Part shown: positions 1 to 24,785 of the stretch, in pieces | How positions within the stretch are numbered: the first letter of the stretch is position 1 | Layout of the letters: every line of letters begins with the position of its first letter | Source of the DNA: a virus | Reading direction: 5' to 3' (one strand) | Length of the DNA stretch: 24,785 bases | Virus record (IMG/VR): IMGVR_UViG_3300028550_003281 | Coordinates: 1-24,785 of that record | Made by a program: the position numbers and the translations under genes | The notes under the pieces: model-generated | Databases searched by the model: none | Told to the model about the DNA's origin: nothing | What the model saw: the letters and a program-made list of their open reading frames with translations, nothing else

Positions 1-351
1 ATCAAGGAAGCTATCCTCCCATCCAATGAACCCTAAGGTTACATCCCTCTGTTCATCTTCAGTCAGCGTAGGCATGAAGTATTTTTGAATGAAGTCGTGT
101 CGCGTTATGGTCGGTGGCTTAGTGTGCTCATCCACCATCTTGCATATGTCCTCGTATATCTTGTGCTTGTTACCCTTGAGTCCGAAGTACCGCTTGACAT
201 CAGTAACTTTCCAATGTCTGTTAGGTTTCATACCTATCTTACTCCATAACCCAAGATCCCGCTTGGATACTATGAGGTTCCACATCCCTTTGGATGATGC
301 CTTTCCGTTTACGGATAGGTCTTGTTCTAAGTCTTGTTCAAATTGTGTCAT
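1..351 (-). CDS. Hypothetical early protein, 3' end cut by window edge
   Basis: An open frame reads from ATG at 349-351 to the left edge with no stop, so only the first 117 residues are visible. The protein is basic and begins MTQFEQDLEQDLS. A central stretch, about residues 23-60, has the pattern WNLIVSKRDLGLW then HWKVTDVKRYFGLKG, which looks like a compact helical, possibly nucleic-acid-binding segment. I do not recognise the family. The start lies inside the last codons of the upstream gene (14 nt overlap), which fits translational coupling at the distal end of the minus-strand early operon. Confidence 0.75.
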   Translation of the reverse strand, partial: MTQFEQDLEQDLSVNGKASSKGMWNLIVSKRDLGLWSKIGMKPNRHWKVTDVKRYFGLKGNKHKIYEDICKMVDEHTKPPTITRHDFIQKYFMPTLTEDEQRDVTLGFIGWEDSFLD

Positions 352-604
352 CGTTGTGTTCTTTAATAAATTCTACTACTGCGTTGTATGTATCCTCTAT
401 AGATAGCTGAGATAACATCTCATCCTCTATGTTGTGGTACTTAAGTGCGTTATCATCATTGCAATAGTCTACTGACTCCTTGCACTTAATTACTACGGGC
501 ACCAACCAATCCCATGATGTATGGTATTGTGGTTCTTCGGGGACTAATATATCATCTTCATATATATACCCCATAAAGTCTGCTATTAGTTTGTTGTTGT
601 TCAT
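338..604 (-). CDS. Hypothetical acidic early protein (88 aa)
   Basis: Starts MNNNKLIADFMGYIYEDD and ends in an acidic, charged helix. It is rich in Asp and Glu, with no signal peptide, membrane segment or metal motif. Family not recognised. The start is preceded by AATAACATC, so it shares the ACATCATG ending seen at several other starts in this module but lacks the AAACCA core. It lies 4 nt after the upstream gene and overlaps the downstream one by 14 nt, as expected for an operon member. Confidence 0.75.
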   Translation of the reverse strand: MNNNKLIADFMGYIYEDDILVPEEPQYHTSWDWLVPVVIKCKESVDYCNDDNALKYHNIEDEMLSQLSIEDTYNAVVEFIKEHNDDTI

Positions 605-608
605 GATG

Positions 609-842
609 TTATTGTATTTCGATTGTTTCTATTGCGAATCTCATGTATGTACCTTGATTCTCATCGTCTATGTATAATTCCGAAGATGACTGCTCAAGTA
701 TGTGAATGTCCTCATCGTCTAAGTCTACCTCACTGAGTAGTTCTTTGTACCGAACTATTGCGTCAGGAAGTGATGCGAAAATCTCGGTCTCATTCTCTCC
801 ACATAGTGTGGATGCTTGTTGTACTGCGAATACTTGCTTCAT
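609..842 (-). CDS. Hypothetical acidic early protein (77 aa)
   Basis: Small acidic protein (MKQVFAVQQASTLCGENETEI...) with a run of Asp/Glu around residues 40-62. The N-terminal strand, the ENETEIFASLPDAIVRYKELL segment and the C-terminal RFAIETIEIQ strand suggest a small alpha/beta fold. No motif allows a function. Its ATG overlaps the stop of the upstream gene as ATGA (839-842), a translational-coupling arrangement. Confidence 0.75.
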   Translation of the reverse strand: MKQVFAVQQASTLCGENETEIFASLPDAIVRYKELLSEVDLDDEDIHILEQSSSELYIDDENQGTYMRFAIETIEIQ

Positions 843-1042
843 TTCTCAGGGTTTAGGTCGTTAAAAAATCTATTCTCGTATGGCTTACCTATTGGTATGC
901 GGTAGCTGAATGGGAAGGCTTCTTCTATCCTTCGCTTGTTCTCTCCGTCTGCCTTGAACCACGCTTCTATTAGAGCGTGTTGAAAGCCTCCGCCATGTCT
1001 CTGCTCCTCCCGAAGGAAGTCTATGTGTTCTTGGTCTGTCAT
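839..1042 (-). CDS. Hypothetical early protein (67 aa)
   Basis: Begins MTDQEHIDFLREEQRHGGGF, then a helix with KADGENKRRIEEAFP and a C-terminal RIPIGKPYENRFF stretch. Family not recognised. The start is preceded by AAAACCAGATAACATG: the AAACCA hexamer that recurs upstream of minus-strand starts, here 6 nt before ATG where a Shine-Dalgarno would normally sit. Ends in an ATGA overlap with the next gene. Confidence 0.75.
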   Translation of the reverse strand: MTDQEHIDFLREEQRHGGGFQHALIEAWFKADGENKRRIEEAFPFSYRIPIGKPYENRFFNDLNPEK

Positions 1043-1043
1043 G

Positions 1044-1238
1044 TTATCTGGTTTTACGTGTCATGTCATCAGTTACCTTGCCTATAAGCTCTCCGATTTG
1101 CAGTTCAAAGAACCCCTTCGCAAATATGCATCGATTACCTTTGCTTTCTATCTCGGTTATTTCGTTCTCACACGCTTCGATGTGATTGGTTAAAGCCTGC
1201 ACGATGATGTGGCTTTCCCATTGGTTGAATTTCTTCAT
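1044..1238 (-). CDS. Hypothetical early protein behind a tRNA-like leader (64 aa)
   Basis: Starts MKKFNQWESHIIVQALTNHI. Two helices with alternating charge (EACENEITEIESKG and LQIGELIGKVTDDM) suggest a small helical, possibly coiled-coil protein. No catalytic motif. It is the first gene after the tRNA-like element at 1263-1377, and the start sits behind a leader with AAACCATT and an ACATCATG ending. It stops 1 nt before the next start. Function unknown; what stands out is the structured RNA in front of it. Confidence 0.75.
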   Translation of the reverse strand: MKKFNQWESHIIVQALTNHIEACENEITEIESKGNRCIFAKGFFELQIGELIGKVTDDMTRKTR

Positions 1239-1261
1239 GATGTATATATATTAAATGGTTT
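1239..1261 (-). promoter_or_regulatory. AAACCA leader of gene 1044-1238
   Basis: Reading the minus strand, AAACCA (1256-1261) is followed by TTTAA, an A/T stretch and ACATC directly before the ATG. The AAACCATT(T/C)AA core and ATACATCATG ending are shared with the leaders at 2682-2703 and 2962-2983. The element begins one base after the discriminator base of the tRNA-like RNA, so 3' processing of that RNA would leave this leader at the mRNA 5' end. The function is inferred. Confidence 0.55.
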
Positions 1262-1262
1262 G

Positions 1263-1377
1263 TCAGAGTAGGTGGATTCGAACCGCCTTCTTCCTACCTA
1301 AGTAAACATATAGTAAAGGAATACCTATGTTTAATCAGTCCTTATGTAGGATGCATCACCTTAGATGCTTTACTCCG
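1263..1377 (-). ncRNA. tRNA-like RNA 1 with greatly extended anticodon arm
   Basis: Acceptor stem of 7 bp (1371-1377 with 1264-1270, one G-U pair) and discriminator A at 1263; CCA is not encoded. The D arm is GCAT/ATGC with an 8-nt loop containing GG. The T arm (1271-1287) has loop TTCGAAT and five pairs, one a C-A mismatch. A 4-nt variable region (1288-1291) precedes it. The anticodon stem TCCTAC (1346-1351) with GTAGGA (1292-1297) encloses not a 7-nt loop but about 48 nt that fold on: TAAG/CTTA, then TAAACATA/TATGTTTA (1326-1333 with 1303-1310) and a 15-nt apical loop. Total 115 nt, about 43 more than a normal tRNA of this layout. There is no anticodon in the canonical place, so a decoding tRNA is unlikely unless the insert is removed. 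Confidence 0.65.
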
Positions 1378-1449
1378 ATGTTGTGTAGTAATGTATTAGA
1401 TTCTGATGTCGGAATCGATTGCTAAGATACAACAAACAATTCGAAATTC

Positions 1450-1457
1450 CAAATCTA
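1450..1457 (-). promoter_or_regulatory. Candidate -7 box TAGATTTG upstream of tRNA-like RNA 1
   Basis: The minus strand reads TAGATTTG, matching the Bacteroidota -7 consensus TAnnTTTG, about 70 nt upstream of the tRNA-like RNA and just after the stop of gene 1475-1774. I see no clear TTG at about -33, and six fixed bases in A/T-rich DNA recur by chance, so support comes mainly from the position in the only sizeable gap of this operon. Confidence 0.35.
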
Positions 1458-1474
1458 ATTTGTAAGTCGCTGAT

Positions 1475-1774
1475 TTAGAATAGCTTAACGACCTTCATTC
1501 CGAGAAGACTTGCAACGTGGTTGACGTGCTTCTGCGTCGTTGCACTATACCACTGTGGTTGTGTAAGTATGCCCGAAGACTCCTTTCCATGCGCTACATG
1601 GGTGTCGTAGCTATAAACTTGGATGTAAGTTTCTCCGTTTACGTACTCGCTATATACCCGAAGGTTTTGCTTGTATTTCTTCATGTCTATCGATCTGGTA
1701 TGAGGCTCGCCCCATCTCCATCCTTCATCGCGCATTTCTTCGTATGTCTCATCGGCTTCGTCTAGTATGTTCAT
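1475..1774 (-). CDS. Hypothetical early protein (99 aa)
   Basis: Begins MNILDEADETYEEMRDEGWRWGEP. The middle (LRVYSEYVNGETYIQVYSYDT) is beta-rich and the C-terminus is helical. A Trp/Tyr-rich small domain with no catalytic motif I can name. The start overlaps the stop of the upstream 45-aa gene as ATGA (1771-1774). It is followed by a gap of about 97 nt containing a candidate promoter, so it may end a transcriptional sub-unit. Confidence 0.75.
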   Translation of the reverse strand: MNILDEADETYEEMRDEGWRWGEPHTRSIDMKKYKQNLRVYSEYVNGETYIQVYSYDTHVAHGKESSGILTQPQWYSATTQKHVNHVASLLGMKVVKLF

Positions 1775-1908
1775 ATTTTTGTTAGTTTTTCGTTAATAGT
1801 CCTTAGTTCGTTGACTGCAAATGCACTCATGTGAGCGTCATTAGCATCCATCCATCGGAGCAAGGTTTCCTTGTCTCGTAGTAGTTTATCTTTATTCATA
1901 TCTTCCAT
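1771..1908 (-). CDS. Small hypothetical early protein (45 aa)
   Basis: Reads MEDMNKDKLLRDKETLLRW and continues with DANDAHMSAFAVNELRTIN to a TGA at 1771-1773 that overlaps the next ATG. It is a charged, wholly helical peptide, probably a helical hairpin. The start is preceded by AAAAACCA 7 nt upstream, the same hexamer used by the neighbouring genes, which supports it as a real gene despite its size. Function unknown. Confidence 0.65.
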   Translation of the reverse strand: MEDMNKDKLLRDKETLLRWMDANDAHMSAFAVNELRTINEKLTKI

Positions 1909-1925
1909 ATCTTATTGGTTTTTAG

Positions 1926-2078
1926 TTAGTTACCACCGAACACCTCAAGCTCTGCTTCAAGGCAGAAGGCGTCGGCTACCATGTGAATGGCGTCGGTATC
2001 TCCGCACCATGAGTAGTATGCATAGGCTAGTTCTAGTTCTTCTAAACCTAGACCTATGAAGGGGTTGAAATCTATCAT
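1926..2078 (-). CDS. Small hypothetical acidic early protein (50 aa)
   Basis: Reads MIDFNPFIGLGLEELELAYA, then YYSWCGDTDAIHMVADAFC, ending EVFGGN. Strongly acidic and helical with two Cys. The start is preceded by AAAAACCAATAAA, with AAACCA 5 nt before ATG; this leader lies inside the last codons of gene 2080-2463. Family not recognised. Spacing and leader support a translated operon member. Confidence 0.65.
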   Translation of the reverse strand: MIDFNPFIGLGLEELELAYAYYSWCGDTDAIHMVADAFCLEAELEVFGGN

Positions 2079-2079
2079 T

Positions 2080-2463
2080 TTATTGGTTTTTGGGGTTAAT
2101 GTATATGCTCTCGTCTTTTGCGATGTCGTAGTACGCTAATTCGCCTCTACGCTTGCACTGAAACTCAGCACCTGATTCGGTGTCAAATAATTCTACTACG
2201 TCGAAGTGAATTTGTCCCTGATAACGCCACGTACCTAGTCCTAAATGCATTGAGGAATCTTCCTGCATAAGGTCCTCATACTCATCGAAAAGCCTTGCAA
2301 ACTCTATCGTGTCATTGCGGTCACATATGCCTTCACGTCCTGAACGTGCAACACCTCCGACAACAAAGCCTTTTTCCATTGTTTTGCCGTCGCTCCATAG
2401 CGTGTATCCGCCGTCCATCAGCGTACTTCCGTACGCCAGTCTGATTTTCTCTAGTCTATTCAT
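2080..2463 (-). CDS. Hypothetical early protein (127 aa)
   Basis: Begins MNRLEKIRLAYGSTLMDGGY. Glycine-rich strands (GYTLWSDGKTMEKGFVVGGV) are followed by an acidic helix (ARLFDEYEDLM) and further strands (GTWRYQGQIHFDVVELFDT). The layout suggests a small single-domain alpha/beta protein; no family comes to mind. The last codons (KNQ, stop) also carry the AAAAACCA leader of the next gene. No AAACCA motif precedes its own start; it begins 2 nt after the upstream stop and is probably translated by coupling. Confidence 0.75.
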   Translation of the reverse strand: MNRLEKIRLAYGSTLMDGGYTLWSDGKTMEKGFVVGGVARSGREGICDRNDTIEFARLFDEYEDLMQEDSSMHLGLGTWRYQGQIHFDVVELFDTESGAEFQCKRRGELAYYDIAKDESIYINPKNQ

Positions 2464-2465
2464 AG

Positions 2466-2681
2466 TTATCCGATTAAATCCTCAAGCGTCATTTGATCGT
2501 CACACGTTAGTGCGTCCCACTCGCTTGTGGTGGTTATTTGACTGAAATCCAACCCCTCGAAGAGGTTTTTCATAGCTTGTACTCGTAAGTCGTGAGCTAG
2601 TGTGTCGTTTTGAGGGACAATGCCCTTTGGGAAATGTGCTTCGACGAGTGTTCGTGCAAAGTCTTGCATGTTAATGTCCAT
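2466..2681 (-). CDS. Hypothetical early protein behind a tRNA-like leader (71 aa)
   Basis: Begins MDINMQDFARTLVEAHFPKG and is mostly helical and acidic (KNLFEGLDFSQI, DDQMTLEDLIG). No motif for function. It is the first gene downstream of tRNA-like RNA 2 (2713-2778), and its leader repeats the AAACCATT...ATACATCATG arrangement of gene 1044-1238. The two proteins are not obviously related; only the upstream RNA arrangement is shared. Confidence 0.75.
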   Translation of the reverse strand: MDINMQDFARTLVEAHFPKGIVPQNDTLAHDLRVQAMKNLFEGLDFSQITTTSEWDALTCDDQMTLEDLIG

Positions 2682-2703
2682 GATGTATGGGTTTAAATGG
2701 TTT
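2682..2703 (-). promoter_or_regulatory. AAACCA leader of gene 2466-2681
   Basis: AAACCA at 2698-2703 (minus strand) followed by TTTAA, a second near-copy AAACCCA, and the ATACATC immediately before ATG. It lies 9 nt downstream of the end of tRNA-like RNA 2 and is nearly identical to the leaders at 1239-1261 and 2962-2983. Confidence 0.55.
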
Positions 2704-2712
2704 ATAAAAATT

Positions 2713-2778
2713 GAGCATAAAGGGGAGTCGAACCCCTATCGTACCCTATGTACGCTTGTCACCCTATGTGCTTATGCT
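2713..2778 (-). ncRNA. tRNA-like RNA 2, shortened core
   Basis: A perfect 7-bp acceptor stem AGCATAA (2772-2778) with TTATGCT (2714-2720), discriminator C at 2713, and a perfect 5-bp T arm (AGGGG/CCCCT) with canonical loop TTCGACT (2721-2737). Only 34 nt lie between acceptor and T stem, too few for normal D plus anticodon arms. They form two mini-hairpins with the same pentaloop: CAC-ATAGG-GTG, and CGTAC-ATAGG-GTACG. There is no standard 7-nt anticodon loop with U33, so decoding is unlikely. Length 66 nt. It starts 6 nt after the stop of the upstream gene and ends 9 nt before the AAACCA leader. Confidence 0.6.
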
Positions 2779-2784
2779 TATGTG

Positions 2785-2961
2785 TTACTTGCACTGAAGG
2801 TCGCACGCTCGCTCCATCCAAGCGTCACGCTCGATTGTTAAGTTAACAATGTCTTTCTCCATTGACCTAACGTCAGTGAGTAACCTTTGAACTACTAATT
2901 GTAGTTCAATGACTTGCTTTTCTAAAGCCCTGCTGTATTCAAATTTTGTTTGTGTAGTCAT
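2785..2961 (-). CDS. Small coiled-coil early protein (58 aa)
   Basis: I place the start at ATG 2959-2961 (MTTQTKFEYSRALEKQ), because the ATACATCATG leader shared with two neighbouring genes lies directly upstream. An in-frame ATG at 3025-3027 would put the leader and part of a hairpin into coding sequence. From residue 10 on the protein is one long amphipathic helix (QVIELQLVVQRLLTDVRSME) with heptad-spaced Leu/Val, so a dimeric coiled coil is likely. It ends at two Cys near the C-terminus. Function unknown; it could be an anti-repressor-like or partner-binding small protein, but nothing proves this. Confidence 0.7.
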   Translation of the reverse strand: MTTQTKFEYSRALEKQVIELQLVVQRLLTDVRSMEKDIVNLTIERDAWMERACDLQCK

Positions 2962-2983
2962 GATGTATGGGGTTGAATGGTTT
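2962..2983 (-). promoter_or_regulatory. AAACCA leader of gene 2785-2961
   Basis: AAACCA (2978-2983, minus strand), TTCAA, then CCCCATACATC directly before ATG. It matches the leaders at 1239-1261 and 2682-2703, and it decides the start of the downstream gene. A second AAACCAT copy lies about 25 nt further upstream, beside the large hairpin. Confidence 0.55.
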
Positions 2984-3005
2984 GTAAAATTGATGGTACT
3001 AATAT

Positions 3006-3054
3006 GGTTTGTATTATATATCTTCATAAATGAAGAGATATATAATACTAAACC
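3006..3054 (-). promoter_or_regulatory. Long A/T-rich hairpin in the leader of gene 2785-2961
   Basis: Three helices stack: GGTTT/AAACC (outer 5 bp), TATTATATAT/ATATATAATA (10 bp) and CTTCAT/ATGAAG (6 bp), with small internal bulges and a 2-nt loop (3028-3029). It starts 9 nt after the stop of gene 3064-3489 and replaces, in position, the tRNA-like RNAs found before the other AAACCATT leaders. No U-run follows, so it is not a standard intrinsic terminator. An RNA-processing or stability element is a reasonable inference. Confidence 0.55.
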
Positions 3055-3063
3055 TTATAAGAG

Positions 3064-3489
3064 TTAGAAGGGAGCGTCTTCGGAAAGTGTCGCTTCGAAC
3101 TCAGCCACCGCAAGTGCATCCGCTTCCAGCATACGCTTGGTGCGGAGTTTCGCCATTGCTACTTCGACTGTCTCTCCTTCGGAGAGTACGTACACCGCCT
3201 CACGTCGAGATTGGTAGCTTTTCTCAGCATCAGGCTCTAAGTACGTAGTACTTACACTAGCCTTAGCTTGTTGACGTTCCAACCTTTGGTTGCGACTCTT
3301 CGGTCTACCTGCTGCAGCCTTACGGGCTAGAGGATTCGACTTCGATGGTCTTGCCTCAACCTCTTCGAGGTTAGAGACTGCTTCCGTCAACTCCGTAAGG
3401 AGTCTCAGGGCTAGTGCCTTACGCTCCGCAGTGGGAGTGTATTTGGCTTGGTTTACTGCCTTTTGGCAGTCTTTGAAATTAACGCTCAT
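3064..3489 (-). CDS. Basic early protein, paralogue of 3610-3921 (141 aa)
   Basis: The N-terminal 45 residues (KDCQKAVNQAKYTPTAERKA... LTELTEAVSNLEEV) are nearly the same as those of the protein at 3610-3921, so the two arose by duplication. After a basic linker (KSNPLARKAAAGRPKSRNQR) it carries a unique helical C-terminal half ending in an acidic stretch. Function unknown. The duplicated helical head with a basic tail suggests a nucleic-acid- or partner-binding role. The start is preceded by AAAACCATCGAAGATG, with AAACCA 6 nt before ATG. It overlaps the upstream micro-gene by 11 nt. Confidence 0.8.
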   Translation of the reverse strand: MSVNFKDCQKAVNQAKYTPTAERKALALRLLTELTEAVSNLEEVEARPSKSNPLARKAAAGRPKSRNQRLERQQAKASVSTTYLEPDAEKSYQSRREAVYVLSEGETVEVAMAKLRTKRMLEADALAVAEFEATLSEDAPF

Positions 3490-3613
3490 CTTCGATGGTT
3501 TTAGTGATTGACATTATGATAAGAAAACAGATTGCTAAAGCAATGACGGATAGGAACTGCACAAACATGATGCTTTCAGCATCAGTAACAGCGGATAGGA
3601 ATTGCATACTCAT
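3479..3613 (-). CDS. Membrane micro-protein (44 aa) wedged between two paralogues
   Basis: ATG at 3611-3613 overlaps the stop of gene 3610-3921 as ATGA, and TAA at 3479-3481 lies inside the next gene. The product is MSMQFLSAVTDAESIMFVQF, then LSVIALAICFLIIMSITKTI, ending EDER: a short N-terminal part, one clear transmembrane helix at about residues 16-37 and a charged tail. The double overlap and the otherwise unexplained 120-nt gap between the paralogues support translation. Role unknown; single-span micro-proteins of phages often act on host membrane proteins, which is an analogy only. Confidence 0.6.
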   Translation of the reverse strand: MSMQFLSAVTDAESIMFVQFLSVIALAICFLIIMSITKTIEDER

Positions 3614-3921
3614 ACGGCGTAAACTTCAACCCCTTTCGGAGCAACCCCTTTAGGGGCTTTGATTACTGACTGACTACTTAGCATAGCTAAGAGTTGAGCC
3701 TTAGTTAGCTTCGCTAAGTCCTTCTTAGCCACCTTCGGTGTAGCTTTCTTCGTAGCCTTCGGCTTTGCCTTAGCCTTTGGCTTAACCTCCTTGAGGTTAG
3801 AGACCGCCTCGGTTAACTCCTTTAGGAGTTTGATTGCTCTTGCCTTACGCTCTGCGGTTGCTGAGTATTTAGCTTGGTTCACTGCCTTACGGCAGTCTTT
3901 GATGTTTATGTCTTTAGACAT
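3610..3921 (-). CDS. Lysine-rich, histone-H1-like early protein (103 aa)
   Basis: Start chosen at ATG 3919-3921 (MSKDINIKDCRKAVNQAKYS): it aligns with the start of the paralogue at 3064-3489 and lies directly behind an AAACCATACATCATG leader; an in-frame ATG further upstream would swallow that leader. The head (residues 5-45) is the shared paralogous helical domain. Residues about 46-75 are an Ala/Lys/Pro-rich tail (KAKAKPKATKKATPKVAKK) typical of histone-H1-like DNA-coating proteins, followed by a short LAKLTKAQLLAML helix. DNA binding is inferred from composition. It is the first gene of the minus-strand module. Confidence 0.8.
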   Translation of the reverse strand: MSKDINIKDCRKAVNQAKYSATAERKARAIKLLKELTEAVSNLKEVKPKAKAKPKATKKATPKVAKKDLAKLTKAQLLAMLSSQSVIKAPKGVAPKGVEVYAV

Positions 3922-3933
3922 GATGTATGGTTT
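3922..3933 (-). promoter_or_regulatory. AAACCA leader of gene 3610-3921
   Basis: On the minus strand AAACCA (3928-3933) is followed by TACATC directly before the ATG, the short version of the leader repeated in this module, with SD-like 6-nt spacing. Confidence 0.5.
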
Positions 3934-3936
3934 ACT

Positions 3937-3956
3937 GCTCAGCGGAATTGCTAAGC
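3937..3956 (-). promoter_or_regulatory. Hairpin preceding the first early gene leader
   Basis: GCTTAGC and GCTGAGC (minus strand) pair over 7 bp with one G-U and a 6-nt loop AATTCC, ending 3 nt before the AAACCA motif. It is the fourth case in the module of a folded RNA element placed directly in front of an AAACCA leader. Confidence 0.45.
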
Positions 3957-4579
3957 CCAATCAAGGTACGACAATGAACAAGGGATATCCTAATTTTGAA
4001 GCAACTGATTCCCCGCGCCTTTTACCGAAGGTAAAACACCTGCGAAGAATCGGCGCATGTGAGCAGGTGATGTGCGCGTATGTACGCGAGGCTGATTTGG
4101 GGTGAATGAACGAATGGTTGGATTGTGGTGTGAACGTCAGTAAACACTGACAATGACAGACGATTGCCGAAGAGTGATGAGGTCGTGTGTATGTACGCAT
4201 GTTAGAGTTATACTCTAAGTCGTGTAGGTAGGGGCGTTGATTGTCACTAGCTTAGCTAGGGCTCGGGCGCACACGTGCATATTCCCACTCAGTGTAAACT
4301 ATGCCTTGAGGTGACCTCGTTCATTCATTTGGTTGTCAATAAGTTAACGTCAGAAGTTTGAGCAGATACGCCTACGATACGTGGACGGGGGGGGTCGTGC
4401 ATTTGCGTTTCCTGCGCGGATGTCAGCGCTCACAAGTATATATAATCCCCTAACTGAACATTTCTCACCATTTTTTTCAGGAATTTCGGATCTGGATTAC
4501 GGTCTTTACATTCCTCACCTACATTAAAGCATTAAGAGGCAGTTAATTACCCTCTGTTACTTAAATTTTTACTTTACTA
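3957..4579. other. Non-coding, hairpin-rich region between the two transcription modules
   Basis: No credible gene. It contains perfect short inverted repeats, three of them almost back to back: TTTTACC-GAA-GGTAAAA (4020-4036), CACCTGC/GCAGGTG (4037-4069) and CGCGTA-TG-TACGCG (4075-4088). Then come GTCAGT-AAAC-ACTGAC (4136-4151), TTAGAGT-TAT-ACTCTAA (4202-4218), CTAGC-TTA-GCTAG (4247-4259) and GAGGT-G-ACCTC (4308-4318). TATGTACGC recurs at 4079 and 4190. An 8-base G run lies at 4387-4394. Local base composition looks G/C-richer than the genes around it. It could be an origin, a structured leader of the minus module, or a small RNA locus. I found no TAnnTTTG box for the minus strand here. Confidence 0.5.
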
Positions 4580-4610
4580 TTGACTTTTCAAAAAAAAAGT
4601 TATACCTTTG
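4580..4610 (+). promoter_or_regulatory. Bacteroidota-type promoter for the late module
   Basis: TTGAC at 4580-4584, a 20-nt spacer with an A tract, then TACCTTTG at 4603-4610. This fits the Bacteroidota pattern of a TTG element near -33 and TAnnTTTG near -7. It faces the late genes and would give a 5' leader of about 150 nt before 4771. Confidence 0.65.
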
Positions 4611-4758
4611 CTATATATCTATTGCATTACAAGGCTAATCTATATGATTAGGGGTGTATGTATACACTATAAAGCATTATATAAGTTATATACGTGATAG
4701 CTGTCTTTTATTCGTGGAGTTGGCGCGACTTGTATAAATTTAGTTATTAAAGAAGTAG

Positions 4759-4766
4759 TATATTTG
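4759..4766 (+). promoter_or_regulatory. -7 box TATATTTG only 4 nt before the start codon at 4771
   Basis: TATATTTG matches TAnnTTTG and is separated from ATG by CTAC alone, so transcription would begin at or next to the start codon and give a leaderless mRNA. The same box and spacing recur at 12203-12210. A TTG lies at 4730-4732, with a somewhat long spacer. Confidence 0.55.
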
Positions 4767-4770
4767 CTAC

Positions 4771-5649
4771 ATGGCATTATTTGACAACATTAACTCTAGG
4801 TATACCCAGTCTATGGCTGAGGGCGGAACCTATCAAAGGGACGCCTCCGTAGGAGGGTACAGCAGAAAGGAGCTGAAGGGGCTCAGTAAGCAGGCAAAAA
4901 GCGGTTCCCTTACCCAGAGAGAGCGGGCGCGATACGAACACCTTAGGGGTGAACGCAAAGGAAGGCGAAAGAGGGGACTGCTTGCGGGACTTGGTGGGGC
5001 AGCCGCTCTAGCAGGTGGTTTAGCTGCAGCTGGAAAGCTCGGAGGAGGAAGCGGAGGCGGTGGTCTAATGGATAGTATAAAGAATAGATTACAGGCCAGA
5101 ACGGAAAGAAAGGCAGAAGAGGAGCAGTTCAACAGACGGGACGCTAACCTTCAGCAAGAGTTAAGAGATGATAACCTTGCAAGCGCTATTGAGGGGTCGG
5201 AAGATCAAGAAACTTTTTCCCGAGAGGGCCGAAATGCGGAGACTTATCAAATGAACCCATTAGGGGAGGAGGACGAAATAGAGGGTGATGAGAGCGGAGA
5301 AGAACTTGGAAGACAGGCAGCTGAAATGAGAGCAGCTAGGGATGCAGAAAGAGCTAGAATAGATGCAGACCTTCAGGATAATTTTGATTATAAGACTATT
5401 ACTTCAGGCGAGGCTCCTCGAGACTATGATGGGGATACGTTTGAAAGGCTCAATTTAGGAACAGGAACAGACACTCAAGATCGTAGTATGTTTAATGAAG
5501 AGTTTGGAGAAGGCGACCTATATGAGCAACAAACTGGAATGCCTATAAGAAGAGACGGGCCAAGAGCTAAGTTTGGGATGAAAGTAGGGACACCGAAACA
5601 ACAGAAGATAGATAGACTACGTAAATTTATGAGGAATAAATACAGATAA
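4771..5649 (+). CDS. Glycine-rich internal virion-like protein (292 aa)
   Basis: The basic N-terminal third (SRKELKGLSKQAKSGSLTQR, ERKGRRKRG) is followed by a Gly/Ala-rich hydrophobic stretch at about residues 68-98, which could insert into membranes. A charged, probably disordered Glu/Arg/Asp-rich region follows. The C-terminus is basic (FGMKVGTPKQQKI ... RKFMRNKYR). Similar composition is seen in internal or DNA-ejection proteins of tailed phages, so a virion role is inferred; the family is not recognised. First gene of the late module, directly behind a probable leaderless promoter, and its stop overlaps the next start as TAATG. Confidence 0.8.
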   Translation: MALFDNINSRYTQSMAEGGTYQRDASVGGYSRKELKGLSKQAKSGSLTQRERARYEHLRGERKGRRKRGLLAGLGGAAALAGGLAAAGKLGGGSGGGGLMDSIKNRLQARTERKAEEEQFNRRDANLQQELRDDNLASAIEGSEDQETFSREGRNAETYQMNPLGEEDEIEGDESGEELGRQAAEMRAARDAERARIDADLQDNFDYKTITSGEAPRDYDGDTFERLNLGTGTDTQDRSMFNEEFGEGDLYEQQTGMPIRRDGPRAKFGMKVGTPKQQKIDRLRKFMRNKYR

Positions 5650-6128
5650 TGGCAACACTAACCAGCACAATAACAGAAAACATAACCTTAAACGGAGCTG
5701 ACAGGGGATCCACTAATACATTAAGTGTAGCAAGTGTAACTCAGGTGTTCCACCGTATTGTAACATGTCCCACAGGCCAAGATACCACTGTAGCCACATT
5801 TGCAAGTACTGTAGACGATAGCGCAGTATCTGGTAGTTTAGATGTAGAAGACGTAAAGTACATAAGGGTGACAAACCTTGATGGCACCAACCCAATAAAC
5901 CTGTCTTTACAGGTAGATGCGGGTGAAGACGATACAGCAGCCGATGAGTCAGCCTCTATACTTATAGCGGCGGGCAGGAGTTTTATTATGGGGGTGCCCA
6001 GTGAGGGTTTTGCTGTTAGCGATGCAAACGCTAGTATTATAACTGGAGTGCATTTACACAACCTAGAATCATTATTAATAGATCCTTTAAGTGAGTCAGT
6101 TACTGTAGAGGTCTTTATAGCAAGCTAA
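5649..6128 (+). CDS. Beta-rich structural protein (159 aa)
   Basis: Begins MATLTSTITENITLNGADRG and consists of alternating beta strands with little charge. VKYIRVTNLDGTNPINLSLQ followed by SILIAAGRSFIMGVPSEGF and SESVTVEVFIAS is the pattern of small phage decoration or tail-surface proteins. It resembles in layout (strand, N-rich loop, strand, aromatic P/G turn, final EVF/EYA strand) the four tandem paralogues at 20032-21992, but by eye I cannot prove homology. It sits between two glycine-rich virion-like proteins, so a particle role is likely. Confidence 0.75.
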   Translation: MATLTSTITENITLNGADRGSTNTLSVASVTQVFHRIVTCPTGQDTTVATFASTVDDSAVSGSLDVEDVKYIRVTNLDGTNPINLSLQVDAGEDDTAADESASILIAAGRSFIMGVPSEGFAVSDANASIITGVHLHNLESLLIDPLSESVTVEVFIAS

Positions 6129-6130
6129 TT

Positions 6131-7978
6131 ATGCAAACAAAAAGAAAAACCCCACCTAAACGCTTTACAGGAAGCTCAAAGAAAAAATCCTACGGAATAG
6201 GCGGTGCCGTAATGACCCTAGGTAAAAACTTATTACAGGGAAAGAAATTTGGAGATGGGATGTTTGGGGGTGTGCTTAAAGCTGGTGTTACCCCAGGGAG
6301 TGGAGTGGGTGCTGGACTTGGGTTAGCAGGTGCTCTTGCTGGTAAGTCAAAGAACCCCGCACTCCAGAAATTAGGTACAGGCTTAGGTATGGCTGGTAAT
6401 GTAGCTGGTATGTTTACTGGTGGCGGTGGTGGTGGAGCCCTTCAGGGGTTAGCGGGTAAGTTTGCAGGAGGAGGCGGGGGAGCTGGTTTTCAAAACATAA
6501 TGCAAACCCTAGGTAAAGGCGCAGGCGGAGGCGGTATGAAAAACATCCTAGGCAGTTTACTTGGAAATACAACCGCAGCGGACGGAATGAAAGTGTATGC
6601 CTCTGGAGGTTCTATACCTCGCATGAAAGTTTTGAAAAGCATGGAGCACGGAGGCACACATGACGGAGAAGACAGCGCTGCTCCTGGATATGATTTTAGC
6701 TTACTACCTACATCAGTAATCCAAAATGCAGCTTCAGGTAGTTTTGAACCAAGAGTAACATCTGGAGGTATGACAAAAGCATCCGACCGCAATACCGTTA
6801 CTACAGAAGATGCAAGAGGCCAAGGCGCTGCGGCAGGCGAAGAAGGTTTTCAGCAGGCTCAAAACCCGTCAAATGTAGGTGCGTTTAATCTCACAACAGG
6901 AGATGGTCAAAGATTTGATCCGACGACAAGTTCGCTAGACAGCGACCTAAGCGAAGAGCAACTCCAGAATCTTTTAAGTGGTGACTTTGGCCAAAAGCAC
7001 TTAAGTGGAGAAGGATCTCTCGATGATCAGTACCGTGTATACACCGCTGATGTCAATAATTATTTTGAGGAACAAGGGCCAGAAAAAATGCTGGAGGAGG
7101 TTAAGCAAAATATAGCCAACGACCCTGAATACGCTAAACACTTTAAAAACGCTAATGAGGATGATTTCGTAAATATAGCTTTAACAAAGGCTACAGATAA
7201 GTTGATAGGTCCAGCTCATGGGTCTTTATACACTATGAAAAAATCTGCACCTATGACGGCAGGCTACACAAGTCGAGACTATATTACAACCGTAGGTAAT
7301 CCATGGCAAAAAAATGATGGAGGTGACGGAGAAGATCCAAGCTCTAACACTTTTATAGCTTCTGTTGGCAACAAAGCTGTTCATCCTGATCATATTATGG
7401 ATCTCTATAGGATTGCAGAGGCTAACAATATAGATGTTCAAAAAGATTCCCCAGAGACTAGAGATTTTATAGAATCATTTATTAAGAAAACGGGTAAGTC
7501 TATACTGCCTAATGAAATGGGAGCCTATGATGGTGTATTTAAAAATTACGGACAAAAGATAGAGAACATTCGGGCTAGAGCCATGCGTAATGGAGATAAA
7601 TCTCAAAGTCGACTTACGATGCAAGAGTTTATGGAAATGTACCCCGATCAGGTTTTTGATTCCAATGTCTCGTATGGGGAGCCGTCAGAAGGTCAAGGCT
7701 TGAGAAAGGAAGAGAATATGTCTATCATTAAGGAAGAGCAAAGACCAGCCTTCGTGGAGGAGTACTTTAAGAGTAAGGGTATAACTAACCCTACTCTGGA
7801 GGATAGAGAATCTGCAGATAGCGCATACGAAAAAAATCCTGACATGTTTGCCAAGGTGATAAAAGACCTCACCCCTCGTAATATGCCTAAGTTTGCTCAA
7901 GGAGGGAGAGTAAAACTCATGAAAAAAGGAGGAAGAAGCTACGGCGGAGGCGGCGCTCTATCAGCCCTTATGCGTTAG
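6131..7978 (+). CDS. Large glycine-rich virion-like protein (615 aa)
   Basis: Residues 20-150 are Gly/Ala/Leu-rich with several GGGGG runs and hydrophobic blocks (GAGLGLAGALAG, GTGLGMAGNVAGMF), a composition known from phage internal or membrane-active proteins. Residues about 152-180 contain GMKVYASGG, RMKVLKSMEHGG and THDGE. The middle (about 250-560) is a charged, soluble domain with no motif I recognise. The C-terminus returns to FAQGGRVKLMKKGGRSYG and a Gly tail. The K-x-M-K-x-GG motifs are shared with several other small proteins in this window. Role inferred as an internal or tail-associated virion protein. Its stop overlaps the stop of the convergent gene 7975-8502. Confidence 0.8.
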   Translation: MQTKRKTPPKRFTGSSKKKSYGIGGAVMTLGKNLLQGKKFGDGMFGGVLKAGVTPGSGVGAGLGLAGALAGKSKNPALQKLGTGLGMAGNVAGMFTGGGGGGALQGLAGKFAGGGGGAGFQNIMQTLGKGAGGGGMKNILGSLLGNTTAADGMKVYASGGSIPRMKVLKSMEHGGTHDGEDSAAPGYDFSLLPTSVIQNAASGSFEPRVTSGGMTKASDRNTVTTEDARGQGAAAGEEGFQQAQNPSNVGAFNLTTGDGQRFDPTTSSLDSDLSEEQLQNLLSGDFGQKHLSGEGSLDDQYRVYTADVNNYFEEQGPEKMLEEVKQNIANDPEYAKHFKNANEDDFVNIALTKATDKLIGPAHGSLYTMKKSAPMTAGYTSRDYITTVGNPWQKNDGGDGEDPSSNTFIASVGNKAVHPDHIMDLYRIAEANNIDVQKDSPETRDFIESFIKKTGKSILPNEMGAYDGVFKNYGQKIENIRARAMRNGDKSQSRLTMQEFMEMYPDQVFDSNVSYGEPSEGQGLRKEENMSIIKEEQRPAFVEEYFKSKGITNPTLEDRESADSAYEKNPDMFAKVIKDLTPRNMPKFAQGGRVKLMKKGGRSYGGGGALSALMR

Positions 7979-8502
7979 TTAGGATTCCAGCTTGCTGGTG
8001 GGTCAAATGAACAGCCCCCTGCGTAGTACGTAGTATTTTCGTCATCTATGCTAGCTTTTATTAAAACAAAGTCGTGATCGTAGTATACCTTACCTACATC
8101 GCCCAACCCCTTTGTTTCATCACCAACACGTATAACCGTATTGCCCATAAGTTTGCCAGTGGTTTTGTTTCTAGCCCCTATGTGGTATATACCCTTTCTG
8201 TATACAGAGAACCATAAAAGGAAGTTACCATCGTGCTTGTCCGTCTGTTCTCTATTAAGTGCAATCTCTCTGGCTATATAGTTATCCGTTAGGTACGGCT
8301 TGTCCTCAATAGGCATATCCCATCTGTAGCATCCACAGACGTTTTCAGGCTCTGCCCACACCTCCCACTCTACGTAGCTCTGATCAGCAGTAACCCAGCT
8401 GCAGTGACATTCATCAAAAGCTATCTGGAACCTTACAATTTCTTCTTGCGATAATATGCTTAACGATAATAAGCATGCAGTAAATAAAAATAAATTCTTC
8501 AT
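7975..8502 (-). CDS. Secreted hypothetical protein (175 aa) in reverse orientation
   Basis: Begins MKNLFLFTACLLSLSILSQ, a typical cleavable signal peptide (lysine, hydrophobic core, small residues near 18-20), followed by a Trp/Tyr/Asp-rich domain with four Cys in the first half (ECHC at 31-34, and CGC near 56-58) and one near the C-terminus. It should be exported and may be disulphide-bonded. Family not recognised. It runs against the surrounding late genes and is bounded by a convergent stop overlap on one side and a long non-coding leader on the other. This suggests an accessory (moron-type) gene that may be expressed separately. Confidence 0.7.
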   Translation of the reverse strand: MKNLFLFTACLLSLSILSQEEIVRFQIAFDECHCSWVTADQSYVEWEVWAEPENVCGCYRWDMPIEDKPYLTDNYIAREIALNREQTDKHDGNFLLWFSVYRKGIYHIGARNKTTGKLMGNTVIRVGDETKGLGDVGKVYYDHDFVLIKASIDDENTTYYAGGCSFDPPASWNPN

Positions 8503-8675
8503 AGTATATAAATTAAAGGTTAAAGATTCAGTCGTATATTTGGACTGCTGATCTTAATATAGAACTAATTTTCGATAAAAACAAATTTGATTGAATAAGT
8601 TTTATTTCAACCCAAGGAGGAAACATCGGGATCATGCAGTAGAAGCTGAGAAAACTAGACTAAATAAAATAAAAA
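8503..8675 (+). promoter_or_regulatory. Promoter and long 5' leader of the DUF5675-like gene
   Basis: TATATTTG (8535-8542) fits the Bacteroidota -7 box and faces the gene at 8676, giving a leader of about 130 nt. Within the leader AAGGAGG (8614-8620) is an unusually strong Shine-Dalgarno for this genome, yet the next ATG (8634) opens a two-codon frame, ATG CAG TAG. The gene's own ATG has only an A-rich tract before it. The left part also holds the upstream region of the minus-strand gene 7975-8502, for which I see no clear promoter. Confidence 0.45.
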
Positions 8676-9191
8676 ATGAAACTAGAAGTAATAAGGTTCA
8701 ACAAAGGGAAAGACTCAACTAACGGAATATTATTTGATATAACTAATGGTAAAAGAAAATTTTTATGCTATACTCTCGAAGATGAGAGCCGCACTGAAAA
8801 AGTGTGGGGAGAAACTTGCATACCTGAAGGAGAGTATGTTCTCGGTCTTCGGACTGTGGGGGGACATCATGCTAAGTACTCTAAAAGGTTTGCTGACATC
8901 CATATGGGGATGCTTCACGTACTGGATGTACCTAATTTTAAATATATTCTTATTCATTGCGGCAACACTGACGAGGATACTGCTGGTTGTCTGCTCTTGG
9001 GTGATTCGCAAGAAAACAACAACATCAAAGAAAACGGATTTATCGGACGATCTACCCAAGCCTACTTCCGAGTCTACGAAGACATCGCAAAAGCGGTCAA
9101 AGAAGAAGAGTCAACGATAACGTATAGAGATTTTGCGGACTGCCTATTGCTCTCCAAAGCTGATACAAATAAATTTTTTGGAAAATGCTAG
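8676..9191 (+). CDS. DUF5675-like protein, candidate cell-wall-active protein (171 aa)
   Basis: The core resembles the DUF5675 family found in phages and Bacteroidota: a strand LCYTLEDE, then IPEGEYVLGLRT, a histidine-containing loop, LHVLDVPNFKYILIHCGNT and DEDTAGCLLLGD. His94 and Cys105 in the IHxGN...DTxGC pattern recall the H...GC active-site spacing of L,D-transpeptidase-type domains; that link is my inference, not established. In phages such a gene could serve lysis or wall remodelling. The C-terminal 45 residues are helical and charged. A second, out-of-frame ORF lies entirely inside this gene. The stop overlaps the start of gene 9185-9694. Confidence 0.75.
   Translation: MKLEVIRFNKGKDSTNGILFDITNGKRKFLCYTLEDESRTEKVWGETCIPEGEYVLGLRTVGGHHAKYSKRFADIHMGMLHVLDVPNFKYILIHCGNTDEDTAGCLLLGDSQENNNIKENGFIGRSTQAYFRVYEDIAKAVKEEESTITYRDFADCLLLSKADTNKFFGKC
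8746..9120 (+). CDS. Embedded out-of-frame membrane protein, candidate holin (124 aa)
   Basis: Nested completely within the DUF5675-like gene in the +1 frame. Residues 1-45 are amphipathic and Lys/Met-rich; residues about 48-88 are strongly hydrophobic (TYWMYLILNIFLFIAATL then ILLVVCSWVI), enough for one or two transmembrane helices. Residues 89-124 form a very basic, Ser/Thr/Lys-rich cytoplasmic-type tail. This is the architecture of many phage holins, and overlapping lysis genes are known (for example lambda Rz/Rz1 and the phiX174 E gene in D). Evidence for translation is only the ORF length and composition; no ribosome site is evident. It could be a chance frame. Confidence 0.35.
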   Translation: MVKENFYAILSKMRAALKKCGEKLAYLKESMFSVFGLWGDIMLSTLKGLLTSIWGCFTYWMYLILNIFLFIAATLTRILLVVCSWVIRKKTTTSKKTDLSDDLPKPTSESTKTSQKRSKKKSQR

Positions 9192-9694
9192 GTTTAGGAC
9201 TAGGTGCAACAGAAGGAGGAGTAGTAGATGCTGGTGAAGCCTTATTTCAGTTAGTTTCAAGTGGAGGGTTTAGCACTGGGTCTTCTGACGATGAAAATGT
9301 AAAATTGCTTATGCCATTAGGCACCACAAGCAAGACGTTTGTTGGTATGGATGGTATCAATAACAATGCTATAATACCAGGTTTAACGGCAAGTGTAACG
9401 ATAACGCATAAATCTAAAGATACTGGCTCGGGGCTTGAAGCAATAGACCCCGTTGAAACAAGTACAGGAACTCTTAATTGCTACGATAACGGAGGCTTTA
9501 TAATCTTATCTCAAGCTAGCTCATCTACTGTTGCATCAAACTTTGCGCTAGACTTTACGGCGTCGCCATTTTCAGGTGTGGATGCAGTAGGAGACAACAA
9601 TCAGTATTCTGTAACGGTAAATAGCTTAAGTTTTTCGGGTGCAATTAGTCCTGCTGCTAGGACAACTGGCAATTTTAACGTAGACGCAAAATAG
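9185..9694 (+). CDS. Beta-rich structural protein (169 aa)
   Basis: Starts MLGLGLGATEGGVVDAGEAL, then a mostly beta-strand, Ser/Thr/Gly-rich protein with little charge (SVTITHKSKDTG, GGFIILSQASSS, NQYSVTVNSLSFSG). Composition and strand pattern are those of phage head-decoration, tail-tube or baseplate-type proteins; I cannot assign one. The Gly-rich N-terminus could form a flexible arm. Its start overlaps the stop of the DUF5675-like gene, so they are co-translated. It ends 7 nt from the convergent gene 9702-10124. Confidence 0.75.
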   Translation: MLGLGLGATEGGVVDAGEALFQLVSSGGFSTGSSDDENVKLLMPLGTTSKTFVGMDGINNNAIIPGLTASVTITHKSKDTGSGLEAIDPVETSTGTLNCYDNGGFIILSQASSSTVASNFALDFTASPFSGVDAVGDNNQYSVTVNSLSFSGAISPAARTTGNFNVDAK

Positions 9695-9701
9695 TTTTTG
9701 T

Positions 9702-10124
9702 TTAGCTTTCGAGCTCTCTATATACTCTCTGTACAAGAAGCCTGGCTTTCTGAGTCAAAGCATACCTAACCCTATAGTTGTATTTAGTTTCATCCCTAAA
9801 AAGATGATCCTCATATGTGTTAGAGGGTGTTAGCTTATCAAAATGTTTATATATGTAACCCTTATTAGCTAAAGGGTATATAAAGCGATTCTGCGTGTTG
9901 TTCTTATTCATCCCCATATCCTGTGAAGCAAAATCTATAGTAAAAAACTGAAGGTCGTAACCCCATAATAGAAACTCTACCTCTGAAAATGTTAGATCGG
10001 TATTTTTGTTTATATTACGTTTAACTTGTTTTAATCTCTTAAGATGGTTCCTTAAAATATATTTCTTATCTTGCAGAGCAAAGTCTCTGAAGAGGCGCTT
10101 TTTTGGAACTCTACTTTTAGGCAT
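9702..10124 (-). CDS. Winged-helix (MarR-like) DNA-binding protein (140 aa)
   Basis: A basic N-terminal helix (KKRLFRDFALQDKK, residues 7-20, and KRLKQVKRNINKN) is followed by LTFSEVEFLLWGYDLQFFTI, MNKNNTQNRFIYPLANKGYI, a wing-like segment with YNYRVRYALTQKARLLVQRV. That order (helix, recognition helix with N-R-x-x-x-L-x-x-K-G-Y, wing, LT-x-K-A-x long helix) is the MarR-type winged helix. A transcription regulator of the late genes is the obvious inference. It stands on the opposite strand, and its start is only 3 nt from the likely start of the divergent gene at 10128, so any promoter must lie inside coding sequence. Confidence 0.7.
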   Translation of the reverse strand: MPKSRVPKKRLFRDFALQDKKYILRNHLKRLKQVKRNINKNTDLTFSEVEFLLWGYDLQFFTIDFASQDMGMNKNNTQNRFIYPLANKGYIYKHFDKLTPSNTYEDHLFRDETKYNYRVRYALTQKARLLVQRVYRELES

Positions 10125-10127
10125 TTA

Positions 10128-10451
10128 ATGAATTTATTACGCAAAGATATGGAAGAAGAGGCTTTTTTCTTAGAAATACAGCGTTTATCTTTAGAGATAG
10201 ATGCGGTAGTAGACAAATACGACATGCGAGACAGGGTGGCGTCAATAATGATAACAGGGATAATGGATGAGGATTTTTTCGGTAACGTAAGACTAAAGGC
10301 TATATATAGCTATAGTCTGCAATCAAAGGAAGAGTTAGATAGTATAATGGATTTTGTAAATAGCACCTGGCACGAAGAGGAGATTAATAACATAGAAGGA
10401 TATAAAGATATAGACGATCTACTGGACGGAACAGGAATAGAATTAGAATAA
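10128..10451 (+). CDS. Hypothetical acidic late protein (107 aa)
   Basis: I prefer ATG at 10128 (MNLLRKDMEEEAFFLEIQRL), because an in-frame ATG at 10071 would overlap the divergent regulator by 54 nt; ATG at 10149 is also possible. The protein is acidic and mainly helical, with VVDKYDMRDRVASIMITGIM in the middle and a DDLLDGTGIELE tail. It looks like the small conserved protein often found ahead of packaging genes in Bacteroidota phages, but I cannot give a role. Two bases later the next gene starts. Confidence 0.7.
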   Translation: MNLLRKDMEEEAFFLEIQRLSLEIDAVVDKYDMRDRVASIMITGIMDEDFFGNVRLKAIYSYSLQSKEELDSIMDFVNSTWHEEEINNIEGYKDIDDLLDGTGIELE

Positions 10452-10452
10452 A

Positions 10453-10692
10453 ATGGAAGGACTTATTAGAAAAATCGTGGTCGGAAGAGACCCTAAAGAC
10501 GGTATGGCTTATTATATTGGTATGCGAGCAGGGGCGGGCAAGGTAAGCACCATTATACAGGATGATCGTCACCTGTCTAAATATGGAAAAAATAGATACC
10601 TTGTGTACATGGAGGATACTGAGGGGGCTCAGACTCTATGGAAAGCTATAGACGGAATGCCCTGTATGTTAGAATTTGATTGTAATTTTTGA
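10453..10692 (+). CDS. Small hypothetical protein (79 aa)
   Basis: MEGLIRKIVVGRDPKDGMAY, then IGMRAGAGKVSTIIQDDRHL and YLVYMEDTEGAQTLWKAIDG. Compact alpha/beta protein; the spacing of strands and an acidic/aromatic end suggest a single small domain. Function unknown, family not securely recognised. It is embedded in the run of conserved small genes (10128-11733) leading up to the packaging block, with A-rich start context AATAAAATGG and no Shine-Dalgarno. Confidence 0.75.
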   Translation: MEGLIRKIVVGRDPKDGMAYYIGMRAGAGKVSTIIQDDRHLSKYGKNRYLVYMEDTEGAQTLWKAIDGMPCMLEFDCNF

Positions 10693-10693
10693 T

Positions 10694-10873
10694 ATGAGCA
10701 AGAGCAAAGGACTAGGAGACACTATCGAGAAGCTAACGACTCGAACAAAGATAAAAGCCTTGGTTGAGGCCAATCGCAAGCGCAGAGGGAAGAAAGAATG
10801 CGGTTGCGCAAAACGCAAAGATAAATTAAATAAAATGTTCCCATATAAAGACTCTAAGAATGAAGACGTTTAA
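10694..10873 (+). CDS. Small CGC-motif phage protein (59 aa)
   Basis: Start taken at ATG 10694 (MSKSKGLGDTIEKLTTRTKI), 1 nt after the preceding stop; the upstream in-frame ATG at 10676 lies in the previous gene and lacks support. The pattern KGLGDTIEKxT...IK..VE, ECGCAKRKDKLNKMFPY is shared by small proteins I have seen in Bacteroidota phages. The CGC pair with basic flanks may bind metal or nucleic acid. Precise role unknown. It overlaps the GroES-like gene by 14 nt. Confidence 0.75.
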   Translation: MSKSKGLGDTIEKLTTRTKIKALVEANRKRRGKKECGCAKRKDKLNKMFPYKDSKNEDV

Positions 10874-11456
10874 TCTATTTGTGGTTAAGATAGACCATAG
10901 GCTTAAGGAAACGATAACCTCGGATAGCGGATTCGAGCTACATATAGACGCAAGGTTTAACGACTTTGACAATCGAACTACGGAAGGCCCCGTTGTGTGT
11001 GTGCCTTTTAAGTTTGATACAGGGGTGGAAGAGGGGGACACCTTGTACTTCCATCACCTAGTAGTTTTAGGTGGAGATAATAACGGTCAGATTTTTACAG
11101 AAGAAGACAACACCTATATCGTTACTTACGATCCAAACAACGCAATTGGAAATCAAGCTATAGCATATAAAAGCCAGAAAGACGGGAAGATACGATGTCT
11201 AGCTGGATGGTGCCTATTGAAGTCTGTAGAACAGGAGGAGCTAAAGCTTCAGTCCAGCCTTATAGAGATAGTGGACCTAAAGGAATCTTTACCCACAAAG
11301 GGTGAGGTTGCCTATACATGTAAAGAGGCTGATGATCAGGGGGTTGTGCCTGGGGACGTTGTAGGGTTTAAGCAGAACAGAGATTACCGTATAACTATAG
11401 ATGGGACAGAGTATTACCGAACCCGCGCAGAAGATTTAATGTATGTCGAAAACTGA
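10860..11456 (+). CDS. GroES-like co-chaperonin with two barrels (198 aa)
   Basis: The C-terminal domain (about 144-198) shows the GroES ending clearly: KGEVAYTCKEADDQGVVPGD, VVGFKQNRDYRITIDGTEYY and RTRAEDLMYVEN, matching the GroES scheme G-x-V-V..., V-K-x-G-D-x-V-x-F, I-D-G-x-E-Y, R-E-x-D-I. The N-terminal domain (about 1-120) repeats it loosely: FVVKIDHRLKETI, TEGPVVCVPFKFDTGVEEGD and KIRCLAGWCLLKSVE. It is about twice the length of GroES, so a tandem-barrel phage co-chaperonin is likely, working with host GroEL to fold capsid proteins, as T4 gp31 does. No GroEL gene is present. Overlaps the next gene by 14 nt. Confidence 0.7.
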   Translation: MKTFNLFVVKIDHRLKETITSDSGFELHIDARFNDFDNRTTEGPVVCVPFKFDTGVEEGDTLYFHHLVVLGGDNNGQIFTEEDNTYIVTYDPNNAIGNQAIAYKSQKDGKIRCLAGWCLLKSVEQEELKLQSSLIEIVDLKESLPTKGEVAYTCKEADDQGVVPGDVVGFKQNRDYRITIDGTEYYRTRAEDLMYVEN

Positions 11457-11733
11457 ATTTAGCACCATAGGGGCTTCCAGAAGGCTTATGTCTAGCATGG
11501 AGATAGCTATAGATAATATGATCGAAGAGATTAAAAAGCCTGTAGACCCTGAGATTAACGGTAGCGCCCGTAAGGCTGAGTTACAGTCCATTAAGCAAAC
11601 AGCAACAGACTGTAAAGAGCTCATTATAGAAAGGCAGAGGTTGGCACAAATGGTTAAGGACCTTGAGTCTAGCGGAGATATAAAAGATATAAAAGACTAC
11701 AGTGGCGGGTTTGCCGAAAGGTTTTCGAAATGA
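11443..11733 (+). CDS. Small helical protein, possible packaging accessory (96 aa)
   Basis: MSKTEFSTIGASRRLMSSME, followed by long helices (MEIAIDNMIEEIKK, AELQSIKQTATDCKELIIERQRLAQM) and a C-terminal KDYSGGFAERFSK. Helical and charged with a conserved-looking aromatic tail. Its place shortly before the HNH and terminase genes would suit a small terminase subunit or a packaging accessory, but I see no helix-turn-helix, so I leave the function open. Confidence 0.7.
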   Translation: MSKTEFSTIGASRRLMSSMEIAIDNMIEEIKKPVDPEINGSARKAELQSIKQTATDCKELIIERQRLAQMVKDLESSGDIKDIKDYSGGFAERFSK

Positions 11734-12200
11734 TACAATGTAGGAGCTGCCAAAGACTAAAGGATGAAGAGGATTTCTACCTAAGAGCCGACGGTATTAA
11801 AAGATTTAATAAATGTAAGTCCTGCATATCAAAAGAAACGGCTGATCAAAAGCGCGATATTTATAAATGGGTAGATACCTATAAAGCTTCCCAAGGGTGT
11901 GGCCATTGCGGAATAAAAGATGAAAGATGTTTGCAGCTTCACCATAGGGACTCCTCCACGAAAAAACATAGTGTAGCAACCCTTATAGGTAAGGGGTATA
12001 TCTTCAGGACGGTAAAGGAGGAGGTGGAGAAGTGTGATGTTTTATGCGCTAACTGCCACTCTATACATCATTATGAGGACAGAAGATCAGGAGACTGGGG
12101 GGCTGGCAGGTATGATTACGAAACCGATGATAGTGAGTGTTCTCCAATAGTAGAACAATTAGAGCTCTTCCTTAATCGTGAGGAGGGGTTGGGAATATAA
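11730..12200 (+). CDS. HNH endonuclease with N-terminal zinc ribbon (156 aa)
   Basis: Residues 4-32 form a four-Cys zinc ribbon (C4, C7, C29, C32). The HNH fold follows: GCGHC (C57, C60), LQLHHRD (H71, H72), and VLCANCHSIHHYEDR (C106, C109, H110, H113, H114), which supplies the two CxxC zinc pairs and the catalytic His. HNH genes beside terminase are common in tailed phages, where the nuclease may assist packaging-motor cleavage; a free-standing homing-type nuclease is the alternative. Start overlaps the previous stop as ATGA. It ends 2 nt before a promoter box. Confidence 0.85.
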   Translation: MIQCRSCQRLKDEEDFYLRADGIKRFNKCKSCISKETADQKRDIYKWVDTYKASQGCGHCGIKDERCLQLHHRDSSTKKHSVATLIGKGYIFRTVKEEVEKCDVLCANCHSIHHYEDRRSGDWGAGRYDYETDDSECSPIVEQLELFLNREEGLGI

Positions 12201-12202
12201 CG

Positions 12203-12210
12203 TATATTTG
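12203..12210 (+). promoter_or_regulatory. -7 box TATATTTG 4 nt before the cargo gene start
   Basis: TATATTTG followed by CTAT and the ATG at 12215: the same box and spacing as at 4759-4766. It sits in the 14-nt gap between the HNH stop and the cargo cassette, and would give a leaderless transcript of the two exported-protein genes, independent of the upstream operon. Confidence 0.55.
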
Positions 12211-12214
12211 CTAT

Positions 12215-12583
12215 ATGAAACATCTTTTTACATTTTTTATATTAGCTCTTACCCTAGGGTCGGCTTCAGCCCAGTGCAACCAGCATGTATTTACCTCCGT
12301 GGGCGCAGAAAAATGGACTAATTTTCAGTATCAAGATTGCGACGGTGAGGCTCATTACTTCGGTCTTCCAGCTGGAGGATACACTATAATATACTGCGCA
12401 GACATAGGGACCGCCTTTGTCCTAAACGGGGATGGATTTGTATACCCGCTTCTTACGGAACACCCTAATTATGCTTCATGCGTACAAGAGGAGTCGTGCC
12501 CAGGAGACTTAGATAATAGTGGGGTGGTAGACGTTCAGGATTTATTGTTATTTTTAGAAAACTACGGGCTACCATGCGACTAA
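12215..12583 (+). CDS. Exported protein with C-terminal dockerin-like EF-hand (122 aa)
   Basis: Signal peptide MKHLFTFFILALTLGSASA with likely cleavage before QC. The mature part has six Cys. The C-terminal 28 residues read CPGDLDNSGVVDVQDLLLF then LENYGLPCD: one calcium-loop repeat with ligands D98, D100, S102, D106 and D109, flanked by Cys, as in single dockerin-type repeats of marine Bacteroidota exported proteins. The middle (GEAHYFGLPAGGYTIIYCAD) is beta-rich. An exported calcium-stabilised surface or periplasmic protein is inferred. It overlaps the next gene by 10 nt, so the two are probably made together and may interact. Confidence 0.75.
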   Translation: MKHLFTFFILALTLGSASAQCNQHVFTSVGAEKWTNFQYQDCDGEAHYFGLPAGGYTIIYCADIGTAFVLNGDGFVYPLLTEHPNYASCVQEESCPGDLDNSGVVDVQDLLLFLENYGLPCD

Positions 12584-13773
12584 ATTTCTTTCACATAATA
12601 TGGCTTCTATATAGCGTTTTTGTATTTAACAACTCTGCATACGGCCAGTGCGACGTAGCTATAAGTAGCTGGGACGCTATAACAGGGGATATTGTTATAG
12701 AGGCTATTAACAGCGAGAACTGCGGTTGCAATGAATTTACAACTGAAGGTAACACGTGTGAGAATACCGCTAGTACGCACGTAAATAACAACACCACGGT
12801 ATCTCATATAGTTTTAGGGTTGCATGTAGAAGGGTTGGATTATAATTGGTTGGATTGTTTGACTGGAGTTAATCACCCAGGATGGACATTTAAAGTGTTT
12901 ACTCTTTATGGGAATCAGGTATTAGATAGTGGGGATACTTGGAGTGCTAATGTTTATGATACAGGGGCAAGTACAAGTGATTGTTGGACTGAGGTATTAG
13001 CTAACGATACGCTATGTACTGAGTTAGTTGTATGGCAAATTAATCTATCTCGCACAGCTTTTATAGATGATGGTGGTTGGGCGGTAAATCCAGGGTTTAA
13101 CCAAACACAGAACTACCCTGACGTAGATCTTTCTAATAACACTGCTGTAAACTGTGCCCCACCTGCCTGCGATACGGTGTATGTAGACGTTATTGAATAT
13201 GTGGACGTTATTGAGTACGTAGATGTTATTGAGTACATTACAGATACACTTTACATAGATGTTGAGTGGGTGACGACAGACACACTATACATCACAGAAA
13301 CGGACACATTAATAGAGTATGTCCAATTACCACCAGATACTTTATATGAGTATATCTACTTAACTGATACTATGTATGTAGAGACGGTTGTATATGAGTA
13401 TCTATACGTTTATGAAACAGACACTATAACTGAGTTTGTATCTGAATCTATTTATATAGACTGTGAAACGGGGGAGCAATGTGCAGACGAATTTCCATGC
13501 GATGAAACTTCAATTTTTGCCCCAAATGCAGTAACCCCCAATGGGGACGGATGGAATGACACATGGACGGTTGTTTCAAATGGGGCTTGTTGGGATCAAT
13601 GGGAGACTCGCATTTACAACAGATGGGGTGGCCTTGTATGGATAAGTGCCTCTTCTTTAGATGAATGGGATGCAAACGTTGCAACGGGAACATATGTTTA
13701 CACAATAACTGCACACAGCGCTATAAACGCAAGTGTTTTTGAGTTCAATGGAACAATAACTGTACTATATTAA
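12574..13773 (+). CDS. Exported protein with CHU_C (type B) C-terminal sorting domain (399 aa)
   Basis: Signal peptide at residues 1-24 (IIWLLYSVFVFNN core, cleavage before QC). Residues 25-200 are a Cys/Trp/Asn-rich beta domain (HIVLGLHVEGLDYNWLDC, NHPGWTFKVFTLYGNQVL). Residues about 205-295 are a low-complexity linker of DTLY and YVDVIE repeats. Residues 318-399 are a clear gliding-motility-associated C-terminal domain: AVTPNGDGWNDTWTV, RIYNRWGGLVWISAS, EWDANVATGTYVYTITAH and FNGTITVLY. In Bacteroidota this domain directs export by the type IX system and attachment at or release from the cell surface. A phage gene with it would use host secretion, so surface modification, superinfection exclusion or a virion-borne adhesin are options. 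Confidence 0.85.
   Translation: MRLNFFHIIWLLYSVFVFNNSAYGQCDVAISSWDAITGDIVIEAINSENCGCNEFTTEGNTCENTASTHVNNNTTVSHIVLGLHVEGLDYNWLDCLTGVNHPGWTFKVFTLYGNQVLDSGDTWSANVYDTGASTSDCWTEVLANDTLCTELVVWQINLSRTAFIDDGGWAVNPGFNQTQNYPDVDLSNNTAVNCAPPACDTVYVDVIEYVDVIEYVDVIEYITDTLYIDVEWVTTDTLYITETDTLIEYVQLPPDTLYEYIYLTDTMYVETVVYEYLYVYETDTITEFVSESIYIDCETGEQCADEFPCDETSIFAPNAVTPNGDGWNDTWTVVSNGACWDQWETRIYNRWGGLVWISASSLDEWDANVATGTYVYTITAHSAINASVFEFNGTITVLY
13180..13233 (+). repeat. Three tandem 18-nt repeats coding YVDVIE
   Basis: Three successive 18-nt units encode YVDVIE three times and differ mainly at third codon positions. They open a longer linker with repeated DTLY, DTMY and DTIT units. Tandem copies like these can expand or contract between relatives. 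Confidence 0.8.
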
Positions 13774-13777
13774 CTCT

Positions 13778-14026
13778 ATGCAATTAAAAAAAAGAGACTA
13801 TAAAAAAGAGTACAGAAAATTTCAATCTACTCCTGCGCAAAAAAAAAACCGAGCTGGAAGGAACCTTCGTAGAAGAAGATTTCTTAAGATGGGGTTGGTT
13901 AAAAAAGGGGACGGCATGGATATACACCACAAAGGAAATAGAGTTAAAGTAATGAAGGCGTCTAAAAATAGAGGCATAGCAGAGAAGTCAAGACTAAAAG
14001 GATCTAAACGTAAAAAAATTAAATAA
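13778..14026 (+). CDS. Small basic protein with KGDGxxxHHK motif (82 aa)
   Basis: Very Lys/Arg-rich (MQLKKRDYKKEYRKFQST, RNLRRRRFLKMGLVKKGD). The conserved core KKGDGMDIHHKGNRVKVM followed by KASKNRGIAEKSRLKGSKRK is found in small phage proteins that resemble a reduced HNH (HH plus N) fold. Here the zinc cysteines are missing, so nuclease activity is doubtful and a DNA-coating or packaging-associated role is more likely. It contains the VKVMK motif also seen in other proteins of this window. It follows the cargo cassette by 4 nt. Confidence 0.75.
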   Translation: MQLKKRDYKKEYRKFQSTPAQKKNRAGRNLRRRRFLKMGLVKKGDGMDIHHKGNRVKVMKASKNRGIAEKSRLKGSKRKKIK

Positions 14027-14027
14027 A

Positions 14028-14216
14028 ATGGCAGAGTATAAATGTGATTGCAACGACGAAGTTATAGACAAGTCAGGTGTAACAATAAAGTACATTGAAG
14101 GCGAAGGAGTAATACATGACGTAAAATGTAAAGGCTGTGACAAGTACATGGAGCTGGCTAACCCTAAGTCTGGGGCTCCTGGATTTAGATCCAATAGATT
14201 TGGACAAACATTTTGA
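14028..14216 (+). CDS. Small zinc-ribbon-like protein (62 aa)
   Basis: CxC at residues 6 and 8 and CxxC at 34 and 37 (YKCDCNDEVIDKSGVTIKYI then DVKCKGCDKYMEL) form a four-Cys metal site typical of small zinc ribbons. The C-terminus is basic and Gly/Pro-rich (GAPGFRSNRFGQTF). Placed directly before the terminase, it may be an accessory to packaging, but this rests on position alone. The stop overlaps the terminase TTG start. Confidence 0.7.
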   Translation: MAEYKCDCNDEVIDKSGVTIKYIEGEGVIHDVKCKGCDKYMELANPKSGAPGFRSNRFGQTF

Positions 14217-16327
14217 ACGTCCTCTTAGATGTTGAAGAGTATGATACCCCTGCTGTTAAGATTTGCCCCAACGGTACGGAGGGTGAAATTATTGAACTCG
14301 GTGGGCTACTCATTTGCCTTCCTAAAAGGCCGCCGAAGAAAGACATTCTCGGATATAAAAAATCAAACGCTTTGCAAGTGTGGCGAAGGATACCTCTGCA
14401 GAAGGAGCTGTCTCGTATTCGCTCTATGGATGAGTGGGAGGAGATGCCAAGGGAGTTTAGATCGAGGTTTCGTCCATATATCGAGGAAGAGTTTCGGCGT
14501 AGGCGTGAGGGCTTTTGGTTTTATAATAACAACACAGCTACATATATTACGGGGAGGCACTACATGATGCTACAATGGACAAAGCTTGATATAGGCTATC
14601 CATTTTTCTTAAATTTTCAAAGAGACATATTTTTACATATGGCTGCCTGTGAGATAGACCCTAGATGTATAGGCCAGCTATATACTAAATGTCGTCGTAG
14701 CGGATACACTAATATATGTTCAGCCGTGCTTGTGGACGAAGCTACACAGGTAAAGGATAAGCTTATGGGGATACAGTCTAAGACTGGTAAAGATGCCCAG
14801 GAAAATATTTTTATGAAGAAGGTGGTTTATATGTTTAGAAACTACCCATTCTTCTTTAAACCTATTCAGGACGGAACAACTAACCCGCGTATGGAGCTAG
14901 CTTTTCGGGAACCGTCGAAAAGAATCACCAAGAAAAACAAAACCTCTCAAATGGGGGAGGCTTTGAATACGGTTATCAATTGGAAAAACACAACAAACAA
15001 TGCATATGACGGTGAAAAATTACACCTGTTATATTTAGACGAAGCAGGAAAATGGGAAAGACCTACAGACATAAGGGACGCTTGGAGGATTCAAAGGACG
15101 TGTTTGATCGTCGGAAGGAAAATCGTGGGAAAAGCATTAGTCGGAAGCACAGTAAATCCGATGGACAAAGGAGGGAAGCAATACAAAGATCTATGGAAGG
15201 ATTCGGATCCTCTGGAAAGGAACGCGAATGGTAGGACCGTAAGCGGATTGTATAGGCTGTTTATACCAGCCCAAGAATCTCTAGAAGGGTTTTTTGATAT
15301 CCACGGACTTCCAGTTATAGACACTCCCGACACCCCAATAGAGGGTGTAGATGGGGACGATGTTATTATAGGATCTAAAAGGTATCTTAAAAATGAGAGG
15401 GAGTCTCTAAAACACGACCCATCTGAATTAAACGAGGTAACAAGGCAGTTCCCTTTTACTGAGGATGAGGCTTTTAGGGATAGCATTGAGGGCAGCCTAT
15501 TTAATATCGGCAAGATATATCAGCAAATAGAATATAACGATGAGCTCTTCCCCAATCCTGTAATTAAAGGCAACTTTATATGGAAGGAAAAGGATAAGGA
15601 GGTTGTATTTAGCCCTGACGTTAATGGTAGGTTTAGGGTTGCGTGGATGCCCCCTAACGAACAGCGTAACGTTATAAAGAACGACAGAGGTAAGAAAGTA
15701 GCCCCATTTGCGGACAGGGGTTGCGGGGGAGTTGACTCCTATGATCTTGACGCCACCCTGGACGGGAGAGGCTCAAAAGGAGCTCTACACCTCTACAATA
15801 AGTTTCATATAGAGAATCCATCTAATATGTTTGTAATAGAGTACGCTTCACGTCCAGACCTTGCTAAGATATTCTACGAGGACGTTTTAATGGCAGCTTT
15901 TTTTTACGGGTATCCTCTTCTTGTGGAGAATAATAAATATGGTATAGTAAGATACTTTGAGTCAAGGGGTTACGACGGGTACTTAATGGATAGGCCAGAA
16001 CACCTTAAGGGGTCTTCGGCTACCGTAAAGGTGAAGACTAAGGGTATCCCCTCAAACTCTCAGGACGTAATCCAGGCACATGCCCATTCTATTGAGGCTT
16101 ATATACACGATCATGTAGGTATAAATTATGACTCAGGGGATATGGGTAAGATGTATTTCAACAATACAATGGAAGACTGGATAGGATTTAAAATAGATAA
16201 AAGAACAAAATTTGACTTAACGATTAGCTCGGGGTTAGCGCTTTTGGCGGCACAGAAATCTAAGCCCAAAGCTGTAACTGATTTTACTGAACGCAAGTTC
16301 TTTAGGAGATATCAAGTAATCGGTTGA
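14213..16327 (+). CDS. terL: Terminase large subunit (DNA-packaging ATPase and nuclease, 704 aa)
   Basis: ATPase motifs: a Walker-A-like KCRRSGYTN at residues 159-167 (arginine-rich variant used by many Bacteroidota phage terminases), Walker B HLLYLDEAGKWE at 271-282, and the coupling motif VGSTVNP at 310-316. Nuclease domain: GVDSYDLDATLDG (D508) and YPLLVENNKYG (E572), the RNase-H-like acidic residues, with a C-terminal Asp/His region (SQDVIQAHAHSIEAYIHD). It cuts and translocates genome DNA into the prohead through the portal encoded next. The start is TTG at 14213: an in-frame stop lies 18 nt upstream, and the first in-frame ATG is near residue 72, which would drop the N-terminal segment. 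A TAGATTTG box lies at 14195-14202. Confidence 0.93.
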   Translation: MNVLLDVEEYDTPAVKICPNGTEGEIIELGGLLICLPKRPPKKDILGYKKSNALQVWRRIPLQKELSRIRSMDEWEEMPREFRSRFRPYIEEEFRRRREGFWFYNNNTATYITGRHYMMLQWTKLDIGYPFFLNFQRDIFLHMAACEIDPRCIGQLYTKCRRSGYTNICSAVLVDEATQVKDKLMGIQSKTGKDAQENIFMKKVVYMFRNYPFFFKPIQDGTTNPRMELAFREPSKRITKKNKTSQMGEALNTVINWKNTTNNAYDGEKLHLLYLDEAGKWERPTDIRDAWRIQRTCLIVGRKIVGKALVGSTVNPMDKGGKQYKDLWKDSDPLERNANGRTVSGLYRLFIPAQESLEGFFDIHGLPVIDTPDTPIEGVDGDDVIIGSKRYLKNERESLKHDPSELNEVTRQFPFTEDEAFRDSIEGSLFNIGKIYQQIEYNDELFPNPVIKGNFIWKEKDKEVVFSPDVNGRFRVAWMPPNEQRNVIKNDRGKKVAPFADRGCGGVDSYDLDATLDGRGSKGALHLYNKFHIENPSNMFVIEYASRPDLAKIFYEDVLMAAFFYGYPLLVENNKYGIVRYFESRGYDGYLMDRPEHLKGSSATVKVKTKGIPSNSQDVIQAHAHSIEAYIHDHVGINYDSGDMGKMYFNNTMEDWIGFKIDKRTKFDLTISSGLALLAAQKSKPKAVTDFTERKFFRRYQVIG

Positions 16328-16332
16328 TTCAC

Positions 16333-16340
16333 TATATTTG
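16333..16340 (+). promoter_or_regulatory. -7 box TATATTTG just ahead of the portal gene
   Basis: TATATTTG ends 6 nt before the ATG at 16347, in the gap after the terminase stop. It matches TAnnTTTG and again predicts a transcript starting at or beside the start codon. The box also contains a TTG that could be mistaken for the portal start codon. Confidence 0.5.
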
Positions 16341-16346
16341 CATAAT

Positions 16347-18749
16347 ATGAACGACGACGTAAACAAAAAGGGCGGCTTTCCCGACCCATTGGCAGACCAG
16401 CAAATAAAAGAGTCCGATTCATATGGACTCCAGTATGCGAAGGCTATTTATTCCCAGTGGGGAAAGATGAACGAGAGTTCTTCCCTCTTAGGGAAAAGAA
16501 ATAAAATATTTGAAAGGAATAGAGATTATGCTAACGGCGTGCAGGATACAAGCATATACAAGCAGTTGCTAAACTCTTTATCTCCAAATAAAGGCGATGG
16601 GAGTCTTCTTAATTTAGATTACACCCCAGTACCTATTTTACCCAAGTTTGTAAAAATTGTTGTAAATAAAATACTTTCTAGGGACCCCTACCCTAATCTG
16701 GAATCCATAGATCCTCTTTCCTCTTCTGAAAAGAATAAGAAAAAGGATAAGATAAAAATGCAAGTAGAAGCAAAGGAACTGCTTCGTTCGCTGAAAGAAA
16801 AAACAGGGGTTGTTTTAGACATGGACCCTGATGCTATTCCCGATACTTTAGAGGAGGCGGAAATTTTTATGGATACAAATATAAAAACCGACGCAGAGAT
16901 AGCCGCACAGATAGGTACAAACATGACCTTAGCCTGGAGTAACTTCTCGGACACAACGTACAGGAGAGCCGTTAACGACCTTGTTGCGCTTGGTATGTCT
17001 GTTGTCAAAAGAAAGAACGATCCAAATAAAGGCATAGCTCTTGAGTATGTGGATCCTGTGTCTTTTGTGCATAGCCACACCGACGACCCTAATTTTGAAG
17101 ACGTAGTGTACGCTGGCGACGTTAAGCGTATGCCAATACAGGAATTAAAAAGACTGTCAGGAGATCAGTTTACTGAAGAAGAATTTAAAAAGATAGCCGA
17201 AAAATCTAAGAACAATAAAGGGAACAATTCGGGTAACCTTACTAAATCCCACTATGACGATCGTTTGCAGAAAACTAGCTACGGGTACGATGAGTACATG
17301 GTTGATGTGTTAGACTTTGAATTTGTGTCTGTGGATTCTATGCACTTTGAGGAGAAGGAAAGCCAACACGGAAACAAAGGTTTTTATTACAAAGGGTTTG
17401 AATATAAAGACAAACCAGGCAGTGTATTTGAACGAACTCCGCATAAGATGGAGATGGCTATTGTCTATGGGGGGAGCTATATCTTAGGTACCGATCATAT
17501 ATTCGGGTACGGCAGGCAAAAAAACGTACCTAAAAACATTCACGATATATCGAAGGCTAGACTGTCTTACTCTATGTCCGCAACCAATATGAGGCGCATG
17601 ATGCCTAAGTCTATGGTTGAGAGCTGCACGGGGTTTGCGGATATGCTTCAGCTTACACATTTAAAACTCCAGCAGGCCATAGCAAAAGCTAAGCCAGATG
17701 GGTTGGTTATAGATATTGAGGGGCTGGAAAATGTGCAACTCGGAAAAGGAGGCGAGTTACAGCCGCTCGAACTTCATGATATATACGAGCAGACTGGAGT
17801 TTTCTATTACAGGAGCAAAAACCCAGAAGGGGGCTTTCAAAACCCACCAGTTAGGGAGATAGGAAATACAATAAGAAATATCAATGAGCTGATTGGGTTG
17901 TACAATCATTACATGCAACTCATACGCGACACAACAGGAATAAACGAAGCTATGGATGCTTCGTCTCCAAAAGGTAATGCTCTTGTTGGGGTTCAGCAAC
18001 AGGCTATTGCGGCTGGAAACAACGCTATATACGACATAACTAACGCGTCTATGATGCTATTTAAAAGGGTTTGTCAGGATGTGGTTAAGTGCTTACAGAT
18101 ACTCCCCGAGGAGTCTGTGTTATACAAAATATACACTAACGCCATAGGAGAAGAAAACATGAATGTTCTTTCTTCATTTAAAGATTTATCCATGTACAAC
18201 TTTGGCGTACATGTCGTTAAGGAAATGGAGGACGAGGATAGGCAGTTTCTGGAACAAAACATACAGATGGCGCTGCAGCAGCAACAGATAGATTTAGAGG
18301 ACGCTATGTCGGTTAGAGCTTTGAAGGATGTCAACCAAGCTGAGAGGTTGTTGATAATACGAAGAAAGAAAAGAATGAATGAGCAGCAGCTAATGGCTCA
18401 GCAGAACTCCGAGCAGCAGGCTCAACAAGCTGCACAGGCTTCACAGCAGGCTTCTGAAGCTCGCATGCAGGAGTTACAGGCGGGGGCTGAGATTTCCCAA
18501 CAGGAGATTCAATTAAAGGCTCAATTAGAAATGCAGTTGGCTCAAATGAAACATGAGTTTAACAAAGAAATTGAAACTATTAGGGCTCAGGCTACGCTAG
18601 GCTTCAAGGAAGACGACCAGAACTTCAAGGAGAAGTTAGATGTACTTAAAGAGACTAAAAAAGACGAACGCCAGGAAGCTCAAGGAGCTCAGCAAATGGC
18701 TATGAAACAAATGGATCAGCAGCCCGATGAACAACAACAAATGATTTAA
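16347..18749 (+). CDS. Portal protein (800 aa)
   Basis: Large protein directly after terminase with portal features: an N-terminal alpha domain (QYAKAIYSQWGKMNESS...RDYANG), a stem-like region (LPKFVKIVVNKILSRDPYP, VNDLVALGMSVVKRKNDPNK, LEYVDPVSFVHSHT), a beta/crown region (YMVDVLDFEFVSVDS) and the long helical part (NMRRMMPKSMVESC...IRNINELIGLYNHY, INEAMDASSPKGNALVGVQ) typical of large portals. Residues about 675-800 are a Gln/Ala-rich coiled coil. It forms the dodecameric ring through which DNA enters. I use ATG 16347, since an in-frame TTG at 16338 lies inside the promoter box. Confidence 0.88.
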   Translation: MNDDVNKKGGFPDPLADQQIKESDSYGLQYAKAIYSQWGKMNESSSLLGKRNKIFERNRDYANGVQDTSIYKQLLNSLSPNKGDGSLLNLDYTPVPILPKFVKIVVNKILSRDPYPNLESIDPLSSSEKNKKKDKIKMQVEAKELLRSLKEKTGVVLDMDPDAIPDTLEEAEIFMDTNIKTDAEIAAQIGTNMTLAWSNFSDTTYRRAVNDLVALGMSVVKRKNDPNKGIALEYVDPVSFVHSHTDDPNFEDVVYAGDVKRMPIQELKRLSGDQFTEEEFKKIAEKSKNNKGNNSGNLTKSHYDDRLQKTSYGYDEYMVDVLDFEFVSVDSMHFEEKESQHGNKGFYYKGFEYKDKPGSVFERTPHKMEMAIVYGGSYILGTDHIFGYGRQKNVPKNIHDISKARLSYSMSATNMRRMMPKSMVESCTGFADMLQLTHLKLQQAIAKAKPDGLVIDIEGLENVQLGKGGELQPLELHDIYEQTGVFYYRSKNPEGGFQNPPVREIGNTIRNINELIGLYNHYMQLIRDTTGINEAMDASSPKGNALVGVQQQAIAAGNNAIYDITNASMMLFKRVCQDVVKCLQILPEESVLYKIYTNAIGEENMNVLSSFKDLSMYNFGVHVVKEMEDEDRQFLEQNIQMALQQQQIDLEDAMSVRALKDVNQAERLLIIRRKKRMNEQQLMAQQNSEQQAQQAAQASQQASEARMQELQAGAEISQQEIQLKAQLEMQLAQMKHEFNKEIETIRAQATLGFKEDDQNFKEKLDVLKETKKDERQEAQGAQQMAMKQMDQQPDEQQQMI

Positions 18750-18750
18750 T

Positions 18751-19161
18751 ATGGCAAATAAAGTTAACTTAGACACATCTGAGCGGCTAGATATAACATG
18801 TCGCCAAGGCGACACTTTCTCCCTTACTGTTACTCTTAAGGATTCTGCGGGGACAGCAATTGCGCTGTCAACATTAAAGTATTCCTTTTTAATGCAGGTC
18901 TGGGGAAGCAACTCTGCCGAGCCTGTCATAGGTTCTCCAAATCTTGGGAAAAGCGTGAAGAAGAGTTTTGAGGCTTTTGTAGTTGATGATAGTGGTAATG
19001 TTACCATTTCCGCAACCGCCGCAACAATGAAAGATATTTCTTCAGGCGTCTACATATATGATCTTATGTCAATTTTGCCATCTTCTACCGTTGCAGATAC
19101 CCACACAACTATACTAAGAGGTAATTTTACAATCAACCCAGATATATCTAAATCTTTGTAA
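18751..19161 (+). CDS. Beta-rich structural protein, tail/baseplate type (136 aa)
   Basis: SERLDITCRQGDTFSLTVTL, KDSAGTAIALSTLKYSFLMQ and GVYIYDLMSILPSS followed by HTTILRGNFTINPD form a strand-rich domain seen in small phage surface proteins (bottom-up: GDTF-S-L-x-V-T-L-K-D and GxYxYDL). It resembles immunoglobulin- or baseplate-upper-protein-like N-terminal domains, but exact membership is uncertain. Starts 1 nt after the portal stop and continues the head/tail operon. Confidence 0.75.
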   Translation: MANKVNLDTSERLDITCRQGDTFSLTVTLKDSAGTAIALSTLKYSFLMQVWGSNSAEPVIGSPNLGKSVKKSFEAFVVDDSGNVTISATAATMKDISSGVYIYDLMSILPSSTVADTHTTILRGNFTINPDISKSL

Positions 19162-19167
19162 TAAGCC

Positions 19168-19338
19168 ATGAGTCTAACCGTTTCCACCACAGCAGGCAAT
19201 ACCGCAACTGTTACTCAGAGTGATGGAACTCAGGTTATTTTAGTTACTACAAACCCCTCTGTGTCTATAACTGCTGCGGCTGCCCCCATCGTTACGCTGA
19301 CCGAAAAAGATCAGAAAAATTTAACTTATTCTATATAG
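19168..19338 (+). CDS. Small structural protein (56 aa)
   Basis: MSLTVSTTAGNTATVTQSDG, then TQVILVTTNPSVSITAAAAP and IVTLTEKDQKNLTYSI: nearly all Thr/Val/Ser beta strands. The start ATG lies 6 nt after the upstream stop and the frame fills the gap before 19341 exactly, so it is very likely translated. No family recognised; a minor decoration or linker protein beside the preceding structural gene is plausible. Confidence 0.65.
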   Translation: MSLTVSTTAGNTATVTQSDGTQVILVTTNPSVSITAAAAPIVTLTEKDQKNLTYSI

Positions 19339-19340
19339 AT

Positions 19341-19649
19341 ATGAAAGTTTGTAAAGAAGGATGTAAGCTCAAGGTTATGAAGAAAGGAGGTAAGACTCCT
19401 GCCTGGACTCGCAAGGCTGGAAAGAATCCAAAGGGAGGTTTAAACGCTAAAGGTGTAGCTTCTTATAGAAGGGCTAATCCAGGTAGTAAATTAAAAATGG
19501 CGGTGACGGGCAAGGTAAAGCGAGGGTCCAAGGCCGCTAAAAGGCGAAAATCGTTTTGTGCTAGGATGGGTGGAGTGAAAGGACCTATGAAAAAACCTAG
19601 CGGTAAACCAACACGTAAAGCATTAGCTTTAAGAAAATGGAAATGTTAA
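19341..19649 (+). CDS. Very basic phage protein with RRKSFCARMGG motif (102 aa)
   Basis: KTPAWTRKAGKNPKGGLNAK, GVASYRRANPG, AAKRRKSFCARMGGVKGPMK and PTRKALALRKWKC form the conserved pattern of a small, highly basic protein family common in marine phages (DUF6321-like, from memory). With about one third Lys/Arg it should bind nucleic acid. Its place within the head gene block suggests packaging into the virion with DNA, an inference. The N-terminus carries the LKVMKKGG motif. First of three small basic genes in a row. Confidence 0.8.
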   Translation: MKVCKEGCKLKVMKKGGKTPAWTRKAGKNPKGGLNAKGVASYRRANPGSKLKMAVTGKVKRGSKAAKRRKSFCARMGGVKGPMKKPSGKPTRKALALRKWKC

Positions 19650-19650
19650 T

Positions 19651-19836
19651 ATGAAGGCAGTAAAGAAAAATAGCAAGTTAAAAATACTTAACAAAAAGGT
19701 AAATGTTGATCCTCCTAAAGGCTACCACTGGATGGAAGAAAAAGGTAGATATTACTTAATGGAGGGAGACTATGCAGCGCATCCAGGATCCGTAGAGAAA
19801 GCAGTATTTAAAACAGCCACTCATACTAAGTCATGA
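19651..19836 (+). CDS. Small PPKGYHWMEEKGRYYLM protein (61 aa)
   Basis: After a basic start (MKAVKKNSKLKILNKKVNVD) comes PPKGYHWMEEKGRYYLMEGD and YAAHPGSVEKAVFKTATH. The aromatic block is a pattern I know from small proteins of marine phages encoded beside the very basic protein upstream; function not established. LKILNKK near the start resembles the short Lys motif of its neighbours. Stop overlaps the next start as ATGA. Confidence 0.72.
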   Translation: MKAVKKNSKLKILNKKVNVDPPKGYHWMEEKGRYYLMEGDYAAHPGSVEKAVFKTATHTKS

Positions 19837-20000
19837 AGAGGCCAGGGTTGTGGGCCAACATAAGAGCCAAGAGAAAAAGAGGAGGCGAGCCAGCCAAGCC
19901 AGGAAATAAAGGCTACCCTACTAAAAAGTCTTGGGACAAAGTTACCTCTATTAAGAGTAAGCCTAAGGTTAAGGTGCTTAAAAAAAACAAACGTAAATAA
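19833..20000 (+). CDS. Small basic GLWANIRAKRKRG protein (55 aa)
   Basis: MKRPGLWANIRAKRKRGGEP then AKPGNKGYPTKKSWDKVTSI and a Lys-rich tail ending KVKVLKKNKRK. The GLWANI-x-AKRKR head is a recurrent small phage protein and is probably nucleic-acid binding. The frame begins in an ATGA overlap with the previous stop and closes 4 nt before a promoter box. Third of a three-gene set of basic proteins (19341-20000) that probably travel together in phage genomes. Confidence 0.75.
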   Translation: MKRPGLWANIRAKRKRGGEPAKPGNKGYPTKKSWDKVTSIKSKPKVKVLKKNKRK

Positions 20001-20004
20001 TAAC

Positions 20005-20012
20005 TATATTTG
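20005..20012 (+). promoter_or_regulatory. -7 box TATATTTG ahead of the tandem paralogue array
   Basis: TATATTTG in the gap between the last basic-protein gene and ATG 20032, giving a short A/T-rich leader of roughly 13 nt. It would allow strong separate expression of the abundant structural genes downstream (paralogue array, decoration, scaffold, capsid). Confidence 0.5.
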
Positions 20013-20031
20013 CATATAAACAATAATTAAA

Positions 20032-20451
20032 ATGGCTACAGCATCCATATCACTTACAAGTGGGGACCTTACGGGAGACCCGTTAAACCTTAATTCAACC
20101 GCTACCTTAACTAAGGCCGCTACAAGCACTGCGTTAGATCAGTTTACGGGGGTTTCTACTGTTTACTACGCCGCGGCAACAACCGCAGCGTGTATTGCTT
20201 TAGCTGACACGGGTAGTACGGTTCTAGGGTATGCGGACACCACTGTAGCCCATAAGGTGTATATAAAGAATTGTTCATCAGGAGCTACAGATTTTGTCAA
20301 CGTTGAAATAGATACCACATCAATAGGCAGGCTATATCCAGGAGACTGGTGCTTTATCCCTTGGGATGGAACCAATAACGTGGACATCGACACAAGTGCT
20401 GCGGGAATGACTGTAGAGTACGCTGTTTTATCACAATCCGCAGCTTCATAA
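20032..20451 (+). CDS. Tandem structural paralogue 1 (139 aa)
   Basis: MATASISLTSGDLTGDPLNL, TKAATSTALDQFTGVSTVYY, HKVYIKNCSSGATDFVNVEI, RLYPGDWCFIPWDGTNN and VEYAVLSQ. The same strand order (SLTLTSxDLT, LDxFTGVS, KVYIKN, GRLYPGDWxFIPxDG, EYAV) recurs in the three following genes, so all four derive from tandem duplication. The fold should be an all-beta jelly-roll or Ig-like unit of a head decoration or tail protein; the specific place in the particle is unknown. A-rich start context, no Shine-Dalgarno. Confidence 0.8.
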   Translation: MATASISLTSGDLTGDPLNLNSTATLTKAATSTALDQFTGVSTVYYAAATTAACIALADTGSTVLGYADTTVAHKVYIKNCSSGATDFVNVEIDTTSIGRLYPGDWCFIPWDGTNNVDIDTSAAGMTVEYAVLSQSAAS

Positions 20452-20461
20452 TATAAAAGAT

Positions 20462-20860
20462 ATGCCAACAACAACAGCAACACTTACACTAAATACCTCG
20501 GAATTTTCGGGCGGAGGAACTCTTACAAAGGCTGCCACCCTAACGAAGGCTGGTACCGCTACTGGAATAGATCAGTTTACTGGTGTATCAAGAGTATACA
20601 AAGCGGCAGCCACTAACGATATATCCGTAGTAGCTAACGGCGACTATACGGACGCAAAAGCACACAAGGTATATATTAAAAACACATCGGACACAGATGT
20701 AACTTCTTTCCTTCTTGTAGAGATGGCAAGCAATGTAATTCTTGGGAGACTTTACCCTGGGGACTGGTTGTTTCTACCTACAGACGGAACTACCGACATT
20801 AAAGTCTCAACCTCAGCGGCAAATATGTACTACGAATTTGCTGTTTTTCACGAAGGATAA
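20462..20860 (+). CDS. Tandem structural paralogue 2 (132 aa)
   Basis: MPTTTATLTLNTSEFSGGGT, TKAGTATGIDQFTGVSRVYK, KAHKVYIKNTSDTDVTSFLL, ILGRLYPGDWLFLPTDGTTD and MYYEFAVF. Closest to paralogue 1, sharing IDQFTGVS, AHKVYIKN and GRLYPGDW almost unchanged, while the ends vary. This fits duplication followed by divergence of exposed loops. It starts 10 nt after paralogue 1. Confidence 0.8.
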   Translation: MPTTTATLTLNTSEFSGGGTLTKAATLTKAGTATGIDQFTGVSRVYKAAATNDISVVANGDYTDAKAHKVYIKNTSDTDVTSFLLVEMASNVILGRLYPGDWLFLPTDGTTDIKVSTSAANMYYEFAVFHEG

Positions 20861-20871
20861 TATATAAGTAA

Positions 20872-21579
20872 ATGGCAACAGTTTCAGCATCATTAACACT
20901 TACTAGCGAGGATCTTACGACGGACTCTCTTTCTTTGTCGACTACCTCAAGTTTAAAAAAGGCGGGGCAGAAAAGGACTAATTTAGATAACACAACGGGT
21001 GTTGCTAGAAAGTCAACGGAGTCTACGGATCAGTATACTCTTTTCTATGCGGATGAATATACCGCAGATAAGGCCCATAAAGTGTATCTAAAAAACACAT
21101 CTGTAGTTGCTTCAGAATTTTTTACAGTGTCTTTAGACGACGAAGTTATGGGGAAGCTGTATGCAGGTGATTTTGCGTTTTTTCCGTGGTCAGCAACAGA
21201 TGGTACTAGGGAGGTTTTTACCTGTACAACAACAGGAACTTATGCGGCAGGAGACTCACTTACTTTTGATGGCGTAACTGTAACGTCTACAACAACTACT
21301 TTGGCCGCGATGAGTAATCTGCTTAGAGCCGCGACATACCCAAACTGGGTTGCATCAGGAACTGCTGACGCTGCTCAAGTAACCTTTACGGCAAAAAAAG
21401 CTAGAGCAGATCAAGAGATAGACGCGAGCGAATGGACCTTGGTTGACTTAGCTGATAGTAACGCTACTTTTGCGGTTGCAACCGTAACCGAGGGTCTAGA
21501 TAACGCATCAAATATTAAAATTACACCAAGTGTGGCTACAACCATGAAGTTAGAGCACGCATTACTATATGAACTATAA
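20872..21579 (+). CDS. Tandem structural paralogue 3 with inserted domain (235 aa)
   Basis: The shared scaffold is present (SASLTLTSEDLTTDSLSL, LDNTTGVARK, DKAHKVYLKNTSVVASEFF, GKLYAGDFAFFPWSATDG, and the closing MKLEHALLYEL), but about 100 residues (roughly 120-220) are inserted between the FFPW strand and the final strands. The insert (FTCTTTGTYAAGDSLTFDGV, MSNLLRAATYPNWVAS and AAQVTFTAKKARADQEIDAS) looks like a small independent alpha/beta domain with a Gly/Asp turn. An extra domain on a repeated coat protein is a usual way to add a surface-exposed binding or stabilising function. Its stop overlaps the next start as TAATG. Confidence 0.8.
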   Translation: MATVSASLTLTSEDLTTDSLSLSTTSSLKKAGQKRTNLDNTTGVARKSTESTDQYTLFYADEYTADKAHKVYLKNTSVVASEFFTVSLDDEVMGKLYAGDFAFFPWSATDGTREVFTCTTTGTYAAGDSLTFDGVTVTSTTTTLAAMSNLLRAATYPNWVASGTADAAQVTFTAKKARADQEIDASEWTLVDLADSNATFAVATVTEGLDNASNIKITPSVATTMKLEHALLYEL

Positions 21580-21992
21580 TGGGTAGTGTAACAACAACAT
21601 TAAGAATAACATCCGCAGACGTTTTAAGCACGGCGGTAAATTTAACCGCGACTAGCCTTTTAAATGCCGATAGTGGCACTTTAAGTAGAGCTAAGGTACT
21701 TAAGACCGCTGTAGATGCAAATGCCTTAGAGGTGTATACCTTGAACGACAAATCCGAATCTGCATATCTATATCTAAGAAATATGGAGGCAGATAAGGAA
21801 AGTTACGTTACTATATATAACGACACTGATTCGGATGGACACGTAGCTAAAGTTGGTGGAAGAGAGTTTTGTTTTATTCCAGTAGACGTCACGAAAAGCT
21901 ACAGAGTATTTGGAACAAGGGTGGATTCAATGGTTGAGTTTGCTATATTCGGTTTAGACAGCTCAGCTGCGGGACCATTTAATCAGAGCTAA
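21579..21992 (+). CDS. Tandem structural paralogue 4, most divergent (137 aa)
   Basis: MGSVTTTLRITSADVLSTAV, LSRAKVLKTAVDANALEVYT, SAYLYLRNMEADKESYVTIY, VGGREFCFIPVDVTKSY and MVEFAIFGLDSS. The order of elements matches paralogues 1-3 (N-terminal LRITSxDV strand, a YLYLRN strand for KVYIKN, GREFCFIPVD for GRLYPGDWxFIP, EFAIF for EYAVL), yet identities are few, so it is the oldest or fastest-evolving copy. Probable virion surface or tail protein. Confidence 0.75.
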   Translation: MGSVTTTLRITSADVLSTAVNLTATSLLNADSGTLSRAKVLKTAVDANALEVYTLNDKSESAYLYLRNMEADKESYVTIYNDTDSDGHVAKVGGREFCFIPVDVTKSYRVFGTRVDSMVEFAIFGLDSSAAGPFNQS

Positions 21993-22005
21993 ATAATATA
22001 AAAAC

Positions 22006-22389
22006 ATGGCAACATTAGCAAATCAAGGAGTAGCAAGCCAAATGGCTTTTGGACAGCACGGGTGTGCTCACACAGATTCAGCAACAGCTATAACGCCGCC
22101 TAAAGGTAAAGTTATTGTTGCAATTACATTTTTGGCAGACAACACTCCTACAGGCCTTATTGCTGAAGATCCTTCTCAGTATTTTAATACAGCTGGAGCT
22201 GCTCATAATGAAACCGCTGCAGCCGAAACACAAACAGAAGGTAGTGGAGGTATTGCTTTAGATAGCATTAAATTCCCAAAAGGCCTTACTATTTACGGTA
22301 GATGGACATCTGTCACTCCAGAAGCAGACGCTGACGGAGGAGTAATTTGCTACTTTGGCCCAGCAAACAGTTATTCTGTAACAACTTAA
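22006..22389 (+). CDS. Capsid decoration-like protein (127 aa)
   Basis: FGQHGCAHTDSATAITPPKG, KVIVAITFLADNTPTGLIAE, EGSGGIALDSIKFPKGLTIY and GRWTSVTPEADADGGVICYF. The AITFL-x-DNTxTGLxAED and FPxGLTIYGRWTSVT blocks recur in small proteins next to scaffold and major capsid genes of marine phages, where they are taken as head decoration or fibre-like proteins. Position (before scaffold and MCP) and composition support that; direct proof is lacking. Confidence 0.72.
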   Translation: MATLANQGVASQMAFGQHGCAHTDSATAITPPKGKVIVAITFLADNTPTGLIAEDPSQYFNTAGAAHNETAAAETQTEGSGGIALDSIKFPKGLTIYGRWTSVTPEADADGGVICYFGPANSYSVTT

Positions 22390-22411
22390 TAGAAACTAAC
22401 AATTTAATATA

Positions 22412-23518
22412 ATGGAAGAACAATTTGAAAAAATGGAGATCTTTGATACTCCCCAAGAACTTGCTGCCTCAATTCAGGCAGACTCACAACCTACAACTAC
22501 AGAGGAGGCTCCCCAACAGGAGTCTCAGCCCGTTTCTGAGCCAGAAGCCCAGGAGCAACCGCCTCAGGAGGCACAGCCAGAGGGTCAACCTCAGGTAGAA
22601 CAACAAGAAACTAACGCTCCGCAGGAAACTGCAGAGCAACAACAATATTCAGACAGTCAGATAGAAGAGGCAGTGTTCACATACATGGGCGAAAAGCTCG
22701 GAAGGAACGTTACCTCTATGGATGACTTTATGAACACCCCGCAGGAGCAAGACCCTCTTGATGAAAGAATCGCCGCGATTGCTGAGTTTGTACAAGATAC
22801 AGGCCGCACACCGCAGGATTGGTTTAGGTATCAGTCATTAAATCCTTCCGAAATGGGAGATTTAACAGCCGTAAAGGTTGATATGGCTTCTAAGTATCCT
22901 AACCTATCTAACGACGAGGTAAATCTTCTTATCAAGAACAACTACAAGACGGACGTTGAAACTCACGGTGAGGAGCAGGTCCAACTTTCGCAACTGCAAC
23001 TTAAAATAGATGCTGAGGGAGCACGAAAGAACATATCAGACATCCGCCAAAAATATGCGGAACCTGAAGTTCAGCAAGCTCAGCAATCATCTTTTATTGA
23101 TGAGGACTGGATTAGTAAAATGTCCAATGACGTGGATCAGCTAACTGGGTTGGAATTCAACCTAGGGAACGAGAAGTCATTCACCTTTGGACTTAACGAA
23201 ACCTATAAATCAGAACTAAAGGATAAAAACACAAGGTTAGAGGAATACTTTGATCCTTTTGTCCGTGAGGACGGGAGTTGGGACTTTGATGCCCTTTCTT
23301 CGCACAGAGCCGTTATTGACAACATCGACCAGATTGTAAGCAGTGCTTACCAACAAGGTATAGGTGATGGTCAAAAGGGAATTGTCGATAGAGCGGCCAA
23401 TGTATCGACTGCTTCTCCAGGACAGGGAACTAACTCTAACCAATCTAATAACCCACTTGCAGAGCAAGTGAAAGACATCATGAGGAATAATTCTTCAAAG
23501 ATGACATTTAACATTTAA
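22412..23518 (+). CDS. Scaffold-like protein (368 aa)
   Basis: Immediately before the major capsid gene, the usual place of the scaffold. Residues 20-80 are a Gln/Glu/Pro-rich disordered segment (EEAPQQESQPVSEPEAQEQP). From 85 on it is mostly charged helix (DSQIEEAVFTYMGEKLGRN, DPLDERIAAIAEFVQDTGR, SNDEVNLLIKNNYKTDVE), with a C-terminal tail ending AEQVKDIMRNNSSKMTFNI. Low-complexity acidic head plus helical body and a short basic C-terminus are standard for phage scaffolds, which guide MCP assembly and then leave. No protease signature is visible. Confidence 0.75.
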   Translation: MEEQFEKMEIFDTPQELAASIQADSQPTTTEEAPQQESQPVSEPEAQEQPPQEAQPEGQPQVEQQETNAPQETAEQQQYSDSQIEEAVFTYMGEKLGRNVTSMDDFMNTPQEQDPLDERIAAIAEFVQDTGRTPQDWFRYQSLNPSEMGDLTAVKVDMASKYPNLSNDEVNLLIKNNYKTDVETHGEEQVQLSQLQLKIDAEGARKNISDIRQKYAEPEVQQAQQSSFIDEDWISKMSNDVDQLTGLEFNLGNEKSFTFGLNETYKSELKDKNTRLEEYFDPFVREDGSWDFDALSSHRAVIDNIDQIVSSAYQQGIGDGQKGIVDRAANVSTASPGQGTNSNQSNNPLAEQVKDIMRNNSSKMTFNI

Positions 23519-23529
23519 ACTAAGAAACA

Positions 23530-24785
23530 ATGGCAACATTAGGAACAGATAGAGCAGCAGGATCGGCAGGAAACCTACCTCCTATCGACGGAGCGGCTGG
23601 GCAATTCAGGATTACACCTGAGTCGTACACAACGCTCGACAATCTATTAAAAACAACAAAAGAGGAGCACATGCCTGAGCTCATCGAGACATACGGTGAT
23701 CAAGGTATCACTGGATTTCTTAAACTTACAGGCGCAATCAACAGCGGTGGATCTTCTGACGAAGTAAACTGGTGGGAGGCAGGTCGTCGTCACAAATCAT
23801 TTACATATGTAATTGCTGACACAGGTAACGCAAACGGAGCTTCTATTACTATGGGTGCAGGAGCAGACGCTTTCACATCTAACGTTCAAAAGAACGATGT
23901 AGTTATGGATAGCTCTACTGGAACACGATTCCTCGTGCAGTCTGGTGGATTTGCAACAGGGACTCCTGTTACAGCAGTACTTGTTAAGCTTGACGGATCG
24001 TCAGTAGATGTTTCTGCTGACCTCGACCTAGTAGGTGGAGAGTTTATTAAGCTTGGTAACATGTACGCTCAGGGAACAAACCAACCTACAGCATTCGACG
24101 ATTTCAACGCAGTGAAGCGTACTAACCCATATATGATCGTTAAAGATCGTTACGAGGTTAACGGATCACAGGCTACGAATATCGGTTGGGTAAACGTAGG
24201 TGGCGGAGAATACCGCTGGTTTATGAAGGGTGAGCAAGAGGCTCGCGCTCGTTTCGAGGACCGTCGTGAGATGATGATGCTTTTAGGGCAGCAGCACTCA
24301 GGTACTGCAGGTTTAGCTCTTGGTAGCGATCTTGCTGGTTCTGAAGGATACTTCTCAGCTATCGAGGATCGTGGAATCCAAGTAAGCAACGCTAACGCAA
24401 ACCCACTAGATTCATTCTCTGAGTTTGATGATATCATTATGGAGCTTGATAAGCAAGGTGCACCTTCTGAGTACGCTATGTACGTGAACAGAAAGCAAGA
24501 CCTAGCTATCGACGATATGTTAGCATCAGGTATTGCAACAGGAGTTACTGCTGGTTTACCAGGACAGTTCGGAGCATTCAACAACTCAGCTGATATGGCT
24601 GTACAGCTAGGATTTAAATCTTTCACTCGTGGAGGATATACATTCCACAAGCACGATTGGAAGCTATTGAACGATCCAACTCTTCTAGGCGCATCTAACT
24701 ACGTACAGGGAGCTATGATTCCTTTATCGCAGGTTACAGACGCACGTAGCGGAATGAAGGCACCAGCTTTATCTATGTCTTACAA
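23530..24785 (+). CDS. Major capsid protein, 3' end cut by window edge
   Basis: ATG at 23530 opens a frame (MATLGTDRAAGSAGNLPPID) that stays open to the right edge (418 codons). It follows the scaffold-like gene by 11 nt. Features consistent with an HK97-fold capsid protein: an N-terminal region with MPELIETYGDQGITGFLKL, a mid-protein FEDRREMMMLLGQQHSGTAG long helix, and beta blocks RSGMKAPALSMSY near the visible end. Codon use is noticeably richer in G/C-ending codons than many neighbours, as expected for a highly expressed gene. Identification rests on position and pattern. Confidence 0.85.
   Translation, partial: MATLGTDRAAGSAGNLPPIDGAAGQFRITPESYTTLDNLLKTTKEEHMPELIETYGDQGITGFLKLTGAINSGGSSDEVNWWEAGRRHKSFTYVIADTGNANGASITMGAGADAFTSNVQKNDVVMDSSTGTRFLVQSGGFATGTPVTAVLVKLDGSSVDVSADLDLVGGEFIKLGNMYAQGTNQPTAFDDFNAVKRTNPYMIVKDRYEVNGSQATNIGWVNVGGGEYRWFMKGEQEARARFEDRREMMMLLGQQHSGTAGLALGSDLAGSEGYFSAIEDRGIQVSNANANPLDSFSEFDDIIMELDKQGAPSEYAMYVNRKQDLAIDDMLASGIATGVTAGLPGQFGAFNNSADMAVQLGFKSFTRGGYTFHKHDWKLLNDPTLLGASNYVQGAMIPLSQVTDARSGMKAPALSMSY

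Follow-up and report, generated by a model that had tools for sequence, protein, structure and literature searches.

Candidate non-decoding tRNA mimics at early gene junctions of a Bacteroidetes-type phage and their possible role in mRNA punctuation

The use of tRNAs as punctuation between genes is known from organelles, and an acceptor stem plus a T-stem can be enough for RNase P. The short, non-decoding tRNA-like mascRNA and menRNA (MALAT1/NEAT1) are likewise freed by RNase P and RNase Z, and the size of duplex accepted by RNase III is established for the early mRNA of T7. Known targets of RNase P include the M3 RNA of a phage, the C4 antisense RNA of P1/P7 and polycistronic mRNAs (PMC11143913). 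In the open literature searched, we found nothing comparable, whether on punctuation by tRNA-like RNAs in phages, on phage tRNAs lacking the anticodon or on decoys. We report here the analysis of a phage early operon for which the initial annotation had proposed such a scheme, with tRNA mimics placed between tiny genes.

Structured RNAs and gene junctions of the early region

The window, that is the whole stretch of 24,785 nucleotides analysed (IMGVR_UViG_3300028550_003281), belongs to a phage of Bacteroidetes type whose relatives also carry tRNA look-alikes. Its early operon lies on the minus strand and contains the four RNA structures originally described, the AAACCA leader being found, also as described, 1 nt past the discriminator-like base of element 1 and 9 nt past element 2. 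The features are as follows.

1044..1238, minus strand: 64-aa gene, after element 1
1256..1261, minus strand: AAACCA leader after element 1
1264..1377, minus strand: element 1, class-II-like tRNA mimic, not called as a tRNA
2466..2681, minus strand: 71-aa gene, after element 2
2698..2703, minus strand: AAACCA leader after element 2
2714..2778, minus strand: element 2, mini tRNA-like RNA of family A with one extra arm
2785..2961, minus strand: 58-aa gene flanked by hairpin H and element 2
3006..3054, minus strand: hairpin H, long and AT-rich (GGTTTA-stem-AAACC); relatives have it in their early regions too, where it mostly follows a mini tRNA-like element immediately
3064..3489, minus strand: 141-aa early gene, a paralogue of the 103-aa gene; in relatives, family A or H comes after it
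3937..3956, minus strand: small hairpin adjoining the presumed early promoter, with TACCTTTG just upstream in relatives
3960..3975 (extent approximate), minus strand: presumed early promoter region, TACCTTTG in relatives and a degenerate form, TACCTTGA, in the window

The small hairpin folds better than its shuffles (z -3.1) and probably marks where the early operon mRNA begins, since a promoter-like motif precedes it. A consensus scan of the minus strand (positions 1-4200) returned a single copy of the Bacteroidetes promoter TANNTTTG, at position 1457, which lies some 80 nt ahead of element 1, and internal promoters of this consensus thus seem almost absent from the operon. Protein family searches of the early genes gave no informative matches, a protein search with window positions 6131-7978 recovered zero relatives, and the early region had zero matches among phage isolates. 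In the genomes of relatives, a tRNA-Ile and a tRNA-Arg stand ahead of the terminase, and the same phages possess a further odd tRNA-Ile-like RNA, apparently anticodon-bearing.

The tRNA-like folds are located between co-directional genes with short spacers. The non-canonical elements occupy conserved junctions: for 22 of the 25, a stop codon ends a few nt ahead and the next ATG follows at a distance of 14-52 nt, which agrees with the intergenic position first attributed to them, and the canonical tRNA matches have a start codon 3-22 nt downstream in 43/43 cases. The idea that the leader is placed by these elements found no support: AAACC is found at most 40 nt upstream of 9 of the 14 early genes, and is not tied to structures because five of these nine have none ahead of them. 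The long hairpin was said to precede the leader directly; a second AAACCA does follow it, but the first AAACC is the hairpin's own 3' arm, paired with GGTTT.

Two tRNA-like elements and their families

Element 1 combines an acceptor stem (CGGAGTA/TACTCTG, 1377-1371 with 1270-1264), a D-like arm (GCATC/GATGC, with GG in its loop), a third arm of 3 bp whose loop TACATAA is devoid of U33 (A at position 33), a long variable hairpin and a T-arm, GGCGG-TTCGAAT-CCACC, with one mismatch. None of 200 shuffles folded equally well (MFE -35.9, z -3.7). It is known from one relative, G001, in which 113 of its 114 positions are identical, against 64-87% for the neighbouring genes; this conservation exceeds what a cut site needs and argues against a purely cis role. 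At the same site another relative, G028, has a true tRNA-Tyr with the same leader ahead of the gene, so that the leader ACAAAYCATATAATATATAYATCATG is constant while real tRNA and mimic interchange.

Element 2 has an acceptor stem AGCATAA/TTATGCT, a T-arm AGGGG-TTCGACT-CCCCT and, between them, the arms CAC-ATAGG-GTG and CGTAC-ATAGG-GTACG, the latter being the extra arm, absent from relatives. Its folding energy (z -1.9) is weak evidence by itself, and the case for its fold is strong on comparative grounds, which identify it as a member of a newly recognised phage family of tRNA mimics, family A. Members of this family measure 45-47 nt and consist of an acceptor stem, a D-like arm and a T-arm, without an anticodon arm. 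Across the 11 distinct members compared, pairing is kept in 171 of 172 cells, and 10 of 16 pairs display double compensatory changes (6/7 in the acceptor, 3/5 in the T-stem); 0 of 5000 shuffles did equally well. Judged from this comparison, it is the fold and not the sequence that selection keeps. The stems vary freely and the junction stays constant while its neighbours change: in 9 of the 10 relatives clustered, family A comes after the 141-aa gene, element 2 thus keeping its junction rather than sitting at the unrelated positions that the initial annotation had named as evidence against its proposal. In the window, an extra hairpin and a gene separate the 141-aa gene from element 2.

A second anticodon-less and covarying family, family B (93-115 nt), was identified in the early regions of relatives. 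Double changes affect 12 of its 23 pairs (15 members), with a covariation of 0.341 against 0.208 when shuffled and at most 0.15 when slid, and the loops GTGATG and TTGGTTA are constant. It precedes at least five different genes, sometimes with no gene start nearby; in L128, L138, L146 and G007 the stretch behind it is conserved and has no start codon close by. Family B gave no match in GTDB contigs, no Rfam tmRNA match, and only partial tRNA-like matches, none near full length, in phage isolates. An antisense pairing of its loops (TTTATTGGTTTA) with complementary leaders (AAACCAATAAA) was considered and dropped, because TTGGTTA also fits an ordinary D-loop, because AACCAATAA is rare (0-4 copies per strand in these genomes) and because the window elements lack the loop.

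Hairpin H (z -7.3) forms a duplex of some 16 bp, continued by 5 bp beyond a bulge, which is close to the roughly 20 bp of RNase III processing hairpins. Its stem covaries, GGTTTA/TAAACC being replaced by GATATA/TATATC in the relative L205.

A descriptor made of a T-arm and a 7-bp acceptor, run on both strands of 1.8 Mb of relatives, gave 80 matches, 43 of them canonical tRNAs, against 4 in shuffled and 8 in reversed controls. The 7-bp acceptor and a T-arm with a TTCRANN loop are common to elements 1 and 2 and to families A and B, element 1 having its one T-stem mismatch; the mimics also conserve TTCGANT as T-loop consensus and a GG D-like loop. A canonical anticodon arm (5 bp, 7-nt loop, U33) was found neither in family A nor in element 1, ARAGORN called 0 tRNA genes at both window elements, and Rfam searches gave no match at E 1 and, with short stretches, no tRNA match at E 5, the best Rfam match of element 2 being tmRNA at 12 bits for a gathering score of 47. 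Elements 1 and 2 do not look able to decode, and the original description of non-decoding mimics is supported by family A, which lacks the anticodon arm and has its fold under selection. Three further identities were discarded. With introns allowed and thresholds lowered, ARAGORN proposed only low-scoring, mutually inconsistent folds for an intron-bearing tRNA; an attachment-site remnant of a host tRNA gene was rejected because both acceptor strands are present and covarying; and for intrinsic terminators, no T-tract follows the elements, a marginal stem at 2736-2724 being the sole match of the scan.

Punctuation and competing explanations

Non-decoding tRNA punctuation of the early operon is, tentatively, the best single explanation of these mimics. 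The early region would be transcribed from near 3960 as one polycistronic RNA with mimics at its gene junctions. In sequence, the mimics retain what amounts to the "top half" of a tRNA, namely acceptor stem, T-arm and GG-containing D-like loop, and have no usable anticodon arm. Host RNase P would cut each mimic at its 5' side, and its 3' end would be trimmed by RNase Z or by exonucleases. The upstream message would be severed a few nt past its stop codon, and the next one would gain a new 5' end shortly before hairpin H and/or the AAACC leader; this new end would resemble the primary one, a hairpin followed by an AAACC leader. Punctuation is favoured by the covariation of families A and B, the missing anticodon arm, the constant junction after the 141-aa gene, the interchange of tRNA and mimic at the site of element 1, the start codons shortly downstream, the single promoter copy in the consensus scan and the known non-tRNA substrates of RNase P. 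The excised RNA could possess its own function. The efficiency of RNase P on family A is uncertain, since its first pair is A-U in most members, its discriminator position is usually C and CCA is not encoded. Some observations also stand against punctuation: in so compact a genome any RNA gene would be expected to lie close ahead of a gene start, the conservation of element 1 goes well past its structure, family B lacks a nearby start codon in the four genomes named above, and the leader also precedes genes without an element.

A trans-acting role is a strong rival, though the less likely of the two. The excised mimics would be stable small RNAs binding a tRNA-handling enzyme or protecting the phage, possibly as decoys or substitutes against tRNA-cutting host defences, and the mRNA cut would be a by-product. 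The 99% conservation of element 1 beside genes at 64-87%, the loops that family B keeps ahead of different genes and the tRNA-Tyr of G028 all speak for it. Phage tRNA-Tyr counters Septu and retron-Eco7 (PMC13096335), and the very long variable hairpin of element 1, at a tRNA-Tyr site, would fit a decoy for variable-loop cleavage of tRNA-Tyr of that type; however, decoys leave the anticodon-less 47-mers unexplained, family A keeps one junction while its stems vary freely, and no known partner protein was found nearby, the early proteins lacking informative family matches. With a little less assurance than punctuation itself, we propose that minimal mimics without an anticodon arm, as short as 45 nt, may have evolved as several independent families in one phage lineage, to be excised from the early polycistronic mRNA by host tRNA-maturation enzymes and possibly to act in trans as free mini-tRNAs.

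The same tRNA-Tyr, together with the tRNA-Ile, tRNA-Arg and odd tRNA-Ile-like RNA of relatives, would suit unusual or degenerating tRNA genes, odd-shaped or relict descendants of ordinary phage tRNAs. This appears unlikely, as 45-47 nt is too short for an anticodon arm, ARAGORN and the Rfam tRNA model miss both window elements, and compensatory changes rule out decay for family A. Quite improbable are cis elements of another kind, in which hairpins would be cut by RNase III or would stabilise 5' ends, and tRNA-like folds would protect mRNA 3' ends or attenuate transcription without an RNase P cut: hairpin H is indeed a long covarying duplex of a size that RNase III accepts, but a generic hairpin needs neither the TTCGANT T-loop nor the GG D-like loop, and the tails are not T-rich terminators. 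Chance resemblance to tRNA, to which the modest z of element 2 taken by itself might point, is a negligible prospect, already refuted by the excess of descriptor matches (80 against 4-8) and the covariation in two families.

Significance and comparison with known systems

Rfam, ARAGORN and the open literature searched yielded no conserved non-decoding mini-tRNA family at early gene junctions, and such mimics are invisible to current annotation whatever their role. If the punctuation reading is true, the phage borrows host RNase P and RNase Z as an mRNA-processing machine; cutting would show how many mRNAs arise from one early promoter without a processing enzyme of the phage's own, and would make the mimics minimal substrates, supplied by nature, of RNase P, RNase Z and the CCA-adding enzyme. 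Should the mimics work in trans, they are candidate counter-defence RNAs.

The arrangement resembles mitochondrial punctuation by RNase P and RNase Z in its tRNA-shaped RNAs between genes of one presumed transcript, its minimal spacers and its start codons just downstream; it differs in that the phage mimics are mostly non-functional as tRNAs, lacking the anticodon arm, belong to a phage early operon and are only putatively cut. M3 RNA and the P1/P7 C4 RNA are also phage RNAs that resemble tRNAs in some features without being tRNAs, and host RNase P cuts them (PMC11143913), but their structures and phages are unrelated, RNase P cutting is here predicted from the fold, and C4 acts as an antisense regulator whereas no antisense target is apparent for the window mimics. 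Unlike the mimics, mascRNA and menRNA are eukaryotic, lie behind a long non-coding RNA and retain a reduced anticodon-side arm. The tRNA-like domain of tmRNA also lacks an ordinary anticodon arm, family B shares with it TCTGG near the 5' end and the T-arm GGTTCGATTCC, and element 2 matches it weakly (12 bits); a tmRNA relative was nevertheless rejected, the mimics having no tag reading frame, pseudoknots or G3-U70 alanine pair (the third acceptor pair is C-G or G-C in families A and B) and scoring far under the Rfam gathering score. Finally, the RNase III sites of the T7 early region are structured processing sites between early genes, by analogy with which hairpin H may function, whereas the tRNA-like elements are more than simple duplexes.

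Genome context and folded elements

The studied DNA is a record of 24,785 bases from an uncultured tailed phage, whose terminase and portal match PHROG 6681 and PHROG 6547, respectively. In the terminase search, the closest named matches are an uncultured caudovirus (48% identity) and, at 40%, the 'elemo' phages of Flavobacterium, which are about 60 kb long; phages of Cellulophaga and of other Bacteroidetes appear lower in the list. Every relative used here (G and L numbers) is a metagenomic contig. The layout is as follows:

1 to about 4200, minus strand: small genes of the early region, holding all four structures
1377-1264, minus strand: element 1, with a 7-bp acceptor stem, a GG-loop arm, an arm of 3 bp, a long variable hairpin and a T-arm whose loop reads TTCGAAT
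2778-2714, minus strand: element 2, with a 7-bp acceptor, two ATAGG-loop arms and a perfect T-arm whose loop reads TTCGACT
3006-3054, minus strand: hairpin H, long and AT-rich
3937-3956, minus strand: small hairpin
4200 to 4770: divergent non-coding stretch between early and structural genes
From about 4770 onward, plus strand: structural genes

The four structures reported in the initial annotation are real, their arms and stems being traced on the minus strand with folding z-scores of -3.7 (element 1), -1.9 (element 2), -7.3 (hairpin H) and -3.1 (small hairpin). ARAGORN and Rfam called no tRNA in elements 1 and 2. The early proteins of 141 aa (3064-3489, minus) and 103 aa (3610-3921, minus) are paralogues grouped in one shared cluster, with a DNA repeat (3351-3476 versus 3777-3902) at 79%.

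Two families of anticodon-less tRNA mimics

We consider the comparative sequence data on family A, the 45-47-nt mimics including element 2, to be the decisive evidence for the structures. The closest relative found, G001 (L003), carries a 47-nt counterpart of element 2 without the second arm (acceptor, GCAC-ATAGG-GTGC, T-arm), in which the acceptor AGCATAA/TTATGCT becomes AGCATGA/TCATGCT. Further members were gathered by pattern scans of IMG/VR. In an alignment made by hand in fixed blocks, with the window row entered without its extra arm, 171 of 172 cells are paired among 11 distinct members. Double compensatory changes affect 6 of 7 pairs in the acceptor, 3 of 5 in the T-stem and one in the D-arm; 5000 shuffles gave no equally good result. 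The lack of an anticodon arm excludes a decoding tRNA, and decaying tRNA relics are ruled out by the pairs kept through compensatory double changes. A mini tRNA-like element with an entirely different acceptor (TCCCCAC/GTGGGGA) and T-stem lies in another phage contig (L201, minus strand; near position 7297 in the reversed locus), so that family A may extend beyond this phage group.

Family B (GTGAGYG-TYTGG ... TTGGTTA ... GGTTCGATTCC ... CRCTCAC, 93-115 nt) occurs in early regions of relatives, likewise without a tRNA-type anticodon arm, and was not found in GTDB genomes. Double changes affect 12 of 23 pairs over 15 aligned sequences, and its structure score exceeds those of shuffled and slid controls. 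In L128, L138, L146 and G007, a conserved stretch (TTGATAAGNGAGGGGGCAAACT..TTATTAACAACTAA) replaces the start codon 3' of family B. Other non-canonical acceptor and T-arm elements of different internal layouts, also lying close to early-type hairpins, are present in G017 (23701-23927, plus), G018 (1270-1381, minus) and G014 (23444-23490, plus).

A 76-nt tRNA-like RNA (CCGCRAGTATCYCCTCAAGCTTATACCTTGTAGAAAGRGTAA..GGGTTCAAGTCCC..), not found in Rfam, occupies the tRNA-Ile(TAT) site of other relatives, upstream of the terminase gene:

L017, 4027-4102
L081, 2-77
G008, 20580-20655
G012, 21566-21641
Also L066, L071, L073 and L077

It seems to possess an anticodon arm (CAAG-CTTATAC-CTTG, UAU), enclosed by a covarying CCC/GGG helix, and to lack a normal D-arm. 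RNAs 80-83% identical to it, mostly unannotated, are carried by Streptomyces phages and also by the crAss-like Kehishuvirus 'tikkala', where the counterpart sits inside a tRNA cluster.

Position, leaders and transcription

Comparison of element placement in related phages located family A immediately 3' of the 141-aa gene homologue in 9 of 10 clustered relatives (the exception being G030), a set which includes several near-identical contigs; the downstream gene differs among them. Start codons in this clustered set were assigned automatically, and for some relatives the ATG chosen lies in the hairpin loop. The 141-aa gene and element 2 of the window are separated by hairpin H and a 58-aa gene. 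An ATG follows 22 of 25 non-canonical elements by 14-52 nt and all 43 canonical tRNA hits by 3-22 nt. Such proximity alone is poor support, since in a compact genome any RNA gene is expected near an ATG. Stronger evidence comes from the sequences at the element 1 site, occupied by two tandem mimics in G001 and, in G028, by a true tRNA-Tyr(GTA) together with a mimic, followed by a near-identical leader (ACAAAYCATATAATATATAYATCATG), which indicates that tRNA and mimic interchange while the leader is kept. Element 1 in G001 and tRNA-Tyr in G028 are each preceded in tandem by a third mimic (GGRRGTGAAAGCGTT..TATGGGGTTCGAYTCCCC; about 5290-5365 and about 540-625, respectively, both minus); the window lacks it, and the flanking sequence there suggests a loss.

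The AAACC leader had been linked to the folded elements as part of a processing scheme. Of 14 early genes, 9 have it upstream, and in 5 of these cases no structure stands in front; it is thus a general early leader rather than a processing-site mark. Hairpin H (GGTTTA, stem, AAACC) is present in more than ten relatives, mostly right after family A, and its stems vary yet stay complementary throughout, the stem base GGTTTA/TAAACC becoming GATATA/TATATC in L205; a DNA palindrome would be compatible with this covariation as well. Promoter calls were consensus-based. The coding strand of the early operon contains a single TANNTTTG motif, at 1457, and the elements are therefore probably co-transcribed. 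In relatives, a promoter-like motif (TACCTTTG, degenerate in the window) immediately precedes the small hairpin on its 5' side, and the early mRNA probably begins with this hairpin. On the plus strand, promoter-like TATATTTG occurs at gene boundaries (4759, 8535, 12203, 16333 and 20005), and the copies at 4759, 12203 and 20005 lie from a few to about 20 nt upstream of a start codon, which suggests many short or leaderless late transcripts.

Putative roles and known analogues

RNase P recognition relies on the acceptor and T-arm. Its known substrates include polycistronic mRNAs and further RNAs of phages (PMC11143913). The best-supported reading, held with slightly less than even confidence, is that host tRNA-maturation enzymes would excise the mimics from the early transcript, an excision that would create mRNA ends. 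A role in trans is a strong rival: element 1, of predicted fold and with a single close relative, is identical at 113 of 114 positions between the two phages although their genes are only 64-87% identical, the loops of family B are kept in front of differing genes, and a phage tRNA-Tyr counters Septu and retron-Eco7 cleavage (PMC13096335). Excision and a role in trans are mutually compatible.

The initial annotation knew of no described phage system of this kind. Named analogues are mascRNA, the M3 and C4 RNAs of phages and tRNA punctuation in mitochondria. Neither Rfam nor the open literature searched yielded a family of mini-tRNAs that lack the anticodon and sit at the junctions between phage genes.

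Follow-up and report, generated by a model that had tools for sequence, protein, structure and literature searches.

Results

A tRNA-like structure lies among the early genes

The window analysed here is a 24,785-nt stretch of viral DNA (IMG/VR record IMGVR_UViG_3300028550_003281, positions 1 to 24,785). Its source virus infects marine bacteria and falls in a podovirus group with a terminase common to Flavobacterium and Cellulophaga phages. Among the early genes of this virus lies a tRNA-like RNA, here called TLS-A, which is read in the direction of its neighbours (Table 1). The gap from the upstream ORF to TLS-A is 97 nt and holds a promoter-like block, so that a clear gene junction exists at the 3' side only, where a 64-aa ORF follows. 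The block is close to the Bacteroidota promoter consensus TTTG/TANNTTTG, from which it differs by one mismatch. A recurring leader of the AAACCATTTAA...CATACATCATG kind was seen before several early ORFs (window ~1239-1262, 2682-2705 and 2962-2985, minus strand) and is possibly a shared translation-initiation signal.

Table 1 Features of the tRNA-like elements and their surroundings (window positions unless another record is named)
Feature	Position	Strand	Description
TLS-A, tRNA-like RNA	1263..1377	minus	115 nt, 5' end at 1377
TLS-A acceptor stem	1377-1371 / 1270-1264	minus	CGGAGTA / TACTCTG, 7/7 paired, one G-U
TLS-A D arm	1353..1368	minus	GCAT[CTAAGGTG]ATGC, 4-bp stem, 8-nt loop with GG
TLS-A anticodon stem	1351-1347 / 1296-1292	minus	TCCTA / TAGGA, 5 bp, 6 with an extra C-G
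TLS-A 50-nt "anticodon loop"	1297..1346	minus	folds further; identical in G007
TLS-A T arm	1271..1287	minus	GGCGG[TTCGAAT]CCACC, one C-A mismatch
TLS-A discriminator A	1263	minus	CAA next, not CCA
Promoter-like block	1422..1453	minus	TTTG-N20-TATCTTAG, upstream of TLS-A
64-aa ORF	1044..1238	minus	ATG ~25 nt after TLS-A; G007 homologue 81% aa
TLS-B variant of the window	2714..2778	minus	acceptor AGCATAA/TTATGCT, T arm AGGGG[TTCGACT]CCCCT, no anticodon arm
139-nt element of Cellulophaga phages	L313 1180-1318 = phi38:1 20817-20679; MT732433 49296-49434		

The earlier prediction for this site, made from the sequence alone, was a tRNA-like RNA whose spacings are normal apart from an anticodon loop of 50 nt; this was confirmed segment by segment. 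TLS-A carries a 7-bp acceptor, a T arm with a loop of the TTCRANN type and the GG of the D loop. Its 2-nt spacer AA joins the 5' strand of the acceptor to the D arm, a single A separates the D arm from the anticodon stem, and the variable region is 4 nt (AGAA). A 7-nt anticodon loop with U33 is not present in TLS-A, and the 50-nt loop takes its place. The further helix proposed inside this loop (TAAG/CTTA and TAAACATA/TATGTTTA) was found as described, together with an additional GGTA/TACT helix and the apical loop TTCCTT. The minimum free energy was -35.9 kcal/mol (z = -3.9), and none of 200 shuffled sequences folded as low.

The arms had also been called canonical, which held for the acceptor, D and T arms and the TTCGAAT loop but overlooked the C-A mismatch in the T stem, the A (not U) at position 8 and the C (not A) at position 14. 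As U8 and A14 are both absent, the core contacts of a tRNA are missing. The original prediction gave no strand; TLS-A is read from the minus strand, and a plus-strand reading of 1263-1377 was rejected because the D and T arms then fall in the wrong order.

Standard programs overlook TLS-A

ARAGORN, suggested earlier as a check, called nothing at TLS-A at default settings. With introns allowed it called c[1262,1377] as tRNA-Asn(att) with a "41-nt intron", both with the intron range set to 0-3000 and, at a threshold lowered to 90%, with 0-200. The Rfam tRNA model RF00005 gave no match to TLS-A. No group I or group II core was found in TLS-A with Rfam, and a group I intron or another known RNA family was rejected for lack of an Rfam match; the earlier argument that the insert is too small for a group I intron stands, since 41-50 nt leave no room for the core. 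The predicted fold of TLS-A contains no bulge-helix-bulge, since the combination of 1x1 loop, 4-bp helix and 7-nt bulge seen there is not one. A tmRNA was likewise rejected: TLS-A is 115 nt long and has no RF00023 match, and TLS-B (see below) gave only a 17-nt match in the T arm, at 14 bits.

Blastn of TLS-A against annotated phages returned chance-level matches only. Two matches to the TLS-A pattern in bacterial genomes look like chance, and one of them overlaps an ordinary tRNA-Met. Standard tools miss TLS-A and the sister elements TLS-B and TLS-C, so that such elements are probably under-counted.

TLS-A is conserved in a slot with exchangeable contents

TLS-A was compared with its counterpart in the related genome G007 (L081). 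The two were identical at 114 of 115 positions, the whole 50-nt loop included, and at the single difference an anticodon-stem pair that is A-U in the window is A-C in G007. The ORFs beside the element were 87% (downstream) and 81% (upstream) identical between the window and G007; at third codon positions the values were 80% and 72%, respectively. These results indicate that TLS-A is under selection. Recent local exchange could also raise the identity, but such an exchange must have ended near the element edges. Two pattern scans of viral contigs returned G007 only, with no third copy of TLS-A, which is known from these two near-identical copies only. Compensatory stem changes, whose lack was named earlier as a refuting outcome, were instead seen in the sister families (see below). 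TLS-A is neither a chance match nor a normal tRNA.

The promoter-like block, in the form TTTG-N20-TANNTTNG, is common to five genomes (the window, G001, G002, G007 and G021). It is followed by TLS-A in the window, by a TLS-E-like element plus TLS-A in G007, and by TLS-E plus an ordinary tRNA-Tyr(GTA) in G021. In G001 and G002 the block leads directly into the ORF and the slot is empty. The slot therefore accepts tRNA-shaped cassettes, and optional ones.

Related flavophages carry a family of remodelled tRNA-like elements

A strict descriptor, which required a T arm bordered by an acceptor stem with all pairs formed, was run over 2.6 Mb of related loci. It found 83 distinct elements, of which nearly all were tRNAs or tRNA-like; an equally large shuffled sequence gave no hit. 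The sister elements keep the acceptor stem, the T arm and the GG loop, and the remainder is remodelled.

TLS-B, present in about a dozen contigs, is 45-47 nt long and consists of an acceptor, the hairpin GCAC[AYAGG]GTGC and a T arm, without an anticodon arm. The window carries a TLS-B variant (2778-2714) in which the hairpin unit ACATAGGGT is duplicated; it starts 6 nt past an ORF stop and lies ~32 nt ahead of the ATG of ORF 2681-2466. A long AT-rich inverted repeat was seen at window ~2994-3064, and a similar hairpin, AGAAGGTTTARTATAT...TTCATTTATGAA...ATATAAACC, directly 3' of TLS-B in several relatives. TLS-C is 93-115 nt long, with the acceptor GTGAGYG...CACTCAC followed by TCTGG, a long arm whose loop is usually GTGATG, and a hairpin with a TTGGTT loop adjoining the T arm. 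TLS-E is 118 nt long in G021. Two more tRNA-like candidates of new shapes were seen on the minus strand of G032 (L275 3451-3506, 56 nt, and 3549-3708, 160 nt).

The stems of the sister families covary. All 84 acceptor and T-stem cells of TLS-B were paired, and two-sided changes affected 6 of the 12 positions. For TLS-C, RNAalifold predicted 19 pairs, 10 of them with two-sided changes.

TLS-D is a D-arm-less element of 76 nt with the anticodon loop of tRNA-Ile(UAU), found at ~100 loci (e.g. L014 4027-4102) and nearly invariant over its length. Canonical tRNA-Ile(TAT) occurred in 16 loci and TLS-D in 101, and both together in none; both precede tRNA-Arg(TCT), with shared spacings of ~4 and ~254 nt. 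The Rfam tRNA model scored TLS-D at 30.5 bits, with the D arm deleted, 18 nt inserted in the variable region, and the CUUAUAC loop aligned exactly on the anticodon loop of the model. TLS-D therefore looks like a replacement tRNA and may still decode AUA.

One virus group thus holds canonical, D-arm-less, long-insert and anticodon-arm-less forms side by side. No account of these elements was found in the open-access literature, which weakly supports their novelty; as far as the searches reached, this family of flavophage tRNA-like elements is undescribed.

Most elements lie at gene junctions, also in cultured phages

The elements share the orientation of the genes around them, and the majority are found on the sense strand between genes of one direction. 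Most copies of TLS-B and TLS-C begin 4-14 nt past a stop codon, and for many of them an ATG follows 15-42 nt after the end. For 10 of 17 elements, a sense stop and a sense ATG were both found at a distance of no more than 50 nt; the random expectation is 0.12 elements. Sense-strand tRNA-like structures at gene junctions, a feature of t-elements, were found here as well, for TLS-A at its 3' side only. A promoter search gave no match close to TLS-B or TLS-C; they are therefore probably co-transcribed with the genes, and a free form would need cutting from the mRNA.

Two cultured Cellulophaga phages of the genus Callevirus, phi38:1 and Calle_2, carry a tRNA-like element of 139 nt, unannotated in phi38:1, with canonical D and T arms and ~80 nt replacing the anticodon arm. 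Between the two phages four pairs of this element had changed; all were kept, one via a two-sided change. In phi38:1 the element lies 11 nt past gp031 and 28 nt ahead of gp030, and in both phages the gene 28 nt downstream encodes the RNA ligase RtcB. RtcB was found in these two of the 29 related phages and not in the other 27, among them the TLS-A carriers, the window and G007, which are partial contigs. The non-structural ORFs checked in relatives were a ribonucleotide reductase, a primase/helicase, a PDDEXK exonuclease-like protein and unknowns. Panino has an unannotated 91-nt element between CDS0022 and CDS0023 (gaps of 9 and 22 nt), and a 109-nt element of Gundel_1 carries the annotation tRNA-Tyr(GTA). 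ARAGORN also called a tmRNA with the tag AQIEANMEAVNAILNLEVAVGV in phi38:1 (KC821614 26805-27164, minus) and Calle_2 (MT732433 42950-43309, plus); the phi38:1 record has no tmRNA annotation at these positions.

Discussion

With moderate confidence, we propose that TLS-A is a non-decoding "t-element" that would be cut from a polycistronic early mRNA by the RNase P and RNase Z of the host. TLS-A would be transcribed at the head of the early operon. Its acceptor/T-arm half and the elbow of GG loop and T loop would be recognized by host RNase P, with a cut at 1378/1377, and by RNase Z or a different 3' nuclease, with a cut behind 1263. Processing in this way would place the 5' end of the mRNA ~25 nt upstream of the following ATG and would set free a small RNA of ~115 nt that may carry a CCA tail. 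As the 50-nt loop stands in for the anticodon loop, this RNA would not decode.

The half that the sister elements have in common is the part recognized in tRNAs by RNase P, RNase Z and the CCA enzyme. That this half is shared and the decoding half variable, together with the position at gene junctions, fits a use in mRNA punctuation. Extensive truncation of tRNAs is tolerated by bacterial RNase P (PMC4919922), and the t-elements of plant mitochondria are cut by RNase P and RNase Z and CCA-tailed, not aminoacylated (PMC11658184). Several results count against punctuation: the empty slot in G001 and G002 means that it is dispensable there, the near-invariance of TLS-D exceeds what a mere cutting signal needs, the one change between the two TLS-A copies breaks a pair of the anticodon stem, and TLS-A, 97 nt from the upstream ORF and behind a promoter-like block, has a clear gene junction on its 3' side only. 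More tentatively, the tRNA-shaped modules of Bacteroidota phages might in general diversify and punctuate polycistronic mRNA, as anticodon-arm-deleted forms, forms with the GG-loop segment moved beside the T arm, a D-arm-less and possibly decoding tRNA-Ile(UAU), and a Callevirus module paired with a phage RtcB.

The original prediction left a choice between a tiny intron and a non-decoding mimic. The mimic is better supported and the intron unproven, because the parts that the processing enzymes (RNase P, RNase Z and CCA enzyme) recognize are kept while U8 and A14 are absent, because TLS-B dispenses with the anticodon arm, and because the slot in relatives holds tRNA-Tyr, other tRNA-like RNAs or nothing.

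It is also conceivable, though rather unlikely, that the released RNA acts in trans as a tRNA mimic, serving either as a Y-RNA-like scaffold or, for some host enzyme that binds tRNA, as a decoy or inhibitor, and that the mRNA position is merely a convenient expression route. The high conservation, insert included, the varied bodies on a constant acceptor/elbow half and the slot shared with a real tRNA-Tyr agree with such a role. A precedent is the tRNA-like domain of Salmonella YrlA, which is uncut by anticodon nuclease and was suggested to be a competitive inhibitor (PMC7790460); a TLS-A decoy would escape an anticodon nuclease, as an example target, because it has no anticodon loop. However, a Ro60/TROVE gene was found in none of the 29 related phages (some records are fragments), no YrlA match exceeded the cut-off, and the tight stop-to-ATG placement would be left unexplained.

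We consider it improbable that TLS-A is a tRNA whose insert of ~41 nt is removed by a nuclease and a ligase such as RtcB, so that an anticodon loop of 7 nt remains. Outside the 50-nt loop, the spacings are all tRNA-like, ARAGORN with introns reports exactly such a tRNA-Asn(att), and the 139-nt element of phi38:1 and Calle_2, in which ~80 nt replace the anticodon arm, gives this reading added interest because it lies directly upstream of the RtcB gene. On the other hand, TLS-A lacks U8 and A14, no bulge-helix-bulge is visible in it, and the splice point chosen by ARAGORN is arbitrary. RtcB was found in 2 of 29 phages only and not in the incomplete contigs that carry TLS-A, and TLS-B has no anticodon arm to restore.

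A decaying tRNA gene with an insertion and no present role would account for the T-stem C-A mismatch, the loss of U8 and A14 and the A-C mismatch in G007. Decay is nevertheless very unlikely given the conservation of TLS-A (99% identity against 81-87% in neighbouring genes), and compensatory changes in the sister families speak against it as well. Chance resemblance, to which the few close homologues of TLS-A might point, has a negligible probability in view of the fold shuffles (0/200), the empty 2.6-Mb descriptor shuffle and the conservation in G007.

Mitochondria are the best-known source of tRNA-like processing signals. Their use by dsDNA phages, if real, would offer a bacterial system for the minimal needs of RNase P, RNase Z and the CCA enzyme, and would also show how tRNA genes turn into non-decoding modules. 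As cultured Cellulophaga phages carry one such element, the proposal is testable now.

Several known systems resemble these elements in part. Group I introns of bacterial and phage tRNA genes are also inserted in the anticodon loop, but they differ from the TLS-A insert in the size and Rfam match noted above. The canonical tRNA-Ile(UAU), tRNA-Arg(UCU) and tRNA-Tyr(GUA) of the same phages share the kinds of slot, the acceptor/T-arm geometry and the 3' flanks CAA/CTA (mostly not CCA), but have 7-nt anticodon loops, and those scored reached 54-73 bits with the Rfam tRNA model, unlike TLS-A, TLS-B and TLS-C. MALAT1 mascRNA and menRNA have a tRNA-like part, mascRNA being made by RNase P and RNase Z (PMC4919922), and plant-virus tRNA-like structures mimic the acceptor half; both belong to unrelated organisms, and the phage elements have no indicated role in 3'-end formation or replication. 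Bacterial Y RNAs of the YrlA type are non-decoding tRNA mimics too, with reports from phages among the works cited in PMC12282133 and PMC7765460. They lie next to Ro60, whereas the phage elements lie inside gene runs, and identity with Y RNAs was rejected on the absence of Ro60/Rsr (TROVE) from the 29 phages, some of them fragments, and of an RF02553 match over the cut-off. The t-elements of plant mitochondria (e.g. 5' of cox1, 3' of ccmC) are likewise tRNA-like structures at mRNA ends, non-translational and substrates of RNase P, RNase Z and the CCA enzyme (PMC11658184). Compared with them, the phage elements come from DNA phages of Bacteroidota, where cleavage is a prediction, occur up to several per genome, and are more strongly remodelled, with the anticodon arm absent, the GG arm moved or inserts of 50-80 nt.

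What the first reader, a model, noticed from the sequence alone, without database searches (positions are those of the whole stretch)
12203..13773. Promoter-equipped cargo cassette encoding a dockerin-like protein and a CHU_C/type IX sorted protein
Two overlapping genes with signal peptides, their own -7 box, inserted between the HNH and packaging genes. One ends in a calcium-binding dockerin-type loop, the other in the Bacteroidota gliding-type C-terminal sorting domain preceded by a DTLY/YVDVIE linker. Type IX export signals are a host cell-envelope trait; their presence on a phage implies that it uses the host secretion system to place proteins on the surface, perhaps for superinfection exclusion, altered gliding, or adhesion of infected cells.
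Basis: partly seen in the sequence, partly recalled or inferred. Interest (0 to 1): 0.78.

Follow-up and report, generated by a model that had tools for sequence, protein, structure and literature searches.

The report
Phage cassette for Bacteroidota surface export
A marine crAss-like phage carries an inserted pair of genes for secreted proteins, one with the C-terminal tag that Bacteroidota use for type IX secretion to the cell surface; the pair recurs in unrelated phages and almost nowhere else, so phages probably use the host's own secretion machine to change the surface of infected cells.

Summary
Window 12215-12583 (DOC) and 12574-13773 (CHUC) overlap by 10 nt, both start with signal-peptide-like sequences, and TATATTTG lies exactly 12 nt before the DOC start. 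CHUC ends in a CHU_C domain (Pfam 55.6 bits, cut-off 27) whose model superposes on solved type IX substrate domains (Z 9.2). DOC ends in one dockerin-like Ca2+ loop-helix, not a full dockerin. It is not a chimaera: a relative lacks exactly this 1.6 kb insert, and 60 IMG/VR contigs from 45 samples carry DOC, 59 with a CHU_C gene beside it (the other ends at the contig edge). The pair occurs in crAss-like and in T4-like phages, is under purifying selection, and had one hit among 84,980 prokaryote genomes, on a probably mis-binned phage contig. It is an accessory, horizontally moving phage cassette. Type IX cargo on phages was noted in 2019 and 2020 without a tested function; the dedicated type B pair appears new. 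Most likely CHUC is exported by Sec and the host T9SS and held on the infected cell's surface, with DOC as exported partner. What it does there (receptor masking or superinfection exclusion is the leading guess) is inference.

The parts
12203..12210 (+). TATATTTG, a Bacteroidota -7 box (TAnnTTTG) 12 nt before the DOC ATG, predicting a leaderless mRNA
   Evidence: TAnnTTTG spans -12 to -5 of the start site in Flavobacterium psychrophilum (PMC9723704)
12215..12583 (+). DOC gene, 122 aa: signal peptide (about 12215-12271), conserved Cys-bearing core (12272-12484), one dockerin/EF-hand-like loop-helix (12497-12580)
12574..13773 (+). CHUC gene, 399 aa, secreted type B T9SS substrate
12574..12645 (+). 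CHUC signal peptide (residues 1-24)
   Evidence: helix 2-21 in the model; mature start QCD conserved
12646..13161 (+). CHUC head domain (residues 25-196), beta-rich, conserved cysteines, diversified between phages
13162..13482 (+). CHUC linker (residues 197-303), DTLY/EYVDVI repeats, low model confidence, variable length
13492..13770 (+). CHU_C / type B T9SS sorting domain (residues 307-399)
12176..13777 (+). extent of the insertion relative to the empty site in L139
   Evidence: L139 aligns to window 9714-12175 and 13778-18757 with about 12 bases between
11730..12200 (+). HNH endonuclease gene just upstream, also present without the cassette in L139, L140 and L150
14213..16327 (+). terminase large subunit (context), crAss-type PHROG 6681
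16338..18749 (+). portal protein (context), PHROG 6547

Best explanation
A phage-dedicated accessory cassette of two exported proteins. The host RNA polymerase probably reads it from a leaderless TAnnTTTG promoter, of the class also found before structural genes of this phage clade. Both proteins pass the inner membrane by Sec. CHUC is then recognised by the host type IX secretion system through its type B C-terminal domain and held on the outer surface by a host PorP/SprF-like shuttle, its head standing off on a DTLY-repeat stalk. DOC lacks a sorting domain; it probably works bound to CHUC, or in the periplasm. The exposed head most likely blocks or remodels surface structures that virions adsorb to, which would keep other phages off and spare the progeny from binding debris. 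Shown: gene structure, domains, CTD fold similarity, pairing, insertion, transfer between phage lineages, purifying selection. Inferred: export, anchoring, the DOC-CHUC contact and the benefit.
For: CHU_C in 39/39 relatives and TIGR04131 in 39/39; CTD model matches NucA, RemA, RemZ and RgpB substrate domains, best Z 9.2 at 1.8 A over 72 residues. Beside DOC a CHU_C gene in 59 of 60 contigs, the exception ending at the contig edge, in three gene orders. Natural empty site; only 5 of 42 near relatives by terminase carry it. DOC 71-74% identical between crAss-type and large T4-like contigs. Median dN/dS 0.08 for DOC and 0.10 for the head. One hit in the scan of 84,980 genomes, a contig in a MAG that also holds two crAss-type terminases. 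Type B CTDs anchor passenger proteins at the surface through PorP/SprF-like shuttles (PMC12618676, PMC9143113); phage-exposed Flavobacterium columnare become resistant by gld/spr mutations (PMC9233685), so the T9SS-dependent surface matters for infection in that host.
Against: No experiment. Host unknown, and that it has a T9SS is assumed. No PorP/SprF gene found in the phages, but the control was silent too, so the search is inconclusive. TIGR04131 score of the window protein is 0.6 bits under the cut-off. The DOC-CHUC contact rests on linkage and a weak correlation (r 0.27-0.37 with the head, none with the CTD, 16 sequences); the DOC model is poor (pLDDT 54). Divergent heads coexist with ordinary DOC. 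Promoters shared with structural genes suggest late expression, whereas exclusion is often early.
Confidence: 0.5

Rival explanations
1. Adhesion or niche factor: the displayed CHUC/DOC pair makes infected cells stick to particles or to each other, or supplies an extracellular activity to the host during a long infection, with no role in exclusion.
For: Related cassettes carry secreted M43 metallopeptidases: adjacent to CHUC in L042 and L077, fused to the same head plus CHU_C in L073-L075. Many clade members also carry a large type A T9SS protein. Published phage T9SS cargo includes an endoglucanase and a glycoside hydrolase (PMC7468147).
Against: DOC and CHUC have no recognised catalytic or carbohydrate-binding domain.
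Confidence: 0.25
2. Virion proteins: the CHU_C domain serves only as an Ig-like decoration or tail-fibre module and the proteins are part of the particle.
For: In the window clade the genes sit beside the terminase and portal; the CTD is an Ig-like beta sandwich.
Against: Both proteins have signal-peptide-like N-termini and conserved cysteines. The match is to T9SS-specific sequence models in 39/39 members. In L065 the CHU_C gene lies near dCMP deaminase, MazG and NT5C genes, not structural genes. Only 5 of 42 near relatives have the cassette, odd for a structural part.
Confidence: 0.1
3. Lysis or envelope-weakening device: the exported pair helps open the outer membrane at the end of infection.
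For: In one lineage (L005, L017, L020, L039) the DUF5675 gene lies between DOC and CHUC; promoter class shared with structural genes.
Against: DUF5675 has no established lytic function in the tools used; in other lineages the pair is not next to it; the cassette is absent from most near relatives, which must also lyse.
Confidence: 0.1
4. Passive host-gene pick-up without a phage function, or a contig chimaera.
For: Type B sorting domains are a host trait; HNH endonuclease nearby.
Against: Strong purifying selection, recurrence in 45 samples, no host homologue beyond one phage-like contig, matching contig L001 at 98.5% and a clean empty site.
Confidence: 0.05

Closest known systems
T9SS type B cargo of Bacteroidota (SprB-type substrates; PF13585 / TIGR04131)
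   Same: Sec signal, long repetitive stalk, C-terminal type B domain of the same sequence family and Ig-like fold
   Different: Encoded by phages, head domain without Pfam match, no PorP/SprF gene adjacent, paired with DOC
Cryophage T9SS type A cargo genes (PMC7468147, Nat Commun 2020)
   Same: Phage-encoded T9SS cargo, accessory; the authors also suggested superinfection or competition roles
   Different: Type A domains on enzymes that vary between strains; here a type B protein and a dedicated partner kept as a pair
T9SS sorting-domain proteins upstream of head genes in crAss-BACON phage cluster 2 (PMC6949934, Viruses 2019)
   Same: Phage lineages near crAssphage, near head genes, T9SS sorting domains
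   Different: BACON domains; no DOC/CHUC pair described
A0A7S9STS8, gliding motility-associated C-terminal domain protein of Virus NIOZ-UU157
   Same: 38% identity in a full-length Foldseek alignment with CHUC, evidently the same family
   Different: A database entry; its partner gene and context were not examined here
Type I dockerins of cellulosomes (e.g. 2y3n_B)
   Same: Ca2+ loop-helix signature, profile E 1.4e-4
   Different: Single instead of duplicated loop-helix; no cohesin recognised
Phage receptor-blocking envelope proteins such as T5 Llp (from general knowledge)
   Same: Would share the logic of an exported phage protein that protects cell and progeny from adsorption
   Different: Llp is an outer-membrane lipoprotein; here T9SS cargo, and blocking is not shown

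Membership tests
T9SS type B cargo protein | C-terminal CHU_C / TIGR04131 domain | tested here: met
   PF13585 55.6 bits over cut-off 27; TIGR04131 34.4 against 35, E 1.8e-8; 39/39 relatives hit both
T9SS type B cargo protein | Ig-like CTD fold as in solved T9SS substrates | tested here: met
   pLDDT 80-88 over the CTD; Z 9.2, 1.8 A, 72 residues against NucA CTD 8glk_D; RemA, RemZ and RgpB CTDs also listed. These solved CTDs are type A
T9SS type B cargo protein | Sec signal peptide | tested here: inconclusive
   Hydrophobic N-terminus and helix 2-21, conserved mature start QCD; no dedicated predictor available
T9SS type B cargo protein | Cognate PorP/SprF-like shuttle | tested here: inconclusive
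   No PF11751 match in 23 related virus records, but no control genome rang either; orphan type B substrates that share a shuttle are known (PMC12618676)
T9SS type B cargo protein | T9SS-dependent secretion | not testable with these tools
   Needs expression in wild type and sprA mutant
Dockerin | Two tandem Ca2+ loop-helix repeats | tested here: not met
   One loop-helix in DOC
Dockerin | Pfam Dockerin_1 match over cut-off | tested here: not met
   6 of 36 members, best E 0.094
Dockerin | EF-hand-like Ca2+ loop | tested here: met
   DLDNSGVVDVQD with D98 and D109 invariant in 36 relatives; profile match to 2y3n_B E 1.4e-4
crAss-like phage (context) | Terminase and portal of the crAss type | tested here: met
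   phrog_6681 E 1e-198, phrog_6547 E 3e-188; best cultured matches are Flavobacterium, Cellulophaga and Azobacteroides phages; placing these in Crassvirales is from general knowledge
Superinfection exclusion system | Expression blocks adsorption or entry of phages | not testable with these tools
   Needs plating and adsorption assays

The most novel reading that the evidence does not exclude
The cassette is a two-part surface display device made by phages: CHUC is a T9SS-exported stalked scaffold and DOC (or, in other phages, an M43 peptidase with a DOC-like tail) plugs into it through a dockerin-like Ca2+ module, so that phages can swap effectors on an infected cell's surface, a viral analogue of scaffold-dockerin assembly.
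Probability: 0.15. Interest if true: 0.85.

Novelty: new variant of a known kind. Interest (0 to 1): 0.58.

Why it matters
If CHUC is displayed by the host T9SS, marine Bacteroidota phages of unrelated types share a mobile gene pair that remodels the outside of the infected cell with the host's own export machine. That gives a concrete route to test how such phages control adsorption, competition or attachment, in hosts where T9SS and gliding genes are already known sites of phage resistance. It also turns scattered notes on phage T9SS cargo into a defined family with a partner gene, an empty site and a testable promoter.

Tried and rejected
Chimaera with host DNA: rejected. Host origin: genome scan gave one contig, in a MAG labelled Pseudomonadales that also holds two crAss-type terminases, so most likely a binned phage contig; the scan used short exact peptide patterns, so distant host relatives could be missed. 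Cultured phages: DOC has no credible match, CHUC only CTD-level matches in two uncultured huge-phage records; plasmids only CTD-level matches. Defence library: none. DOC model too poor to search. Fold search with the whole CHUC model was filled by the CTD; the head fold is undecided (Foldseek matches to RbmA not significant) and no fold was found for it. Cohesin similarity of the head: not listed, not excluded. Shuttle search inconclusive. Literature searches on phages with CHU_C, T9SS and crAss-like terms gave only the two precedents named; a search with the name NIOZ-UU157 gave two papers that were not read further.

Full report
What is there. The window is a 24,785-base virus record with a crAss-type terminase and portal (PHROG 6681 and 6547). 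Its closest cultured relatives by terminase infect Flavobacterium and Cellulophaga. Between an HNH endonuclease gene (11730-12200) and the small genes before the terminase lie two genes that overlap by 10 nt: DOC (12215-12583, 122 aa) and CHUC (12574-13773, 399 aa). Their N-termini are two of the three most hydrophobic of the window.

Domains. CHUC consists of a signal peptide, a beta-rich head with conserved cysteines, a DTLY/EYVDVI-repeat linker of very low model confidence, and a well modelled C-terminal domain. The last is CHU_C (PF13585, 55.6 bits, cut-off 27); TIGR04131 scores 34.4 against a cut-off of 35. Of 39 relatives scanned singly, 39 hit both models. VIA-align puts the T9SS substrate NucA CTD first (8glk_D, Z 9.2, rmsd 1.8, 72 residues), with RemA, RemZ and RgpB CTDs also listed. 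These solved domains are type A, so this shows the fold, while the sequence models show the type B identity. DOC has a strongly conserved core and ends in one EF-hand-like loop plus helix (D98 and D109 invariant in 36 relatives). Its profile finds a cellulosomal dockerin (2y3n_B, E 1.4e-4), but a full dockerin has two such repeats and Pfam Dockerin_1 is not reached.

A phage family. A scan of IMG/VR with CHUC gave 79 loci, and one with DOC gave 60 contigs from 45 samples. A CHU_C gene lies beside DOC in 59 of the 60; the last contig ends just after DOC. The order varies: DOC-CHUC, DOC-DUF5675-CHUC, and CHUC-DOC in 35-199 kb contigs. Some carriers have crAss-type terminases, while others have T4-like baseplate wedge proteins (phrog_219, gp25). 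DOC proteins stay 71-74% identical to the window's even in the large CHUC-DOC contigs, which lack the crAss-type terminase, so the pair has moved between unrelated phages. Outside viruses, 84,980 prokaryote genomes gave one contig, in a MAG that also contains two crAss-type terminases.

An insertion, not a chimaera. L001 matches the window at 98.5% across both junctions. L139, with a 92% identical terminase and a 78% identical HNH protein, aligns to window 9714-12175 and 13778-18757 with about 12 bases between: a natural empty site for a 1.6 kb insert. Among 42 near relatives by terminase with at least 2.5 kb upstream, 5 carry a CHU_C gene there. The cassette is thus accessory. The same slot can hold other genes, such as a GroEL-like chaperonin in L196 and another CHU_C protein with a different head in L195.

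Promoter. TATATTTG starts 12 nt before the DOC ATG; TAnnTTTG sits at the same distance in L003, L008 and L024-L027. Over 1029 distinct upstream regions of this clade TAnnTTTG occurs 38 times at exactly -12 against about 2.4 per other position, also before portal genes, the small gene before the terminase, and two type A T9SS genes. In F. psychrophilum this box spans -12 to -5 of the start site (PMC9723704), so these mRNAs should be leaderless. In L139 a TAACTTTG at the end of HNH precedes the packaging genes, while the window has the cassette's own box instead (sequences). My inference is that the cassette is transcribed with the packaging genes.

Selection and modularity. Median dN/dS is 0.08 for mature DOC, 0.06 for its core, 0.10 for the head and 0.20 for the CTD; many other pairs are saturated at synonymous sites. 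Among 16 crAss-type members head and CTD distances are uncorrelated (r -0.17), DOC distances correlate weakly with the head (0.27-0.37, p 0.02-0.04) and not with the CTD. Two divergent head types, homologous by profile comparison, sit on the same linker and CTD. In L042 the gene beside CHUC encodes an M43 peptidase that keeps a DOC-like start and dockerin-like tail; in L077 the neighbouring M43 protein has two such loops; in L073-L075 the peptidase is fused to the head and CHU_C. This hints that DOC-like tails and CHUC work together, but it is not a binding test.

How it probably works. Type B CTDs are exported by the T9SS with PorP/SprF-like shuttles and suffice to anchor passenger proteins at the surface (PMC12618676, PMC9143113). 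By that rule CHUC should stand on the outside of the infected cell. DOC, with a signal peptide and no sorting domain, should reach the periplasm, or the surface only if bound to CHUC. In Flavobacterium columnare, resistance to phage arises through mutations in gld and spr genes of gliding and the T9SS (PMC9233685), so the T9SS-dependent surface matters for infection there. A phage protein placed on that surface could block it. I rank receptor masking or superinfection exclusion first, adhesion or extracellular activity second, with lysis aid and virion part lower. None of these was tested.

What is known already. Phage T9SS cargo was reported in crAss-BACON phage relatives (PMC6949934) and in Cryophage (type A, variable enzymes, PMC7468147). 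BFVD holds a CHUC relative from Virus NIOZ-UU157 (38% identity). In this clade type A sorting proteins are common: 16 of 45 records, and 6 of the 7 records of 50 kb or more, the seventh having CHU_C; two outgroup phages have neither. New here are the dedicated type B pair, its near-restriction to phages, its spread over unrelated phage types, and the empty site. I file it as a new variant of a known kind.

Noticed in passing
window 8746-9120 (+), inside DUF5675 8676-9191: A +1-frame ORF of 124 aa with a hydrophobic stretch lies within the DUF5675 gene and stays open in most homologues; it is longer than synonymous-codon shuffles allow (window p 0.005, most homologues under 0.03; homologues are not independent). 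Candidate overlapping, perhaps holin-like gene.
   Followed up: partly
window 4759, 12203, 16333 and 1029 upstream regions of related loci: TAnnTTTG is enriched at exactly 12 nt before ATG, which predicts a class of leaderless mRNAs in this crAss-like clade.
   Followed up: yes
L141 8240-10468, L144 11170-13383, L175 11288-13288, L156 11169-13658: Large secreted proteins (about 670-830 aa) with type A T9SS sorting domains downstream of the portal gene are common in the clade.
   Followed up: partly
window 7975-8502 (-); L144 1734-2255 (-): Another small protein with a signal-peptide-like start on the opposite strand beside DUF5675, similar in L144; no family match.
   Followed up: no
window 9185-9694; L144 2942-3679; L162 2150-2968; L178 141-1256: The slot after DUF5675 holds hypervariable genes, in relatives with Laminin_G_3 (ConA-like lectin) domains: a possible receptor-binding diversity spot.
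   Followed up: partly
L196 4450-5997: A chaperonin (Cpn60/GroEL) gene occupies the same slot before the terminase.
   Followed up: no
L042 8692-10011, L073 1035-3890, L077 7674-9680: M43 (pappalysin-type) metallopeptidases beside or fused to CHUC-type proteins in other phage contigs.
   Followed up: partly
L081 (WLWP01000006.1): A contig filed under a Pseudomonadales MAG carries the pair; the same MAG has two crAss-type terminases and is probably contaminated with phage contigs.
   Followed up: partly
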